Assembly (NCBI RefSeq): GCF_002742265.1
Contig: NZ_MDGL01000179.1
Span: 62,001 to 126,000, forward strand
DNA length: 64,000 nucleotides
DNA from: Maribacter sp. 4G9
GTDB taxonomy: Bacteria > Bacteroidota > Bacteroidia > Flavobacteriales > Flavobacteriaceae
Direction of reading: 5' to 3'
Shown here: positions 1-64,000 of the stretch, one piece after another
How the letters are laid out: each line of letters starts with the position of its first letter
Numbering within the stretch: position 1 is the first letter of the stretch
Program-made: the position numbers and the translations under genes
The notes under the pieces: generated by a model
The model's input: only the letters and a program-made list of their open reading frames with translations
What the model was told of the DNA's origin: nothing
The model's database searches: none

Positions 1-2
1 AC

Positions 3-728
3 ACTCCGGATACCTATTCAAAAAAGAATGATGAAAATAACGCAAGTTCTTTTCCTTTGGAGTATTTGCCCAGTTCCACTACCGGGGATATCGTGCATCA
101 TTCCTATTTTTCATTATCGTATTATGAGCCGTTTGAACAAGCGGAATGGGTCGCTTATGAATTGGAAAAAAAACATTTGACTTACGATGATCGAAATAGA
201 CCTTATTTCATTGAAGATCCTTATGTCAAGTCCAAGTCGGCAGACTGGCGAAACTACAGGGGTTCTGGGTATGACAGAGGACATTTATGCCCAGCTGGGG
301 ACCGTAGGTTTTCGGAACAAGCCTATAATGAAACATTTTATACGAGTAATATCAGTCCGCAGGACAAGGATTTTAATGCCGGTGTTTGGAATCGGTTGGA
401 GATACAAGTACGACAATGGGCAAAACGTTATGGAAAAGTGATCGTTATAACGGGCGGTGTTCTGGAACCGGGATTACAAGAAATAGGGGAGGAGGACGTG
501 GATGTTCCCAAGAAATTTTTTAAGATAGTTGCCCGCGAGGAAGGGAAAAAATTCAAGGTTTTGGGCTTTTTACTTCCTGGAGTGGAACAGCAAAAACCGC
601 TACAAGACTTTTGCATTCCTATAGATAGTATAGAAGCCCTAACCGGAATCGACTTTTTTGGGCAAATGGATGTTGGACTACAGAAAGAATTGGAAGGAAA
701 TGTGGATACGGGAGATTGGAGGTTCTAA
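3..728 (+). CDS. DNA/RNA non-specific endonuclease (NUC family), 5' end outside window
   Basis: This is the C-terminal part of a sugar-nonspecific nuclease that would cut DNA and RNA with a single metal ion. The reading frame is open from the first complete codon at position 3, so the true start lies before the window. The catalytic signature DRGH is present (around 267-278), followed by NISPQ and NAGVWNRLE, which carry the metal-binding Asn and the catalytic Glu region typical of the family. The upstream residues are low-complexity (Asn/Ser/Lys), as expected of a linker after a signal peptide, so export is likely but not seen. The gene is convergent with rodA and their 3' ends overlap by 4 bp. 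Family call is firm; the substrate is unknown. Confidence 0.88.
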   Translation, partial: TPDTYSKKNDENNASSFPLEYLPSSTTGDIVHHSYFSLSYYEPFEQAEWVAYELEKKHLTYDDRNRPYFIEDPYVKSKSADWRNYRGSGYDRGHLCPAGDRRFSEQAYNETFYTSNISPQDKDFNAGVWNRLEIQVRQWAKRYGKVIVITGGVLEPGLQEIGEEDVDVPKKFFKIVAREEGKKFKVLGFLLPGVEQQKPLQDFCIPIDSIEALTGIDFFGQMDVGLQKELEGNVDTGDWRF

Positions 729-2005
729 AAATTTTCCTTCAATCGATTTGTGTCCAATTTCAAAAAAACAAAAAGCAATAGGGTAAAGAAAAGTAGCCCT
801 GAGCCGCCGTAGCTAAAAAAAGGTAAAGGGATCCCAATGGTAGGTAAAATTCCTATGACCATGCCTATATTAATAAAATAGTGGATCAGGAGGACAGATA
901 TGACACCATAGCCATACATTCTTGAAAATGCATTTTTTTGACGTTCCGCCAGGTAAATCAATCTTAAAAAAAGAATGGAAAAAAGGATAATTACCGTAGC
1001 TGTTCCAATGAATCCCCATTCTTCTCCTATCGTTGTAAAAATATAATCGGTGTCCTGTTCAGGTACGAAATCTCCTTTGGTTCTGGTGCCTTCCAAAAAC
1101 CCCTTTCCGAAAAAACCTCCAGATTCTATAGCTTTCTCCGACTGGTAGGTATTATATCCGATAGTCTTTCTAATCTGTTCCAATTTTTCAGGGTCTTTTT
1201 CCAAACGAAGCCACAGGCTGAACCGATCCCGATGTCGTTGTTCAAAAAGATTGTTAAATACAAAATTCACCGATAGTGAGAAGAGAATTATGGCAATAGA
1301 GCCTATAGCGATTGGAAGTAAGGGAACCTTTAAGGACTTACGTTTTAGAAGAAAAAACAGGGCTATCAAAAGTAATAATCCAATTGTCAGCCAAATAGTT
1401 CCGAACATTAAAGTGGTTATAAAGATTAAAATCAAGGTAAAACCAATACCTAAGTAATATAAGGGCAACCCTTCCCTAAAAATCACGAATATCAAGGAAA
1501 AGAACACCAAAGCGCTTCCGGGATCAGGTTGAGGTATAATAAGCAGGGCAGGAATAAAGATGATCAATAAGGCGTAGAGTTGGTCTTTGATACGCCTTAG
1601 GTCTGTTTGTATATCGCTCAAGTATTTCGCAAGGGCCAGGGCAGTGGCTACCTTTGCCAATTCAGACGGTTGAAAGTTAAAAAAACCTAGGTCGTACCAA
1701 GATGTTGCTCCTGCTATAGTTTTACCAAACAGGTACAGTCCTATCAAAGAAAGTATGGTAAGTAGATAAAATAGGCTTGCAAAGCGTTCATAAAAGTTGG
1801 CTTCCAAGGCAAGAATTACAATTATAGTTACAAAGCTTACAATGATAAAAAAGAGCTGTTTTCCCGATCGCGTAGTTAAATCCAATAGCGAGGTTTGCTC
1901 ATCAGTAAACGTACTTGAATAAATATTGGTCCAACCTATGATAACCAGTGCCAAGTAAATAAGAATCGTAAGCCAATCTATGCGTCTTAGAACTTTACCA
2001 AACAC
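725..2005 (-). CDS. rodA: Rod shape-determining protein RodA (SEDS peptidoglycan polymerase)
   Basis: RodA is the SEDS-family glycosyltransferase of the elongasome, polymerising lipid II in the cytoplasmic membrane together with PBP2. The 426-residue product has about ten hydrophobic segments and SEDS landmarks: the FNFQPSELAK motif near residue 112, the PDPGSA motif near residue 160, and the C-terminal PFFSYGGSG motif near residue 400. Length is normal for Bacteroidota RodA. It is the last gene of mreB-mreC-mreD-mrdA-rodA; its start overlaps the end of the PBP2 gene by 11 bp, which points to translational coupling. No terminator hairpin was seen after it. Confidence 0.96.
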   Translation of the reverse strand: MFGKVLRRIDWLTILIYLALVIIGWTNIYSSTFTDEQTSLLDLTTRSGKQLFFIIVSFVTIIVILALEANFYERFASLFYLLTILSLIGLYLFGKTIAGATSWYDLGFFNFQPSELAKVATALALAKYLSDIQTDLRRIKDQLYALLIIFIPALLIIPQPDPGSALVFFSLIFVIFREGLPLYYLGIGFTLILIFITTLMFGTIWLTIGLLLLIALFFLLKRKSLKVPLLPIAIGSIAIILFSLSVNFVFNNLFEQRHRDRFSLWLRLEKDPEKLEQIRKTIGYNTYQSEKAIESGGFFGKGFLEGTRTKGDFVPEQDTDYIFTTIGEEWGFIGTATVIILFSILFLRLIYLAERQKNAFSRMYGYGVISVLLIHYFINIGMVIGILPTIGIPLPFFSYGGSGLLFFTLLLFVFLKLDTNRLKENF

Positions 2006-3863
2006 GTTCGTTTATTTTAAATTCCTCACCACTAAACGGTTTGGCGTATTCGTGTTCCAGTGTTTTTTCCAACATCTTCTTCTCCAAATCCTTTCTGGTA
2101 ATTTCACCTTTTAAGTATTTTTCTATCATCAAAGACGCTATATGACCTGCATATCTTGAACCGAAATAGCCATTTTCAATATACACCGCTATTGCAATTT
2201 TTGGATCTTCAACCGGTGCAAAGGCTATGAACACGGAGTGGTCCGTTAACTGGGTGCGTACACCGTTAATCTTGGTGAAATTTTCGGCAGTACCTGTTTT
2301 TCCCGCTACCTCAATACCTGGTATTTGCAACCATCTTGCGGTTCCCTTTCTGTAAACATCGGCCATTCCCTGAACGACGGGCTCAAAGTGTTCCTTGTCT
2401 ATTGTAGTGCGCTTGGGTTCGGTGAACCTGGGGTCTGTAATTTCTTTCCCTTCGATTTTTTTTAGGATATGGGGTGTATAATAAAATCCCCTGTTCGCTA
2501 TAGCAGCCGTCATATTCGCCAATTGTACAGGAGTTGCCAATACCTCACCTTGCCCTATGGAGTTGGATATAATGAAGGACGAGCTCCATCTATTGTCGCC
2601 ATACCATTTGTCGTAGTATTCTTTACTTGGTATTCTGCCTTTTTGACCAAACGGCAAGTCGTAGCCTAGATAATCGCCAAGGCCAAAACTTTTCATATGT
2701 TTCTCCCAGACATCCATGGCTTCGTCAGTAGTATCGAATTTTTCAAAGATTTTTCTGAAAGTGCCTGCAAAATAGGCATTGCAGGATTGGTAGATACCAC
2801 TATTTAGATTTCGGAGACCTCCACCACAGTGACATCCCCGTTTCTTTTTCCCTACATAAAAGCCGTTATAACATCTAATGGTCGTTGATTCATCCAAAAC
2901 ACCTTCCTGTAAGGCAATTAGGGCATTCAAGGTTTTAAAGGGAGATCCTGGTGGTTGTTGGGCATGAATAGATCGATCCCATGTTGGATTTGCAATGGTG
3001 TCATTGTAAAGTTCTGTATAGTTTTTTGAACGTTCCCTACCTACAAGGAGGGAGGGGTCATAGGTGGGCCCTGAAATCATACTTAAAATTTCACCTGTGG
3101 CGGGTTCCAGTGCCACGATACCACCTCTTTTACCCACCATCAGGCGCTCCCCATATTCCTGAAGGGTCTTGTCCAAGGTTATACTGATCTGTTTTCCCTG
3201 TTCTGGAAGTGTATCCAAGGAACTATTTTTATAGGGGCCAATATCTCTGTTAAATCGGTCTTTCTGAATATACTGAACACCCTTTCTTCCCCTTAAGAGT
3301 TCCTCATAATATCTTTCAACACCTGTTCTTCCCCTCAGTTCCCCCTGAATGTAATACTTATTTTTTGCCAGATCCCCTTCATTTACCTCGCTTATATAGC
3401 CCAATACATTTGCAGCACTTGGGGTATCATAATATCTTAGGGATCTCTTTTGTATGTAGAATCCCTTATATTTCCTCATCTTCTCCTGCAACTTGGCATA
3501 GTCCTCTTTCGAGAGTTGCGGAACCAGTACCGATGGCAACCTAGGAGAATATACCCTAGCCTTTGTGAGCTTTTCAACAAATTTCTCCTTGTCTATACCT
3601 AACATTCCACAAAATTCCAAGGTATCCAAAGGTTGGACTTCCCTTGGTATCACCATTACATCATAGGCAGGATCATTGCCCACCAAGAGATTTCCGTTTC
3701 TATCATAGATATAACCCCTTTCAGGATAGGTGTATACCCTTTTTATACTGGGATCTTCAATAACTTGATCGGGCGAGAAGCTGAATATCTGCAAATAGGA
3801 CAACCTACCCAAAAAGGTAATTCCTATTATTACGATAATCAATGAAAGTAATACTCTTCTCAT
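1995..3863 (-). CDS. mrdA: Penicillin-binding protein 2 (elongation transpeptidase)
   Basis: Class B PBP that cross-links peptidoglycan during side-wall growth and partners RodA. The 622-residue protein has an N-terminal membrane anchor (about residues 4-22), a PBP dimerisation domain (about 45-210) and a transpeptidase domain. All three active-site motifs are visible: SPFK at 307-310 (catalytic Ser307), SCN at 360-362 and KTG at 522-524. A Cys-rich stretch (RGCHCGGG, about 342-349) lies close to the SxN motif. It overlaps mreD by 4 bp and rodA by 11 bp within the mre operon, the standard arrangement for a PBP2-RodA pair. Confidence 0.95.
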   Translation of the reverse strand: MRRVLLSLIIVIIGITFLGRLSYLQIFSFSPDQVIEDPSIKRVYTYPERGYIYDRNGNLLVGNDPAYDVMVIPREVQPLDTLEFCGMLGIDKEKFVEKLTKARVYSPRLPSVLVPQLSKEDYAKLQEKMRKYKGFYIQKRSLRYYDTPSAANVLGYISEVNEGDLAKNKYYIQGELRGRTGVERYYEELLRGRKGVQYIQKDRFNRDIGPYKNSSLDTLPEQGKQISITLDKTLQEYGERLMVGKRGGIVALEPATGEILSMISGPTYDPSLLVGRERSKNYTELYNDTIANPTWDRSIHAQQPPGSPFKTLNALIALQEGVLDESTTIRCYNGFYVGKKKRGCHCGGGLRNLNSGIYQSCNAYFAGTFRKIFEKFDTTDEAMDVWEKHMKSFGLGDYLGYDLPFGQKGRIPSKEYYDKWYGDNRWSSSFIISNSIGQGEVLATPVQLANMTAAIANRGFYYTPHILKKIEGKEITDPRFTEPKRTTIDKEHFEPVVQGMADVYRKGTARWLQIPGIEVAGKTGTAENFTKINGVRTQLTDHSVFIAFAPVEDPKIAIAVYIENGYFGSRYAGHIASLMIEKYLKGEITRKDLEKKMLEKTLEHEYAKPFSGEEFKINERVW

Positions 3864-4369
3864 TCCTTCCTAGTACTGAACAATGAACTAAACAATAAAC
3901 ATAATAGTATGGATGCCGCCCCAATAGTGATACTTTTTTTGAAAATCAGCAGTACATTCGCAAAACTAAAAATCTCCAGTGTAAAATATATAATGTGGTG
4001 GGTTACAATTAATAACGCTAAAAACGTGAATTGTTGTGCCTTGGTTGAGCTATTTAACTTAAAGCTTTGAAACTCATAATTCACCCCAAAAACAAACCGC
4101 ATGATGGATGGTCTTAAATAAGCTATAGTGACGGTAGCTGCTGCATTTAGGGCTAAGGTATCCGAGAAAATATCGATAAAAAGCCCAAGTAGGAAGCAGA
4201 TCAAAATAAAGGTTGTTCTATTCTTCTTTATTGGGTACCAATAAAGAAACAAAACGTATACCATGGGATTTATATAGCCAAAGAAGTTTAATCTGTTGAA
4301 TACAAGTACCTGCACCAGGATCAATAGCACAAACCTTAGTATGTTTATAAAAAAGGTATTATTGATCAT
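3860..4369 (-). CDS. mreD: Rod shape-determining protein MreD
   Basis: Small integral membrane protein (169 residues) of the elongasome. The sequence is mostly hydrophobic with five to six predicted membrane segments and the MVYVLFLYWYP / GLFIDIFSD region typical of Bacteroidota MreD. Sequence motifs are weak in this family, so the call rests largely on topology, size and position exactly between mreC and mrdA. It overlaps mreC by 11 bp and mrdA by 4 bp. Confidence 0.9.
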   Translation of the reverse strand: MINNTFFINILRFVLLILVQVLVFNRLNFFGYINPMVYVLFLYWYPIKKNRTTFILICFLLGLFIDIFSDTLALNAAATVTIAYLRPSIMRFVFGVNYEFQSFKLNSSTKAQQFTFLALLIVTHHIIYFTLEIFSFANVLLIFKKSITIGAASILLCLLFSSLFSTRKE

Positions 4370-5180
4370 TTGTTCCCGTTGATTCCTGTAGTTCTAAGAT
4401 TTCCTGCCTATTCAGGTTTTTTATTATGTAGACATTGTTAATGTTGGTCATATCATTAAAAAGGGAAACATCTATACGGTAAAAACTTTTGGAGGTATCC
4501 AAATCGAATTTTTTAATGGTCCCAATGGGAATATTTTCGGGGAAAATACTGCTCATGGCACCCGTAACTATCGTGTCTCCTATGGTAAGTTGCACCAATC
4601 TGGGAATGTCCATTAGTTGTACGGTCTTGTAATCCTTGGTATCCCAAATCAAAGAACCAAAATGATTGGAATTCTTGATTTTTGCATTTATGTTGGACTT
4701 TTCGTTCAGTATGCTTTGTACCGTGGAGAAACCGTTGGAGGTGTTTTCTACAATACCCAGAATACCTTTGGACGTAATTACGCCCATATCTTGTTCAACA
4801 CTATCCTTATTGCCTTTGTTTATGGTAATATAGTTACGTTGGTCTGAGTAACTGTTTTTGATTACCCTGCCCCTTACCACTAAATAATTGCTCTCTAAGG
4901 TATCCAAGGGTTGTGCCCCGTTATTTGTCTTGTTATAAAGTTGGTATCGTAACCTTTGGTTCTCCTGTACCAGTTTTTCGTTTTCCTCCCTCAAATCAAA
5001 ATAGGAGGTAGTATTATCGAAAAAAGCATAAATACTTCCCGATACATAATTGGCAGAATTTAGGAATCTGGATTGATGGTAGGAGTGCGATTGAAAAGTA
5101 AAAATTAACGAAATGAATAGTAGCAGAAGGTAGAATAGAAAGATTTTATACCGAATCAGAAAATTTATTATCTGTTGCAT
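4359..5180 (-). CDS. mreC: Rod shape-determining protein MreC
   Basis: Bitopic periplasmic scaffold linking MreB, PBP2 and RodA. The 273-residue product has one N-terminal membrane segment (about residues 10-30), a short coiled coil (about 62-82, rich in Glu, Asn and Leu) and a beta-rich C-terminal domain with the GVITSKGILGIVENTS region characteristic of the family. It is the second gene of the mre operon, 39 bp after mreB, and overlaps mreD. Confidence 0.94.
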   Translation of the reverse strand: MQQIINFLIRYKIFLFYLLLLFISLIFTFQSHSYHQSRFLNSANYVSGSIYAFFDNTTSYFDLREENEKLVQENQRLRYQLYNKTNNGAQPLDTLESNYLVVRGRVIKNSYSDQRNYITINKGNKDSVEQDMGVITSKGILGIVENTSNGFSTVQSILNEKSNINAKIKNSNHFGSLIWDTKDYKTVQLMDIPRLVQLTIGDTIVTGAMSSIFPENIPIGTIKKFDLDTSKSFYRIDVSLFNDMTNINNVYIIKNLNRQEILELQESTGTNDQ

Positions 5181-5219
5181 TCACTTCTAAATTTTCATTA
5201 CAGGAATCTCTGTAGGGTA

Positions 5220-6248
5220 TTACTTGATAAGTATGCTCTTATATCTTTCCAAGTTTTTAAGGGCAATACCTGTTCCACGAACAACCGCTCTCAAAGGATC
5301 TTCCGCTATGTAAACCGGCAAATCCGTTTTTTGCGAAAGTCTTCTGTCCAATCCCCGTAGCATGGATCCTCCACCGGCCAGGTAAATTCCCGTATTATAA
5401 ATATCCGCGGCCAATTCCGGTGGTGTTTGCGACAATGTTTCCATAACCGCGTCCTCAACCCTTAAGATAGATTTATCGAGGGCCTTTGCGATTTCTCTAT
5501 ACGAAATTTGGACCTGCTTCGGTTTTCCTGTTAATAGGTCCCTACCTTGAACCGACTTTTCCTCAGGGGGGGATTGTAAATCCTCAGTGGCCGAACCTAT
5601 TTCGATTTTTATGGCTTCGGCAGTAGTTTCGCCCACATAAAGATTGTGTTGTGTGCGCATGTAATAAATAATGTCGTTGGTAAAAACATCGCCCGCAATT
5701 TTTACGGATTTGTCACAAACAATACCCCCCAATGCTATAACTGCAATTTCAGTCGTACCCCCGCCTATGTCAACAATCATATTACCCTTGGGCTGCATGA
5801 TGTCCAATCCTATACCGATAGCGGCGGCCATAGGTTCATGTATCAAATAAACCTCCTTGCCGTTCACCCTTTCCGCAGACTCCTTTACGGCTCGCATTTC
5901 CACTTCTGTAATACCTGAAGGAATACAGATAACCATTCTCAAGGCCGGTGGGAACCATTTTTTCTTTAGGGCGGGAATGTTCTTTATGAACATGTTGATC
6001 ATCTTTTCCGATGCATCAAAATCTGCAATTACACCATCCTTCAATGGTCTAATGGTCTTTATGTTTTCATGGGTTTTTCCTTGCATCATGTTGGCTTCCT
6101 TTCCAACCGCGATGATTTTTCCACTAACCCGATCCCGTGCTACGATCGATGGACTGTCTACAACGACTTTGTCATTGTGGATTATTAAGGTGTTAGCAGT
6201 ACCTAAATCAATTGCTATTTCCTCGGTCAAGAAGTCAAAAAATCCCAT
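5220..6248 (-). CDS. mreB: Rod shape-determining protein MreB (bacterial actin)
   Basis: Actin-like ATPase that forms membrane-bound filaments orienting the elongation machinery. The 342-residue protein shows the actin-fold nucleotide motifs: phosphate 1 (IDLGTANTLI, about 13-22), phosphate 2 (VDIGGGTTEIAV, about 160-171) and the adenosine motif (LAGGGSMLRG, about 309-318). A hydrophobic N-terminal start (MGFFDFLTE) fits the membrane-binding amphipathic helix. It heads the operon; a TAnnTTTG-type -7 box lies about 43 bp upstream. Confidence 0.97.
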   Translation of the reverse strand: MGFFDFLTEEIAIDLGTANTLIIHNDKVVVDSPSIVARDRVSGKIIAVGKEANMMQGKTHENIKTIRPLKDGVIADFDASEKMINMFIKNIPALKKKWFPPALRMVICIPSGITEVEMRAVKESAERVNGKEVYLIHEPMAAAIGIGLDIMQPKGNMIVDIGGGTTEIAVIALGGIVCDKSVKIAGDVFTNDIIYYMRTQHNLYVGETTAEAIKIEIGSATEDLQSPPEEKSVQGRDLLTGKPKQVQISYREIAKALDKSILRVEDAVMETLSQTPPELAADIYNTGIYLAGGGSMLRGLDRRLSQKTDLPVYIAEDPLRAVVRGTGIALKNLERYKSILIK

Positions 6249-6290
6249 ATGATAATGTTTGGTTATGGATTAGGGGTTGCAATACATCGA

Positions 6291-6298
6291 CAAAAGTA
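6291..6298 (-). promoter_or_regulatory. Putative -7 promoter element for mreB operon
   Basis: On the minus strand this reads TACTTTTG, a perfect match to the Bacteroidota -7 consensus TAnnTTTG. It sits 43 bp before the mreB start, giving a 5' leader of roughly 35 nt. No clear -33 TTG element was found at the expected spacing, so only half the promoter is supported. Confidence 0.5.
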
Positions 6299-6304
6299 GT
6301 AAAA

Positions 6305-7837
6305 TTAATGCTTAAAATGACGCGTACCTGTCATCACCATAGAAATTCCATTTTCGTTGCAATAATCTATACTTAATTGGTCCTTAATGGAGCCACCGGG
6401 TTGTATGACGCTGGTAATTCCGGCATTGGCAGCAAGCTCAACGCAATCCGGGAATGGGAAGAAGGCATCGCTGGCCATAACGGCACCCTTTAAATCGAAA
6501 TTGAAGGAGTTCGCCTTATGAATGGCTTGGTTTAAAGCATCTACCCTAGAAGTCTGGCCCGTGCCACTCGCACAAAGCTGTTTGTTCTTGGCCAAGACGA
6601 TGGTGTTGGACTTTGTATGCTTACAAATCTTGGAAGCAAATAACAAATCTTCCAACTCTTGTTCACTCGGTTTGGTGATAGTGGCATGGCTCAAATCCTC
6701 GGAAATATCGGTCTTATAATCTTTTTCCTGCAGTAGGATACCGTTAAGGCAGGTACGCACTTGCATTTCAGGCATAGCCACGTCGTTCTGCACCAAAATG
6801 ATACGGTTTTTTTTCCCTTTCAATGTGTCCAAGGCATCGTTGGAATAACTTGGGGCAATGACTACCTCACAAAAGAGTTCATGGATCTCTGTGGCGGTAG
6901 CCTTATCTATTTCCTTGTTACTGATCAAAACACCCCCAAAAGCGGAAACGGGATCGCCAGCCAATGCATCAATATAAGCCTTATGCAGCGTATCCCTTTG
7001 TGCCAATCCACAGGCATTGTTATGTTTTAAAATAGCGAAGGTAGGAGCCTCGTTTTTAAATTCGAGCATTAAGTTCACGGCCGCATCCACATCTAGCAAG
7101 TTGTTATAGGAGAGTTCCTTACCATGCAACTGCGAGAACATGGCATCAAAATCTCCAAAGAAAAACCCTTTTTGATGTGGGTTTTCCCCGTATCTTAAAA
7201 CTTTTCCTTTGGTCTCGCTCACTTTTAGGGCAGCGATATCATGGTTTTTATTGAAGTAATTGAAAATGGCTGAATCATAATGGGAGGAAACATTGAAGGA
7301 TTTGGCGGCAAATTTCTTTCGCTCCTCTAAAGTAGTCTCGCCAGCATTTTTAGAAATAATCTCCAAGAATTCTGAGTAATCCTCCATTGAGGATACGCAC
7401 ATAACATCTTTGTAATTTTTGGCTGCGGCCCTGATTAGGGAAATCCCTCCAATATCTATTTTTTCAATAATATCCTGTTCCGATGCCCCACTGGCCACTG
7501 TTTTTTCAAAAGGGTACAAATCAACGATGACGATATCCAATTGAGGGATGTCAAATTCTTCCAATTGGGCAACATCGCTTTCATTGTCCTGTCTATTAAG
7601 GATACCCCCAAAAACTTTGGGATGTAGGGTTTTTACCCTTCCGCCCAAAATCGAAGGGTAGCTTGTAACATCTTCTACCGGGATAACATCAACTCCCAAA
7701 TCCCTTATAAATTTCTCTGTTCCTCCCGTTGAATAAATTGTAATACCAAGTTCTTGGAACTTAGTAACGATGGGTTCCAAACCGTCTTTGTGAAATACGG
7801 AAATTAAGGCCGAAGAGGCTTTTTTTGAGCTGCTCAT
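6305..7837 (-). CDS. purH: Bifunctional AICAR formyltransferase / IMP cyclohydrolase
   Basis: PurH performs the last two steps of de novo purine synthesis: formylation of AICAR and ring closure to IMP. The 510-residue protein has the N-terminal IMP cyclohydrolase (MGS-like) domain with ISVFHKDGL, IYSTGGT and GGRVKTLHPKVFGG, then the AICAR transformylase domain with LRYGENPHQKG, AILKHNNACG and SDAFFPFPD. Both activities therefore look intact and the length is normal. It is a separate unit just upstream of mreB, 56 bp away, with its own -7 box. Confidence 0.97.
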   Translation of the reverse strand: MSSSKKASSALISVFHKDGLEPIVTKFQELGITIYSTGGTEKFIRDLGVDVIPVEDVTSYPSILGGRVKTLHPKVFGGILNRQDNESDVAQLEEFDIPQLDIVIVDLYPFEKTVASGASEQDIIEKIDIGGISLIRAAAKNYKDVMCVSSMEDYSEFLEIISKNAGETTLEERKKFAAKSFNVSSHYDSAIFNYFNKNHDIAALKVSETKGKVLRYGENPHQKGFFFGDFDAMFSQLHGKELSYNNLLDVDAAVNLMLEFKNEAPTFAILKHNNACGLAQRDTLHKAYIDALAGDPVSAFGGVLISNKEIDKATATEIHELFCEVVIAPSYSNDALDTLKGKKNRIILVQNDVAMPEMQVRTCLNGILLQEKDYKTDISEDLSHATITKPSEQELEDLLFASKICKHTKSNTIVLAKNKQLCASGTGQTSRVDALNQAIHKANSFNFDLKGAVMASDAFFPFPDCVELAANAGITSVIQPGGSIKDQLSIDYCNENGISMVMTGTRHFKH

Positions 7838-7868
7838 TTTAGGATACTTATGGGTTTGATTAAGGCAA

Positions 7869-7876
7869 CAAAAGTA
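7869..7876 (-). promoter_or_regulatory. Putative -7 promoter element for purH
   Basis: Minus-strand TACTTTTG fits TAnnTTTG exactly and lies 32 bp before the purH start, implying a leader of about 25 nt. The same octamer is used at mreB. No convincing -33 element was seen. Confidence 0.5.
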
Positions 7877-7928
7877 CTTTTTTTAAGAGTAAAATCAGGT
7901 TGAGTTTATCAACAAAAACATTAAAGTT

Positions 7929-8378
7929 TTAAAGAATTTTGGCAACTTCACCGTTTACGAATTCCAAAAACCGTTCATCTTCTTCCGTGAATGGATCCAA
8001 GGTATTTGAATCGATATCAATTTGCCCAATGTTTTCCCCGTTTACGAACAGCGGCACAACAATTTCGGATTTGACAGTAATGCTACAGGCGATGTAATTG
8101 TCCTGCGCCTTCACATCGGGAACCACAAAGTTTTGGTTGCTCACCGCCACCTGTCCGCAGATACCCTTGCCAAAGGGAATAATGGTATGGTCTGTGGGTG
8201 CTCCTGCATAGGGCCCTAGCTTTAGTTCTTCCTTTTGACCGTTTTTAAAATAAAAACCAACCCAATCGTAGTGGTCCACTTTCTTTTTTAGAAGGTCACA
8301 AAGTTCCTGGAGTTTTGAATCCAAATCCTTTTTAGATCCTAATATTGAGATTATTTGGGGTTTTAAAGTAGTAAACAT
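7929..8378 (-). CDS. GAF-domain protein, free-methionine-R-sulfoxide-reductase-like
   Basis: A single-GAF-domain protein of 149 residues. The ATG at 8378 was preferred over a longer in-frame start at 8561 because family members begin close to the GAF fold and the extra 61 residues are Lys/Phe-rich and unlike a domain. The motifs DWVGFYF, GPYAGAPT, GKGICGQ, YIACS and SEIVVPL follow the free methionine (R)-sulfoxide reductase (fRMsr) pattern. Of the three redox cysteines I recall for that enzyme, two are present (Cys74 in GKGIC, Cys98 in IAC), while the position ten residues before Cys74 is His64. It may be an fRMsr with changed recycling chemistry or a GAF ligand sensor. It is encoded alone, 91 bp upstream of purH on the same strand. 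Confidence 0.8.
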   Translation of the reverse strand: MFTTLKPQIISILGSKKDLDSKLQELCDLLKKKVDHYDWVGFYFKNGQKEELKLGPYAGAPTDHTIIPFGKGICGQVAVSNQNFVVPDVKAQDNYIACSITVKSEIVVPLFVNGENIGQIDIDSNTLDPFTEEDERFLEFVNGEVAKIL

Positions 8379-8570
8379 AATGGGTCTTTTTTGGGATATA
8401 AAATTGGGGTTAAACAATTTAAAATGCAATGGTTTTACCTTAAATTTTACCATAGGATCTAAGGCGCGTAAGTATCTGTATTTTAATATTTTAACTCGTA
8501 ATTTGTTTCTGCTGAAATCAATTTTAGTTAATATTTTCTTAACAAAAATATCATCGATCACTATCTGAAA

Positions 8571-8578
8571 TACATTCG
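8571..8578 (+). promoter_or_regulatory. Possible -7 element for the small basic peptide gene
   Basis: TACATTCG differs from TAnnTTTG at one position and is 27 bp before the ATG at 8605. The surrounding 8379-8604 interval is AT-rich and shows no other coding sequence. Weak evidence because no -33 element is apparent. Confidence 0.3.
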
Positions 8579-8604
8579 TGTAAATTTCTATAAATTAGAT
8601 TTCA

Positions 8605-8703
8605 ATGGCACAAGCAAAATCAGCTGGTAAACCTGCTGCGAAACCTTCTCCTGCAAAGGCTGGTAAGAAGGCTGCTCCAAAAGCTGCTCCTAGAAAGAAG
8701 TAG
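8605..8703 (+). CDS. 32-residue Lys/Ala/Pro-rich basic peptide (histone H1-tail-like)
   Basis: ATG at 8605 to TAG at 8701-8703 encodes 32 residues composed almost only of Ala, Lys, Pro, Gly and Ser, starting MAQAKSAGKPAAK and ending APRKK. The composition (about ten Lys/Arg and no acidic residue) resembles the disordered tails of histone H1-like or HU-like proteins, so nucleic-acid binding is a reasonable inference. I do not recognise a named family. Support for expression: a near-consensus -7 box upstream, a perfect 8-bp hairpin right after the stop, and a strong intrinsic terminator in the same orientation at 8747-8782, which would have no other gene to serve. Confidence 0.6.
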   Translation: MAQAKSAGKPAAKPSPAKAGKKAAPKAAPRKK

Positions 8704-8711
8704 TTGTGTTC

Positions 8712-8730
8712 GGACCTATGGGATAGGTCC
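8712..8730 (+). other. Perfect 8-bp hairpin after the basic peptide gene
   Basis: GGACCTAT (8712-8719), loop GGG, ATAGGTCC (8723-8730). It begins 9 nt after the stop codon and is not followed by a T run, so it looks like a 3' stabilising stem ahead of the true terminator. Confidence 0.6.
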
Positions 8731-8746
8731 TTACCTTTGGAAGAAG

Positions 8747-8782
8747 AAACCACCTTTTGTAAAGAAAGAAGGTGGTTTTTTT
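8747..8782 (+). terminator. Intrinsic terminator of the small basic peptide gene
   Basis: AAACCACCTT (8747-8756) pairs with AAGGTGGTTT (8769-8778), loop of 12 nt, followed by further T residues. Orientation matches the plus-strand peptide gene. Confidence 0.8.
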
Positions 8783-8794
8783 ATGACTTGAAAT

Positions 8795-8826
8795 AAAAAA
8801 GCTGCCCAATATTTTGGACAGCTTTT
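8795..8826 (-). terminator. Intrinsic terminator after groL
   Basis: AAAAGCTG (8797-8804) pairs with CAGCTTTT (8819-8826), and CCAA/TTGG extend the stem inside one mismatch. On the minus strand the stem is followed by a T run, 43 bp beyond the groL stop, so it ends the groS-groL transcript. Confidence 0.85.
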
Positions 8827-8868
8827 CACTTTAGTTATCTAAGTCCCCTCTTGAGATTTGGGGGCTTA

Positions 8869-10503
<1,635 letters not shown>

Positions 10504-10580
10504 TTAATTATTTTGCTTTTCGGCCTTTCGCTCTGCGCATGTGGCCATTATTTAATTTTCTATTAAACTTTTTTGGATTG

Positions 10581-10605
10581 GGCTATAGGCCAATGGCCTG
10601 CAGCC
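10581..10605 (-). other. GC-rich hairpin in groS-groL spacer
   Basis: AGGCC (10587-10591), loop AAT, GGCCT (10595-10599), extended by GGCT (10581-10584) pairing with AGCC (10602-10605) across a 2x2 internal loop. With no T run it is not an obvious terminator; it may be a processing or stability element setting the GroS:GroL ratio. Confidence 0.5.
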
Positions 10606-10614
10606 AAGAGATTT

Positions 10615-10893
10615 TTAAATGATCGCTAAAATGTCACTCTCACGCATCATTAGGTAATCAGAACCATCCAACTTTAATTCTGTACCGGCATATTTTCCAT
10701 AAAGAACGGTATCACCAACCTTAACAGTAACTTTTTCGTCCTTGGTTCCAGGTCCTACGGCAACCACTTTACCTCTTTGAGGTTTTTCCTTTGCCGTATC
10801 TGGAATATAAATCCCCGACGCAGTTTTTGTTTCAGCTGCCATTGGCTCAATAAGTACTCGGTCTGCCAATGGTTTGATATTAACTTTAGCCAT
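10615..10893 (-). CDS. groS: Co-chaperonin GroES (10 kDa)
   Basis: Heptameric lid of the GroEL cage. The 92-residue protein contains the N-terminal [11 protein letters not shown] strand, the mobile loop ([19 protein letters not shown], about 18-36) and the C-terminal [13 protein letters not shown]. It is the first gene of groS-groL, preceded by a sigma54-looking promoter at 10937-10952 and a CACA-T-TGTG palindrome at 10968-10976. Confidence 0.98.
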
Positions 10894-10936
10894 AATATTA
10901 AAATTTTAAATTGATTTTTAAGTTTCACACTTTAAA

Positions 10937-10952
10937 GGCAGAAATTATGCCA
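10937..10952 (-). promoter_or_regulatory. Sigma54-like (-24/-12) promoter upstream of groS
   Basis: The minus strand reads TGGCATAATTTCTGCC: GG and GC are separated by exactly 10 nt, the invariant sigma54 geometry (TGGCA-N-TGC). The -12 GC would place the transcription start near 10927, about 34 nt before the groS ATG. A short palindrome CACATTGTG (10968-10976) and a TGTCAG element lie just upstream. A sigma54-type activator is encoded 2.2 kb away, but any link is inference. Confidence 0.55.
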
Positions 10953-10981
10953 TTACCTAAAAACTGACACATTGTGAAAGC

Positions 10982-11014
10982 AAAAATGCCAGCTTGTCAT
11001 TAAGCTGGCATTTT
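10982..11014 (-). terminator. Intrinsic terminator after secG
   Basis: AAAATGCCAGCTT (10983-10995) pairs perfectly with AAGCTGGCATTTT (11002-11014), a 13-bp stem with a 6-nt loop. On the minus strand it follows the secG stop by about 24 bp and ends in a T run. Confidence 0.88.
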
Positions 11015-11037
11015 ATATAGACTTTTAAGTTCTTAAA

Positions 11038-11397
11038 CTACAGACTGTCGTTCGTTGAACTATCATTTGTGACAGGTGGGGTCACTTCCTCGGGTAAAGT
11101 TTCCGGAACCGTGGTCTCGAAATCATCGCCCTGCAAAAGTTTGGAATCCGCATCCCCAAAGTTTCCTTTTAGAGCAATGTTGGAAGCTAAAATCAGTATG
11201 ACCAAAAGTCCGGCCAACGTCCAGGTGCTTTTGTCCAAAAAGTCACCAGTCTTTTTGACGCCCCCTACAACTTGATTTCCTCCGCCGCCAAAAGAAGATG
11301 ATAATCCCCCTCCCTTTGGGTTCTGAACCATGATTACCAATACCAATAAAAAGCAGACAATGATAATTAGTATCAGAAATATTGAAAATGTACTCAT
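11038..11397 (-). CDS. secG: Preprotein translocase subunit SecG
   Basis: Small subunit of the SecYEG channel. The 119-residue protein has two membrane segments (about residues 4-23 and 60-78) separated by the conserved loop VMVQNPKGGGLSSSFGGG. The C-terminal tail is acidic and Thr/Ser/Pro-rich, a common extension in Bacteroidota SecG. It is the last gene of the miaB-to-secG run; the upstream gene ends 5 bp before it, and an intrinsic terminator follows. Confidence 0.95.
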   Translation of the reverse strand: MSTFSIFLILIIIVCFLLVLVIMVQNPKGGGLSSSFGGGGNQVVGGVKKTGDFLDKSTWTLAGLLVILILASNIALKGNFGDADSKLLQGDDFETTVPETLPEEVTPPVTNDSSTNDSL

Positions 11398-11402
11398 TAT
11401 AC

Positions 11403-12299
11403 CTACTTGTTTTCTTGTTGAATTTTTTGTACCGATTTTATTCGGTCTGCAAAGAAACTACTTTTTTCCGGATATTTCAAACTTAAAATTTTGTAGGCCT
11501 GAATGGCCTTTTTGTATTTTTTTTGTTCCAGATAGACCCTTGCCAAGGTTTCCGTCATTAACTCATTTTTATCGATTTTAACCGAGTCTTTTGGATTGAA
11601 GGAGGTCTTTATATTTTCCTTGGGTACTATTTTTGGATTTTCAGCAATGAACTTATCTATGCGGTCGAACTTCTGTTTCTTGCGGTCGGGATTTCTGGAT
11701 TGTTTTTTTTGTGCCGTTTCCTTCGTTTTTTCATTTATAGAATCCCCGTTTTCTTCCCGTTCTATTTTTTTCTTCGACGCGAGTTGAAGCCATTCTGTAA
11801 AAGAATATTTTTCTTTTTTGTCAAAATCCAAAGGCTTTCCCAAATCCAAGGTTTCAACCTCTTTTTTTATTTCCTCTGAAGGTTTTTTGGAGGTGAAAAT
11901 TTCAGGATCCAGAATGTGTTCGGCATCGTGGATGTCCTGTGGCAAAGGCTTGTCTTCTGATTCCTCGATGAGTTTTATCTCCTTTTGGGTCAAGTTGGGT
12001 GCTTTGTCCGTAACGGGGTTTTCATCGACTTCTGGCGATGTGGGCAAATCGTATTGTAGAAAATCCTTGGAGGTAATAAAATCAAAGAGAACATCACGGT
12101 CCGTGGTACAGGCCGCCGTAAGTTTCAATGCCTTATTGTACTTATAGCTATTTAGGTTTTTAAGTCCCTTTAGATGCAAGGCCCTTGCCGCCTGAAAATA
12201 TGGATATTCCTTAATGATATCCTCCAATTGCTTCGTTTGCAAAGGATCTACAACTTTGTTGGGGTGTTCAAGGAAGTATGTAAAATCCGAAATAGTCAT
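11403..12299 (-). CDS. TPR-like protein of the lptE-secG operon, function unknown
   Basis: A 298-residue hydrophilic protein without signal peptide or membrane segment, hence cytoplasmic. The N-terminal third is helical (IIKEYPYFQAARALHLKGLK), the centre (about 85-235) is highly charged and probably disordered, and the C terminus (ETLARVYLEQKKYKKAIQAY, then KILSLKYPEKSSFF) reads as a TPR helix pair. It lies 3 bp after lptE and 5 bp before secG, a position I recall as common in flavobacteria, so a role linked to envelope biogenesis is possible but unproven. No enzyme motif was seen. Confidence 0.8.
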   Translation of the reverse strand: MTISDFTYFLEHPNKVVDPLQTKQLEDIIKEYPYFQAARALHLKGLKNLNSYKYNKALKLTAACTTDRDVLFDFITSKDFLQYDLPTSPEVDENPVTDKAPNLTQKEIKLIEESEDKPLPQDIHDAEHILDPEIFTSKKPSEEIKKEVETLDLGKPLDFDKKEKYSFTEWLQLASKKKIEREENGDSINEKTKETAQKKQSRNPDRKKQKFDRIDKFIAENPKIVPKENIKTSFNPKDSVKIDKNELMTETLARVYLEQKKYKKAIQAYKILSLKYPEKSSFFADRIKSVQKIQQENK

Positions 12300-12302
12300 G
12301 GG

Positions 12303-12824
12303 TTACCAATCTGCTAAGGAAGCATTAAAAATATCTTGGGTTATACGTTCAAAAATGACTTCATGGGCTTCGTCCTTTATTGCCGACAACTGTACGTTTG
12401 CAGGATAGTCATAAAAAAAGGAAAAACTTTGGTCAAAATCCGCATCGGGATTGTTTCGGTTGTAGAAGCGGGCCTTTACCCTAATGGAAAGTCGGTTTTG
12501 GGCCGCTGTTTGTTGCGCCGTTGCGGCCATGGGTGAAATTCTATATTCTGTTATTTCCCCTTCGTACAACAAATCGGCATTCCCATTGTTCACCAAATCC
12601 AAACTCGATTGGTCCAATATCCTATTCTGTAATGCCTGAGTGAAATCCCTGTCCATACCTGGTTCAAAGGTAGAACCCGGACTCTGCGTGGCATAATTTT
12701 GAAAGTAGTTTACCTGAAAGGTTTCCGCGTCAATGGGTCCGGCCCCCGTAAAATTATAGATGCCGCAGCTGATTGTCAAAAGCAGGGGCATGAGAATCAA
12801 GATTATTTTTTTTAGTGTGTTCAA
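12303..12824 (-). CDS. lptE: LptE family LPS-assembly lipoprotein
   Basis: LptE plugs the outer-membrane LptD translocon that inserts lipopolysaccharide. The 173-residue product has a lipoprotein signal with lipobox LTISC (acylated Cys20), the Bacteroidota LptE signature CGIYNFTGAGPID, and a compact alpha/beta body. The last residues FNASLADW are typical. It lies between the sigma54-type activator / small membrane peptide and the TPR-like gene, the usual flavobacterial order. The bacterial LptE family is divergent, so the name rests on the N-terminal signature and context. Confidence 0.88.
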   Translation of the reverse strand: MNTLKKIILILMPLLLTISCGIYNFTGAGPIDAETFQVNYFQNYATQSPGSTFEPGMDRDFTQALQNRILDQSSLDLVNNGNADLLYEGEITEYRISPMAATAQQTAAQNRLSIRVKARFYNRNNPDADFDQSFSFFYDYPANVQLSAIKDEAHEVIFERITQDIFNASLADW

Positions 12825-12836
12825 GGGTTTACTATG

Positions 12837-12868
12837 TTTCAGGTTTCAGGTTTCAGGTTTCAGGTTTC
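12837..12868. repeat. 7-nt tandem repeat (TTTCAGG)x4 plus TTTC
   Basis: Four perfect copies of TTTCAGG followed by a partial TTTC, immediately upstream of the lptE start (13 bp). The unit length (7) matches a second, unrelated-sequence repeat at 13120-13140 on the other side of a small ORF. Confidence 0.9.
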
Positions 12869-12966
12869 GCGTTTTGGGTTTTCCTTTTGCCATATAAATA
12901 TAACTTGGATTTTTTCTGGTTCAATAACAGAGACCCGGTTATGGTTAAGAATAGACCCATAACAGT

Positions 12967-13074
12967 TTATGGTAAATTCGAACTATTGTAATTTGTCATT
13001 TTAAAAATTCCGTACAACAGAACAACAATTCCTGCCATTCCTAAAATCGTTCCAATTAATTTATTGTTTTTCAT
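12967..13074 (-). CDS. 35-residue single-pass membrane peptide
   Basis: ATG at 13074 to TAA at 12967-12969 encodes 35 residues: a short basic N terminus (MKNNK), one hydrophobic helix (about residues 6-24, Gly/Ile/Val/Leu) and a polar tail ending SSNLP. It could be a one-span inner-membrane peptide. It lies between the sigma54-type activator and lptE on the same strand and is bracketed by 7-nt tandem repeats. No family is recognised. A start like those of its neighbours and strong hydrophobic patterning favour a real gene. Confidence 0.5.
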   Translation of the reverse strand: MKNNKLIGTILGMAGIVVLLYGIFKMTNYNSSNLP

Positions 13075-13119
13075 TTTTGAGGGTGTTTTCTAAACTATGA
13101 AACTTGAAACTAGGAACTT

Positions 13120-13140
13120 TCTAACATCTAACATCTAACA
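13120..13140. repeat. 7-nt tandem repeat (TCTAACA)x3
   Basis: Three perfect copies of TCTAACA lie just 3' of the activator gene's stop codon. A looser pair of GAAACT-like units (13100-13112) precedes it. The same unit length as the TTTCAGG array 0.25 kb away suggests a shared origin or slippage mechanism. Confidence 0.9.
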
Positions 13141-13147
13141 CCTCAAA

Positions 13148-14419
13148 TCAGAGATCGTATTGCTTTATTTTTCTGTATAATGTTCTTTCCGATATTCCAA
13201 GCTCAGAAGCTGCGGCCTTTCTTTTGCCCCTATTCCTGTCCAAGGATTTCTTGATCAATTCAATTTCCTTTTCCTGTAAAGATAGGGTTTCCTCTTCCTG
13301 GATTTCCTCTGCAAAATGATATTTGTCCTCTTGGGGCACTTGGGTAAATGCTCTTTCTACTTGGGGTTCCGGTAAATGTAGCACTTCCAAAGGTGAAATA
13401 TCCTGATCTTCAATCTCCTCCTCCTGTTTATCTCCATAGATTTTGCGAATCAGGTTTTCATTTTCCTCCTGAACTTTTTGGGAATCGTTGTTCTTTAAAA
13501 GTTCCATGGTCAATTTCTTGAGATCGTTGAGGTCACCCTTCATATCGAACAACACTTTGTATAAAATTTCCCGCTCATTACTGAAATCTCCTTCTGATTT
13601 TTTGGTATTTATGACGGCAGGTAGGTTGCTGCCCACATTATGCGGTAGGTAGCGGTTAAGTGTTTTGGCGTCTATGGCCCTGTTTTCTTCCAATACTGAA
13701 ATCTGCTCCGCTATATTTCTTAGTTGCCGTATGTTTCCAGGCCAACGGTATTTCAATAATAGATCCACGGCACTGTCCTCCAAACGGATGGTGGGCATCT
13801 TATATTTTTGTCCAAAATCCGAAGCAAACTTCCTAAACAATAAATGGATGTCCTCTTGCCGTTCCCGCAGGGGAGGAATATTGATTTCCACCGTACTTAA
13901 CCTATAATAAAGATCTTCCCTGAACCTTTCCTTTTTTATGGCCTCGAACATGTTGACGTTTGTGGCCGCCACGATTCTTACATTCGTCTTTTGGACTTGG
14001 GAAGAACCTACTTTTAGAAATTCCCCATTTTCCAGAACCCTTAACAGTCTTACCTGCGTAGTCAAGGGAAGTTCCCCAACCTCATCTAGGAAAATAGTAC
14101 CTCCATCCGCCACTTCAAAATAACCGCTCCGGGTTTGTGTGGCTCCGGTAAATGCCCCTTTTTCGTGTCCAAAAAGTTCACTGTCAATCGTCCCCTCTGG
14201 AATGGCCCCGCAGTTTACAGCTATATATTTGGCGTGTTTCCTGTGAGAAAGGGAATGTATGATTTTTGGGATAGACTCCTTCCCAACACCACTTTCTCCC
14301 GTAACTAAAACCGAGATATCGGTAGGGGCTACCTGTATGGCCTTTTCAATGGCCCTGTTCAGTTTGGGGTCCTGGCCTATGATTTCAAATCGTTGTTTTA
14401 TACTTTGTATGCTTTCCAT
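13148..14419 (-). CDS. Sigma54-interacting AAA+ transcriptional activator without receiver domain
   Basis: A 423-residue enhancer-binding-protein-type regulator that would use ATP to open sigma54 promoters. The AAA+ domain begins almost at the N terminus: Walker A GESGVGKE (41-48), the sigma54 contact loop GAFTGA (88-93), Walker [13 protein letters not shown] (about 106-117) and the second region of homology around [10 protein letters not shown] charged, likely disordered linker (about 270-375) leads to a Fis-type helix-turn-helix ([20 protein letters not shown]). There is no N-terminal sensory or receiver domain, so activity may be set by abundance or a partner protein. It follows miaB by 115 bp on the same strand. 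Confidence 0.93.
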
Positions 14420-14533
14420 GTACTCTATCGTCGAGATTAAAAATACTCCGATTGCTTATTTCGGAATAAAACTTGATTTTTTTATATGTGCCTCTAGGGC
14501 TCGCGACAGTTTGGGTTATTGTCCCGCACGTAC

Positions 14534-15979
14534 TCAGTTATTATGGGAATACCCCACGGCCTTGCCCAACAAGGTGGCAGAGGTACATTCCTGCATTTCT
14601 ACCATCACAAAATCTCCAACCTTATAATCCTCTTTTGGAAAAACGGCCACCGTATTCTGGGAGGTACGTCCCATCCAGTGGGCATCTGATTTTTTGGAAA
14701 CGCCCTCTATCAATACTTCTTGGGTTTTTCCTAGATTGGCTTTTATACGTTCCAAGGAATGTTGTCTCTGTAAGTCGATAATTTCAGTTAGCCTTCGTTT
14801 TTTTATTTCTGGCGGTACAGTGTCTTCCAATTTTCGTTCTGCCAAGGTTCCAGGCCTTTCAGAATATGCAAACATAAAACCATAATCATATTTCACATAC
14901 TCCATCAAGGTAAGGGTGTCTTGATGGTCCTCTTCATTTTCAGTGGGGAAGCCGGCGATCATGTCCTGGGAAATGGCACAATCTGGAATGATGTTCCTAA
15001 TGTTATCGATGAGCGCAAAATACTCCTCCCGGGTATGCAGACGATTCATCGCTTTTAAAATCCGGTTACTTCCGCTTTGAACGGGCAGGTGGATGTAATT
15101 GCAGATGTTTTCATACTTCGCCATGGTGTGGATAACATCCAAAGTCATATCCTGCGGATTGGAAGTAGAGAATCTGATTCTCATTTTTGGCTGGGCCAAT
15201 GCCACTTTTTCCAATAGCTGGGAAAAGTTAACGGCCATGGCCTGCTCCATTTCGGAAGCTTTTCCAAAATCTTTTTTTAACCCCCCCCCGTACCAAAGAT
15301 AACTATCAACATTTTGACCCAATAAGGTCACTTCCCTGAACCCTTTGTTCCAAAGGTCGTTTACCTCGTTTATGATGGATTGGGGGTCCCGGCTTCTTTC
15401 CCTTCCACGGGTAAAGGGAACCACACAGAACGTACACATATTGTCACAACCCCTTGTAATCGATACAAAAGCAGTAACTCCGTTCGAATTCAATCTAACC
15501 GGAGCAACGTCCCCATAGGTCTCATCTTTGGAGAGTATGACGTTTACGGCATTTCTACCTTCATCTATTTCTTGGATGAGGTTGGGCAGGTCTTTGTAGG
15601 CATCTGGACCTACGACCATGTCCACAATTTTTTCCTCTTCCAGGAATTGGTGTTTCAATCGTTCTGCCATACACCCCAATACCCCCACTTTTAGATGGGG
15701 TCTGTCTTTTTTTATGGCATTGAATTTTTCCAGTCTTTTCCTAACCGTTAATTCGGCCTTTTCCCTAATGGAGCAGGTGTTCACCAAGACCAAATCCGCG
15801 TCCTCCAAATTTTGCGTAGTGTTGAACCCTTCCTCAGCCAGGATAGAGGCCACGATTTCACTATCGGAAAAATTCATCTGACACCCGTAACTCTCTATAT
15901 ATAGGTTTCGCTGGTTTTGAACCTTACGTTCGGTACTTAGGACTGAACCCTGTATGCCTTCATCAATTGTTTTCTCCAT
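14534..15979 (-). CDS. miaB: tRNA-2-methylthio-N6-dimethylallyladenosine synthase MiaB
   Basis: Radical SAM methylthiotransferase that converts i6A37 to ms2i6A37 in tRNAs reading UNN codons. The start at 15979 (MEKTIDEG) was chosen over an upstream in-frame ATG at 16033 because family members begin there. Domains: N-terminal UPF0004 with Cys in YGCQMN, NTCSIR and VLGCMAE for the auxiliary 4Fe-4S cluster; radical SAM with CDNMCTFC; C-terminal TRAM domain. At 15281-15289 there is a run of nine C (nine G in the coding sense, three Gly) next to an A7 run, which is slippage-prone but in frame here. It is first in the miaB-to-secG run. Confidence 0.95.
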
Positions 15980-16208
15980 AAAGCCTTCAATTGCCATTAA
16001 ATATTGGGTGCGCAAAGATAACATTATATTCAAAAATATGACAAGATGACAGTTTAATTTAGCTTTATTTTATAGTTTGAATTGCCATATAAAACTCTGT
16101 CATACCTAGGTAATACAAAGAGAGCGGGGCAAAATATTTTTACCAAGTTTACGCAACTTGATTCACCATTTTTCATCTTAGGAGGGTAACTGATTTAATC
16201 CTAACATC

Positions 16209-17477
16209 ATGAAAAAGAATATACTATTGCTTTTTTTGTGCTCCTTGATTCCTTTCGTCTCCTGTGAGGACGACGGACCATACGAGGACTATTTGGTTGC
16301 GAGACCCATTTTGGAAGATGCCATATCCTTTAAGGCAGAGGCCATTGACATTGTTGACCCTTTACCCATACAGTCCTCCGGTAAAATCTATGCATACAAG
16401 AACTACATTTTTATTAACGATGTAGGAAGTGGATTTCATGTAATCGACAATCAGAACCCTACGAATCCCCAAAATATTGCCTTTATTAAATTGGAAGGAA
16501 ACAACGATATTTCCATTAAGGACGACAAGCTATTTGCCGATAGCTATGGTGACCTGGTCATTTTTGATATTTCCGATATAAACAATATTCATTTGACCAG
16601 CCGTATGGTCAATGCCATTTACAAGAATTATGACGTTTGGGTCCAAAACGTTGAATTTCCACAAGCCGATATTTATGACTATGGTAATATCGATTACGAT
16701 AGGTTCGTCGTTGTAGGTTGGGAGGTAAATATGGAGCGAAGACCGGTTTCTGAATATGAGGCGCAATACAGATGTGATGGGTGTGAGTTCCTGAGTTTGG
16801 ACAATGCCGTAAACACTGCCGAGAGTAATGTGGGCCAAGGTGGTTCCCTCGCTCGGTTCAAGATTGTGGGCGACTACCTGTATGTAGTAGATTATAGCGA
16901 CCTGAATATTTTTGATCTATCAGATCTGGAAACACCGTTAGCGTTGGACGATGTATCCGTGGCCTGGGATATAGAAACGATTTTTAATCAGGGTGAGATT
17001 TTGTTCATTGGTGGAAGACAGGGCATGTATATCTACGATATTAAGGACCCTTCAAAACCGGAGTTTGTTTCTGAATTCAGGCATGGAACGGCGTGCGATC
17101 CCGTGGTGGTCGATGGAAATTATGCGTATGTGACCTTAAAGGGCGGCGATTTTTGCGGGAATACGGAAAGCGGTCTTTATGTAGTGGACATATCAAATTT
17201 AAAAAATCCTGAATTGAAGGTCATTTATCCTATGTCCGGTCCCAATGGACTAGGTATTAAAGGGGATAAACTCTTTATTTGTGATGGAAGCGACGGGCTT
17301 AAGGTATTCGACAAGAGTAATGCTCCAAATATTACCCAGCTCAACCATTTCCCAAATATCGAAGCCTATGACGTGATACCTTTGGAAACTACCTTGTTGA
17401 TGATTGGAGGTGGCACGTTAAGGCAGTACGAATATTTGGAAAACGATATCCGGCTGATAAGTACTTTTGAATTGTAA
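16209..17477 (+). CDS. LVIVD-repeat beta-propeller lipoprotein
   Basis: A 422-residue exported protein. The signal peptide ends at a lipobox (PFVSC, Cys19), followed by acidic residues. The body carries repeated units of the form 'yvad...gL.ifDisdp..P' (for example FVIDNQNPTNP-like, DLVIFDISDI, LNIFDLSDLETP, MYIYDIKDPSKPEF, LYVVDISNLKNPEL), the LVIVD pattern of beta-propellers. Surface exposure and a binding role are inferred; no catalytic motif is present. It stands alone, divergent from miaB and convergent with the next gene. An AGGAGGGT stretch at about 16180 is 20-plus bp from the ATG and is too far to act as a ribosome binding site. Confidence 0.85.
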   Translation: MKKNILLLFLCSLIPFVSCEDDGPYEDYLVARPILEDAISFKAEAIDIVDPLPIQSSGKIYAYKNYIFINDVGSGFHVIDNQNPTNPQNIAFIKLEGNNDISIKDDKLFADSYGDLVIFDISDINNIHLTSRMVNAIYKNYDVWVQNVEFPQADIYDYGNIDYDRFVVVGWEVNMERRPVSEYEAQYRCDGCEFLSLDNAVNTAESNVGQGGSLARFKIVGDYLYVVDYSDLNIFDLSDLETPLALDDVSVAWDIETIFNQGEILFIGGRQGMYIYDIKDPSKPEFVSEFRHGTACDPVVVDGNYAYVTLKGGDFCGNTESGLYVVDISNLKNPELKVIYPMSGPNGLGIKGDKLFICDGSDGLKVFDKSNAPNITQLNHFPNIEAYDVIPLETTLLMIGGGTLRQYEYLENDIRLISTFEL

Positions 17478-17488
17478 GCCATATACAA

Positions 17489-17522
17489 CAAAAAGGGGAA
17501 GCCATTTGGCCTCCCCTTTTTT
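17489..17522. terminator. Bidirectional intrinsic terminator
   Basis: AAAAGGGGAAGCC (17491-17503) pairs with GGCCTCCCCTTTT (17508-17520) with one mismatch and a short loop, flanked by A and T runs on both sides. It lies between two convergent genes and can serve both. Confidence 0.88.
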
Positions 17523-17546
17523 AGTATTATGATGGAATCATGGTTC

Positions 17547-20500
17547 CTACTCCACAGAAATCATTTTGATCTTTCTTTCCTGTACTTTGTTGTTTATATT
17601 TTCCACATACTGTAACATCACCTTATTTAGGTTTTCGATTTCAACATTCAATTCCTTGGTCACTACATCAAAGAATTCTTTGGCCTGTTCCGTTGGAGCA
17701 TGGTCCCCTCTTTGGGAATCGGCCAACAAAAATGCAAGCCGGTTGTTTATACGAATGCCATAGTTCAAAGGGTCTTGCCTACTTTGGTTTTTGGTCATGT
17801 GGATCTTGTTTTCTATAACGGATATTTTGGATTCAAAGTCAGAAATAAGTTCTTGCATTGTAGTATCCTCCTTGGTTTTCGACTTTACATATTCCAAATC
17901 GTTCTTCACCTTTCTGATAGTAATGATGGCGTTGTTGGCGCGGCTAACCTGATCGCGTACCTTGATTAGAAAATTGAACTGATCGTTTAATTCTTCTTGT
18001 GTGATGTCAAGCCTTGGGTCTATTAAGATGCTAAAATCCTTTTCCTGTACTTGCCCGTTATAAGTCAATCTCACCTTATAATCCCCAGGTACGGCTTTAG
18101 GGCCAATGTTTGGTGATGAATAGAAAACCATTCCTTTGAAAGCATCAAAACCGGGATACCTCATGTTCCAGATGAGTCGGTTACCGCCGGACTTAACATT
18201 TAAACTTTTGGTAGCGGAAGGATTCAGTTTGTCGGCAACGGCCTTGTTTGAAAAACTTTGGATAACCGTTCCATTGTTCTCCAGAATATCGATTTGTACA
18301 GAATCGGTTTCCTTAAGGTCTTTGAGGTAATAATTGATGATGGTTCCGTCTGGATGATTTTCCCCCTCCAATTTGGAATTTCTATCGTCTGAATCGCCAG
18401 ATTGATACATCCTGTAGGAGATATCTGGTTTGTACATATAAAAATCACTATTGGCAACTTTATCAGACAATTGATGCAGTGGGGTAAGGTCGTCGATCAT
18501 CCAAAAGCTTCTACCATGGGTGGCGGCAATTAAGTCATTGTCCCTAACGTGAAGATCTCGTATAGATGTTATGGGTAAATTCAGCTGAAAGGGGGACCAA
18601 GATTTGCCATCGTCAAAGGACACGTACATGCCCCATTCCGTTCCGGCATATAGGAGACCTTCCCTAACTTTATCGGAACGTATGGCGCGCGTATAATATT
18701 CTTTGGGTATACCGCTAGTAATGACCTCCCAGGTTTTACCGTAGTCCACTGTTTTATATAAATACGGGGTATAATCGCCAAACTTATAGGCGGATGCGGC
18801 TACATAGGCAGTGCCCTTATTGAACGGACTTGCGTCGATACAATTGATCATATTCAATTTAGGGGACATATCCAAAGGTGGCGTTACATTCTCCCAGTTT
18901 TCACCGTTATCCCGTGTTACGTGTATGAGGCCGTCATCGCTACCGGTCCATATGACACCTTCTTCCAATGCCGATTCAGAAATAACAAAAATATTCGAAT
19001 AGAATTCCGCTCCGGTATTGTCTTGGGTAATGGGGCCGCCACTGGATTTTATGGTTTCCGGTAACCCACGGGTTAAATCGGGCGATATGGTTTTCCAGGA
19101 CTGTCCCCCATTGGTTGTCATATGTAGGTAATTGGATCCAGCGTAAAGTTTTTTGGAATCATGGATACTGAAGGTTACCGGATAGTTCCAATTGAACCTG
19201 TATTTCATGACTTCGGCGCCGGAACCAGCGGGATTGTCGGGCCATACGTTTGTAGATCTTGCCTGCCCTGTACTATGGTCCAACCTATTCATGTAACCTT
19301 TATAGGTACCGCCGTATACAATGTTGTTGTTCTTGGGGTCTGGAGCCAAATGTGCACTCTCACCTCCGGCGGTAGGTTCCCAATCACGCTCGGTTATGGC
19401 ACTACCTGCGGTTCTATGAGCTATACGTAAGGCGGTATTGTCCTGTTGGGCACCATATAGGCGATAGGGAAAAACACTATCTGTCACTACCCTATAGAAT
19501 TGGGCGGTTGGTTGGTTGTGGTAGGTGGTCCAATTATTTCCACCATCATTTGAAATTTGGGCCCCTCCATCATCTGCAATGGCCATTCTATTATTGTTGT
19601 TGGGATCTATCCAAAGGTCATGATGGTCCCCGTGCGGTGCATTTTTTAAGGTAAAGGTTTTTCCTCCATCCGTGGATACCCCGTAACTTACGTTCATGAC
19701 ATATAGCTTGTCTACATTTTGGGTGTCCGCATAAATCCTGGTGTAGTACCAGGCGCGTTGTCTAAGGGCACGGTTCTCATTTATCTTGGCCCAAGTTTTT
19801 CCACCATCGTCCGAACGGAAAAGACCACCCTCCTCAGCTTCAATTAGGGCCCAAACCCTTTTTGAATCCACGGGAGATACGGTCACCCCAACAATGCCCC
19901 ATGGAAATCCCGGTAAACCGGAGTTTGATGAAATGTCCGTCCAAGTATCGCCACCATCGGTACTTTTGAACATCTTGCTATCCGGCCCACCGCTGTCCAT
20001 ACGATACCCATTTCGCTTCATTTCCCAAGTAGTGGCAAAAAGGATCCTTGGGTTATTGGGGTCCATAATTAGGTCACCTGCACCTGCCTTGTCACTTACA
20101 TAAAGAACTTTTTCCCAAGTATCGCCCCCGTCCATTGAGCGGTAAACGCCTCTTGTTTCGTTTGGTTTCCACAAGTTTCCTAGAGCGGCCACATAAAGGA
20201 TGTTAGGATTTTTTGGATGTATCCTGACGCGTGCAATGTGTTCCGAACCTTCAAGCCCTATGAATTTCCAGGTTTCTCCTGCATCCATGCTTTTCCACAT
20301 ACCATGACCCGAGGAAACGTTGCCACGCAAGGTCTGTTCGCCTTCTCCCACATAGATTATATTTGGGTCTGATTCAGACACCGCAACGGTACCAATTGAT
20401 CCCCCGTAAAAACCATCTGAAATGCACTCCCATGAATTACCGGCATCCGAAGTTTTCCAGACACCGCCACCCGCCGTACCCATATAATATAGATTTGGGT

Positions 20501-20693
20501 CATTGATAACACCTGTTACCGTTCCAGCCCTGCCACCACGAAAGGGTCCCACCAAACGCCATTCCATACCTTCGTAAAGCGATTGGTCAAATTGCACGCC
20601 CTTGGCCTTATTGTTTTTTCGTTGACCTAATGCTTCGTTATAGGGTAGGAAAAGAAGTAAGCATAGAGCTAGTAAGAAGTAGTTTTTTTTCAT
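17547..20693 (-). CDS. Large secreted sortilin/BNR-type beta-propeller protein (VPS10-like, glycosyl-hydrolase-like)
   Basis: A 1048-residue exported protein with a Sec signal peptide (MKKNYFLLALCLLLFLPYNE, cleavage near residue 23). Two multi-bladed propellers (about 35-740) are built of BNR/Asp-box motifs such as SDAGNSWE, SMDGGDTWE, STDGGDTW, SDDGGKTW and TTNGGQSW. A beta-sandwich region follows (about 790-930, ending in RLTYNG) and then a helical C terminus. This architecture is commonly annotated 'glycosyl hydrolase' or 'VPS10 domain-containing' in Bacteroidota, but no catalytic residues can be assigned, so a binding or scaffolding role is as likely. No T9SS C-terminal sorting domain is evident. 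Monocistronic. Confidence 0.85.
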   Translation of the reverse strand: MKKNYFLLALCLLLFLPYNEALGQRKNNKAKGVQFDQSLYEGMEWRLVGPFRGGRAGTVTGVINDPNLYYMGTAGGGVWKTSDAGNSWECISDGFYGGSIGTVAVSESDPNIIYVGEGEQTLRGNVSSGHGMWKSMDAGETWKFIGLEGSEHIARVRIHPKNPNILYVAALGNLWKPNETRGVYRSMDGGDTWEKVLYVSDKAGAGDLIMDPNNPRILFATTWEMKRNGYRMDSGGPDSKMFKSTDGGDTWTDISSNSGLPGFPWGIVGVTVSPVDSKRVWALIEAEEGGLFRSDDGGKTWAKINENRALRQRAWYYTRIYADTQNVDKLYVMNVSYGVSTDGGKTFTLKNAPHGDHHDLWIDPNNNNRMAIADDGGAQISNDGGNNWTTYHNQPTAQFYRVVTDSVFPYRLYGAQQDNTALRIAHRTAGSAITERDWEPTAGGESAHLAPDPKNNNIVYGGTYKGYMNRLDHSTGQARSTNVWPDNPAGSGAEVMKYRFNWNYPVTFSIHDSKKLYAGSNYLHMTTNGGQSWKTISPDLTRGLPETIKSSGGPITQDNTGAEFYSNIFVISESALEEGVIWTGSDDGLIHVTRDNGENWENVTPPLDMSPKLNMINCIDASPFNKGTAYVAASAYKFGDYTPYLYKTVDYGKTWEVITSGIPKEYYTRAIRSDKVREGLLYAGTEWGMYVSFDDGKSWSPFQLNLPITSIRDLHVRDNDLIAATHGRSFWMIDDLTPLHQLSDKVANSDFYMYKPDISYRMYQSGDSDDRNSKLEGENHPDGTIINYYLKDLKETDSVQIDILENNGTVIQSFSNKAVADKLNPSATKSLNVKSGGNRLIWNMRYPGFDAFKGMVFYSSPNIGPKAVPGDYKVRLTYNGQVQEKDFSILIDPRLDITQEELNDQFNFLIKVRDQVSRANNAIITIRKVKNDLEYVKSKTKEDTTMQELISDFESKISVIENKIHMTKNQSRQDPLNYGIRINNRLAFLLADSQRGDHAPTEQAKEFFDVVTKELNVEIENLNKVMLQYVENINNKVQERKIKMISVE

Positions 20694-20841
20694 CTTTGGT
20701 CCGTTCTTTAATTATTTCTTCTAAAAATAAGAAAACATATCCTTCACATTCATAACTCGCTTCCTTTTCTTTATTTGCACAATAATCCTTTATCTAACCC
20801 CGAAATAAGGGGTTGCAAATTTTAAAGTATAATTTTTAGTA

Positions 20842-20849
20842 TACATTTG
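20842..20849 (+). promoter_or_regulatory. Putative -7 promoter element for topA
   Basis: TACATTTG matches TAnnTTTG perfectly and lies 19 bp before the topA ATG. A TTGC about 25 bp further upstream (20813) is the only -33 candidate and its spacing is longer than usual. Confidence 0.5.
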
Positions 20850-20868
20850 TATCCATAAAAATCAATGC

Positions 20869-23358
20869 ATGGCCAAGAATTTAGTTATCGTCGAGTCCCC
20901 GGCAAAAGCAAAAACCATTGAAAAGTTTCTAGGAAAGGATTTTAAGGTAGAATCCAGTTTTGGGCATATTGCAGATTTGCCGTCCAAAGAATTGGGTGTG
21001 GATGTGGAGAATGATTTTGCGCCAAAATATGTAGTTGACAAGGAGAAAAAGGCCTTGGTTAAAAAACTAAAGGATTTGGCCAACAAAGCGGAGACCATTT
21101 GGTTGGCAAGTGATGAGGACCGTGAGGGAGAGGCTATTTCCTGGCATTTGGCGGAGGAATTGGGCTTGGACAAGAAAAAGACCAAAAGAATTGTTTTTAA
21201 CTCGGTGACCAAAGCGGCCATTCAACGGGCAATAGAAAACCCCAGGGATATAAACTACAATTTGGTGAATGCCCAACAAGCGAGAAGGGTACTGGACCGT
21301 TTGGTGGGGTATGAACTTTCCCCTGTACTTTGGAAAAAGATAAAACCGGGATTGTCCGCTGGACGAGTGCAATCAGTGGCCGTTAGGCTTATTGTTGAAA
21401 GGGAGCGGGCGATTGATGACTTTACACCTGAAGCCTCGTTCAAGATTTATGCGGAGTTCAAAGCGGAATCTGGAAGTGTCTTCCTAGCCAAGTTGGGTAA
21501 GGCCTTTGACTCCAAGGAAGAGGCGAATGCCTTTTTGGAGCAAAATATCGGAGCAAAATTTTCAGTAGCCAAACTGGATAAAAAACCGGCCAAGAAATCT
21601 CCTTCGGCACCGTTTACCACCTCCACCTTACAGCAAGAGGCCTCTAGAAAGTTATATTTTTCTGTGGGTAGAACCATGCAGGTTGCACAAAGGCTCTATG
21701 AGGCCGGACTCATAACCTACATGAGGACAGATAGCGTAAATCTTTCCGGGGAGGCCATAAATTCGGCAAAAGAGGCCATAATCAATAATTATGGGGATAA
21801 ATATAGTAAGGTCAGAAACTTTACTGGAAAATCCAAAGGTGCCCAAGAAGCCCATGAGGCCATTCGACCAACTGATATGTCAAATCAATCGCCTTCCCTG
21901 GAACGGGATCAGTCAAAATTGTATGATCTTATTTGGAAAAGAACGGTAGCATCACAAATGAGCGATGCCGAACTGGAGCGTACGAATGTTCGTATCCAGG
22001 CCGATAAACATTCCGAGGAGTTCACGGCCAATGGAGAGGTCATCAAATTCGATGGTTTCCTAAAAGTATATCTGGAAGGGGTCGACGATGAGGATTTGTC
22101 AGAGGAGCAGGATGGTATGCTGCCCGCCATGAAGGTTAACGAGGTCTTATATAACAATCACATAACGGCCACGGAACGGTTTAGCAGACCTCCCTATAGA
22201 TATACCGAAGCTTCCTTGGTCAAAAAATTGGAGGAATTGGGTATTGGAAGACCTTCCACCTATGCCCCAACCATTTCCACTATACTTAATAGGGGGTATG
22301 TTGAAAAGGGAACCATAGAGGGTACGGAAAGAAAATATGCCCAATTGGTTCTCCAGGCGAATACTATAAAGGAAAAGAATCTTACTGAAAATGTAGGATC
22401 GGATAAAGGTAAAATGGTTCCAACCGATATTGGTACAATTGTAACCGATTTCTTGGTAAGCAATTTTGGAAATATCCTGGATTACAATTTTACGGCCCAA
22501 GTGGAAGAGGATTTTGATGAAATTGCCACTGGAGAGGAAGATTGGAAAAAAATGATGAAAAACTTTTACAAGGATTTTCATCCCAATGTCCTGGACGTGG
22601 AAGAAAATGCCGATAGGGCCAGCGGTGAGCGGGTTCTGGGCAAAGATCCTAAAACGGGAAGGCAAGTTTCCGTTCGTCTGGGCAGATTTGGGCCCATGGT
22701 ACAAATTGGAACGGTTGAGGAGGAGGATAAACCGCTTTTTGCAAGTCTTTTACCGGATCAGTCCTTGAACACCATTAGCTATGAAGAGGCCATGGACCTA
22801 TTTAAACTACCCAGAAAATTGGGGGTTTATGAAGGCGAGGAAGTGGAAGCGAACGTAGGAAGGTTTGGACCTTATGTGCGTTTTGGCAAGACATTTATTT
22901 CATTGCCCTCGGATGAAAACGCCTTGGAAGTGGAAATGGAACGTGCCATTGAGCTTATAAAAGAGAAGCAAAAGGCCGATGCCCCTATAGCCAGTTATGA
23001 AGGTGAGGACGTAACAAAAGGTGTAGGTCGATTTGGTCCGTATATAAAATGGAACGGTATGTTTATCAATGTCAATAAAAAGTATGACTTTGATAATTTG
23101 TCCCAAGACGATATCGTAGCCCTTATCGAGGACAAAAAGCAAAAGGAACGGGAAAAAGTCGTACAAAACTGGCCGGACCAAGGAATCAGGATTGAAAAGG
23201 CAAGGTGGGGACGGCACCATATCATAAAAGGGAAGACTAAGGTCGAATTGGCAAAAACGGTGGACGTTTCCAAAATGTCATTGGAAGAAGCTGCAGAATT
23301 GATAGAAAAAAAGACCCCCAAAAAAAAGACAAAAGCGAAACCCAAATCAAAAAAGTAG
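20869..23358 (+). CDS. topA: DNA topoisomerase I (type IA)
   Basis: Relaxes negatively supercoiled DNA through a transient 5'-phosphotyrosine. The 829-residue protein opens with the TOPRIM domain (KNLVIVESPAKAKTIEKFL, with DEDREGEAISWH around residues 83-94). The active-site Tyr is in LITYMRTDSVNLS (Tyr284). After the core there are Bacteroidota-type C-terminal repeats (VSVRLGRFGPMVQIG, VEANVGRFGPYVRFG, VTKGVGRFGPYIKWN) rather than zinc fingers, and a Lys-rich tail (KKKTKAKPKSKK). It lies directly upstream of the ureohydrolase-like gene and gldKLMN. Confidence 0.98.
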   Translation: MAKNLVIVESPAKAKTIEKFLGKDFKVESSFGHIADLPSKELGVDVENDFAPKYVVDKEKKALVKKLKDLANKAETIWLASDEDREGEAISWHLAEELGLDKKKTKRIVFNSVTKAAIQRAIENPRDINYNLVNAQQARRVLDRLVGYELSPVLWKKIKPGLSAGRVQSVAVRLIVERERAIDDFTPEASFKIYAEFKAESGSVFLAKLGKAFDSKEEANAFLEQNIGAKFSVAKLDKKPAKKSPSAPFTTSTLQQEASRKLYFSVGRTMQVAQRLYEAGLITYMRTDSVNLSGEAINSAKEAIINNYGDKYSKVRNFTGKSKGAQEAHEAIRPTDMSNQSPSLERDQSKLYDLIWKRTVASQMSDAELERTNVRIQADKHSEEFTANGEVIKFDGFLKVYLEGVDDEDLSEEQDGMLPAMKVNEVLYNNHITATERFSRPPYRYTEASLVKKLEELGIGRPSTYAPTISTILNRGYVEKGTIEGTERKYAQLVLQANTIKEKNLTENVGSDKGKMVPTDIGTIVTDFLVSNFGNILDYNFTAQVEEDFDEIATGEEDWKKMMKNFYKDFHPNVLDVEENADRASGERVLGKDPKTGRQVSVRLGRFGPMVQIGTVEEEDKPLFASLLPDQSLNTISYEEAMDLFKLPRKLGVYEGEEVEANVGRFGPYVRFGKTFISLPSDENALEVEMERAIELIKEKQKADAPIASYEGEDVTKGVGRFGPYIKWNGMFINVNKKYDFDNLSQDDIVALIEDKKQKEREKVVQNWPDQGIRIEKARWGRHHIIKGKTKVELAKTVDVSKMSLEEAAELIEKKTPKKKTKAKPKSKK

Positions 23359-23360
23359 TA

Positions 23361-23368
23361 TAATTTTG
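23361..23368 (+). promoter_or_regulatory. Possible -7 promoter element for the ureohydrolase-gld block
   Basis: TAATTTTG fits TAnnTTTG and starts 3 bp after the topA stop codon, 60 bp before the next start. No -33 element could be placed, so the downstream genes could equally be transcribed from topA. Confidence 0.35.
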
Positions 23369-23427
23369 AAAGAAAGTGTTGGGCGACCTTACTTTTAAAC
23401 AATCAAAATCAATACTTAAAAACCAAC

Positions 23428-24585
23428 ATGGCCTTTGATTTTTTAGTTCCTGTAGAGGAAAGGGTGCTTGCCCACTGTGAACTATTGCCAGCCCAGGCAA
23501 TAGGTAGAAATACCCATATACATACAGTAAAGGATGGCTTGCCCGTCTTAGCGAACGCTACCGTTGCGATCTTTGGCGTTAAGGAATCCAGGAATGCCTA
23601 TGAAAAGAAACTGGAAATTTTGGACGTCTCCGCCATAAGGTTACAATTATACAAACTCATGTTGGGAAACTGGGACACTACGATCGTAGATCTTGGTGAT
23701 TTGGAAGAAGGTGAAACGGTCGAGGACACCTATTTTGTCGTGAAGGAGGTTACAGCGGGCTTGTTGGAAGAAAATGTAATTCCTATCATCTTGGGAGCTA
23801 CTCAGGACATTACCTACCCCATGTACCGGGCGTTCGACGGCATAAAGGATATGATAAATCTGGTCGCCGTGGACAGTAGGTTCGACTTTGGTATCGATGA
23901 CGAACTTATATCCTCCCACTCCTATATGAGCAAGATCATTACGGATAAGCCCAACAATCTTTTCAACTTTTCCAACATGGGCTATCAGAGTTATTTTATT
24001 GCCCAGGAAGAGGTGGATCTTATGGAACGCCTTTTTTTTGATTCCTATAGGTTGGGAGAAATTGTCAGCGATTTATCGCTGGCGGAGCCCGCACTCAGAA
24101 ACGCCCATATGGTCAGCTTGGATGCTAGGGCCATTAAGGCCAGTGAGATTGGATTTTCTGGAAATTTTTCCCCTAACGGATTTACCGGAAGGGAGATTTG
24201 TGCCATTTCAAGATATGCAGGTATCAGTGAGCGGGTCATGGCATTTGGTATTTTCGAAATGGAAAATAACATTCAGTGCCAACAATTGTTGGCACAAATA
24301 ATATGGTACTTCATAGAGGGTATCAATTACAGGATCAAGGAGTCCCCTTATACTAAAACAGAGGACTTTACCAAATACAATGTTCCTAACGATGAAGAGG
24401 AACTCGTTTTCTACAAGAGTCTTCTGACCGAAAGATGGTGGGTAGAGGTACCATCAATTTTTACTTCACATACTAAAGAAGGTACACCAGCGTTATTACC
24501 TTGCACAGAGCAGGATTATTTGGACGCATGTGACCAAAAAATTCCCGAAAGGTGGTTTAAGGCCTATAAAAAGGGCTTTAATTAA
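23428..24585 (+). CDS. Ureohydrolase (arginase/formimidoylglutamase)-fold protein with altered metal site
   Basis: A 385-residue protein of the arginase superfamily, usually auto-annotated as formimidoylglutamase. The canonical binuclear Mn site uses GGDH, DAHxD and SxDxDxxDP. Here the matching stretches read LGATQD (His to Gln), VDSRFDFG (His to Arg, both Asp kept) and SLDARAIKASE (second Asp to Arg). Three of six ligands are therefore replaced, so ordinary hydrolase activity is unlikely. It is about 60-80 residues longer than typical arginases. It lies 120 bp before gldK, an adjacency I recall in other flavobacteria, so a structural or regulatory role tied to T9SS/gliding is inferred. Confidence 0.8.
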   Translation: MAFDFLVPVEERVLAHCELLPAQAIGRNTHIHTVKDGLPVLANATVAIFGVKESRNAYEKKLEILDVSAIRLQLYKLMLGNWDTTIVDLGDLEEGETVEDTYFVVKEVTAGLLEENVIPIILGATQDITYPMYRAFDGIKDMINLVAVDSRFDFGIDDELISSHSYMSKIITDKPNNLFNFSNMGYQSYFIAQEEVDLMERLFFDSYRLGEIVSDLSLAEPALRNAHMVSLDARAIKASEIGFSGNFSPNGFTGREICAISRYAGISERVMAFGIFEMENNIQCQQLLAQIIWYFIEGINYRIKESPYTKTEDFTKYNVPNDEEELVFYKSLLTERWWVEVPSIFTSHTKEGTPALLPCTEQDYLDACDQKIPERWFKAYKKGFN

Positions 24586-24705
24586 TTGAAAAATTAGTAT
24601 TACATAAAATTTATAATACAATAATTTATTCAAAACATAGTTTTAAGAGTTAGAATAACCTTATAGTATTTGCATTTTAACCATAATCGAAATTTAACCT
24701 AAAGT

Positions 24706-26070
24706 ATGAAGAAGCTATTGTTATCATCTATAGCGTTTGTTTTTTTGCTCACAAGTTGTGGGTCAAAGACTAAAGGAGAGCTAGTCGGCGTCCAGGGCAA
24801 AAAATGGTATCCGGAAAAACCATATGGAATGGAACTTATCCCAAGGGGTTCTTTCATTATGGGTAAAAGTGAAGAAGATCAAGCCAAAGTATTAAACGCT
24901 CCTACCAAGACAGTTACAGTACGTTCCTTTTATATGGACGATACTGAGATTACCAACAGTGAGTACCGTCAATTCGTGGAATGGGTAAAGGATTCCATTA
25001 CAAGAACCCGTTTGGCCATTTTAGCGGATGAATTAGGATTAGGTCCAGAGGACGGCGGTATTGGCGATTATGCCTTTAAGGATGCGGATACTACCAGAGC
25101 TTCGGTGTACGACAAGTATATGTTGGACAACTATTCCGGTATGGGAGAGACCGGTTATGAAGGAAGGGCCTTGAACAAGGATGAAGACCTTATTTGGGAC
25201 ACTTCAGACTATCCAGATGAATACTATGCCGAGGTTATGGATTCCCTATACATACCAGAAGAGGAATCCTATAATGGTCAGCGAAGTATCGATGTTACCA
25301 AATTAAAGTACAAGTATAGCTGGATGGATATTGAAGCTGCCGCCCGTGCCGCCAAAAAGGGAAAGGGTAGTAGAAAGGATTTTATCCGCACGGAGGAGTT
25401 GGAAATCTATCCTGACACTACGGTTTGGATCAGGGATTTTGAATACTCCTACAACGAACCTATGCATAACGATTACTTTTGGCACGATGCCTATAGCGAG
25501 TACCCTGTAGTTGGAATCTCTTGGCAACAGGCAAAGGCTTTCTGTAACTGGAGAACAAAGTTCAAGAACGATGATCAAAAGAGTCGCGGTAAACAATTTG
25601 TAAACCAATTTAGGTTACCAACCGAAGCTGAGTGGGAATATGCTGCCAGAGGTGGAATCGAAGGAGGAACTTACCCTTGGGGAGGACCTTATGTAATAAG
25701 TGACACAGGTTGTTTTATGGCCAACTTTAAACCGCAGCGAGGTGATTATGCTGCAGATGCTGCGTTGTACACCGTAGAGGCAAAATCCTACGAACCAAAC
25801 GATTTCAACCTATATAATATGGCAGGTAACGTTGCGGAATGGACCAATTCCAGTTATGACCCAAGTGCATACGATTACGTATCCACTATGAACCCTAATG
25901 GAGGAGACCAGTCCAATACACGAAAAGTTATACGGGGAGGATCCTGGAAAGATGTCGCCTACTTCTTGCAAGTAAGTACAAGGGATTACGAATATGCAGA
26001 TTCTGCACGTAGTTACATTGGCTTTAGAACGGTACAGGATTACATGGGCGAGGAAGATTCAACACAGTAA
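24706..26070 (+). CDS. gldK: Gliding motility / T9SS lipoprotein GldK
   Basis: Outer-membrane lipoprotein that, with GldN, forms the large periplasmic ring of the type IX secretion system. The 454-residue product has a lipobox (LLTSC, Cys18) and a formylglycine-generating-enzyme/sulfatase-modifying-factor fold: MELIPRGSFIMGKSEEDQ, FYMDDTEITNSEYRQF, FRLPTEAEWEYAARGG and the terminal VIRGGSWKD ... SYIGFRT. GldK proteins use this fold structurally and are not known to make formylglycine. First gene of gldKLMN. Confidence 0.97.
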   Translation: MKKLLLSSIAFVFLLTSCGSKTKGELVGVQGKKWYPEKPYGMELIPRGSFIMGKSEEDQAKVLNAPTKTVTVRSFYMDDTEITNSEYRQFVEWVKDSITRTRLAILADELGLGPEDGGIGDYAFKDADTTRASVYDKYMLDNYSGMGETGYEGRALNKDEDLIWDTSDYPDEYYAEVMDSLYIPEEESYNGQRSIDVTKLKYKYSWMDIEAAARAAKKGKGSRKDFIRTEELEIYPDTTVWIRDFEYSYNEPMHNDYFWHDAYSEYPVVGISWQQAKAFCNWRTKFKNDDQKSRGKQFVNQFRLPTEAEWEYAARGGIEGGTYPWGGPYVISDTGCFMANFKPQRGDYAADAALYTVEAKSYEPNDFNLYNMAGNVAEWTNSSYDPSAYDYVSTMNPNGGDQSNTRKVIRGGSWKDVAYFLQVSTRDYEYADSARSYIGFRTVQDYMGEEDSTQ

Positions 26071-26142
26071 ACAAGTAAACTATTCATATTAATTAATTAT
26101 TAACCAAATCTTTAGTATTAAACCTTAAATTAAAATTAAATC

Positions 26143-26793
26143 ATGGCACAGTCAAAATCAACAAAAAAATTATTCAACATGGCCTACGGGCTTGGAGCAT
26201 CGGTAGTAATCATTGGTGCATTGTTTAAAATTCTTCACTGGGAATTTGGCCCTTTAACAGGTGGTCTTTTATTGGCAGTAGGTCTTATTACAGAAGCCCT
26301 GATCTTCGCTATTAGTGCATTTGAACCTGTAGATGACGAAGTGGATTGGTCTTTGGTATATCCGGAATTAGCGGGTGGAGAATCCAAAGGAAGAAAGAAT
26401 GAAGTAGCCGAAGTTAAGGAAGCCGAAACTTCTTTGTCCAAAAAATTGGACGATTTATTGAAAGAGGCAGGTGTTGACGCCAGCCTAATGGAGAGCTTGG
26501 GATCTAGCATCAAGAACTTTGAAGGTGCTGCGAAAGGTATCGCTCCTACCGTAGACGCAATGGAATCTACAAGAAAGTATTCAGAAGAAATGGTACAAGC
26601 TGCCGCTCAAATGGAATCTTTGAACAGTCTTTATAAGGTACAATTGGAAAGTGCAAGCAGACAAGCTTCCGTAAACGAGGAAGTAGTTCAAAATGCAAGT
26701 GCGCTTAAAGAACAAATGGCTTCCCTATCTACAAACCTTTCTTCATTGAATGGTGTTTATGGCGGAATGTTGTCTGCAATGAACAGAAACTAA
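26143..26793 (+). CDS. gldL: Gliding motility / T9SS motor protein GldL
   Basis: Inner-membrane stator-like subunit which with GldM converts proton-motive force to motion. The 216-residue protein has two N-terminal membrane helices (about 13-30 and 38-59) and a long helical cytoplasmic tail. Residues Lys29, His32 and Glu51 line up, with an offset of two, with the Lys27, His30 and Glu49 described in Flavobacterium johnsoniae GldL as part of the proton path, so the motor looks functional. It follows gldK by 72 bp. Confidence 0.97.
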   Translation: MAQSKSTKKLFNMAYGLGASVVIIGALFKILHWEFGPLTGGLLLAVGLITEALIFAISAFEPVDDEVDWSLVYPELAGGESKGRKNEVAEVKEAETSLSKKLDDLLKEAGVDASLMESLGSSIKNFEGAAKGIAPTVDAMESTRKYSEEMVQAAAQMESLNSLYKVQLESASRQASVNEEVVQNASALKEQMASLSTNLSSLNGVYGGMLSAMNRN

Positions 26794-26851
26794 ATTGGAT
26801 TTTAATAAAACCAAACCAAATCAGTATTAATTAAAATCTAATTAAAAAACC

Positions 26852-28411
26852 ATGGCAGGAGGAAAAGCAACACCACGTCAGAAGATGATCAACCTTATGT
26901 ATTTGATCTTCATCGCAATGCTGGCGTTAAATATGAGTAAAGAGGTGCTAGCGGCATTCGGTATTATGAATGAAAAGCTGGAGACTTCTAACGAAAAGAC
27001 AACCGCAAGTAACGAAGCGTTCTTGGGCAGTCTTGAAACGAAGGCATCGGAGGATGCGGCTAAATATGAAAAGCTGTACCAAGATGCGCAGAAAATCAAA
27101 TCAATGTCCCAAGAGTATTTCGATTATTTGGAATCCCTAAAGGATGGTATGACAGAAGGATTGGAAGACCCAAAGGATTATGCGCGTATGGATAATGCCG
27201 ATTATTTGGACCAAAAATTCTTTCAAGGTGACAATCTTTCAGAAGGCGGTCAAGAGTTTATGAAAAGACTGACCGACTATAGAGATCAAGTTGCCGCTAT
27301 CGTACCAGCTACGCTGAAACAATCCGTGATCGATCGCTTTAAAACAGGTGATGAAAATGGTAAAGTGGAGAAAAGAGACGGTACCAAGCAAGATTGGATC
27401 AACTATCACTATGAAGGATATCCATTGGTCGCTTCTTTGGCCAAGTTGACTTCTTTGCAAGCTGATGTAAAGGCTACGGAAGAAGCTGCCTTAAAGTCTA
27501 TGTTGGAAGGAGAGTTGACCAGTCAAGTTTCTCTTAAGAACTTTGCTACATCATTGTCAGCAACAAAGTCTGCTTTTTACGCTGGAGAAAAGTACGATGG
27601 TAAGATCATCATCAGTAAAACTGACAACACCTCTACGCCGGTAAGGGCTGAATTAACTTTAGATGGTAGAAAACTTTCTGAAGGTACGGACTATAAGTTG
27701 GAAGCTGGAGGCGTTAAAATGCTTATTGGTGCAGGTAATGCCGGGGATCATAAAGTAGAAGGAACGATTTATTTTAAGCAGGATGGCGAGGAAATCGAGG
27801 TATCGGTAAGTAACTCTTTTGCTACTATCTCCAAGCCGAACGCTGCTTTGATCGCTGCGGATAAAATGAACGTGGTATATCGTGGAGTTGCCAACCCAAT
27901 GTCTATCTCCATACCTGGTATCCCAAATAACAAAGTAAGTGCATCCGCACCTGGTTTGAAGTCATTAGGGGGTAGCAATTATGTAATGAACCCAGGAACA
28001 GGTAGAACGGTAACGATTTCTGCTTCGGGTACTTTGCCTGATGGGCAAACAGTCTCCTCTAAATCGGAATTTAGAATTAAGGATATTCCAAGACCTGAAG
28101 GAACGGTTAGCAAACAGTCCGGTAGTCTTAAACTTCCTAGAGCAAATGTGGAGATTGCTACCGTTGGTGCTATGTTGGATGACTTTGATTTTGACTTGAA
28201 TCTTGCCGTTAGTGGATTTAAATTCAAGGTACCAGGACAACCAACGGTTAGCGTAAACGGTAACAAGTTGGATGCCAAAGCCAAAGCGGCATTGAGACGT
28301 GCCGGTAGAGGTGATGTGGTACAGATCTTCGATATCGAGGCGTACATTACAAATAACAAAAGTTACAAGTTGAAGAAAGTTTCTCCGGTAGTTGTGGAGA
28401 TAACAAACTAA
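26852..28411 (+). CDS. gldM: Gliding motility / T9SS motor protein GldM
   Basis: Bitopic inner-membrane partner of GldL that spans the periplasm to the GldKN ring. The 519-residue protein has one N-terminal membrane helix (NLMYLIFIAMLALNMSKEVL, about 13-32), then a helical domain and beta domains (D2-D4) running to the C terminus. The N-terminal SxKEV-type region is conserved in the family. It lies 58 bp after gldL. A strong hairpin follows its stop codon, before gldN. Confidence 0.97.
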   Translation: MAGGKATPRQKMINLMYLIFIAMLALNMSKEVLAAFGIMNEKLETSNEKTTASNEAFLGSLETKASEDAAKYEKLYQDAQKIKSMSQEYFDYLESLKDGMTEGLEDPKDYARMDNADYLDQKFFQGDNLSEGGQEFMKRLTDYRDQVAAIVPATLKQSVIDRFKTGDENGKVEKRDGTKQDWINYHYEGYPLVASLAKLTSLQADVKATEEAALKSMLEGELTSQVSLKNFATSLSATKSAFYAGEKYDGKIIISKTDNTSTPVRAELTLDGRKLSEGTDYKLEAGGVKMLIGAGNAGDHKVEGTIYFKQDGEEIEVSVSNSFATISKPNAALIAADKMNVVYRGVANPMSISIPGIPNNKVSASAPGLKSLGGSNYVMNPGTGRTVTISASGTLPDGQTVSSKSEFRIKDIPRPEGTVSKQSGSLKLPRANVEIATVGAMLDDFDFDLNLAVSGFKFKVPGQPTVSVNGNKLDAKAKAALRRAGRGDVVQIFDIEAYITNNKSYKLKKVSPVVVEITN

Positions 28412-28424
28412 AATAGTGAATACT

Positions 28425-28452
28425 ACCGGGTAGCCCTACAAGGTTGCCCGGT
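28425..28452 (+). other. 11-bp hairpin in the gldM-gldN spacer
   Basis: ACCGGGTAGCC (28425-28435), loop CTACAA, GGTTGCCCGGT (28442-28452). With two G-U pairs the stem is continuous over 11 bp. It is followed by TAATTTTA, so it could act as a partial terminator or as an mRNA stability/processing element between gldM and gldN. It is the only spacer in the gld block with such a structure. Confidence 0.65.
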
Positions 28453-28472
28453 TAATTTTAAAGTTAACAAGA

Positions 28473-29360
28473 ATGAATTGGAAAAATGTTTTAATAATGG
28501 GTGCGGTTACTTTATTGCCCGCCTCCATGATGGCCCAGGCCAATATCTTGAACGCTAAAAAGCCACAGGAAATAGGTGTTCGTACGGAAGAGCAAAAAGC
28601 CGTAGACAACGACGCTCCATTGGAATATGGTTACGTGGATGATAGAGACATTCTTTGGTCCAAAACACTTTGGGAAACCATAGATTTGGATGAAAGGGTA
28701 AATTTTCCACTATATTATCCTACGGATACTATGGACATTGGTAAAAACAGAAGGTCCCTATACCACGTATTGATAAAAAACCTTAAGGAAGGTAAATTGG
28801 AAGCCTATGCGGATTCCTATTTTACGGAAAAAAGGACCTACAATGATCTTGCCGGTGCGTTACAATCCGTGGATACATTGGATTACGGATATGAACAAAT
28901 GAATGCCGGTGAGCAGGTTTCTGCCGAATATATTACCCGCAGAAATATCACCGCCGGGGAAATTGAGGAATACCATATCAAAGGTATGTGGTATTTTGAT
29001 AAAAGGCAGGGAGAGTTAAAATATCGTTTATTGGGGATAGCCCCGGTTGCTCCGGACGTAAATTTCATAGACGATGAAAACCCAGATATGGTTGAACTTT
29101 TCTGGATATGGTACCCGGATGCCCGTGAAATATTGCATGAGGCCAAGGTCTTTAACCAGCAAAATTCGGCACAACCCATCTCCTATGATATGTTGTTGAA
29201 CGCAAGAAGGTTTAATGCTGTCATCTATAAAGAAGATAATGTGCATGGTGACCGTAAGGTCAGTGATTACATTGCGGACAATGCGCTTTTCCAATTATTG
29301 GAAGCAAAGCGTATCAAAGAAACCATTAGGGACAGGGAACAAGATATGTGGGCCTACTAA
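28473..29360 (+). CDS. gldN: Gliding motility / T9SS protein GldN
   Basis: Periplasmic protein forming the T9SS ring with GldK. The 295-residue product has a Sec signal peptide (cleavage near MMAQA, residue 22) and the conserved blocks DRDILWSKTLWETIDLDER, NRRSLYHVLIKNLKEG and VELFWIWYPDAREILHEA. Last gene of the gld cluster, 62 bp after gldM with an intervening hairpin; an intrinsic terminator follows 30 bp later. Confidence 0.96.
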   Translation: MNWKNVLIMGAVTLLPASMMAQANILNAKKPQEIGVRTEEQKAVDNDAPLEYGYVDDRDILWSKTLWETIDLDERVNFPLYYPTDTMDIGKNRRSLYHVLIKNLKEGKLEAYADSYFTEKRTYNDLAGALQSVDTLDYGYEQMNAGEQVSAEYITRRNITAGEIEEYHIKGMWYFDKRQGELKYRLLGIAPVAPDVNFIDDENPDMVELFWIWYPDAREILHEAKVFNQQNSAQPISYDMLLNARRFNAVIYKEDNVHGDRKVSDYIADNALFQLLEAKRIKETIRDREQDMWAY

Positions 29361-29389
29361 GGCAAAAGAAAATTCCAATTCAATAATAT

Positions 29390-29416
29390 AAGCTCCGATA
29401 TATATCGGAGCTTTTT
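29390..29416 (+). terminator. Intrinsic terminator after gldN
   Basis: AAGCTCCGATA / TATCGGAGCTT forms a near-perfect palindrome (29390-29413) followed by TTTTGTTT. It closes the gldKLMN transcript, 22 bp before the next start. Confidence 0.88.
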
Positions 29417-29437
29417 GTTTATGGCTATTTTTGCCAA

Positions 29438-30490
29438 ATGATGGATTATATTGTTGTGGGCCTTGGATTGGCGGGCGCGGCTTTTTGCGAAACCCTTAGG
29501 CGTAATCATAAAGGATTTTGTGTCATAAGCGACCAATCCCAGACATCCTCCAAAGTAGCTGCAGGATTGTCCAATCCCGTAATTTTAAAACGGTTCAACC
29601 TAGCTTGGAAGGCTAACGAACTAATGCCCTTATCCAAAAGTTTTTATGAGGAAATGGAGCATGAATTGGGTGAAAAATTACTGATTGACCAACCTATATT
29701 GCGAAAATTCAGTTCCATAGAAGAACAAAACCTATGGTTTGAAGCTTCGGATAAGGACTATTTAAATCGATTTTTATCGCCTGTAATTGTAAGGAATACC
29801 AACCCTGCTTTGAACGCTCCCTATGATTTTGGAAGTTTACAGGGAGCCTATCGACTAAAAACCGAGGCATACTTGAATGGGTTTCAAAAGAAAGTACTTT
29901 CGCCGGATACCTTTCTGCAAGAGTCATTTGATCATGTTTGTTTGAAGGTAATGAACGATGGTGTGGAGTATAAGGGAATCAGGGCCAAGAATGTTGTTTT
30001 CGCTGAAGGATATGGTGTTAAGCATAATCCATTTTTCAACTATCTTCCTATACAAGGGTCCAAGGGGGAATATTTAATCATTGAAAGCCATCATCTACAG
30101 GAACAGCGTGCCATTAAGTCCTCCATTTTTGTAATACCCCTTGGGGAAAACCTTTATTTGGTTGGGGCGAACTATAATTCCGTTGATAAGGACAATATAC
30201 CTTCAGAAAGTACCAAGCGAGAGTTGCTATCAAAATTGGAAAGGATAATTAACAGCCCGTATCAAGTGGTTGGACACATTGCAGGTGTTAGACCAACTGT
30301 AAAGGACAGAAAACCCTTAATTGGAACGCATCCCATTCATAAGTGCCTTCACGTTTTAAATGGTTTTGGGTCCCATGGCGTCATGATCGCACCTTGGGCT
30401 GCTAGGGAATTGTTCGCGTTTTTGGAAGCGGGGGCTTTGTTGGAGGATGAGGTAACTGTAGCTAGATATCAAAATTTGTATTATAGTTGA
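29438..30490 (+). CDS. FAD-dependent oxidoreductase (DAO/GlpD-like fold)
   Basis: A 350-residue flavoprotein with an N-terminal Rossmann dinucleotide-binding motif (YIVVGLGLAGAAFCETL, GxGxxGxxxxxxL). A substrate-domain region (NYLPIQGSKGEYLIIES) and the C-terminal FAD motif (HIAGVRPTVKDRKPLIGTHP, then LNGFGSHGVMIAPWAA) match D-amino-acid-oxidase-like proteins. The substrate cannot be read from the sequence. It has no export signal. It starts just after the gldN terminator and is not obviously in an operon with the following ABC-F gene (147 bp gap). Confidence 0.85.
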   Translation: MMDYIVVGLGLAGAAFCETLRRNHKGFCVISDQSQTSSKVAAGLSNPVILKRFNLAWKANELMPLSKSFYEEMEHELGEKLLIDQPILRKFSSIEEQNLWFEASDKDYLNRFLSPVIVRNTNPALNAPYDFGSLQGAYRLKTEAYLNGFQKKVLSPDTFLQESFDHVCLKVMNDGVEYKGIRAKNVVFAEGYGVKHNPFFNYLPIQGSKGEYLIIESHHLQEQRAIKSSIFVIPLGENLYLVGANYNSVDKDNIPSESTKRELLSKLERIINSPYQVVGHIAGVRPTVKDRKPLIGTHPIHKCLHVLNGFGSHGVMIAPWAARELFAFLEAGALLEDEVTVARYQNLYYS

Positions 30491-30637
30491 TGTTACACTA
30501 TAATTTAAGTTATCAGATCTTCTGTGAAATACCGTAGACTTCTTGTCCTTTTTTTTGACCTTTGCAAATCCAAAAAGGCAATCGGTCAATTAATTAATTT
30601 CATTGGTTTCCTGTAGGTTTTAAAAACAGAAAATAGC

Positions 30638-32548
30638 ATGCTGAACATTCATAATTTATCCGTTTCATTTGGCGGGGAATATTTATTCGAGGAAATATCT
30701 TTTCGGTTAAATGCCGGCAATAGGGTAGGGCTTGTTGGTAAGAATGGAGCTGGAAAATCCACATTGCTTAAGTTGTTGGCCAAGGATATGTCCATAGATT
30801 CCGGGACTATTGCCGTTGAAAAGGACATTAAGATCGGTTTTCTCCGTCAGGATATCGATTTTGAATTGGGCAGGACGGTTTTGGAAGAAGCTTATCAAGC
30901 ATTTAAGGAGCTAAAGCACCTAGAGGCAAAGATGGATGAAATAAATCATCAATTGGCGGAAAGAACGGATTACGAGAGCGAGGCATACAATCAGCTTATA
31001 ATCGATTTGAGCGATGTCACTTCCCACTATGAAATATTGGGTGGCTATAACTATCAAGGTGAAACGGAGAAAATTTTACAGGGTTTAGGCTTTAAGAGAG
31101 AAGATTTTGACAAGAAGGCCGAAACCTTTTCCGGGGGTTGGCGTATGCGTATTGAACTGGCCAAATTATTGTTGCAAAGCAATGATGTACTGCTTTTGGA
31201 TGAGCCTACGAACCATTTGGATATCGAGTCCATTATTTGGTTCGAACAATTTTTAAACAATTATACAGGAGCGGTCATGATTGTTTCACACGATAAAATG
31301 TTCCTGGATAATGTTACCAATAGAACCATTGAAATATCATTGGGTAGGATATATGATTACAATAAACCGTATTTCAAGTATTTGGTATTACGCGATGAAA
31401 TAAGGCAGCAGCAATTAAGTGCACAAAAAAACCAAGATCGTGAAATACAACAAGCGGAACGTTTGATAGAGAAATTCAGGGCCAAATCCACCAAGGCTTC
31501 CATGGCCCAGTCCCTTATAAAAAAACTCGATAAAATCGAGCGCATTGAAGTGGATGAGGATGACAATAGTGTAATGAGCCTTCGTTTTCCTGTTTCCGTT
31601 ACACCGGGAAAGGTAGTGGTGGAAATGGAGAACCTTACCAAGGCCTATGGGGAAAAAAAAGTTTTGGAAGGCATTGATTTATTGGTGGAGCGCGACAGTA
31701 AAACCGCTTTTGTTGGGCAAAACGGACAAGGAAAATCCACTTTGGCCAAAATAATTGTAGGGGAACTGGAGCATAAAGGCCATCTTAAGCTGGGGCACAA
31801 TGTGCAAATTGGTTATTTTGCCCAAAACCAAGCGGAGTACTTGGATGGGGACAAAACCATTTTGGATACAATGATAGATGCCGCCAATGAATCCAACAGA
31901 AGTAAGGTTCGAGATATATTGGGCTCCTTTTTGTTTCGGGGAGATGATGTTGAAAAATATGTAAAGGTGCTTTCAGGAGGGGAACGTAACCGCCTTGCCC
32001 TGGCCAAAATGCTATTACAGCCCTTCAATGTACTGGTGATGGATGAGCCAACGAATCATTTGGACATAAAGTCCAAAAACGTGTTAAAACAGGCCTGTTT
32101 GAATTTTGAGGGAACACTTATCCTAGTCTCCCATGATAGGGATTTTCTACAAGGTTTAACAAATAAAGTATATGAGTTTAAGGATAAAAAGATCAAGGAA
32201 TATTTAGGGGACATCGATTTTTATCTAGAACAGCGAAAAGTCAATGATTTTAGAAGTATAGAAAAACGGGAGGAAAAAAAGCAGGAGAAACCTGTTGAAA
32301 AAAAGAATACCTCCTTTGAAGACCAAAAGCAATTAAAGAGTTTGAAAAATCAAATCAGCGGGTTGGAAAGTAAAATAGCGACACTTGAAAGGGAAATTAA
32401 AAAAATAGATCATGATTTATTATTGAATTATGATGCCACGATCGCCAAGCCAAATTTCTTTGATGACTATCAAAATAAAAAGGCAAGATTGGAAAAACAT
32501 ATGGAAAAATGGGAGGCACTTACATTGGAAATTGAGAGTATCCAATGA
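30638..32548 (+). CDS. ABC-F family ATPase (Uup/YheS-like, ribosome-associated)
   Basis: A 636-residue soluble twin-ABC protein without membrane domains, the ABC-F layout of translation factors that bind the ribosomal E site. Each half has a Walker A (GKNGAGKST near residue 34; GQNGQGKST near 364), a signature (FSGGWRMR; LSGGERNR) and a Walker B (LLLDEPTNHLDI; LVMDEPTNHLDI). An Arg/Lys/Gln-rich linker separates the halves, and a coiled-coil C-terminal domain (about 545-636) resembles that of Uup. General translation rescue is more likely than antibiotic resistance, but the sequence does not settle this. Confidence 0.92.
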   Translation: MLNIHNLSVSFGGEYLFEEISFRLNAGNRVGLVGKNGAGKSTLLKLLAKDMSIDSGTIAVEKDIKIGFLRQDIDFELGRTVLEEAYQAFKELKHLEAKMDEINHQLAERTDYESEAYNQLIIDLSDVTSHYEILGGYNYQGETEKILQGLGFKREDFDKKAETFSGGWRMRIELAKLLLQSNDVLLLDEPTNHLDIESIIWFEQFLNNYTGAVMIVSHDKMFLDNVTNRTIEISLGRIYDYNKPYFKYLVLRDEIRQQQLSAQKNQDREIQQAERLIEKFRAKSTKASMAQSLIKKLDKIERIEVDEDDNSVMSLRFPVSVTPGKVVVEMENLTKAYGEKKVLEGIDLLVERDSKTAFVGQNGQGKSTLAKIIVGELEHKGHLKLGHNVQIGYFAQNQAEYLDGDKTILDTMIDAANESNRSKVRDILGSFLFRGDDVEKYVKVLSGGERNRLALAKMLLQPFNVLVMDEPTNHLDIKSKNVLKQACLNFEGTLILVSHDRDFLQGLTNKVYEFKDKKIKEYLGDIDFYLEQRKVNDFRSIEKREEKKQEKPVEKKNTSFEDQKQLKSLKNQISGLESKIATLEREIKKIDHDLLLNYDATIAKPNFFDDYQNKKARLEKHMEKWEALTLEIESIQ

Positions 32549-32571
32549 AATCAAACATACAGTTTTTGCTG

Positions 32572-32603
32572 TTTCACAACAACTTGGGGCATTTTCACAA
32601 CAA
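32572..32603. promoter_or_regulatory. Paired direct repeats upstream of the first LRR gene
   Basis: TTTCACAACAA occurs at 32572-32582 and again at 32593-32603. Start-to-start distance is 21 bp, two helical turns, which is how a dimeric regulator (for example a LytTR-type protein) would see one face of DNA. They lie about 100-130 bp before the LRR start. Confidence 0.45.
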
Positions 32604-32616
32604 TAGCTTTCCTTTA

Positions 32617-32643
32617 AACGATAATTTTTGGTGGTTTATCGTT
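32617..32643. promoter_or_regulatory. Inverted repeat upstream of the first LRR gene
   Basis: AACGATAA (32617-32624) and TTATCGTT (32636-32643) are perfect inverted repeats separated by 11 nt. There is no T run, so an operator is a better reading than a terminator. Confidence 0.4.
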
Positions 32644-32703
32644 CTTATAAGAAATTTGTAGGATAATTCTTAAGTATTATAGTATCAACTAACTTCGCGG
32701 TAT

Positions 32704-33579
32704 ATGAAAAAGCTTCACCTAATTCTTTCGGTATTCATGTTGATTTCGAGCCTTGGTATTGCCAAAGTTTCCAAAACCGAAAAAAAGGCTTTGATAGCGC
32801 TCTACAATAGTACAAACGGGGCTCACTGGATAAGAAAGTGGGATTTGAAAAAACCAGTTTCAGAATGGTACGGGGTAAAGGTAGTTGAGGATAAGGTAGT
32901 TGAAATCAATTTATTCCATAACAATTTAATGGGCCCTTTGCCTTTGGGAATGTCAAAATTGGAGAATCTCAAGGTTCTGAACTTGGCCTTTAATTCCATT
33001 ACCGGGGAATTACCAGAGGACTTGGCCCTCTTAACAAGCCTAAAGACACTCAAGTTGGAGATGAACAGACTAAAGGGAGAATTGCCACAAAACATAGGCG
33101 GACTTTCAAGTTTGGAGGAACTCACGGCCTTTAACAACTTTTTATCCGGTGGAATTCCAGAAAGTATTGGGGATATAAAGAATTTAAAGGTTTTAAACCT
33201 TTCAAGTAATTCCTTGAAGGGGGCTATTCCAAGTTCACTTGGTCAGTTGACCCAACTAGAGACGCTTGGACTTTTTGAAAACACGTTGGAAGGGTCTATA
33301 CCTGGAGAACTAGGCCACTTGACAAAATTAAAGGAATTGGTATTGGCCAATAATAGCCTCAACGGGGAAATTCCAGAGGAATTCAATCAACTGGCCAGTC
33401 TTCAAATCTTTCAAATACAGAACAATAATTTTTCCTCATTTAAGAATCTTGAAAAACTTAAGACAAGGGAATATCTGGTTTTTGATCATGATGGATTTGA
33501 CAAAAAGTACGAGTTCAAGGAGCTAAAACTTGAAAGAACCAGAATGGCCGATACAAAATACGAAGACATTGAAAATTAA
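32704..33579 (+). CDS. Secreted plant-type leucine-rich-repeat protein (paralog 1)
   Basis: A 291-residue exported protein: signal peptide (about 1-20), an LRR N-terminal cap (ALIALYNSTNGAHW ... EWYGV), then about seven repeats of the plant-specific 24-residue type (LxxLxxLxLxxNxLxGxIPxxL), for example LKVLNLSSNSLKGAIPSSLG and LKELVLANNSLNGEIPEEF. The C-terminal tail RTRMADTKYEDIEN is nearly identical to that of the next gene. Such proteins usually bind partners extracellularly. No lipobox and no T9SS sorting domain. It is followed by an intrinsic terminator, so the two paralogs are transcribed separately. Confidence 0.88.
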   Translation: MKKLHLILSVFMLISSLGIAKVSKTEKKALIALYNSTNGAHWIRKWDLKKPVSEWYGVKVVEDKVVEINLFHNNLMGPLPLGMSKLENLKVLNLAFNSITGELPEDLALLTSLKTLKLEMNRLKGELPQNIGGLSSLEELTAFNNFLSGGIPESIGDIKNLKVLNLSSNSLKGAIPSSLGQLTQLETLGLFENTLEGSIPGELGHLTKLKELVLANNSLNGEIPEEFNQLASLQIFQIQNNNFSSFKNLEKLKTREYLVFDHDGFDKKYEFKELKLERTRMADTKYEDIEN

Positions 33580-33612
33580 GAGTAGTTTACACTTTTAGTT
33601 AGTTTGGTTAAG

Positions 33613-33640
33613 AAAGGGGCGTTGGTAGCGCCCCTTTTTT
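33613..33640 (+). terminator. Intrinsic terminator between the two LRR genes
   Basis: AAAGGGGCG (33613-33621), 7-nt loop, CGCCCCTTT, followed by additional T residues to 33640. Confidence 0.88.
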
Positions 33641-33749
33641 GGTTTTGGAAATAAAATAAATACACATTCTTTTCGTTATTAACAGGTGCTTTGTAGTTAT
33701 AAAAGTATACGGGTATATATTTACTACCATGCGCCTAAAAAACAATTGA

Positions 33750-34637
33750 ATGAACAAAATCTTGTTTAAGGTTGGTTTAATAATTAGCCTCATAGTCTCT
33801 AACAGTTTTATCGTTGCCCAAGTTCCTTTGAAGGAACGACAAGCCTTGGAGGAGCTCCACGCCCTTACTTCCGGTTCATCTTGGACCAATAAATGGGACT
33901 TAAACGAAACGGTGACTTCATGGTATGGGGTTCATGTAAAGGAGGGCCATGTAGTGTCCATCAATTTGCACCATAACGGACTAACGGGCGAAATACCCGA
34001 TAATTTTAAGGATTTACCCTATTTGGAAGAATTGAATCTAGCTTTTAACCAACTGAAAGGTAAGCTTCCCCCGTCCCTTTTCAAAAATTCAAGGCTGCAA
34101 GTAGTAAGGCTTGAAATGAATTCCCTTTCAGGGACATTGCCCAAGGTGTATGCTTCAGACTCCCAATTAAGGAAATTAAGCTTGTTCAACAATCAATTGG
34201 AAGGAGAGATTCCTAGTGAAATCGCGCACGCAAAAGCCTTAAAATCACTAAACCTTTCCAGTAACTTTCTCATAGGCTCCTTGCCGGAAAGTCTTTCTGG
34301 TCTTACTCAATTGGAACATTTGGAGCTATTTGGCAACAAACTTTCCGGGGAAATCAGACTTGAGTTAGGTAACATGGTAAACTTAAAGGAATTGGTTTTG
34401 TCCTATAATAGTTTTGAGGGGAACCTTCCTAGTAGTACCGCAAATTTGGAACACCTGGAATTGGTACAGTTGCAGGGCAACAATTTTAATTCCATAAGGT
34501 CCTTGAGGAAATCAAAATCTGAAGGATTGGCGACTTTCGACAGTGATGATTTTCTAATGAATAACCAGTTTAAGAATAATAAGGGGTTTAGCAGTACAAG
34601 GATGGCCGATACAAAATTTGAGGATTCAGAAAATTAA
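33750..34637 (+). CDS. Secreted plant-type leucine-rich-repeat protein (paralog 2)
   Basis: A 295-residue tandem paralog of the preceding gene with the same layout: signal peptide (about 1-24), LRR N-cap (ALEELHALTSGSSW ... SWYGV), about seven plant-type repeats (LEELNLAFNQLKGKLPPSLF, LKSLNLSSNFLIGSLPESLS, LEHLELFGNKLSGEIRLELG) and a C-terminal tail STRMADTKFEDSEN. The two proteins match along their whole length but differ in many repeat surface positions, as expected of a duplication followed by divergence in binding specificity. Own terminator downstream. Confidence 0.88.
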   Translation: MNKILFKVGLIISLIVSNSFIVAQVPLKERQALEELHALTSGSSWTNKWDLNETVTSWYGVHVKEGHVVSINLHHNGLTGEIPDNFKDLPYLEELNLAFNQLKGKLPPSLFKNSRLQVVRLEMNSLSGTLPKVYASDSQLRKLSLFNNQLEGEIPSEIAHAKALKSLNLSSNFLIGSLPESLSGLTQLEHLELFGNKLSGEIRLELGNMVNLKELVLSYNSFEGNLPSSTANLEHLELVQLQGNNFNSIRSLRKSKSEGLATFDSDDFLMNNQFKNNKGFSSTRMADTKFEDSEN

Positions 34638-34658
34638 TTTTCAAGATGCATTTTATTC

Positions 34659-34688
34659 AAAAGAGGCGCTTAAAGCACCTCTTTTTTG
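34659..34688 (+). terminator. Intrinsic terminator after LRR paralog 2
   Basis: AAAAGAGGCGCT and AGCACCTCTTTT pair with one mismatch around a short loop, followed by T residues; it lies 22 bp after the stop codon. Confidence 0.82.
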
Positions 34689-35052
34689 TTTTAGGGTCAA
34701 TTAGTTTTAAACCACTTTGCCCAGCATCAATGTTTGCAATTCAAGTTTTATGAAATTTTTAACCTCCTTCAAAGAATACATGGCAGGCGATTTTTTGTAG
34801 TTTCGTCGTCTTAAAGAGATTGATATTCATCTAATACATTGATTTTTATTTAGTTAACCTTGTTTATGGGTTTTCTTCTAATGTTTTGGATGGTAGAGTG
34901 CATCCCTTGGATTGTCACCCAAAAGTTTAGGAATGCTACAGGTCGTTTCAAGAATTAATTTGGACGTTTCACTTACATAATGGAAGTATTGGAAATATAC
35001 AGGGCTATATTTGTAGTCGTTTTAAAAATCAATAGTTAAAACCAAAACCACA
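34689..35052. other. Non-coding interval before the efflux operon
   Basis: This 364-bp AT-rich stretch has no convincing ORF on either strand and no RNA gene that I can recognise. It holds one good -7 box near its end (35006-35013). Another near-match, TAGTTTCG at about 34797, could be a second start point. Confidence 0.5.
35006..35013 (+). promoter_or_regulatory. Putative -7 promoter element for the RND efflux operon
   Basis: TATATTTG is a perfect TAnnTTTG match 39 bp before the membrane-fusion-protein ATG. The nearest TTG (34989-34991) is 14 bp upstream, shorter than the usual 17-23 bp spacing. Confidence 0.5.
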
Positions 35053-36183
35053 ATGCGAAAAATCATCTTTACCGGACTAGGTATCGTATTAATATTGGCT
35101 TCATTTTTCTTGGCGAAAGTGATTATAGACAATAAAAAGGTCTTTAAGCCAAGAGCCCAAAAGGTCGTAAAAACCGTTTTTACCGAAGTCGTTCAGAACA
35201 AGACCATTCCAATTGTTGTAACGGCCAATGGTAATTTAACGGCCAAGGAGAGAATGGAGTTGTATGCAGAAGTACAGGGAGTTTTTAAAACGGGGAGTAA
35301 ACTTTTTAAGGAAGGACAGTCGTACAGGCAGGGCGAGACCATTATCAGTATCAATGACGATGAATATGCAGCCAGTGTTCAATCCGCCAAAAGTAATCTT
35401 TACAATGAGCTGACCTCTATTATGCCGGATTTGCGGTTGGATTATCCTGATTTCTATCCCAAATGGCAAAAGTATCTGAACGGATTTGATTTATCAAAAA
35501 GTACCCCAAAGTTACCTGAAATGACCTCGGAAAGTGAGCGTTTCTTTATTACAGGCAGGGGTATTTTATCTAGTTATTACAACGTGAAAAATTTGGAACA
35601 ACGGCTATCAAAATATAGGATCATCGCTCCGTTCACCGGGGTATTGACCGAAGCTCTTGTAACCGAAGGCACCTTGGTCAGATCTGGTCAAAAATTGGGA
35701 GAGTTCATCAATCCCGGTGTTTACGAATTGGAAGTTTCGGTGAGTAAATCTTTTACTGATTTATTAAAGGTAGGGGAGTCCGTAGCATTGACAAGTCTAG
35801 GTGGTGATGAAACATATACAGGAAGGGTTACTAGAATAAATGGGAGGGTTGACCAGGCTTCCCAAACCATCAAGGCCTATATTGAGGTGGACAATGATAA
35901 GTTGCGGGAGGGTATGTATCTAGAAGCGAAATTGGATGCCAAAAAAGAGGAGAACGCCATAGAAATAGATAGAAGCTTACTGTTGGAGGGCGATAAGATT
36001 TTTGTAGTAAGGGATTCTGTATTGGATCTTATAGATGTAAAGCCTGTTTATTTTTCAGAGAAAAGCGTAGTGTTAAAGGATGTTCCCAATGGAATGACGA
36101 TTATGTCCAAACCTTTGATCGGTGCCTATACCGGTATGGCTGTCAAGGTATATGAAGACCAACCAGATAACTCCAAAGGATAA
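35053..36183 (+). CDS. RND efflux periplasmic adaptor (membrane fusion protein)
   Basis: HlyD/AcrA-type adaptor bridging an RND pump and an outer-membrane channel. The 376-residue product has an N-terminal membrane anchor (about 5-24) without a clear lipobox, a split biotinyl-lipoyl domain (VVTANGNLTAKERMELYAEV ... and YRIIAPFTGVLTEALVTEGT), a helical hairpin between them, and a beta-barrel domain (VSVSKSFTDLLKVGESVALT). Its stop overlaps the next start in a TAATG arrangement, so the three efflux genes are translationally coupled. No regulator gene is adjacent. Confidence 0.93.
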   Translation: MRKIIFTGLGIVLILASFFLAKVIIDNKKVFKPRAQKVVKTVFTEVVQNKTIPIVVTANGNLTAKERMELYAEVQGVFKTGSKLFKEGQSYRQGETIISINDDEYAASVQSAKSNLYNELTSIMPDLRLDYPDFYPKWQKYLNGFDLSKSTPKLPEMTSESERFFITGRGILSSYYNVKNLEQRLSKYRIIAPFTGVLTEALVTEGTLVRSGQKLGEFINPGVYELEVSVSKSFTDLLKVGESVALTSLGGDETYTGRVTRINGRVDQASQTIKAYIEVDNDKLREGMYLEAKLDAKKEENAIEIDRSLLLEGDKIFVVRDSVLDLIDVKPVYFSEKSVVLKDVPNGMTIMSKPLIGAYTGMAVKVYEDQPDNSKG

Positions 36184-39100
36184 TGCGAAAAATTATTGAA
36201 TACTTTATAAGGTACCATGTTGCTGTCAATGTGGTGGTTATTGCCTTTGCCCTTTTTGGTATCGTGGGGTACAAATCCTTAAAATCCTCTTTCTTTCCGT
36301 TATCGGATTCTAAGAACATATCCATTTCTATAACATATCCAGGTGCTTCGCCACAGGAAGTTGAGGAAGGTATCGTTCTCAAGATCGAGGATAATTTAAA
36401 GGGCTTGGAAGGTGTTGATCGTGTCACTTCTACTTCAAGGGAGAACAGTGGTACCATCAATATAGAAATTGAGAAAGGAAGGGATATCGATTTTATGCTG
36501 CTCGAGGTTAAAAACGCAGTGGATAGGGTACCTACCTTCCCTACTGGTATGGAACCCTTGATTGTTTCCAAATTGGAGGCGGTTCGTCAAACGATTTCCT
36601 TTGCCATTAGTGGCGAAAATATACCCTTGGCCACTTTAAAAAACGTCGGCAGGCAGATAGAGAACGACTTAAGGGCCATTCCCGGTATTTCCCAGATAGA
36701 AATTTCAGGGTTTCCACAGGAAGAAATTGAGATTGCTGTAAACGAGAATAGTCTATTGGCCTATGGTATTTCCTTTCAGGAAGTGGCCACTGCTGTTGGA
36801 AATGCCAATATTTTGGTCACCGGTGGTAACATAAAAACGGAGGCGGAGGAATACTTGATCCGTGCCAACAATCGGTCATATTACGGGGATGAACTTTCCA
36901 ACCTTATTATAAAGGCGGACCCATCCGGGAGTACGGTGCGTTTAAAGGACGTAGCGGAAATTAAGGACCGCTTTGCCGAAGATCCAAATGCCAGTTACTT
37001 TGATGGTAATTTGGCGGTAAACGTGTCCATAACCAGTACCAATACGGAGGATTTGATCCAATCTGCCAACGACGTCAAGTCCTATGTGGAGGAATTCAAC
37101 CAAAAATATACCAATGTGGAATTGGATATTGTTTCGGATCAGTCGGAAACACTGGTGCAAAGAACCGAATTGCTGGCTGAAAACGCCATCATGGGAATGA
37201 TTCTGGTATTGATATTCCTGTCACTTTTCTTGAATACCAGGCTAGCGTTTTGGGTAGCCTTTGGATTGCCGGTAGCTTTCCTTGGAATGTTCGTATTTGC
37301 CGGATTTTTCAATGTCACCATCAACGTACTATCCTTGTTCGGAATGATCATTGTAATCGGGATATTGGTGGATGACGGTATCGTGATTGCGGAAAACATC
37401 TATCAACATTACGAAAAGGGAAAATCGCCTGTACAAGCTGCCGTAGATGGTACCATGGAAGTGTTGCCCCCAATTATTTCGGCAATTATTACAACCATCT
37501 TGGCCTTCTCCATCTTTCTGTTCCTTGATAGCCGAATAGGGGAGTTTTTTGGAGAAGTTTCCGTTATCGTAATCCTTACGTTGGTAGTTTCCCTCATTGA
37601 GGCCCTGATTATCCTGCCGGCGCATTTGGCGCATTCCAAAGCATTACAACCCTTGGATGATAAGCCTAAAAAAGGATTGGCCAATGCTTTTGCCAAACTA
37701 AGGGTTATCAATGATTTTGGAGATAAGATCATGGTTTGGATGCGTGACAAATTGTACGCACCATCCTTGCGTTTCGCCATGCGTTATAAAATTCTCACCT
37801 TCAGCTTTTTTGCCATGGCCTTGGTGCTCACTTTTGGTTCTTTGGGAGGAGGTATCATACGAACCGCCTTTTTTCCAAGAATAGCCAGTGATAGGGTGAG
37901 TATTGAACTTCAAATGCCCAATGGTACCAACGAAAAAGTTACGGATTCTATCATAAGCCTTATAGAGGAAAAGGCCGAAATCGTAAATCAGGAACTTACC
38001 AAGGAATACTTATCCAACTCGGATAAGATGATGTACGAGAACATGATCCGTAGACTTGGCCCTGGATCTTCAACGGCGCAATTGACTATTAATCTATTAC
38101 CAGGGGAAGAACGGCCGGATGAAGTGGTGGCCGATGTGGTAACGAGAAGAATCGAGGATCTGGTAGGACCGGTTATAGGAGTGGAAAGCCTCATTTACGG
38201 TTCCGGAGGAAATTTTGGAGGCTCGCCCGTATCCGTTTCCTTGCTGGGCAACAATATCGAAGAGCTCAAGGCGGCCAAGAATGAACTTAAGGGAATTCTA
38301 CAGAACAATACCCGTTTAAAGGACATTTCTGACAACGACCCTGCCGGTATCAAGGAAATCCGATTACAATTAAAGGAAAATGCCTATTTGTTGGGATTGG
38401 ACCTACGAACGGTAATGAACCAGGTGCGGGCAGGATTCTTTGGTGTACAGGCCCAACGTTTTCAAAGGTCACAGGACGAGATCAGGGTTTGGGTGCGATA
38501 TGACCGGGAAAACAGGTCGTCCATTACAAATTTGGACGAGATGCGTATTGTAACGTCCTCCGGCGACCGTGTGCCCTTAAAGGAAATTGCAGAATATTCC
38601 ATAGAGCGCGGTGACGTAGCGATCAACAGGTTGGAAGGCCGTAGAGAAATACAGGTATCTGCAGATATGAAGGATATTAAGGATAGCCCTACGGAAATCA
38701 TGGCCGAAATCCAAAATGTTATCATGCCGGATATTCAGTCCAAGTACCCTACGGTTTCAGCTTCTTATGAGGGTCAGAACAGGGAATTGGGCAAGTTGAC
38801 CGGTTCGCTTAAAGTTGTTGGTCTTTCCGTTTTGCTTCTTATTTATATTACCATTGCTTTTACTTTTAGGAGTTTTAGTCAGCCCTTAATGTTGCTGCTA
38901 TTGGTTCCCTTTAGTTTTACGGCGGTCGCTTGGGGACACTGGATCCACGATTTCCCCCTCAATGTACTTTCAATTTTGGGAATTATCGCCTTGATAGGCA
39001 TCATGGTAAACGATGGCTTGGTACTGATTGGTAAGTTCAACACGAACTTAAGGGAAGGAATGACCTTCGATGCGGCCATTTATGAAGCAGGTAAATCGAG

Positions 39101-39458
39101 GTTCAGGGCTATTTTCCTTACATCTGTAACCACGATTGCCGGTTTGGCGCCCCTTATGGCGGAAACTAGTAGGCAAGCCCAGTTTTTAAAACCTATGGCC
39201 ATTTCAATCGCATACGGTATTGGTATCGCGACTGTTTTAACATTATTGATGTTGCCATTGTTTCTGTCCTTTGGAAATAAATTGAAATCGAAAAACAAGA
39301 TGTTGGCGAGCGGTCACAAGATTACCAAGGAAGAGGTAGAAAGGGCCATCTTGGAGCAAAGGGAAAAAGAACATTTGGAAGGACAAAAGAATCATGGCCC
39401 CAACGGAAATCTATTGGAAGAAAAACCATATCATAAAGAATTAGAAGAAACCTTATAA
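36183..39458 (+). CDS. RND-family efflux transporter permease
   Basis: Proton-driven inner-membrane exporter, 1091 residues with the duplicated RND layout: membrane helix 1 (about 10-30), a large periplasmic loop (about 31-320), helices 2-6 (about 330-480), helix 7 near 535, a second periplasmic loop and helices 8-12 (about 875-1030). TM4 carries GILVDDGIVIAENIYQH, with the Asp pair of the proton relay. A charged cytoplasmic tail of about 50 residues follows the last helix. The closest functional class is AcrB/MexB-like, but the substrate is unknown. Coupled at both ends by 1-bp overlaps. Confidence 0.95.
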   Translation: MRKIIEYFIRYHVAVNVVVIAFALFGIVGYKSLKSSFFPLSDSKNISISITYPGASPQEVEEGIVLKIEDNLKGLEGVDRVTSTSRENSGTINIEIEKGRDIDFMLLEVKNAVDRVPTFPTGMEPLIVSKLEAVRQTISFAISGENIPLATLKNVGRQIENDLRAIPGISQIEISGFPQEEIEIAVNENSLLAYGISFQEVATAVGNANILVTGGNIKTEAEEYLIRANNRSYYGDELSNLIIKADPSGSTVRLKDVAEIKDRFAEDPNASYFDGNLAVNVSITSTNTEDLIQSANDVKSYVEEFNQKYTNVELDIVSDQSETLVQRTELLAENAIMGMILVLIFLSLFLNTRLAFWVAFGLPVAFLGMFVFAGFFNVTINVLSLFGMIIVIGILVDDGIVIAENIYQHYEKGKSPVQAAVDGTMEVLPPIISAIITTILAFSIFLFLDSRIGEFFGEVSVIVILTLVVSLIEALIILPAHLAHSKALQPLDDKPKKGLANAFAKLRVINDFGDKIMVWMRDKLYAPSLRFAMRYKILTFSFFAMALVLTFGSLGGGIIRTAFFPRIASDRVSIELQMPNGTNEKVTDSIISLIEEKAEIVNQELTKEYLSNSDKMMYENMIRRLGPGSSTAQLTINLLPGEERPDEVVADVVTRRIEDLVGPVIGVESLIYGSGGNFGGSPVSVSLLGNNIEELKAAKNELKGILQNNTRLKDISDNDPAGIKEIRLQLKENAYLLGLDLRTVMNQVRAGFFGVQAQRFQRSQDEIRVWVRYDRENRSSITNLDEMRIVTSSGDRVPLKEIAEYSIERGDVAINRLEGRREIQVSADMKDIKDSPTEIMAEIQNVIMPDIQSKYPTVSASYEGQNRELGKLTGSLKVVGLSVLLLIYITIAFTFRSFSQPLMLLLLVPFSFTAVAWGHWIHDFPLNVLSILGIIALIGIMVNDGLVLIGKFNTNLREGMTFDAAIYEAGKSRFRAIFLTSVTTIAGLAPLMAETSRQAQFLKPMAISIAYGIGIATVLTLLMLPLFLSFGNKLKSKNKMLASGHKITKEEVERAILEQREKEHLEGQKNHGPNGNLLEEKPYHKELEETL

Positions 39459-40774
39459 TGATAAGATTTAAATTAACAATTTTCCTAGTACTGGTCTCTT
39501 TTTTGGGTAGTGCACAGGAAAACCTACTTTCCAAGCAAGAAGCGATTGCGAAAGCTTTGGAGAATAATTTTGGCATCTTGGTGGCCAACAACAATTTAAG
39601 GATTGCGGAGAATAACAAAAGCCTTATGAATTCAGGTTTTTTGCCTTCCTTAACAGGAAATGCCGGAGCTTCCTATGATAAAAACAATCAAGAGGCCACT
39701 TTTCAGGATGGTAATGTTAGGGTTATTGATGGTGCAGAAACCACAAGGTACAATGCTTCCTTAAACATGAACTATACACTTTTCGACGGTCTGGGAAGAA
39801 TGTATGATTTCAAGAGACTCAAGGAAGAATATAATTTGAGTGCTCTGGAGACGAGGGAAACTATTGAGACCACCATGCTCCAATTGTTTACGGTCTATTT
39901 TGAAGTAGCAAGACTTACCGAGAATATTAATGTATTGGAAGAAACTTTTTCCAATACAAAAAACAGATTGCAAAGGGCGGAATATAGCTTTGAATTCGGC
40001 CGTACAAATAAATTGGATGTCTTGAACGCTGAAGTTGACTTGGTCAACGATAGTATAAACCTTATGAACGAGCGGCAAACGCTCAGAAATACCAAAAGGG
40101 ATTTGAATCTCCTGTTGAACCGTGAGCTCCTTACCACTTTTGAGGTGGATACGGTCGTGACTTTTTCCAACCCTATTAGACTCGAGGAATTTCTTGGGCT
40201 TGGAGTCGAAAACAATGTGCGGATTCTTCAAATGAAACAGAATATCAAAATTAACGACTTCACCTTGAAATCCAGTAAATCGGTCTTTTTGCCCACCGTT
40301 GGGCTAACAGGATCATATGGTTGGAACCAAGGTAATTTCCCTGCAACCAACTTCTTGGCGTCAAATGTATCTACAGGGGTTTCCGCAGGTCTAAATTTAA
40401 CTTGGAATTTGTTCAATGGAGGAACAAGTATTACCCAAATAAAGAATGCCAAGATTTTACTGGATAACCAAGAGATATTGGAAAATCAGACCATTCAAGA
40501 GGTGAAACGGGATATTGAAAACGCCAAGGACGATTATAGAAACCGACTTGATATACTGGCACTGCAAGAGAAAAATGTAATAACGGCGCAAAACAATTTT
40601 GATCGATCTAACGAGCAATATAAACTGGGGCGAATTACCTCCGTAGAACTAAGACAGGCACAGCTCAATCTTTTGAATGCCCAGACCAACAAAAATTTTG
40701 CCAAATACGATGCCAAATTGGCGGAATTACAATTACTTCAGTTGACCGGGCAATTATTGAACATTGAAATATAA
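39458..40774 (+). CDS. TolC-family outer-membrane efflux protein
   Basis: Outer-membrane channel component of the tripartite pump. The 438-residue protein has a Sec signal peptide (cleavage after FLGSAQ, about residue 21) and two OEP repeats of mostly helical sequence with the family blocks LNMNYTLFDGLGRMYDFKRL and LNLTWNLFNGGTSITQIKNA, as well as QYKLGRITSVELRQAQLNLL near the end. Third gene of the efflux operon. Confidence 0.94.
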   Translation: MIRFKLTIFLVLVSFLGSAQENLLSKQEAIAKALENNFGILVANNNLRIAENNKSLMNSGFLPSLTGNAGASYDKNNQEATFQDGNVRVIDGAETTRYNASLNMNYTLFDGLGRMYDFKRLKEEYNLSALETRETIETTMLQLFTVYFEVARLTENINVLEETFSNTKNRLQRAEYSFEFGRTNKLDVLNAEVDLVNDSINLMNERQTLRNTKRDLNLLLNRELLTTFEVDTVVTFSNPIRLEEFLGLGVENNVRILQMKQNIKINDFTLKSSKSVFLPTVGLTGSYGWNQGNFPATNFLASNVSTGVSAGLNLTWNLFNGGTSITQIKNAKILLDNQEILENQTIQEVKRDIENAKDDYRNRLDILALQEKNVITAQNNFDRSNEQYKLGRITSVELRQAQLNLLNAQTNKNFAKYDAKLAELQLLQLTGQLLNIEI

Positions 40775-40809
40775 TAGGAATAGGTCAACAACTTATTAAG
40801 TATACAACT

Positions 40810-41481
40810 ATGTACAAGGATAAAACGGACAAGGAACTTTTGGAGGTGTTGGAGCAATATGCCATGTTGACTTTTGAGTCCCAACTTATATTGAAGGATG
40901 AGATTAGGGAAAGAGGTATCATTGCCGATACTGCAGGATTGGATGCCGCTATCGACGATAAAATATCGCGAATCAAGAATTTTGAATATTTAAAGGATTT
41001 TGGCTTTAAGGCTGAGACCATGGCGGATAAATTCTTGGTAACCAGAACCCTAAATGCCACTTTAACAGATGTCTTTGCGGTCATATTGGGCCTTGTCTTA
41101 TTCTTTTTGGGGGTCAACGGGGTTGTCAACCTTGTAATGACCTTCGTAAATGGCGATGAAATTGACGTGTTTACCCTGGCCGTCAAGTTTGCCATGGCGG
41201 GACTTGTTTTTGTTGGCATTAAATTCTTTAGTGGCTTAAAACGCTTGTTTGATTATACCGGATTTGAGTTGGCACGAACGGATGGCGATATTACCCTTAA
41301 AAAACGCTTTGATATAAAGTTGGAAGAAATAAAGGCAAAGGCATCGGATTTATTTTTGGACAGGAATGAAGATGATTTGATGCTTAAACTGGGTAATGAA
41401 GTCATCTTTACTTCCAATGCACAGAATTTGGTTCAAAGAATGACCTTGGAGGAACTGACAAAGCGCCTCAAGGGAAACTAG
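40810..41481 (+). CDS. Two-span membrane protein of unknown function
   Basis: A 223-residue protein with a soluble helical N-terminal part (about 1-75, TDKELLEVLEQYAMLTFESQ), two closely spaced hydrophobic segments (about 88-112 and 122-145) and a soluble C-terminal part with alternating charged and hydrophobic residues. I do not recognise a named family. It starts 36 bp after the TolC-like gene and 13 bp before the CPXCG gene on the same strand, so it may be in the efflux transcript, but nothing in its sequence indicates an efflux role. Confidence 0.8.
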   Translation: MYKDKTDKELLEVLEQYAMLTFESQLILKDEIRERGIIADTAGLDAAIDDKISRIKNFEYLKDFGFKAETMADKFLVTRTLNATLTDVFAVILGLVLFFLGVNGVVNLVMTFVNGDEIDVFTLAVKFAMAGLVFVGIKFFSGLKRLFDYTGFELARTDGDITLKKRFDIKLEEIKAKASDLFLDRNEDDLMLKLGNEVIFTSNAQNLVQRMTLEELTKRLKGN

Positions 41482-41493
41482 CTTTTTTCAACT

Positions 41494-41676
41494 ATGTACG
41501 AACACTTCTTTCAATGTCCCTATTGTTGGGAAGAGGTTTCCATGCTTATGGACCCATCAATTTCCAGGCAAACGTATATAGAGGATTGTGAGGTATGTTG
41601 TAATCCCATTGAAGTAGCCCCAGAGTTCCAAAACAATGAATTGGTAGGTTTTGAGGCTAGGGAAATTGGGCAATAA
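41494..41676 (+). CDS. CPXCG-motif small cysteine-rich protein
   Basis: A 60-residue zinc-ribbon-like protein with two Cys pairs: CPYC (residues 8-11) and CEVCC (about 32-36), followed by NPIEV. The pattern matches the CPXCG-motif family found across proteobacteria and Bacteroidota, whose function is unknown. The arrangement suggests binding of one zinc ion. It ends convergently 40 bp from the GIN-domain gene. Confidence 0.88.
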   Translation: MYEHFFQCPYCWEEVSMLMDPSISRQTYIEDCEVCCNPIEVAPEFQNNELVGFEAREIGQ

Positions 41677-41715
41677 TACCAGTTCTGGCTCATTCCTAAA
41701 TTGGAAATGGTATAA

Positions 41716-42396
41716 CTAATCCATTTCTTCAATCTTACCTCCAAAGACTTTGTCCCTTTTCACGTTCTTGGGTTTGCCGTAAATATAAATTGAACCACCG
41801 GCCTTTACTTTGGCATTTACTTCCTCCGTGGCTTTAACATCGGCCCTACCGCCTGCCATCACGGTTACTTCGGTCACCTCCGTATTCAAATCCTTGCAAT
41901 AGGCCTTTCCGCCCGTATTCACGGAAACTTCCTGTTTTTTACTGCTTCCCGTTAGGTTTATTTCACTTCCGGATACGGAACGAACGTAGACTTCCTCCAA
42001 ATCGACCTTTAGGTCAATGATTCCACCTTCCTGTCCTTTGATTTCGACTTTGGAACCTTTAAAGGTTTCTTCAGAAATAATTTTTGCATTTTCGTTGACA
42101 TCCAGCAACGTGAGGTCTTCCGTGTAGTACAAGGTGCCCTTGGCCTCATCGCCGTCCATAAAATTGCCAAACTCCATCTTGATTTTTAGAAGTCCGTTTT
42201 TGTTGGATATTTCCACTTCGTCACGGTCGTCTCCCGTAATCACCAATTTGTTCTCATTGCTCTTCACCAATGAAATAACAATACGGTCATAAACCTTGAG
42301 CTCGGTGAATTTGTCAAGGGTCTTGGTATTGGCTTTTTGCGCGATACAAAAAGAACTGATCAATGCGAAACTTATGTTAAATAACCAGATTTTCAT
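41716..42396 (-). CDS. Exported GIN-domain (DUF2807) protein
   Basis: A 226-residue protein with a Sec signal peptide (cleavage near CIAQ, about residue 20) followed by a putative auto-transporter adhesin head (GIN) domain: a right-handed beta-solenoid built from short repeats with a Gly/Ala-rich, Thr/Val-rich rhythm (VEIKGQEGGIIDLKVDLEEV, VSVNTGGKAYCKDLNT, VTVMAGGRADVKATEE, VKAGGSIYIYGKPK). A periplasmic or surface location is likely; molecular role unknown. The gene stands alone. Confidence 0.87.
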   Translation of the reverse strand: MKIWLFNISFALISSFCIAQKANTKTLDKFTELKVYDRIVISLVKSNENKLVITGDDRDEVEISNKNGLLKIKMEFGNFMDGDEAKGTLYYTEDLTLLDVNENAKIISEETFKGSKVEIKGQEGGIIDLKVDLEEVYVRSVSGSEINLTGSSKKQEVSVNTGGKAYCKDLNTEVTEVTVMAGGRADVKATEEVNAKVKAGGSIYIYGKPKNVKRDKVFGGKIEEMD

Positions 42397-42488
42397 TTTA
42401 GGTTTTACTTTTTGGTGCTTGTTATTGCCCGTTAAATTACGATTAATCTTTCAAATGTGATAGGAATTAAACATGCCTCAATAAAAGA

Positions 42489-43334
42489 TTAGGGTAGGGT
42501 GGCCCTATATTGGGTTGGGGTGATTCCCTTCAGTTCCTTGAACCTTCTATTAAAATTGGATTGTGATTGAAAACCACAGGCTTCTGCAATTTCGCTGATG
42601 GACATGGAATTGGATCGGGCCAATTGCTGGGATGCGTGTGCTACCCTATATTCTATTAAAAAGTCCATAAAGCTTTTGTTGGTATGTTTTTTAAAGAACC
42701 TACAAAAGGAGTTTTTGGTCAAATAGCTCAACGAAGCTACTTCTTCCAATGGTATGGGCCTATGGAAGTTTTGTATCACCAAATCAAAAATGCGCTGCAA
42801 ACGTTCGCCCTCATCCAAACTCCTGACTTTTGTAGGTGCCGAAATGGAGAGTATTTGATCGGGATGGTCGCACAACCTGCTCAATAGCTTCAACAATCCC
42901 AAAAAACGGTCGAACCTATTTTTATGTTCCATCGCTTTTATGAAATGACCAAGTTTCTTTTGATTTTCCAGGACTCGAAATCCAGTTTGCGCTTTTTCAA
43001 AAAATCTTCGCACCTCCTGTAGTTCCAATAGATGGAAAAAATGCTCCCCAAAGGATTCCTTGGTAAAAAAGAGGGTGTACATTTTTGAAGCTGTATTGCC
43101 AATATCCTCACTTTTAAAAAGATGGGGGATATTGCTTCCTAACACAAATAGATCTGTGGAGTTGTATTGATGGATGCCATCCATGAGAACCAGCTTTCCG
43201 GTACCCTGTTCAATATAGCTGATTTGTATTTCTTCATGTTGGTGAAGCTTATCATAAAACCGTTCCTCCCTGTCAATTTGAAATACCAAATTTTCGGAGG
43301 GAGACTTCGGGATGATGAACGGTAATACCTTCAT
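42489..43334 (-). CDS. AraC-family transcriptional regulator
   Basis: A 281-residue regulator with an N-terminal cupin-like sensing domain (KLHQHEEIQISYIEQGTGKL near residue 29) and a C-terminal double helix-turn-helix (about 185-280: IPLEEVASLSYLTKNSFCRF and SISEIAEACGFQSQSNFNRR, ending KELKGITPTQYRATLP). It is divergent from the hydroxyproline operon, whose first gene starts 142 bp away, so it is the best candidate for that operon's activator, probably responding to hydroxyproline or an intermediate (inference from position). Confidence 0.92.
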   Translation of the reverse strand: MKVLPFIIPKSPSENLVFQIDREERFYDKLHQHEEIQISYIEQGTGKLVLMDGIHQYNSTDLFVLGSNIPHLFKSEDIGNTASKMYTLFFTKESFGEHFFHLLELQEVRRFFEKAQTGFRVLENQKKLGHFIKAMEHKNRFDRFLGLLKLLSRLCDHPDQILSISAPTKVRSLDEGERLQRIFDLVIQNFHRPIPLEEVASLSYLTKNSFCRFFKKHTNKSFMDFLIEYRVAHASQQLARSNSMSISEIAEACGFQSQSNFNRRFKELKGITPTQYRATLP

Positions 43335-43476
43335 AAGCTAAAAATAGTTTTAATTATCCATTAAAATTGAAAAAAATATAATAATTGGGGTAATATAGTA
43401 TTGATTTAGGATAAAATCCAATTGGTTGCTTTTAAGGACGTATATGTATTTTTATACAATTAAAATATACAGAGTT

Positions 43477-44406
43477 ATGGCACTTTCATGGAGCGGGGTA
43501 ATGCCCGCGGTTACTACAAAATTTACAAAGGACGGAGCGTTGGACCTAGAAATGTTCCAAGTGAACATAGAGGCCCAGGTAGCTGCCGGGGTAAATGGAA
43601 TAATATTGGGAGGTACCCTTGGCGAGGCAAGTACGCTTACAGGTGATGAAAAGGAGACCTTATTGAAGAAGACTATTGGGATTGTGGACGGAAAGGTTCC
43701 CGTAATATTGAATATCGCGGAGCAGACCACCCAAGGTGCCAAGGATGCCGTGAAGGCCGCGGAGAAAAATGGCGCTTCTGGTCTAATGATGTTACCTCCA
43801 ATGCGCTATAAGGCGAACGATCTGGAAACTGTTACCTATTTCCAAGAAGTGGCAAGAAGTACGGATTTGCCCATCATGATTTACAATAATCCTATTGATT
43901 ATGGAATCATGGTGACCTTGGATATGTTCGAAACCTTATTGGAGGAAAAAAATATTACGGCCGTTAAGGAAAGTACACGCGATATTTCCAATGTTACACG
44001 TATAAAGAACCGTTTTGGCGACAGACTCAAGGTATTGACGGGTGTGGATACCCTTGGTCTTGAAAGCTTATTGATGGGTGCCGAAGGATGGGTCGCAGGA
44101 CTGGTATGTGCCTTTCCAGCGGAAACGGTCGCCATTTATAAATTGGCAAAGGCCGGAAGGATCATGGAGGCTTTGGAAATTTACCGATGGTTCCTGCCTC
44201 TATTGGAATTGGATATCAATCCCCAGCTAGTACAGAACATAAAATTGGCAGAGGTCGCCACGGGCATAGGCACGGAAAATGTAAGGGCTCCAAGACTTCC
44301 TTTACAGGGGGCCGAGCGGGAAAGGGTCTTGAAAATTATCGAAATTGGTATGGCGACCAGGCCTCAACTACCTGAATATTTGCATTTGGAGGAAACCATT
44401 TCATAG
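43477..44406 (+). CDS. Dihydrodipicolinate-synthase-family lyase, likely pyrroline-4-hydroxy-2-carboxylate deaminase
   Basis: A 309-residue class I aldolase-fold enzyme. The ATG at 43477 (MALSWSGVMPAVTTKF) was chosen over one at 43426 because the family begins there. The Schiff-base Lys164 (ITAVKEST) and the catalytic Tyr136 (LPIMIYNNP) are present, with GGTLGEAS at the substrate-carboxylate loop. In hydroxyproline degradation a member of this family deaminates 1-pyrroline-4-hydroxy-2-carboxylate to 2-oxoglutarate semialdehyde; the neighbouring epimerase and FAD dehydrogenase make that the best assignment. A plain dihydrodipicolinate synthase role is less likely. Confidence 0.85.
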   Translation: MALSWSGVMPAVTTKFTKDGALDLEMFQVNIEAQVAAGVNGIILGGTLGEASTLTGDEKETLLKKTIGIVDGKVPVILNIAEQTTQGAKDAVKAAEKNGASGLMMLPPMRYKANDLETVTYFQEVARSTDLPIMIYNNPIDYGIMVTLDMFETLLEEKNITAVKESTRDISNVTRIKNRFGDRLKVLTGVDTLGLESLLMGAEGWVAGLVCAFPAETVAIYKLAKAGRIMEALEIYRWFLPLLELDINPQLVQNIKLAEVATGIGTENVRAPRLPLQGAERERVLKIIEIGMATRPQLPEYLHLEETIS

Positions 44407-44414
44407 ATGAAAGG

Positions 44415-46142
44415 ATGATGGCAAGACGGATTTTTAAGCGAATTTTTACCCTATGGGTAGGTACATTACTATATCTAAATCCCCTTCAGGCACAAAAGGA
44501 AGTCTTGGAAAAAATCATCGGGGAGGTGGAGGCATTTGAACTGTATGACCGGAACGAATTCCCCCTTGGCCGATACTTGCCCGAAGTCTATAAAAAGGAT
44601 GCCGATTTTGCATCGGAACAGTTGGCAAAACTGGAATCTGTGGAAACGGATGATCTTTCCGAAACCGAGTTGATATCCTTGGAATTACTAAAATTTAGTC
44701 TCCAGAATAGGGTGGACGAGTATAATTTCGGTCTGTATCTAAACCCCATTCAGGCGGATCAAGGTTTTCATCTTAGCCTTAATTATCGCATACGCCCTAT
44801 ACGGGATTATGAAAGTGCCAAGCATTATTTGAACGCGCTCAATGATATGCCCCGCTTTGCCGAGGAACATTTTCAAGTATTGCGAATGGCCTTGGAAAGG
44901 AAGGTTTCGCAACCAAAGGCAATTTTTGAGGGATATGAATCCACCTATAAACAACATATCACGAAAAATGTTGCCGAGAATGCATTTTACGGGCCCTTTA
45001 TGGACCTACCCTCATCCTTTACACCAGCACAAAAGGATTCCATTCTAAATGCGGCCAAAGTGGCCATTGAGGCATCGGTGGTGCCTACCTTCAAAAGAAT
45101 AAAGGAGTTCTTTGAATCGGAATACTTGCCCCGTACCCGAAATACGTTTGGTATTTCCGCCACACCAGGAGGGGCTGAACTCTATCAGAACAGGGTAAAT
45201 TTTTATACCACTACGGATACCTATACGGCCAATGATATACACGAGATAGGGTTAAAGGAGGTAGCACGGATACGGTCTGAAATGGAGGGAATCATCAAGT
45301 CCGTCGATTTCAAGGGAAGTTTTGCCGATTTCCTGAGGTTTCTTCGCACAGACCCACAGTTTTACGTGACCGATGGCGAGGAGTTGTTAAAGGAAGCCAG
45401 GAACATTGCAAAGCAAATAGATGCCCAATTACCGGCTTATTTTTCCACTTTGCCAAGAAAACCCTACGGAGTCATAAAAGTACCGGATGCCTTGGCTCCA
45501 AAATATACGGGCGGTAGGTACTCCGGCTCTCGAAGTCCAACAGAACCCGGGTATTATTTGGTAAACACCTATAAATTGGACAGCAGGCCATTGTACGTAT
45601 TGCCGTCCTTGACCCTTCACGAAGCGGTTCCCGGCCATCATTTGCAGGGGAGCCTCAATCAGGAATTGTCCGATAGTATACCCCAATTCAGAAGGGATAT
45701 GTACCTCTCCGCCTTTGGGGAAGGATGGGCCCTGTATACCGAGTTTTTGGGCGATGAAATGGGCATGTACAAGACACCGTACGAAAAATTTGGCAAGCTC
45801 ACCTATGAAATGTGGCGCGCAACCCGTTTGGTGGTGGATACGGGCATTCACGCCAAAGGTTGGACAAAGCAACAGGTCTTGGACTTTATGAAGGACAACA
45901 CGGCACTCTCCTTACATGAAATCAATACGGAAACGGACCGATATATCGCTTGGCCGGGACAGGCCTTGTCCTATAAAATGGGCGAATTGAAGATCAGGGA
46001 GTTAAGAACCAAGGCAGAAGCGGAGCTTGGCCCCAAATTTAATATTCGGGAATTCCATGAGGTTATTTTGGGCCAGGGTACGGTTACCTTGCCCATTTTG
46101 GAAAGAAGGGTGAACGATTATATTAAAAGAGAAAAGGCCTAG
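44415..46142 (+). CDS. DUF885 zinc-peptidase-like exported protein
   Basis: A 575-residue protein with a signal peptide (cleavage after PLQAQ, about residue 27) and the DUF885 metallopeptidase-like signature LTLHEAVPGHHLQG (about 397-410), with a downstream Glu in AFGEGWALYTEFLG. These residues are consistent with a gluzincin-type zinc site. It lies 8 bp after the lyase gene and 68 bp before the epimerase gene, inside the hydroxyproline operon. A role in releasing hydroxyproline from peptides (for example collagen-like ones) in the periplasm is an inference from context. Confidence 0.85.
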   Translation: MMARRIFKRIFTLWVGTLLYLNPLQAQKEVLEKIIGEVEAFELYDRNEFPLGRYLPEVYKKDADFASEQLAKLESVETDDLSETELISLELLKFSLQNRVDEYNFGLYLNPIQADQGFHLSLNYRIRPIRDYESAKHYLNALNDMPRFAEEHFQVLRMALERKVSQPKAIFEGYESTYKQHITKNVAENAFYGPFMDLPSSFTPAQKDSILNAAKVAIEASVVPTFKRIKEFFESEYLPRTRNTFGISATPGGAELYQNRVNFYTTTDTYTANDIHEIGLKEVARIRSEMEGIIKSVDFKGSFADFLRFLRTDPQFYVTDGEELLKEARNIAKQIDAQLPAYFSTLPRKPYGVIKVPDALAPKYTGGRYSGSRSPTEPGYYLVNTYKLDSRPLYVLPSLTLHEAVPGHHLQGSLNQELSDSIPQFRRDMYLSAFGEGWALYTEFLGDEMGMYKTPYEKFGKLTYEMWRATRLVVDTGIHAKGWTKQQVLDFMKDNTALSLHEINTETDRYIAWPGQALSYKMGELKIRELRTKAEAELGPKFNIREFHEVILGQGTVTLPILERRVNDYIKREKA

Positions 46143-46210
46143 GAGCGAACCATAAATTTGAGCGAACTTCGGAGTACAAATTCCAGCATATCCAACAAAA
46201 TAGAAATTGA

Positions 46211-47218
46211 GTGAAAAGCCATGTGTTTAAATGTGTTGATGGCCATACCTGCGGAAATCCGGTAAGGCTTATTGTTAAAGGTGCGCCGGATTTGAAAGGT
46301 GCGAATATGAGCGAAAAGCGACTCCATTTTATGGAAGAGTTTGATTGGATCAGGAAGGGCCTCATGTACGAGCCTAGGGGCCATGACATGATGAGCGGGG
46401 CCTTTTTGTATCCGCCTACAGATCCTAAAAATGATTTTGGCATTGTCTTTATAGAAACGAGTGGATGCCTGCCTATGTGCGGGCATGGCAGTATTGGCGT
46501 AATAACGATGGCCATTGAGGAGGGAATCGTGGTTCCCAAGGAGCCAGGGAAGATCAGAATGGAAGCCCCGGCCGGTTTGGTGGAAGTTACATACCATCAG
46601 AACGAAAATAAAGTGGAGTGGGTAAAATTGGTCAATGTAGGCTCCTATTTGGCAGCATCTGATTTGACGGTCTCTTCCAGTTTTTTGGGTGAGCTTGTTT
46701 TTGATGTTGCCTACGGCGGAAACTACTACGCCATCTTTGATCCACAGGGAAATTTTTCGGGATTGCAAGATTATTCCGCATCGCAACTGATAGAAATGGC
46801 CCGGGAGCTTCGGCAGGACATCAACTTAAAATATCCCGAAAGGTTCGTGCATCCAGAAAATCCTTCCATCAAGGATGTGAGCCATATTCTTTGGACGGGC
46901 ACTACCATTTCCCCCGATGCTACGGCCAGAAATGCCGTATTCTATGGGGATAAGGCTATCGATCGTTCTCCATGTGGCACCGGGACATCGGCAAGGATGG
47001 CACAATGGCATGCCAAAGGGAAACTGGGAATGGGAGAGGAGTTCATACATGAAAGTATCATCGGTTCAAAATTCATAGGTATGGTGGAATCGGAATGTAA
47101 AATTGGTAATTTTACGGGCATAGTACCTAGCATTAAGGGTTGGGCCAGAAAGTATGGCTATAATGAAATCAGTATTGATGATTCCGACCCTTATTCAGAA
47201 GGTTTTCAAGTAATCTAA
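46211..47218 (+). CDS. 4-hydroxyproline 2-epimerase (proline racemase family)
   Basis: Converts trans-4-hydroxy-L-proline to cis-4-hydroxy-D-proline by a two-base mechanism. The 335-residue protein keeps both catalytic cysteines: Cys90 in PMCGHG and Cys255 in SPCGTGTS. The presence of both Cys argues against a trans-3-hydroxyproline dehydratase, which has Thr at one site. The start is a GTG at 46211, giving MKSHVFKCVDGHTCGNPVRL as usual for the family. It ends 1 bp before the FAD dehydrogenase start, so the two consecutive enzymes are cotranslated. Confidence 0.92.
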   Translation: MKSHVFKCVDGHTCGNPVRLIVKGAPDLKGANMSEKRLHFMEEFDWIRKGLMYEPRGHDMMSGAFLYPPTDPKNDFGIVFIETSGCLPMCGHGSIGVITMAIEEGIVVPKEPGKIRMEAPAGLVEVTYHQNENKVEWVKLVNVGSYLAASDLTVSSSFLGELVFDVAYGGNYYAIFDPQGNFSGLQDYSASQLIEMARELRQDINLKYPERFVHPENPSIKDVSHILWTGTTISPDATARNAVFYGDKAIDRSPCGTGTSARMAQWHAKGKLGMGEEFIHESIIGSKFIGMVESECKIGNFTGIVPSIKGWARKYGYNEISIDDSDPYSEGFQVI

Positions 47219-47219
47219 T

Positions 47220-48479
47220 ATGGCGGCGAAAAAAAAGACATTGATTATAGGTGCTGGCATTATGGGGCTTTGTTCGGCCTATTACCTGCATAAAAAAGGA
47301 CATCAGGTCACGGTTTTGGAAAAATCCAATGGCGGCCAGGGAGCCTCCTTTGTAAATGCCGGATACCTCACTCCCAGCCATATCGTTCCAATGTCGGCCC
47401 CGGGGGTGATTACGAAAGGATTGTCCATGATGATGGACAGTAAAAGCCCTTTTTATATCAAGCCACGGTGGGATACCGATTTTTTTAAATGGGCTTGGGC
47501 CTTTCATAAATCTTCTACCCAAGTAAAGGTGGACAGGGCCGCTCCCATCATTAAGAACATCAACCTTTTGAGTTCCAGTTTGTACGATGAAATAAAGGAA
47601 TCGAGGGATTTAGGGGACTTTCATTTGGAAAAAAAAGGACTTCTGATGATCTACCAGACCGATGCCTATGGGGATGCCGAGAAAAAAGTAGCCGCAACCG
47701 CAAAGGGATTTGGGTTGGAGGTTTCACATTTGGAAACCGATGAATTAAAGAAGCTGCACGGGGACACGGAAGTTATTGGGAAGGGCGCCCTTCATTATTT
47801 TTGCGATTCCCATACCACGCCCACGGTTTTCATGGCCAAAATGAAGGAGTATCTTTTGAACAATGGTGTTCGAATAAAATATGGCGAAGCGGTAACGAAT
47901 TTCGATTATTCAAACGGTGTTATCAGCAAAGTCCAAACAGAAAAGGAAACCTTCCATCCTGATAATGTGGTTTTGGCTTCGGGATCTTGGAGCAATGATT
48001 TGGTAAAACAATTGGGGATTACATTACAGGTACAGGCCGGAAAAGGGTATTGTATCGATGTGCACAGGCCTACGGGAATAAAATTGCCGGCCATCTTAAT
48101 GGAAGCCAAAGTAGCGATTACGCCAATGGCAGGATTCACCCGGTTTGCCGGAACCATGGAGTTTTCCGGGGTAAATTATGATATTAATTTGAATAGGGTG
48201 GAGGCCATTGCAGAAGCTGTAAAGAAATTCTATCCAAGCATTGAAATAACCCAAGAGGAAATCAAGAATGCCAAATGTGGTTTACGTCCTGTATCGCCGG
48301 ATGGTCTTCCCTACATAGGTAAGTCGGGCCATTTTGATAATTTATTTATTACGACCGGCCATGCCATGATGGGCTGGAGTTTGGGCCCGGCCACGGGAAA
48401 ATTAATATCGGAAGTCATGGAGGCCAATGAGCCGTCCATGGATATCAGCCCTTTTGATCCCGACAGAAGTTTTGGGTAA
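47220..48479 (+). CDS. FAD-dependent D-amino-acid dehydrogenase, likely D-hydroxyproline dehydrogenase
   Basis: A 419-residue DadA-like flavoprotein with a dinucleotide-binding motif at the N terminus (LIIGAGIMGLCSAYYLHKKG) and the C-terminal FAD contact region (CGLRPVSPDGLPYIG, then TTGHAMMGWSLGPATGKL). It would oxidise cis-4-hydroxy-D-proline to pyrroline-4-hydroxy-2-carboxylate, the substrate of the lyase encoded upstream. No signal peptide. It is the last gene of the operon and ends 9 bp from a convergent gene. Confidence 0.9.
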   Translation: MAAKKKTLIIGAGIMGLCSAYYLHKKGHQVTVLEKSNGGQGASFVNAGYLTPSHIVPMSAPGVITKGLSMMMDSKSPFYIKPRWDTDFFKWAWAFHKSSTQVKVDRAAPIIKNINLLSSSLYDEIKESRDLGDFHLEKKGLLMIYQTDAYGDAEKKVAATAKGFGLEVSHLETDELKKLHGDTEVIGKGALHYFCDSHTTPTVFMAKMKEYLLNNGVRIKYGEAVTNFDYSNGVISKVQTEKETFHPDNVVLASGSWSNDLVKQLGITLQVQAGKGYCIDVHRPTGIKLPAILMEAKVAITPMAGFTRFAGTMEFSGVNYDINLNRVEAIAEAVKKFYPSIEITQEEIKNAKCGLRPVSPDGLPYIGKSGHFDNLFITTGHAMMGWSLGPATGKLISEVMEANEPSMDISPFDPDRSFG

Positions 48480-48488
48480 TGCTATAAT

Positions 48489-49336
48489 TTAAAGTTGATT
48501 GAAATACCAAACATTCATACTTTCCAAGGCATCGCGCACAAAGGCATTGTTCGTAAGTGTACCTGCATATTTAAAACCGTGCTTGCTGTAGGTGATGTTT
48601 AAACCATAGGAAGTGGCCCTAGCCAAGGCATAAATCGTCGTGCAATTCACCTCGTTCATGAGCGTTTTAATTTCTTGGACCAAGTAATAGGAGAGGTTTT
48701 GGCCCCTAAAATCCGGATGGGTGGCAAAATCTACAATTTCTAGGTTTTCCTCTTTTGTGTGTACCCTTAATATAGCCGATACCAAGAGATCTCCCTTCAC
48801 GAACAGGCCATGAAATTGATGGTCCATATCTTCCAACTCCTCAAAATCCTGTTCTCTTTTTATATGCTTGGGATGGTATTTATAGGCCTTTTCGTGTAAT
48901 GCTACCAAGGCGGAAAATCATTTTTGCCCAATTTTCGTACCGTATAGTCTTTGGGTATGCCCATGTGCGGATTTTCATTGGGCTTATTGGCGGCCATTGC
49001 AATGGTCTTTACCGTTTCAATCGTTTTCAATTGTTTTTTATCGCACTGGTGCCTGTTTTGGTTCAAATAATCCGCCAAAAAATAACCTGTAACCTTTCCA
49101 TTGTACAATCCGGGTATTTTTGCCTCTATCATATAACCGTTGGATTCAAAATGGGGGATGGCATTTTCAGGGACCCTGCTCAGGATTTTATCGTACTTCC
49201 GTTGTTTGGCCAATTCCGTCATTTTAGGCAGGATGGCATCAATTTTTTCGGAATCTATTTCCGATAGGTAAATACGATTGTGGATTTCGCCGTGATATAT
49301 GGTCGCCCCGTCAATATTCTCTACTGTTTCAAACAT
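48489..49336 (-). pseudogene. ablB: Beta-lysine N-acetyltransferase-like (AblB/GNAT) gene, frameshifted
   Basis: Two overlapping minus-strand frames together make one AblB-type protein of about 282 residues. The N-terminal part (49336 to a TAG at 48902-48904) has the N-terminal AblB region (HGEIHNRIYLSEID). The C-terminal part (down to 48489) has the GNAT acetyl-CoA fold with HPDFRGQNLSYYLVQEIK and the AblB ending NNAFVRDALESMNVWY. Reading GAT then TTT TCC GCC TTG at 48906-48919, a -1 shift in a T run (T5 reduced to T4), restores the frame. No lysine 2,3-aminomutase (ablA) is adjacent, so substrate supply is unclear. It may be a decayed gene, a phase variant or a sequencing error. Confidence 0.8.
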
Positions 49337-49377
49337 TTTGTAGGATTTAATTAGGTATTTGAGCTTGATTCTTTTTC

Positions 49378-50577
49378 TTATTCCCTTATTTGACCGTCGC
49401 CAAAGACATAATATTTGTTGGTGACCAATTGTTCCAATCCCAAAGGTCCCCTATGGTGCAATTTGTCCGTGCTAATGGCCAGCTCAGCACCTACGCCCAT
49501 TTGACCCCCGTCCGTAAATCTTGTAGAGGCATTCTGGTAGACTGCCGCACAATCCACCTGTTCCATGAACTGTCTGGCAGAGCCTTTGTCGTTCGTCATA
49601 ATAGTGGCGGAGTGTCCCCCGGAATTTTCATTGATTTTTTCAACAGCTTCGGTCAAGGAATCAACGGCTCCCAGACAACATTTCATAGCTAAAAATTCCT
49701 CTTTCCAAATAGCTTGATCGGTAATAGGTTTGGCAGTAGTCAATGTCTTTTTAACGGTCTCATCTACCAAGGTATCGACTTCCTTTGAGCTAAGTAGATT
49801 ATATAACTCGGTTAGCTTTTGATCGTAGTTGTTGATTTTCTGGTTAATGAGAATTTTATCCAAAGCATTGCATGCGGAAATTTTATCGGTCTTGGCATTC
49901 ATGATAACATTGATACTTTTTTCCCAATCCGCATTTTCATCTACATACAGGAAATTGTTACCTCTACCGCTTACAAGTACTGCGCAATTGGCATGTTCCT
50001 TTACGAAATTGATCAACCTTTCCCCGCCTCGTGGAACGATGAGGTCTAATTTTTCCGTGGGATTTCTCAAGAAATCCTGAGTTTCCTGTCGGTTCATGGT
50101 CAACAATTGGATGTATTCCTTAGGAAGTCCATTTTCCTCTAAGGCTTGATGCCAAAGCTCGGTAAGTATAGTATTGCTATGAAGGGCTTCCTTACCACCC
50201 TTCAAGAGTATTTTATTACTGGCTTTAAAGGCCAAAACCGCTGCTTCAATGGTCACATCCGGTCGCGATTCATAAATGATCATAATGGTGCCGAAAGGGG
50301 CCGTTTTATTGGTTATTTCCAAACCATTATCCAGAATTCGAGATGAAATGGGTTGGTTTACCGGGTCCTCCTGGCTCTGAACCTCTCGTATGGATTGTAT
50401 CATACCATCGATTTTGGTATCGGTTACAATAAGACGGTCATACATAGCCTGGTCCTCTTTTTGGAAGAGGTCCAAGTCCTTTTTATTTGCTTTGATGATA
50501 CTTTCCCTGTTTTTGTCCAACAGGTCTATCATGCTTGTTAATACGTTGTTTTTTATCTCTGTAGTCAATATTTTCAT
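49378..50577 (-). CDS. proA: Glutamate-5-semialdehyde dehydrogenase (gamma-glutamyl phosphate reductase)
   Basis: Second enzyme of proline biosynthesis; NADPH-dependent reduction of gamma-glutamyl phosphate. The 399-residue protein has the aldehyde-dehydrogenase fold and ProA landmarks: IYESRPDVTIEAAVLAFKAS, LKGGKEALHSN, the catalytic Cys in KISACNALDKIL, and the C-terminal FTDGGQMGVGAELAISTDKL. Its start overlaps the proB end by 4 bp. Last of proC-proB-proA. Confidence 0.97.
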   Translation of the reverse strand: MKILTTEIKNNVLTSMIDLLDKNRESIIKANKKDLDLFQKEDQAMYDRLIVTDTKIDGMIQSIREVQSQEDPVNQPISSRILDNGLEITNKTAPFGTIMIIYESRPDVTIEAAVLAFKASNKILLKGGKEALHSNTILTELWHQALEENGLPKEYIQLLTMNRQETQDFLRNPTEKLDLIVPRGGERLINFVKEHANCAVLVSGRGNNFLYVDENADWEKSINVIMNAKTDKISACNALDKILINQKINNYDQKLTELYNLLSSKEVDTLVDETVKKTLTTAKPITDQAIWKEEFLAMKCCLGAVDSLTEAVEKINENSGGHSATIMTNDKGSARQFMEQVDCAAVYQNASTRFTDGGQMGVGAELAISTDKLHHRGPLGLEQLVTNKYYVFGDGQIRE

Positions 50578-51362
50578 TTTATCAATTCTTCTTCCAAGGT
50601 TACTCTTGTCCCTACATTTTTACCGTCAATGATGTCGATGATGGTATTTTTCTTTTTACCGTTGGCAATATAGGTAGGTATGCCCTTCGCTGCCGCCTGC
50701 TGGGCATAATCCAGTTTAGATCCCATACCTCCTCGGCCTTCCTCCTCTTTTTTATTATTGTCCTTGATATACTTGTCCAGATTTTCCTCTGGTTTTACAT
50801 GTTGCACCAAGTCACTGTTCTTTTCATTGGGATCACCTGTGTACAGTCCATCGATATCGGTTAGGATAATGAGCTTGTCCGCATTTAATAGTTGGGCAAT
50901 CAAACTTGCCAATTCATCATTATCGGAAAACATACTCATAGTTACGGATACAGCGTCATCTTCATTGGCAATGGGAATAACACCTTCAGACAATAGTCCT
51001 TCACAACAGTTGACCATATTTTGTCTATGTACGCCAGGACTGAAATCTCTTTTGGTGGGAAGAACCTGGGCACATTTCATTCCGTAATCATGGAAAATAT
51101 TGTAATAAAGGCGCATCATTCTGGGTTGTCCAATGGCAGAATATACTTGGCGTCTTTGGGTCCTATCCTCGATGTTGGATTTTCCCAAAACTTCCTTTCC
51201 GGCGATGACGGATCCGGAAGAAACCAGTACCGTAATAATATCCCTCTCGTATAATTTTGCGATTTGCTCTACTAAGTTTCGTAATACAGGTCTAACAATT
51301 CTATTGTCTTTGTTGGTCATTACGTTGGTGCCAACTTTCACGACTATTTTTTCTTTATACAT
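50574..51362 (-). CDS. proB: Glutamate 5-kinase without PUA domain
   Basis: First enzyme of proline biosynthesis, ATP-dependent phosphorylation of glutamate. The ATG at 51362 (MYKEKIVVKVGTNVM) was preferred over an upstream in-frame start at 51407 that lies deep in proC. The 262-residue amino-acid-kinase domain has KVGTNVMT, VSSGSVIAGKE, NEDDAVSV, DNDELASLIAQ and GMGSKLDYAQQAAAKG. The C-terminal PUA domain found in E. coli ProB is absent; short forms are common in Bacteroidota. It overlaps proC by 8 bp and proA by 4 bp. Confidence 0.96.
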   Translation of the reverse strand: MYKEKIVVKVGTNVMTNKDNRIVRPVLRNLVEQIAKLYERDIITVLVSSGSVIAGKEVLGKSNIEDRTQRRQVYSAIGQPRMMRLYYNIFHDYGMKCAQVLPTKRDFSPGVHRQNMVNCCEGLLSEGVIPIANEDDAVSVTMSMFSDNDELASLIAQLLNADKLIILTDIDGLYTGDPNEKNSDLVQHVKPEENLDKYIKDNNKKEEEGRGGMGSKLDYAQQAAAKGIPTYIANGKKKNTIIDIIDGKNVGTRVTLEEELIK

Positions 51363-52170
51363 ACGATTTCTCTTTTCCAAGTTCAATGGCACGTTCAAAT
51401 GCTGCAAAGGCGGCTTCCTTGATCAATTCACCTACCTTATTATTGTCCATACTATCCAAAGCGGCACGGGTGGTACCTCCTTTACTGGCCACCTTGTCCA
51501 TCCAAGAATTTGGTGAAAGGTCGTTTTGATTGAAAAGTTCAATGGCACCCGTAAAGGTTTGGCTTACCAAAACCTTGGAGACATTTTTCGAGAACCCCAT
51601 TTTCAAGGCTGCTTCCATCATGCTTTGCATGAAGTAAAATACATAGGCCGGGCCACTCCCGGATATCCCAGTGGAGGCATCGATAAAGTTTTCATCGCTT
51701 ACCAAAATAGATCTACCAGTGGTATCCAATAAACTTTCAATGGTTAAAAGCTCTATTCTGGATACTTCTTCCGAGGCTACGAAAGAAGTTAACCCCTTTC
51801 CTATTTGGGCAGGGAGGTTGGGCATGGCCCGTACCACTTTATTAAGACCGGTTAGGTTCTTAATCGTTTTAATGGTTACGCCGGCCATAATGGAAATAAC
51901 AATTTGCCCTTTGTTGACCAACGGTTCCATTTTCATCATGAGACCCTCAGCATGATACGGCTTAACGGCAATGAAAATAATATCCGCCTGTGGGACACAA
52001 TCTGCCAATTCCTTAAAAGTGTCGAACTTGGCCTCTTTCTTAAGCGCTTCTAATTTTTCTTCGGAGGTATCCAATACCATGATATTTCTTCTTTTCAATA
52101 GTTTGGATTTGGACATTCCTTCCGCATAGGTAAGTCCCATGTTTCCCGCTCCGATGACTAAAATCTTCAT
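51355..52170 (-). CDS. proC: Pyrroline-5-carboxylate reductase
   Basis: Final step of proline biosynthesis, NAD(P)H-dependent reduction of P5C. The 271-residue protein has the Rossmann start MKILVIGAGNMGLTYAEGM and the C-terminal dimerisation signature with ASTGISGSGPAYVFYFMQ and VASKGGTTRAALDSM. First gene of the tightly overlapping proC-proB-proA operon, so all three proline enzymes are cotranslated. Confidence 0.96.
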   Translation of the reverse strand: MKILVIGAGNMGLTYAEGMSKSKLLKRRNIMVLDTSEEKLEALKKEAKFDTFKELADCVPQADIIFIAVKPYHAEGLMMKMEPLVNKGQIVISIMAGVTIKTIKNLTGLNKVVRAMPNLPAQIGKGLTSFVASEEVSRIELLTIESLLDTTGRSILVSDENFIDASTGISGSGPAYVFYFMQSMMEAALKMGFSKNVSKVLVSQTFTGAIELFNQNDLSPNSWMDKVASKGGTTRAALDSMDNNKVGELIKEAAFAAFERAIELGKEKSYV

Positions 52171-52215
52171 AAAATAGTATGTTGTTTATTAAAAATTTAA
52201 AATTGCATTACTAGC

Positions 52216-52407
52216 TTAAACAAATAGCATTTTTTCTGCCCTGTTATTTTTTTTAGTAAAATAGGTATGCGTGTATTTGTGTATGGTTTTGAACGGCATT
52301 CCTAAAAAATATTTTTTAATGTAGGTTACCTTCGAGTTCAAATGCCCTAGACTCGTTCGGTATACTTCTTTTACATTACTTTCTCTTTTTACATAAATAA
52401 TTTTCAT
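52216..52407 (-). CDS. Small basic hypothetical protein downstream of rpsU
   Basis: A 63-residue Lys/Tyr-rich protein starting MKIIYVKRESNVKEVYRTS. It has no signal peptide, membrane segment or Cys motif; the basic charge would suit RNA or ribosome binding, but I recognise no family. It lies 178 bp after rpsU on the same strand, with a 9-bp-arm inverted repeat just before its start and a tight palindrome further upstream, so it may have its own control. The regular residue pattern and an ATG start favour a real gene. Confidence 0.55.
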   Translation of the reverse strand: MKIIYVKRESNVKEVYRTSLGHLNSKVTYIKKYFLGMPFKTIHKYTHTYFTKKNNRAEKMLFV

Positions 52408-52427
52408 TCTTTGGTATTTGTGGGGGT

Positions 52428-52480
52428 TAACATAAGATTCTCCATGATCATAACAAATTAGCCATGTTAAGCTTATGTTA
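52428..52480. promoter_or_regulatory. Inverted repeat with 9-bp arms upstream of the small basic gene
   Basis: TAACATAAG (52428-52436) and CTTATGTTA (52472-52480) are perfect inverted repeats separated by 35 nt, beginning about 20 bp from the start codon at 52407. Confidence 0.4.
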
Positions 52481-52496
52481 TATTGATTATCAAGTA

Positions 52497-52516
52497 GTTA
52501 ATCTTCAAAGATTAAC
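52497..52516. other. Tight palindrome between rpsU and the small basic gene
   Basis: GTTAATCT, loop TCAA, AGATTAAC: an 8-bp perfect stem. It follows the rpsU stop by about 70 bp in the direction of transcription. There is no T run, so either a weak terminator or a protein-binding site. Confidence 0.45.
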
Positions 52517-52585
52517 CAAAATTATCGTCAATTTGTTAGTTTATGAGCTAAAGGGAGGGCGATATGATAATTACCCTATTTGCTC

Positions 52586-52783
52586 TTATTGATCTTCATT
52601 CTCTAAAATATATTGTTGCCGATATTCCGCTTTTTGAAGAGCCTCTCTCCTTTCGGTGGATTGTTTTTTGTAGTGTTTCTTATCTTTTATTTGGTCCAAC
52701 ACCTTTGTTTTTCTGTATTTTCTTTTGTATCGTTTTAAGGCTCTCTCAATGGATTCTCCTTCTTTTACTTCTATTTTTAACAT
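52586..52783 (-). CDS. rpsU: Small ribosomal subunit protein bS21, probable paralog
   Basis: A 65-residue basic protein with the bS21 signature IERALKRYKRKYRKTKV and RREALQKAEYRQQ. In Bacteroidota bS21 sits near the 16S 3' end and helps sequester the anti-Shine-Dalgarno. It starts 15 bp after the sigma70-like gene ends, a tight two-gene operon. Its sequence differs from the form I recall beside xerC/hpf/tuf in flavobacteria (beginning MLIIPIKDGENIDRALKRYK), so a second, accessory copy is likely. The leader before the ATG reads AAAAAAAGAAAC, with no strong Shine-Dalgarno. Confidence 0.9.
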   Translation of the reverse strand: MLKIEVKEGESIERALKRYKRKYRKTKVLDQIKDKKHYKKQSTERREALQKAEYRQQYILENEDQ

Positions 52784-52798
52784 GTTTCTTTTTTTGGA

Positions 52799-53659
52799 TT
52801 ATAAATAACTTCTCAATACTTTATTTCTGGACTTTTTTCTTAATGCACGCAGTCCTTTTTCGCGTACTTGTCTCACTCGCTCCCGGGTAATATCAAATAA
52901 ATCGCCAATTTCCGAGAGGCTCATTGGAGGTTCCTTGCCTATACCATAAAACAGGCGGATCACATCACGTTGTCTTTCCGGTATTGTTTCTAAGGCTTGA
53001 TATATGTCGGTTTGCAGCGATTCTTCCATCATTTTTTCATCCGGTTTGTCTGCGTCCTTTGAGGCAAGTACGTTATATAGGTTGGATGATTCTTCCTCCT
53101 TAAAGGGAGCATCCAATGAAAGTGACCTCCCGGAATTCTTGATAGAACTTTCTACCTTTTTTACGCTCATATCCAATTCAGATGCTATTTCCGACGGATT
53201 CGGTGGACGTTCCAATTGCTGCTCCAATGAAGAATACACCTTGTAGATTTTTGTATTCGTCGCAATTTTATTTTGTGGTAACCGGATAGATTTTCCATTC
53301 TTGGACAGCACCTGTAAAATGGATTGACGTATCCACCAGACGGCATAGGAAATAAATTTAAATCCTCGGGTTTCGTCAAATCGCTTTGCTGCCTTGACCA
53401 GTCCCAAATTTCCTTCGTTGATTAAGTCTGTTAAACTTAATCCCCTATTTTGGTATTGTTTGGCGGCAGAGACAACAAATCGTAGGTTGGCGTTTACCAA
53501 TTTTTCCAAAGCTTTTTGATCCCCCACTTTTATTCTTTGGGCCAGTTCCACCTCCTCTTCAGCCGTAATCAGTTCGATTTTGCTTATCTCTTGAAAGTAC
53601 TTTTCAAGAGACTTGGTGTCACGGTTCGTAATTTGCTTTGTAATTTTAAGTTGACGCAT
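52799..53659 (-). CDS. RpoD-like sigma70 factor (group 1/2), divergent
   Basis: A 286-residue primary-type sigma factor starting at MRQLKITKQITNRDTKSLEK (ATG at 53659; an earlier GTG/TTG-type extension to 53683 is unlikely). Region 1.2 (LEKYFQEISKIELITAEEE), 2.1-2.4 (LINEGNLGLVKAAKRFDETR, then FISYAVWWIRQSIL), region 3 and region 4.2 (SLSEIGDLFDITRERVRQVR) are all present. Between 2.4 and 3 it reads QVLSKNGKSIRLPQNKIATN, which differs from the AEQSRIVRLPLNKIGS form I recall for the flavobacterial housekeeping factor; several region 4 residues also differ. This favours a paralogous (stress-type) sigma. Cotranscribed with rpsU. Confidence 0.88.
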   Translation of the reverse strand: MRQLKITKQITNRDTKSLEKYFQEISKIELITAEEEVELAQRIKVGDQKALEKLVNANLRFVVSAAKQYQNRGLSLTDLINEGNLGLVKAAKRFDETRGFKFISYAVWWIRQSILQVLSKNGKSIRLPQNKIATNTKIYKVYSSLEQQLERPPNPSEIASELDMSVKKVESSIKNSGRSLSLDAPFKEEESSNLYNVLASKDADKPDEKMMEESLQTDIYQALETIPERQRDVIRLFYGIGKEPPMSLSEIGDLFDITRERVRQVREKGLRALRKKSRNKVLRSYL

Positions 53660-54103
53660 AAAAGTGTTTTGGGTTATGACCAATTATAACCTACACCTTT
53701 TATCTAAAAATCCAAATTAAAGACCCAAAACCTTCGGTTTTTAATGAAATCAGTCAATATTTTGCTGGAAATCATTCAATATTGGCACGTAATGACTGAT
53801 TATACTCGAATCTAATAGATACATAACTGGGAACTACAGGGGGGTATTTAAATTCTAAGTGTTTTTGGGTAATAGTACAACCGTTTTATCCAATAAATTT
53901 TTCTATCCTGTATTTTAAATGATATTTATTAAAAAACTTCATTGTGGCAGTTTAAATGTTAAAATATTCAAGAAGAGATATTTTTATTGCATAAATAATT
54001 ACAATTTGATACATTGCCACTATAACGTGTAAAAAATACAATTATATAATGTAAAGATTACCAAGCTTAAAACCCTCACCCTGAGATTCTAATAACCTAT
54101 TCA
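53660..54103. other. AT-rich divergent control region with a 9-bp-arm inverted repeat
   Basis: About 440 bp between the divergent sigma70-like and ECF sigma genes. AATCAGTCA (53748-53756) and TGACTGATT (53793-53801) are perfect inverted repeats 36 nt apart; TCAATATT is repeated inside (53754 and 53776). A weak hairpin AAAACC-TTC-GGTTTT lies at 53727-53741. No protein-coding gene or RNA gene is convincing here; a 23-codon ORF from 53744 is most likely chance. Confidence 0.5.
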
Positions 54104-54607
54104 ATGGAAACGCCGTGCCAAAAAATTCTGGAGAAAATGTTTTTGGAACATTACCATGAATGGTGTTTAAAGTCCTTTAGTTATGTGGAAAATATGGATG
54201 ATGCCCAGGACGTTGTTCAGAACATTTTTGTAAAACTCCTTCAAAAGGGAAATGTAACCTATATAGGGGATGTGAATAAATACCTAAACGTAGCCATTAA
54301 GAATGAAAGCTTAAAAAAGATTAAAAGGAATAAAAGAACTTTTGAACTTTATAATCAGTTGACGGAGGTACCTTCCTGTGAAAATGAGTTTATCAAAAGT
54401 GAAATTTCTGAAAATATGTTGAGGGAACTGGAAGCTTTGCCAGACCAAAATAAGCGGGTATTTACCTTGTGTGTTTTGGAAGGTGTGAAGTATGAAAGTG
54501 CAGCCGAAATTATGGGAATAACGGTGAACACGGTAAAATATCATCTAAAAAAATCCTTTAAAACATTGCGTTTAAATTTAAAGGATGTGTATTTATGGTT
54601 CCTTTAA
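54104..54607 (+). CDS. ECF RNA polymerase sigma factor of a FecR/SusC locus
   Basis: A 167-residue extracytoplasmic-function sigma factor. Region 2 (MDDAQDVVQNIFVKLLQKG, with a helix ending in YLNVAIKNESLKKIKRNK) and region 4 (LPDQNKRVFTLCVLEGVKYE, then ITVNTVKYHLKKSFKTLR) are clear. In Bacteroidota such factors are held by the FecR-type anti-sigma encoded next and released when the N-terminal STN domain of the SusC transporter signals substrate. It therefore should drive transcription of fecR-susC-susD and the enzymes that follow. Confidence 0.93.
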   Translation: METPCQKILEKMFLEHYHEWCLKSFSYVENMDDAQDVVQNIFVKLLQKGNVTYIGDVNKYLNVAIKNESLKKIKRNKRTFELYNQLTEVPSCENEFIKSEISENMLRELEALPDQNKRVFTLCVLEGVKYESAAEIMGITVNTVKYHLKKSFKTLRLNLKDVYLWFL

Positions 54608-54684
54608 AGTGAGTAATCGATAAAAAATTACATATTTTTTTATCAAATCCACTACCCGATTTTAATTCTACTGGGTCTTATTAG

Positions 54685-54705
54685 TAGACAATGTTGTTTT
54701 GTCTA
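54685..54705 (+). promoter_or_regulatory. Palindrome overlapping the candidate fecR start
   Basis: TAGACAA (54685-54691), loop TGTTGTT, TTGTCTA (54699-54705). The right arm contains the TTG that would start the longest FecR frame (54699-54701), so it could hide the start codon in a stem or be an operator in the leader. Confidence 0.45.
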
Positions 54706-55916
54706 TTAAAATAATAGGATTGATAGCAGAGATTATAGTTAAAAAAATAAAAGGTCGGTTAAACCCGGAAGAAGAACTTCATTTTCAGAATTGGCTTTCC
54801 GAGAGTGATGAAAATTATTTGACCTTCCAAAGACTTCAGAAGTTGTACGAGCTCAATGTGCCCATACCCAATATTGAGCAATTGGATGCACAAAAAGCGT
54901 GGCAACTACTTATTCAAGCACAAACTAGGCAACGAAAGGGTACTATTAAATTTTCAAGCAGGAATCTTTTAAGATATGCTGCCATTTTCATTGGAATATT
55001 CGGTTGCTTTTTGGCCTATAGATCTTTTGAAAGCAAGCCTGTTATAGATGGGTCAATAGACCCTAATGCAATTACACTGGATTTAGGAAACGGAAAAATC
55101 CAGGTGCTTACAAAAGAGGGTACTTTAAATATAGTAAACGGTGAAGGAGAAGTTTTAGGGAAGAAAGTAGATGGTTTGGTAGACTACTCAAAATCGCAAG
55201 CCAATGATGAGAATGAGAATTGGCAACAATATAATACCTTGCGCATACCCCATGGCAAGACCTTCAAAGTGGTCCTTTCGGACGGTACGATAGTACACTT
55301 AAATGCTGGCTCTTCCTTAAAATATCCCGTAAAATTTCACAAAGAAAAAAATAGGGAAGTCGTTCTAATAGGCGAGGGTTTTTTTGAGGTCACCAAGAAC
55401 GAAAGCAGTCCATTTATAGTTACTTCTGGAGGTGTAGATGTAAGGGTACTGGGAACCAAATTCAATGTTACCTCTTATCCAGAGGATGATCGCCAAAACA
55501 CGGTTTTGGTTGAAGGTTCCGTTCGACTTTACCAAACAGGCTCCGCATATAATGAGGAAAATTCTACCCTGCTTTCGCCAGGCTATAAGGCGGAATGGAA
55601 TCCAGATGTAAAAGAAATGCGATTGCAACAGGTGTCCACTGAATTGTATACAGGTTGGATAAACGGTAAACTGATGATGAAGGAAATGGTCTTTGCAAAT
55701 ATCGTAAAAAGACTTGAACGTCATTACAATGTCACTATTACCAGTGATTACCAAGAATTGAACACCAGGGTTTTTACCGCCACATTCGAGAAGGAATCCA
55801 TTGAGGAAGTTTTGGAAACCTTCAAACTGGAAACACCCTTTGATTATGAAATCGAAGGAAATCACATTCTTATAAAAAAACAACCTAAAACCGATAAGCC
55901 TATGGGTAAAGTTTGA
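54699..55916 (+). CDS. FecR-family anti-sigma factor
   Basis: A 405-residue single-span transmembrane regulator. N-terminal cytoplasmic helices bind the sigma factor (about 1-85, with EEELHFQNWLSESDENYLTF), one membrane helix follows (about 89-108, LLRYAAIFIGIFGCFLAYRS), then a periplasmic FecR domain (RIPHGKTFKVVLSDGTIVHL ... GGVDVRVLGTKFNVTSYPED) and a C-terminal DUF4974 domain (MVFANIVKRLERHYNVTITS). There is no in-frame ATG near the start: candidates are TTG at 54699 or TTG at 54720 (giving MIAEIIVKKIKG). The choice is open. The stop overlaps the first possible susC start (TTGA). Confidence 0.9.
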   Translation: MSIKIIGLIAEIIVKKIKGRLNPEEELHFQNWLSESDENYLTFQRLQKLYELNVPIPNIEQLDAQKAWQLLIQAQTRQRKGTIKFSSRNLLRYAAIFIGIFGCFLAYRSFESKPVIDGSIDPNAITLDLGNGKIQVLTKEGTLNIVNGEGEVLGKKVDGLVDYSKSQANDENENWQQYNTLRIPHGKTFKVVLSDGTIVHLNAGSSLKYPVKFHKEKNREVVLIGEGFFEVTKNESSPFIVTSGGVDVRVLGTKFNVTSYPEDDRQNTVLVEGSVRLYQTGSAYNEENSTLLSPGYKAEWNPDVKEMRLQQVSTELYTGWINGKLMMKEMVFANIVKRLERHYNVTITSDYQELNTRVFTATFEKESIEEVLETFKLETPFDYEIEGNHILIKKQPKTDKPMGKV

Positions 55917-55990
55917 AAAATTCAATCAACAGAACCTACTCAATTCTGCATGACAGAACAACTGAATCAATTAATAATCAACAATATGAT

Positions 55991-57931
55991 ATGAAAACTA
56001 ACGAACTTTTTGGGTCATTTCGATCCAGTAGCATGAAGATTGGTTTAAGAACCAAATTATGTACGCTTTTTTTTATTACCGCATTTATATCTGGTCAGGC
56101 CAGCACCTTATCCCAAAAAACCAAGATGACCATCAATTTGGAAAATGTACCTACTTACAGGGTAATGGAAGAAATTGAGGCAACTACCGAATACAAGTTT
56201 CTCTATGATGTCAATAAAGTGGACACTTCGAGAATGGTCACCATTAAAGTAAGGGATATGGCACTCGACAACACACTTGAAGTGCTTTTCAAAAATGCCA
56301 ATATTGACTTTATATTTAGTGGCAATCAAATAGTATTAAAGCCAAAACCGATACAAATCGATACGCTCAAGGTCAATGCTGAAAAGTCCAAATTTGATCT
56401 AACCTCTGTTCAAGAAAGTGTATCCGGAAGTGTAAAAGATAGTAACGGTCAACCTATCCCAGGGGTTTCAGTAGTGGAAAAGGGAACTTCAAATGGAGTT
56501 GCAACCGATTTTGATGGAAATTATAGTTTAACTCTGACGCAGCCCGATGCCGTTCTGGTTTTTAGTTCACTGGGATTTTCTAAAAAGGAATTACCAGTTG
56601 GACAATCCAATATATTGAACGTTACATTGGAGGAAGATGCTGAAAATTTGGATGAGGTGGTGGTAACTGCACTTGGAATTAAACAAGAAACAAAAAAATT
56701 AGGTTATGCGATCGCCCAGGTTGATGCGGACGAGGTTAATGTGAATCGTACTTCTAACTTTATGAACACGCTGCAAGGTAAGGTGGCCGGGGTAAATGTT
56801 TCATCACTTAGTACGGGTCCAGGTGGTTCCTCAAAGGTGAGAATAAGAGGCCAGTCCTCCATATCCGGTACTAACAATCCATTGATTGTCGTGAACGGCG
56901 TGCCTATAGATAATACAAGTTTTGGCACCAGCCCTGGAAGTACAAGTTCTGAAGTTGGGACTAACAGTGGAGGTGTATTTTCTGATGGAGGTGATGGTTT
57001 TTCAAGTATTAACCCAGACGATATAGAGAGTATGACCATTTTAAAAGGTGCTACTGGCGCTGCCCTATATGGCTCGAGGGCTAAAGATGGCGTCATAATG
57101 ATTACCACAAAATCCAGGGGAATTCGTCAAGGTATCGGCGTAACCTATAATTTAAACATGACAAACCATACGGCCTTGGATTTTACAGATTATCAATACG
57201 AGTACGGCCAAGGAGAGAATGGGATACGTCCTACCTCAGCCAATCCTACCTCCGGCCAATGGTCCTTTGGAGAGCGGTTTCAACCTGGTTTGACTCAAGT
57301 ATTATTTGATGGTGTTGAGGTTCCCTACGTGCCTGTCTACGACAGAATCGATAAATTTTATAGGGCCGGTACTGATATTACCCATTCTGTTTCCATTTCT
57401 GGAGGAGCTGAAAACGGAGGTTTTAACCTTTCTTTATCCAATCTGGGAAGTGAAGGTATAACTCCCAATAATGAATTCAATAGAAAAACCGTCAATTTTG
57501 GTGCTAACTACGATTTATCCGAGAGAGCGAGTATTGAGGCCCATGTAAATTATTCTTATGAGAAAAATGTAAATCCGCCAAATGTTGGGCAACAGGATAA
57601 TACCATTCCCGTATCTCTTTTTAATCTTGCTAACTCCATGCCTTTGGATTTATTGGAAGAAAAAAAGTTTAACGATGAAGGAAACGAATTTGTATATAGC
57701 AGGTTTAGAAATAGGACAAATCCATATTTTACACTTTCTGAACAATTCAACGAAATAAGAAGGGATAGAATTTTTGGGAATGTTGCTGCCAGATATGAAA
57801 TTCTTTCGTGGTTAACAGGTCAGATTAGGGTTGGACAGGATTACTGGTCAAGATCACAGGAGTTCAATGGCTTCCCAACGGGGCAGGCATCACGTCAGGC
57901 TGCTCCAGAACCCTTTTTTAATGGAACTTAA
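55991..57931 (+). CDS. SusC/RagA TonB-linked outer-membrane transporter, N-terminal part (ends at premature TAA)
   Basis: First part of a SusC-type transporter. The frame is open from a TTG at 55913, but ATG at 55991 (MKTNELFG) is the likelier start, with a signal peptide ending near GQAST. Domains: STN signalling domain (MTINLENVPTYRVMEEIEAT), which would contact FecR; carboxypeptidase-regulatory-like domain (VSGSVKDSNGQPIPGVSVVE); TonB plug (NTLQGKVAGVNVSSLS ... MTILKGATGAALYGSRAKDG); then early barrel strands. It stops at TAA (57929-57931) within the barrel, after APEPFFNGT. The same frame continues without any shift for 524 more codons. Confidence 0.92.
   Translation: MKTNELFGSFRSSSMKIGLRTKLCTLFFITAFISGQASTLSQKTKMTINLENVPTYRVMEEIEATTEYKFLYDVNKVDTSRMVTIKVRDMALDNTLEVLFKNANIDFIFSGNQIVLKPKPIQIDTLKVNAEKSKFDLTSVQESVSGSVKDSNGQPIPGVSVVEKGTSNGVATDFDGNYSLTLTQPDAVLVFSSLGFSKKELPVGQSNILNVTLEEDAENLDEVVVTALGIKQETKKLGYAIAQVDADEVNVNRTSNFMNTLQGKVAGVNVSSLSTGPGGSSKVRIRGQSSISGTNNPLIVVNGVPIDNTSFGTSPGSTSSEVGTNSGGVFSDGGDGFSSINPDDIESMTILKGATGAALYGSRAKDGVIMITTKSRGIRQGIGVTYNLNMTNHTALDFTDYQYEYGQGENGIRPTSANPTSGQWSFGERFQPGLTQVLFDGVEVPYVPVYDRIDKFYRAGTDITHSVSISGGAENGGFNLSLSNLGSEGITPNNEFNRKTVNFGANYDLSERASIEAHVNYSYEKNVNPPNVGQQDNTIPVSLFNLANSMPLDLLEEKKFNDEGNEFVYSRFRNRTNPYFTLSEQFNEIRRDRIFGNVAARYEILSWLTGQIRVGQDYWSRSQEFNGFPTGQASRQAAPEPFFNGT
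57929..57931 (+). other. In-frame premature stop codon in susC
   Basis: TAA between FFNGT and TQTARRYRETNVDF in one uninterrupted reading frame. Barrel strands at this point in SusC proteins usually carry an aromatic residue (Gly-Ser/Thr-Tyr), so a TAT or TAC (Tyr) to TAA substitution is the simplest explanation. Confidence 0.9.
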
Positions 57932-59503
57932 ACGCAAACGGCAAGAAGATATAGGGAAACAAATGTGGATTTCTTGTTCTCTGGAGATTTGGACATCACA
58001 GAGGATTTAGGTCTGGGATTCACTGTAGGAGGAAACCAATTAAGAAGAAGACAGGAGTTAAATCGTGTAGATGTAACGGATTTTGTAATCAGGGATTTGT
58101 ACACTGTACAGAACGGAAGGGTAAAGAACCCTATTTATTTCCTATCGGAACGAGGAATCAACTCTTTATACGGAGCTGTTGATTTATCTTATAAGGACAC
58201 CTACTTCTTAAGTGCCACAGCGAGAAACGATTGGTTTTCTACCTTATCCGAAGAAAATAGAAGTATACTATACCCTTCTGTCTCCGGTAGCTTTGTCTTT
58301 TCAAATTTATTGGAGGAATCAGCCCCATGGTTAACATTTGGAAAGTTAAGGGCGGCATATGCTGAAGTAGGCAGCGACACGGACGTACCTCCATACTCAG
58401 ATGTTCTATTCTACAACATAAATGCTAATTTCTTTCCCGGCCCGGATGGTTCTCCTAATCCTGTTGCAGGTGCAAATACATCCGTATTGCCTAATCCAAA
58501 TCTTCGCCCCATGAGAGTTAAGGAATCTGAAATAGGTTTGGATATAAGGATGTTCGATAATAGAGTAGGGATTGATCTTGCGGTATACAGAAAGACTACC
58601 CTTGATCAGATAATTCCTGCTCAGATATCCAATACTTCTGGATTTGTAAGTCAGTTGATAAATAGCGGCGAAAGTAGAAGTGATGGTGTAGAGATGATGT
58701 TGAACCTAGTTCCCATTAAGAAAGAGAACTTGCGTTGGGACCTTAATTTGAATGCTTCATACAATAAGACCAAAGTCATTAGTTTGTTAACGGAGGAAGA
58801 AGGAGAAAGTATCCTTGTTGGTAACCATATATTTAATGGTTTTCTTTATCAGGTAGTTGGTGAGGAGATAGGCCAGTTGGCTGGTTTTGGTTATAAATTT
58901 GATGATCAAGGAAGACAGGTTTTCGCTGATGATGGGAGACCTCTTAGGTCTGATGAAATAAAGTTCTATGGTAGCGCTCTTCCAAATTGGATAGGTGGTA
59001 TTACAAATAGTTTAAAGTATAAGGATTTCAACTTCTCCTTTCTCATAGATTTTAATCTAGGAGGCAAGATGATATCCGGCACCAATTTTAATGCGGTAAG
59101 ACATGGGCTTCATAAAATGACACTTCCTGGAAGGGAAACAGGTGTTGTAGGAGTGGGAGTTAATCAAGCAGGTGCACCTAATACAGTGGCCACGGAATCA
59201 CAAACCTATTGGGAAGTTGTCCGTTCCCAGCAATTGATAGAGCCCATTGTGTACAATTCCGGCTTTTGGAAATTGAGGCAGATTACTTTAGGATATAATT
59301 TCCAAAAACTGTTGCCTGAAGATTCTTTTGTAAAAGGTTTGTCTTTAAATTTTGTTGCCAACAATGTTGCAATATTGAAAAAATGGGTTCCAAATATTGA
59401 CCCGGATTCTTTTGCTTTTAGTTCGGATAATGTGGCTGGTCTAGAATCTACAGGGGTACCCACTACTAGAAGCATGGGATTCAATTTAAACGTAAAATTT
59501 TAA
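57932..59503 (+). CDS. SusC/RagA TonB-linked outer-membrane transporter, C-terminal part
   Basis: Continuation of the SusC barrel in the same frame. Without the TAA the protein would be about 1170 residues from 55991, normal for SusC. The segment holds the typical barrel sequence LYGAVDLSYKDTYFLSATAR, TFGKLRAAYAEVGSDTD, the family region NLRPMRVKESEIGLDIRMFD and a C-terminal strand ending in Phe (SMGFNLNVKF), the outer-membrane insertion signal. The first internal start is a GTG at 57965, but a fragment without signal peptide could not reach the outer membrane. Likely inactive unless the stop is read through or is an error. Confidence 0.9.
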   Translation, partial: TQTARRYRETNVDFLFSGDLDITEDLGLGFTVGGNQLRRRQELNRVDVTDFVIRDLYTVQNGRVKNPIYFLSERGINSLYGAVDLSYKDTYFLSATARNDWFSTLSEENRSILYPSVSGSFVFSNLLEESAPWLTFGKLRAAYAEVGSDTDVPPYSDVLFYNINANFFPGPDGSPNPVAGANTSVLPNPNLRPMRVKESEIGLDIRMFDNRVGIDLAVYRKTTLDQIIPAQISNTSGFVSQLINSGESRSDGVEMMLNLVPIKKENLRWDLNLNASYNKTKVISLLTEEEGESILVGNHIFNGFLYQVVGEEIGQLAGFGYKFDDQGRQVFADDGRPLRSDEIKFYGSALPNWIGGITNSLKYKDFNFSFLIDFNLGGKMISGTNFNAVRHGLHKMTLPGRETGVVGVGVNQAGAPNTVATESQTYWEVVRSQQLIEPIVYNSGFWKLRQITLGYNFQKLLPEDSFVKGLSLNFVANNVAILKKWVPNIDPDSFAFSSDNVAGLESTGVPTTRSMGFNLNVKF

Positions 59504-59515
59504 ATTTAAGACATC

Positions 59516-61051
59516 ATGAAAAATATACATAAATATTGTTTTGCATTGACTTTGGTCCTATTGAACTTGTCATGCGAGGAGAATTTTGAGGAATTAAATA
59601 CCAATATAGTAGATCCCACAAGTGAAAGTGTCGATCCTGTCTATTTGTTGAACAATGCTATAATTGGTTTGTCATTTCCAAGTGGTACCAATATCTATTA
59701 TGATGAGGCCATTGTACAGCAAATTGTAACACCCAACTCAGGTTTTGTAGCTGGTGCCAATTATAATCAGGATAACAGGAATAATACCGGGAATTTATGG
59801 GACGCTTATTATCCAAATGTTATAAAACACACGGGAGATATCTTATTTCAGCTAAATGATGGGGAATCCAATAGAACCAACCTTGTTCAGATGGCCCGTA
59901 TTTTGAATGCTTATGCATTTATGGTATTAACGGATGAATATGGTGAAATACCTTATTTTGAAGCAGGCAAAGGTCTTTCTGAGCAAATTGTTCTACCAAG
60001 GTATGATCCTCAAGAGGAAATTTATCCGGACCTAATAAATGAACTTGTAGAAGCACGTGATGCCCTTAGCGATGCAGCTCCTGCAGAGAACGGGGAAGCA
60101 CTTTATGCCGGTGACCTTGGTAAATGGAGGAAATTGGCTAATTCATTATTAGTAAGAATAGGAATGAGGCTGTCGAATGTAAATCCCTCCCTTGCGGCAC
60201 AAACTGTACAAAATGGTTTTGCAGGTGGGGTGATGGAGTCTAACGAAGATAACTTCGTTGTTAGACACAATAACAATTTTGTCAATCCATACAGTTTTAC
60301 CTTTAACGCTACCGAAGCGAACAACTTTTATTTGGTGGATACCTTTGTGGACTATTTATTTGATAATAATGACCCAAGATTGGAATCTTTGGCAATCAGG
60401 TATGTGGGGGCGTCCTCTGGACCAGAGCAACAATTAGGTATTGCCTCCAAAAATCCAGATGATCAGATTGGGATGCCCATGGGCTATGACAACAGTACCA
60501 TAGGTACTGTTGTATCTAATCTTGGATTAGCAAGCTTCTATGATTTCACCCAATTAGACCGATTTACATGGGGAGCCCAAAGTGCACCTATGTTCCTTTG
60601 TACATATGCTCAAACACAATTATTGCTTGCTGAGGCTGCCATTAATGGTTGGGTAACCGGCGATCCTGCTGAATTTTATTCAAGTGGAATACGGGGGCAT
60701 TTGGATCAGATAGCAGCATACGGAGCAGATGTTGCCATTGCACAGGAGGATATAGACACTTTCGTTAGTGCAAATCCTTTGGATTTAGGAAATGCCGTTG
60801 AAGAAATTAATACTCAATACTGGGTTGCTTCATTTTTGAACGGTCCAGAATTGTTTGCCAACTTTAGGAGGTCTGGTTTTCCCAATTTAACACCAAATCC
60901 GTATCCTGCTCAGGATATCACTGGTGACTTTATCAATAGATTAACCTACCCTACGGCAGAAATAGCTGTCAACCAAGGAAATCTACAACAGGCTGTTTCT
61001 AGAATGGGACCGGATAATTTGGACACCAAGGTATGGTGGGACGTGGACTAA
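59516..61051 (+). CDS. SusD/RagB-family outer-membrane lipoprotein
   Basis: Surface glycan- or nutrient-binding lid of the SusCD complex. The 511-residue protein has a lipobox (LLNLSC, Cys19) and SusD-type helical TPR core with motifs such as ILNAYAFMVLTDEYGEIPYF, LGKWRKLANSLLVRIGMRLS and TYAQTQLLLAEAAINGW. It belongs to the SusD-like subgroup annotated SusD/RagB or DUF-type nutrient-binding (the EENFEELNTN start is typical). It starts 12 bp after susC ends. Confidence 0.93.
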   Translation: MKNIHKYCFALTLVLLNLSCEENFEELNTNIVDPTSESVDPVYLLNNAIIGLSFPSGTNIYYDEAIVQQIVTPNSGFVAGANYNQDNRNNTGNLWDAYYPNVIKHTGDILFQLNDGESNRTNLVQMARILNAYAFMVLTDEYGEIPYFEAGKGLSEQIVLPRYDPQEEIYPDLINELVEARDALSDAAPAENGEALYAGDLGKWRKLANSLLVRIGMRLSNVNPSLAAQTVQNGFAGGVMESNEDNFVVRHNNNFVNPYSFTFNATEANNFYLVDTFVDYLFDNNDPRLESLAIRYVGASSGPEQQLGIASKNPDDQIGMPMGYDNSTIGTVVSNLGLASFYDFTQLDRFTWGAQSAPMFLCTYAQTQLLLAEAAINGWVTGDPAEFYSSGIRGHLDQIAAYGADVAIAQEDIDTFVSANPLDLGNAVEEINTQYWVASFLNGPELFANFRRSGFPNLTPNPYPAQDITGDFINRLTYPTAEIAVNQGNLQQAVSRMGPDNLDTKVWWDVD

Positions 61052-61080
61052 AATATTTTAAAGAATAAAAATAAGTAGGT

Positions 61081-62580
61081 ATGAAATCAGTGCTAAAGCA
61101 AATTATAGAGAGGAACAAACTGGATGAAAAGAAGCTTTTTCGATCTAGAAAAGCTGAACTTGAAAATTCCAGTACTACGGACGAGAGAAGAAACTTCTTA
61201 AAAAAAACGGCCTTGGGAGGAATAGCCATGACCGGGATGATGGGCCTAGCTATCGAGGATACCATCGCTCAAACAACCTCTAAGGTAAGCCGAATGTCCG
61301 CTCCTTCCGAGCTCAAGATAACCGACATGCGATATGCCTTGACCAATGTTATGGGCGGTACCGCTATTATCAAAATAGAGACCAATCAAGGTATCTATGG
61401 GCTTGGAGAGGTTAGGGATGCGGCTGATGTACGCTATGCGCTTTTCCTTAAGAGTAGGATTTTAGGTAAAAACCCTTGTAATGTTGAAAAGATATTTAAG
61501 AGTATAAAGCAGTTTGGCGGACCTGCAAGACAGGCAGGTGGGGTCTGTGCTGTTGAAATGGCACTCTGGGATATTTGTGGTAAGGCCTATAACGTTCCCG
61601 CTTGGCAATTGCTTGGTGGAAGATATAGGGACAAGGTTAGGTTATATGCAGATACACCCGAAGCATCCTCACCAGAGGAGCAAAAACGATTGATCGATTT
61701 TAGGGTGAATGAACAAGGGTATACATGGCTGAAAATGGACGTCTCCATAGGGGAGCTTAAAGGTAAGCCCGGCACCGTTGTGAACGGTAAATTCTGGGAA
61801 AATGATAAGGGTGTTTTGGCACAGTGGGGAGATCGTAGAAATATGATGTCCTACGGAAATACCATGCACCCGTTCACACAGATCCAGATTACAGAAAAGG
61901 GTTTGGAAGAGCTGCAACAGGTAGTTGAGGATGTACGGAATATGGTGGGCTATGAAATTCCCATTTCCACGGACCATTATGGCCATTTTGATTTGAACAA
62001 TGGAATCCGTTTGGCCAAGGCCTTGGATAAGTATAGATTGGCCTGGTTTGAGGATATGGTGCCGTGGCAGTACAATGAGCAATGGAGAACCATAACCGAT
62101 GCTATTGAGACTCCTACCACAACTGGTGAGGATATCTATTTGTTAAAGGACTTTTTGCCGCTGATACATAATAGGGCCGTGGACATAATCCATCCAGATT
62201 TGGCATCTTCCGGAGGGCTCTTGGAAACTAAAAGAATTGCGGACTATGCAGAGGAATATGGAATAGCCATGGCCATGCATCAGGCAGGTACGCCCGTTTC
62301 GTTCATGGCCAATGTGCATTGTGCCGCCGCTACCCAAAACTTTTTGGCATTGGAGCACCATTCCGTAGATGTTCCTTGGTGGGAAAGTCTCGTAAAGACG
62401 GTGGGAGGTTTTAAAATGATCGATAAAGGCTTTGCCACCGTACCGTTGACCGCGCCTGGTTTGGGAATCGAGTTGGATGAAGAAGTGGTCAAGGCCCATT
62501 TACATCCTTCGGATAAGACGTTCTTTAAATCTACCGATGAATGGAACGAATTGAGGTCACACGATAGAACGTATAGCTAA
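61081..62580 (+). CDS. Tat-exported enolase-superfamily enzyme (mandelate racemase/acid-sugar dehydratase type)
   Basis: A 499-residue protein with a twin-arginine signal: ERRNFLKK (Arg36-Arg37) followed by a Gly/Ala/Met-rich hydrophobic stretch and cleavage near TIAQ, so it should be exported folded with its metal. The mature part has the MR/MLE capping domain and a TIM barrel: Lys218 (LKMDV), metal ligands Asp298 (STDHYGHF), Glu324 (WFEDMV) and Glu350 (TGEDIY), Asp373 (IHPDLASSGG) and catalytic His400 (AMAMHQAG). This fits a dehydratase of aldonic or uronic acids giving a 2-keto-3-deoxy acid. Substrate unknown. It is 29 bp after susD. Confidence 0.88.
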   Translation: MKSVLKQIIERNKLDEKKLFRSRKAELENSSTTDERRNFLKKTALGGIAMTGMMGLAIEDTIAQTTSKVSRMSAPSELKITDMRYALTNVMGGTAIIKIETNQGIYGLGEVRDAADVRYALFLKSRILGKNPCNVEKIFKSIKQFGGPARQAGGVCAVEMALWDICGKAYNVPAWQLLGGRYRDKVRLYADTPEASSPEEQKRLIDFRVNEQGYTWLKMDVSIGELKGKPGTVVNGKFWENDKGVLAQWGDRRNMMSYGNTMHPFTQIQITEKGLEELQQVVEDVRNMVGYEIPISTDHYGHFDLNNGIRLAKALDKYRLAWFEDMVPWQYNEQWRTITDAIETPTTTGEDIYLLKDFLPLIHNRAVDIIHPDLASSGGLLETKRIADYAEEYGIAMAMHQAGTPVSFMANVHCAAATQNFLALEHHSVDVPWWESLVKTVGGFKMIDKGFATVPLTAPGLGIELDEEVVKAHLHPSDKTFFKSTDEWNELRSHDRTYS

Positions 62581-62666
62581 TAGGGGGAGTAAATGTCGAA
62601 AAATAAAGTATAGACGTATACTATGCGCTTTAAAATTTAGAATTTGAGTTAGTTTAAGTTGAGCAG

Positions 62667-62696
62667 GAGAACGCTTCCTCTTATGGAAGGGTTCTC
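62667..62696 (+). other. 12-bp hairpin between the dehydratase-like and RraA-like genes
   Basis: GAGAACGCTTCC (62667-62678), loop TCTTAT, GGAAGGGTTCTC (62685-62696), one mismatch. There is no T run, so it resembles a processing or stability element within the operon mRNA rather than a terminator. Confidence 0.55.
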
Positions 62697-62763
62697 AGCT
62701 TGCTTTCGGCAATATCTAAATTTTATCTATAATTTAATAGGGAAAACTTTAAATACAGAGAAA

Positions 62764-63702
62764 ATGAAAAATTTTAAAATCATAATGGTCCTATGTTGTT
62801 TTACATACCATTTCCAAAGCAATGCCCAAGGAGTAACAGGCTCCGTAGAATATATCAAGGAACTGACTTCCCAGTGGAAAGGTGAACGCTTTGACGATGG
62901 AAGGCCCAAGGTGTCCGATGCCCTACTAAAGCGCATGAAAAACATTCAGATTGAGGAGGCTTGGGGCTATCTGCGAAGTAAGGGTTACAACAACCAATAT
63001 GAAGGGGAATGGGAAATGATACATCCTGAGGGTGTAATGACGGGAAGAGTGGTAACTGCTCAATATATGCCGCTACGACCGGATTATCAAAAGCTAGTAA
63101 AATTAAAAGGCGCTGAGGAAAACAGGGATACGATAGGTGGTAGTAATTCATGGCCCATCCAACAGTTGGTTCCCGGAGATGTTTATGTTGCCGATGGATA
63201 TGGCAGAATCATAGATGGTACGCTCATAGGTTCCAATTTGGGAAATGCCATTTATGCCAATTCCCAAAACGGGGTCATCTTTGATGGTGGCGTTAGGGAC
63301 GTCGCCGGGCTATTGGAAATTGAAGGTTTCAATGGATGGCATAAGGGGGCGGATCCATCCTACCTGCAAGAGGAAATGTTGACGGCCATCAATGTGCCTA
63401 TACGAATAGGGAGGGCAACAGTTTTGCCGGGCGATGTGGTCTTGGCCAACAGGCATGGAACGGTGTTCATACCTTCCCATTTAGCTTCGGAATTGGTGCT
63501 TTCCTCTGAAATTGTTGGGCTCAGAGATTTATTTGGATTTCAAAGATTACGTGAAAAGAAATATACCGCGGGCCAAATCGATACACGTTGGACCGATGAA
63601 ATCAATGCCGATTTTGAAAATTGGTTAAAATCCTACCCGGATAGTAAATTGCCAATGACCCGTAAAGAACTTAATGATTATCTGGCCTCTAGAAAAAATT
63701 AA
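62764..63702 (+). CDS. Exported RraA-family (aldolase-like) protein
   Basis: A 312-residue protein with a Sec signal peptide (MKNFKIIMVLCCFTYHFQSN, cleavage near AQG); the ATG at 62764 is preferred to one at 62659, which would bury the signal. The RraA/HMG-CHA aldolase fold is seen in VPGDVYVADGYG, LIGSNLGNAIYANSQNG and VIFDGGVRDVAGL, with Arg178-Asp179. In class II pyruvate aldolases of this family an acidic residue normally follows two positions after RD; here it is Gly182, so aldolase activity is uncertain. True RraA inhibits RNase E in the cytoplasm, impossible for an exported protein. Likely acts on the product of the adjacent dehydratase-like enzyme. Confidence 0.85.
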   Translation: MKNFKIIMVLCCFTYHFQSNAQGVTGSVEYIKELTSQWKGERFDDGRPKVSDALLKRMKNIQIEEAWGYLRSKGYNNQYEGEWEMIHPEGVMTGRVVTAQYMPLRPDYQKLVKLKGAEENRDTIGGSNSWPIQQLVPGDVYVADGYGRIIDGTLIGSNLGNAIYANSQNGVIFDGGVRDVAGLLEIEGFNGWHKGADPSYLQEEMLTAINVPIRIGRATVLPGDVVLANRHGTVFIPSHLASELVLSSEIVGLRDLFGFQRLREKKYTAGQIDTRWTDEINADFENWLKSYPDSKLPMTRKELNDYLASRKN

Positions 63703-63720
63703 CCATCAAAACCATTTAAA

Positions 63721-64000
63721 ATGAACGATCAGAAATCCATTAAGCTACCTAATATAATAAGAACATCAGCGTTGTTTGCCCTGCTCGGTATTTTTTGTTT
63801 TTCGTCTTTGTCGGCACAAAGCGATGCCAAAAAGGTCGCAAAAATAGGGGAAACCGTCACGGCGCTCTACAAGGCAATGGTGGATAAGGATAAAAGCCTA
63901 TTGGAAGAATTGACATTGGATAAACTAACCTATGGTCATTCTAGCGGTACCATAGAGAATAAGGACCAATATGTTGATGGTGTACTCAACGGGGCATTTC
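63721..64000 (+). CDS. Exported NTF2-like (DUF4440/SnoaL-like) protein, 3' end outside window
   Basis: The first 93 codons are visible. ATG at 63721, a signal peptide (hydrophobic core about residues 16-29, cleavage near SLSAQ), then a helix and the DUF4440 pattern (TALYKAMVDKDKSLLEELTL, LTYGHSSGTIENKDQYVDG). NTF2-like folds host diverse isomerases, dehydratases and binding proteins. It follows the RraA-like gene by 18 bp, so it belongs to the same operon. Confidence 0.8.
   Translation, partial: MNDQKSIKLPNIIRTSALFALLGIFCFSSLSAQSDAKKVAKIGETVTALYKAMVDKDKSLLEELTLDKLTYGHSSGTIENKDQYVDGVLNGAF

Follow-up and report, generated by a model that had tools for sequence, protein, structure and literature searches.

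An MR/MLE and RraA gene set with export signals beside SusCD in Maribacter sp. 4G9 and its possible role in periplasmic sugar-acid metabolism

In this study, we analysed 64,000 nucleotides of Maribacter sp. 4G9 (the window) and documented the gene content, sequence-level export signals, conservation and linkage of a gene set that follows a SusC/SusD pair and includes an MR/MLE enolase-superfamily protein (MR1) and an RraA-fold protein (RraA1). The linkage of MR1 with RraA across the phylum is firm. Sequences of MR1, RraA and their partners suggest an exported enzyme set, in contrast to the usual relatives of these proteins, which are intracellular. We consider the chances about even that the locus forms a catabolic operon of the TonB/ECF-sigma type, where periplasmic dehydration by MR/MLE enzymes would be followed by an RraA step, import of a keto acid and a cytoplasmic finish by KdgK and KdgA.

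The locus and its relatives

An earlier note on this DNA had described three genes after susCD, each with an export signal, and these genes proved real (Table 1): MR1 bears the twin-arginine stretch RRNFLKK, and both RraA1 and the NTF2-like protein have Sec-type starts. The SusC and SusD genes upstream of MR1, recognised by Pfam and NCBIfam, form the gene pair expected of a PUL. The SusC reading frame, which the earlier note had taken no issue with, is broken by a stop codon at 57929-57931; in two relatives (L009 and L013) it is unbroken.

Table 1. Features of the locus (window positions; those above 64,000 continue the same scale along the contig)
Feature	Position	Strand	Basis or remark
ECF sigma factor, FecI-like	54104..54607	+	Pfam Sigma70_r4_2; NCBIfam Sig70_bacteroi1 match under cut-off
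FecR-type anti-sigma factor	54699..55916	+	Pfam FecR and FecR_C
SusC with STN domain	55913..59503	+	Two same-frame ORFs, 55913-57931 and 57965-59503
SusD-like lipoprotein	59516..61051	+	Pfam SusD-like_2, E 8.4e-77
MR1, Tat-type MR/MLE enolase-superfamily protein	61081..62580	+	Pfam MR_MLE_N and MR_MLE_C
RraA1, Sec-type RraA-fold protein	62764..63702	+	Pfam RraA-like, E 1.7e-18; best start ATG 62764
NTF2-like (DUF4440/SnoaL-like) Sec-type protein	63721..64000, runs on to 64188	+	ORF and Pfam match of L009 ortholog
BASS transporter	64200-65306 (past window end, same contig)		SBF domain
MR2, second Tat-type MR/MLE protein	65345-66625 (past window end, same contig)		
RraA2, second Sec-type RraA protein	66653-67588 (past window end, same contig)		
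PQQ-dehydrogenase fragment	67673-68239 (past window end, same contig)		

The contig continues for 4.4 kb beyond the window and holds the rest of the NTF2-like gene, a BASS/PanS-like transporter, MR2, RraA2 and a PQQ-dehydrogenase fragment. Extension past 64 kb, as the earlier note had proposed, thus revealed a transporter and two further exported-type proteins. That note had seen no glycoside hydrolase before the window ends, and searches with general protein-family libraries recognised none from 54.1 kb to the point where the contig stops. The PQQ-dehydrogenase gene is truncated; a search for its missing 3' part elsewhere in the genome returned only a 43% paralog on another contig (C7), and a 40-aa fragment at the contig end matched no family. 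Because of this truncation and the stop in SusC, the locus is possibly partly broken in this genome, a point against our main reading.

To describe its relatives, we retained the best 80 of 138 found by a genome scan and added the present locus. Genes were called with a home-made ORF caller and labelled by best BLAST match (E 1e-6, no identity cut), and runs could span gaps of up to 350 bases, passing over small opposite ORFs, which leaves those at contig ends shortened; L117 has no MR1 row because the caller chose opposite-strand ORFs. RraA lies in the run of MR1 in 74 of the 81 loci, BASS in 52 and an ECF sigma label in 18. SusD is absent from 43 of 81, which counts against our main reading. 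In evenly drawn genome samples, which share members with the best 80 (e.g. G112 = L051 and G022 = L037), RraA was found within 5 kb of MR1 in 9/10 and 11/11 MR1-bearing genomes. Chance linkage of MR1 and RraA is ruled out by the run counts together with these samples. As for the same trio recurring in other genomes, the MR1-RraA pair does so, but NTF2 is linked in just 43 of 81 runs.

Genes for sugar-acid breakdown or oxidation, like the MFS gene described below, each occur in a minority of runs, which weighs against our main reading. KdgK was observed in 15 and KdgA in 13 of 81, a pattern suggestive of import first and cytoplasmic cleavage second; when one of each was scored against NCBIfam, KdgA was over its cut-off and KdgK under its own. 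In Maribacter sp. 4G9 both are encoded on another contig (C148), in surroundings that we read, from the translations, as a UxaA/B/C-type cluster. PQQ-dehydrogenase matches occur in 14 of 81 runs, and in 8 of these the identity is only 26-32%. One locus from the phylum sample (L120) encodes, in a row, KdgK, an SGL lactonase, a PQQ-cytochrome dehydrogenase, MR1, BASS, a further MR1, RraA and two UxuA-like proteins, both of which start with a twin-arginine motif. It is from these neighbours elsewhere (KdgK, KdgA, PQQ dehydrogenase, lactonase and Tat-type UxuA-like proteins) that a sugar-acid class of substrate is proposed.

With regard to transport, the BASS protein contains an SBF domain and scores best against the ketopantoate transporter PanS (235 bits, cut-off 400). 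Among the 29 BASS-less runs, three (L072, L077 and L081) have a galactonate-type MFS protein (TIGR00893, under cut-off), assigned in L077 by clustering only. A candidate transporter behind NTF2 in L073 turned out to be a ketoacyl synthase.

Active sites and alternative reactions

The RraA1 model matches RraA proteins and the HMG/CHA aldolase 3noj, and RraA1 has the RraA fold and the Arg-Asp pair of class II RraA-type aldolases. This Arg and Asp are kept in every RraA row counted (rows of at least 220 aa, or 200 in the distant set; the cytoplasmic comparison set consisted of one row and was left out). A second aldolase motif, G-X20-R-D-X2-E/D, was reportedly described by Mazurkewich in 2014 beside D-X20-R-D. 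Neither is intact in RraA1 of the window, which has Ser at the first Asp of D-X20-R-D and whose second motif ends in Gly. Across the 79 RraA1 rows the first Asp position is Ser in 58, Asp in 19 and Ala in 2, and 12 of the 79 have both Ser and the second-motif Glu. We could not attribute the loss of Asp to the presence of RraA2, since Ser was found in 38 loci that lack an RraA2 row and in 12 that have one, and Asp in 10 and 8, respectively (five loci with two RraA1 rows were counted apart). Judging from these residues, aldol cleavage by RraA1 is doubtful.

The earlier note had proposed that dehydration by MR/MLE and retro-aldol cleavage by RraA both take place in the periplasm, in which case BASS would import pyruvate. 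In favour of cleavage there, RraA2, outside the window, retains D-X20-R-D in 21/21 rows, and the motif also persists in 11/25 distant RraA1-type rows in addition to the RraA1 minority; the 3noj match and the conserved Arg and Asp point the same way. However, it is RraA1 that accompanies MR1 in most runs, with Ser prevailing even where no RraA2 row is present, and KdgK/KdgA are part of the operon in some genomes. On balance we regard this reading as unlikely.

MR1 can be assigned to the enolase superfamily (MR/MLE) by both Pfam domains, three metal carboxylates and a fold match. The metal ligands D298/E324/E350 and the His-Asp dyad D373-H400 are invariant in a 17-row alignment, and K218 is also present. 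Contrary to the earlier claim, the active site is not complete: position 300 is Tyr, whereas five of five aligned PDB relatives have His there, and distant MR1 rows have Phe, Trp or Thr (3 rows below 40% identity were set apart). In GalD/ManD-type acid-sugar dehydratases, the second position past the metal Asp holds the acid His expected when water leaves; MR1 has the dyad of that type but lacks this His. MR2 retains it (DMHGRYD in 24/24 rows). All NCBIfam dehydratase matches of MR1 are far under cut-off, which also counts against our main reading. The MR1 model matches 2qq6 and, further down the ranking, gluconate (3tw9) and mannonate (2qjn) dehydratases. A recent tandem duplication giving MR1 and MR2 was rejected on the basis of a tree of 133 rows, in which a branch of support 100 sets off each group (97 and 29 rows); the tree was built by a quick method, with several long branches flagged and 7 rows in neither group.

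MR1 might instead be a lyase or cycloisomerase with a lactone or anhydro-sugar acid as substrate, and its product would still be a 2-keto-3-deoxy acid. Its Lys218, His400 and three metal ligands are the set given for AtGCI and DauB (PMC5698469), and the missing acid His would agree with such a reaction. On the other hand, Asp373 of the dyad is kept in MR1, and DauB (5olc) and AtGCI (4ggb) rank well under its best model matches, so we think this role unlikely.

Another possibility is an aldarate substrate, with RraA being a dehydratase/decarboxylase that yields alpha-ketoglutaric semialdehyde, like FlDet of Flavobacterium, a member of the RraA family that takes 2-keto-3-deoxyglucarate as substrate (PMC8563752). 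At loci such as L009 and L010 an aldehyde dehydrogenase with 2,5-dioxovalerate dehydrogenase as best NCBIfam match flanks the set on the other strand, but it scores far under cut-off (128.7 of 750 bits). FlDet and the HMG/CHA aldolase (PMC5065237) share the RraA fold with RraA1, and the aldolase also its active-site Arg-Asp, although most RraA1 rows lack the aldolase Asp. According to PMC8563752, FlDet has 237 residues and no signal at its sequenced N-terminus, took 2-keto-3-deoxyglucarate alone of the keto acids tested, and belongs to a group with 63-80% identity. We regard an FlDet-like role as quite improbable.

The NTF2-like protein has 155 aa in full; its window piece has no Pfam match, and the L009 ortholog matches PF14534 (E 1.2e-18). 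Within our main explanation, the parts assigned to RraA1 and NTF2 are the least secure.

Export signals

All five proteins (MR1, RraA1, NTF2, MR2 and RraA2) have Tat- or Sec-type starts. The twin-arginine motif occurs in 80 of 82 MR1 rows, the remaining two having gaps at the site, and in 14/14 distant MR1 rows at 51-58% identity. A home-made and rough signal test was passed by RraA1 (79/79), NTF2 (44/44) and MR1 orthologs (Tat, 79/82), and by no row of KdgK (0/16), KdgA (0/14) or sigma factors (0/17); with any start allowed, it also passes UxuB-type SDR (12/20), FGGY kinases (5/8) and FecR (10/38). Two other MR/MLE proteins returned by the genome search begin at the domain itself, and TatC is encoded in this genome. 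Despite the roughness of the test, it is hardly credible that these are ordinary cytoplasmic enzymes with misread N-termini, given the conserved twin-arginine motif and signal-like starts on all five.

A possible periplasmic route and its meaning

For the substrate, each reaction and the direction of transport, we infer the following scheme. A sugar acid, either free or as its lactone or glycoside, would enter via SusCD, and exported MR/MLE enzymes would convert the acid into a 2-keto-3-deoxy acid in the periplasm. RraA proteins would work on this product or a variant of it, a BASS/PanS-like carrier (in a few other genomes, the MFS protein of galactonate type) would move the keto acid over the inner membrane, and KdgK and KdgA would complete its breakdown in the cytoplasm. 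The acid may itself be made from an aldose by a PQQ dehydrogenase in some relatives and, within the phylum sample, by an exported lactonase too. An Entner-Doudoroff-type route would then have its oxidative upper half on the outer side of the inner membrane.

Exported sugar-acid dehydration is thus plausible as judged from sequence. Of the pathway suggested earlier, the export signals on all three proteins, the MR1-RraA linkage and the sugar-acid genes nearby in other genomes stand, but the missing aldolase Asp of RraA1, the missing acid His of MR1, KdgK/KdgA in the runs and the limited linkage of NTF2 leave it unsupported in its original form. The keto-deoxy acid may be imported for cytoplasmic KdgK/KdgA instead of being cleaved by RraA1.

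In Pseudomonas, periplasmic glucose oxidation is performed by a PQQ enzyme and dehydration follows import, in the cytoplasm, unlike the order proposed here. The likeness lies in periplasmic sugar oxidation and subsequent acid import (PMC11772102). Zobellia ZGAL_587-589 are described as a periplasmic gluconolactonase, the gluconate importer GntT1 and the galactonate dehydratase DgoD (PMC5613140). This flavobacterial gluconate route resembles the one proposed here in its exported lactonase, its acid carrier in the inner membrane and its sugar-acid dehydratase; however, the latter is annotated as cytoplasmic, whereas MR1 carries a Tat-type start and is linked to RraA, often also to SusCD. The Zobellia carrageenan enzymes DauA-DauD also form a 2-keto-3-deoxy acid by an enolase-superfamily enzyme before a kinase and an aldolase act, but the available text mentions neither RraA nor export of an enolase-superfamily enzyme for them (PMC5698469). 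Among the matches listed in the open-licence literature, we found no description of exported MR/MLE or RraA proteins with SusCD.

More tentatively, several Bacteroidota families could run the whole upper, Entner-Doudoroff-like half of sugar-acid metabolism in the periplasm, by PQQ-cytochrome oxidation, opening of the lactone, dehydration by two kinds of Tat-exported enzymes (an enolase-superfamily subgroup whose active site is altered, and UxuA-like proteins) and an exported RraA step, so that only the 2-keto-3-deoxy acid or fragments would cross the inner membrane. If true, a phylum known as polymer degraders would carry out central sugar-acid chemistry on the outer side of the inner membrane, and SusCD loci without recognised glycoside hydrolases would be read differently. 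A highly conserved enolase-superfamily branch so far without assignment would receive a function, and exported RraA proteins, which have RNase regulators, aldolases and a dehydratase as described relatives, would gain a directly testable metabolic partner.

Composition of the source locus

The source contig ends at position 130437, so that 4.4 kb of the locus lie outside the window (G000:C178:62001-126000, G000 being the source genome). The earlier note had proposed a periplasmic sugar-acid route by three exported proteins beside SusCD, and following its advice to look past 64 kb for transporters and more exported enzymes revealed, on the same contig, a BASS/PanS-like organic-acid carrier (BASS), a second MR/MLE enolase-superfamily protein (MR2) and a second RraA-fold protein (RraA2). 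According to a home-made gene caller, the order on the + strand is ECF sigma factor, FecR, SusC (with STN domain), SusD, the first MR/MLE protein (MR1), the first RraA-fold protein (RraA1), NTF2-like protein (NTF2), BASS, MR2, RraA2 and a PQQ-dehydrogenase fragment. Intergenic gaps from SusD onward to this fragment are 29, 183, 18, 11, 38, 27 and 84 bases, which, judged by gene spacing alone, fits a single operon. The six closest named loci by MR1 alone (91-95% identity) bear the names Allomuricauda or Maribacter.

Features with coordinates (L-numbers, MR1-bearing loci)
Feature	Locus	Coordinates	Observation
susC in-frame stop codon	source window	57929-57931	reading frame split; intact copies in relatives L009 and L013
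PQQ-dehydrogenase gene	L007	14673-15437 (window scale 67673-68437)	homology lost after ~140 residues
Epimerase-like protein	L114	7296-8675	N-acylglucosamine/cellobiose 2-epimerase family, near MR1; lipoprotein-like start
Epimerase-like protein	L121	9971-11365	N-acylglucosamine/cellobiose 2-epimerase family, near MR1; lipoprotein-like start

The susC stop may be either a real lesion or an assembly error. The contig-end sequence beside the PQQ gene was found again on another source contig (C180, 97% identity), as a mobile element would be; the missing remainder of this gene was not found in the source genome, which offered only a 43% paralog. With both genes affected, the source strain may be a poor test subject.

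Predicted export and active-site residues

The export signals noticed earlier on MR1 (Tat type) and on RraA1 and NTF2 (Sec type) were confirmed as sequence predictions. In MR1, 35 residues precede RRNFLKK, whose two arginines are conserved in 80/82 aligned sequences (the other two are gapped at the site) and in 14/14 distant ones at 51-58% identity, five more distant sequences from loci cut before the N-terminus being set apart. MR2 begins with MKNSRRSFISK, and RraA2 also has a Sec-type start. A home-made Sec test was passed by 79/79 RraA1, 20/23 RraA2 and 44/44 NTF2 sequences, and its Tat counterpart by 79/82 MR1 and 23/24 MR2 sequences. None of the controls passed among 2-keto-3-deoxy acid kinases (KdgK, 0/16), the corresponding aldolases (KdgA, 0/14) or sigma factors (0/17); the test is nevertheless rough, since UxuB-type (12/20), FGGY (5/8) and FecR (10/38) controls partly passed when any start was allowed. 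The source genome encodes TatC. Its two other MR/MLE proteins found with MR1 (on C63 and C189) begin at the domain, without a signal, and its only two RraA-family matches both lie inside the operon and have signal-like starts.

MR1 matches MR/MLE structures in sequence (2qq6 at 3.8e-55), and its model (pLDDT 79.9) also matches 2qq6 best, followed lower by gluconate dehydratase 3tw9 and mannonate dehydratase 2qjn. The catalytic residues, previously described as complete, are only partly so: all 17 sequences compared share metal ligands D298, E324 and E350 as well as K218, D373 and H400, but in the motif D298-H299-Y300-G301-H302, whose other four residues do not vary, position 300 is Tyr, Phe, Trp or Thr; it is His in all five PDB relatives aligned. 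In dehydratases acting on galactonate or mannonate, this His serves as the acid catalyst. The corresponding stretch of MR2 reads DMHGRYD in 24/24 sequences.

RraA1 has the RraA fold (model pLDDT 84.8; matches 3k4i, 5x15 and 3noj) and keeps Arg-Asp. At the site 21 residues before Arg, where the aldolase motif has Asp, RraA1 sequences have Ser (58/79), Asp (19/79) or Ala (2/79), which makes the proposed aldol cleavage by RraA1 doubtful; distant RraA1-type sequences have Asp (11/25), Ser (11/25), Gly (2/25) or Ala (1/25). The same site is Asp in 21/21 RraA2 and 6/7 distant RraA2-type sequences, so that together with DMHGRYD of MR2 the textbook residues occur in the second pair and not in the pair within the window. 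One study considered homologs with either of two motifs to be likely aldolases (PMC5065237). RraA1 also matches, in sequence and fold, PDB 5ir2, a gut-microbe structure whose entry names it a 'novel cellulase'.

Linkage and neighbouring genes

Genome contigs were scanned with MR1 only, and the best 80 of 138 relatives (Bacteroidota, as read from record titles) plus the source gave 81 loci. Genes were labelled by their top BLAST hit with no identity threshold, hence a small number of labels are remote (30% for one MR2 label, 26-32% for eight PQQ labels). Among these best matches and the source, the linkage on which the trio had been staked held for MR1 with RraA (same gene run in 74/81, adjacent in 73/81), whereas NTF2 was present in only about half (43/81). 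BASS occurred in 52/81 and SusD in 38/81 runs, the trio in 40/81 and the trio plus SusD in 31/81; MR2 (25/81), RraA2 (19/81), KdgK (15/81), PQQ (14/81) and KdgA (13/81) were scarcer.

Because the 80 loci were best matches, evenly drawn samples were added, both counting the source genome. MR1 was present in 10/199 family (E up to 1e-180) and 11/296 phylum genomes (E up to 1e-150), with an RraA1-like gene within 5 kb in 9/10 (E up to 1e-60; exception G022) and 11/11 (E up to 1e-50), respectively. In the pairs worked out the gap was 33-328 bases, except for 2.8 kb in G305 and G478, where a second MR1 copy adjoins RraA. RraA1-like genes were found in 18/199 family and 18/296 phylum genomes, so some lie away from MR1.

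Several Flavobacteriaceae loci have KdgK and KdgA after BASS; the KdgA scored exceeds its NCBIfam cut-off (378 vs 275 bits), and the KdgK scored is placed only via related models, below cut-off. In L009-L013 a PQQ gene (with full PQQ-cytochrome domains in L009) is followed by a bicupin protein. L120, from the phylum sample, contains KdgK, SGL lactonase, PQQ-cytochrome dehydrogenase, MR1, BASS, MR1, RraA and two twin-arginine UxuA-like proteins (mannonate dehydratase family). Such UxuA-like proteins were also observed in L019, L020, L034 (three), L061 and L077, up to three being consecutive in MR1 runs (L034, L061, L077, L120); in L070 they lie on the opposite strand. A galactonate-type MFS was present in 3/29 runs without BASS (L072, L077 and L081), scoring 266 and 277 bits in L072 and L081, below the cut-off of 395. 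In 8/81 runs, read as Chitinophagaceae or near, there is an AraC-like regulator together with an FGGY protein that resembles gluconokinase (452 bits, cut-off 648).

Compared with the source, two Maribacter loci (L012 and L014) have SusC at 45-46% and SusD at 35-36% identity, MR1 at 91-93%, MR2 at 98-99%, sigma/FecR at 69-80% and the remaining genes except NTF2 at 88% or more. This suggests that the importer cassette was exchanged while the enzymes stayed, and thus a single monomer could be delivered in different carriers.

A putative exported sugar-acid conversion

Zobellia was reported to have a laminarin-induced periplasmic gluconolactonase and a gluconate importer, with a dehydratase annotated as cytoplasmic (PMC5613140), as well as DauB, an enolase-superfamily cycloisomerase of a sugar-acid pathway (PMC5698469), and FlDet is an RraA-family enzyme able to act on a 2-keto-3-deoxy acid (PMC8563752). 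The available portions of PMC9795676 and PMC8857213 added nothing further on export, and no description of an exported MR/MLE-RraA pair was found in the mostly open-licence literature searched.

From sequence comparison, the constant core is a predicted exported MR/MLE protein plus a predicted exported RraA protein, often with an organic-acid carrier, and the variable neighbours could supply or finish sugar acids. It is from these neighbours only that we infer a sugar-acid substrate. The most likely role of the system, in which an aldol step is uncertain, would be to turn a sugar acid into a 2-keto-3-deoxy acid by means of exported enzymes.
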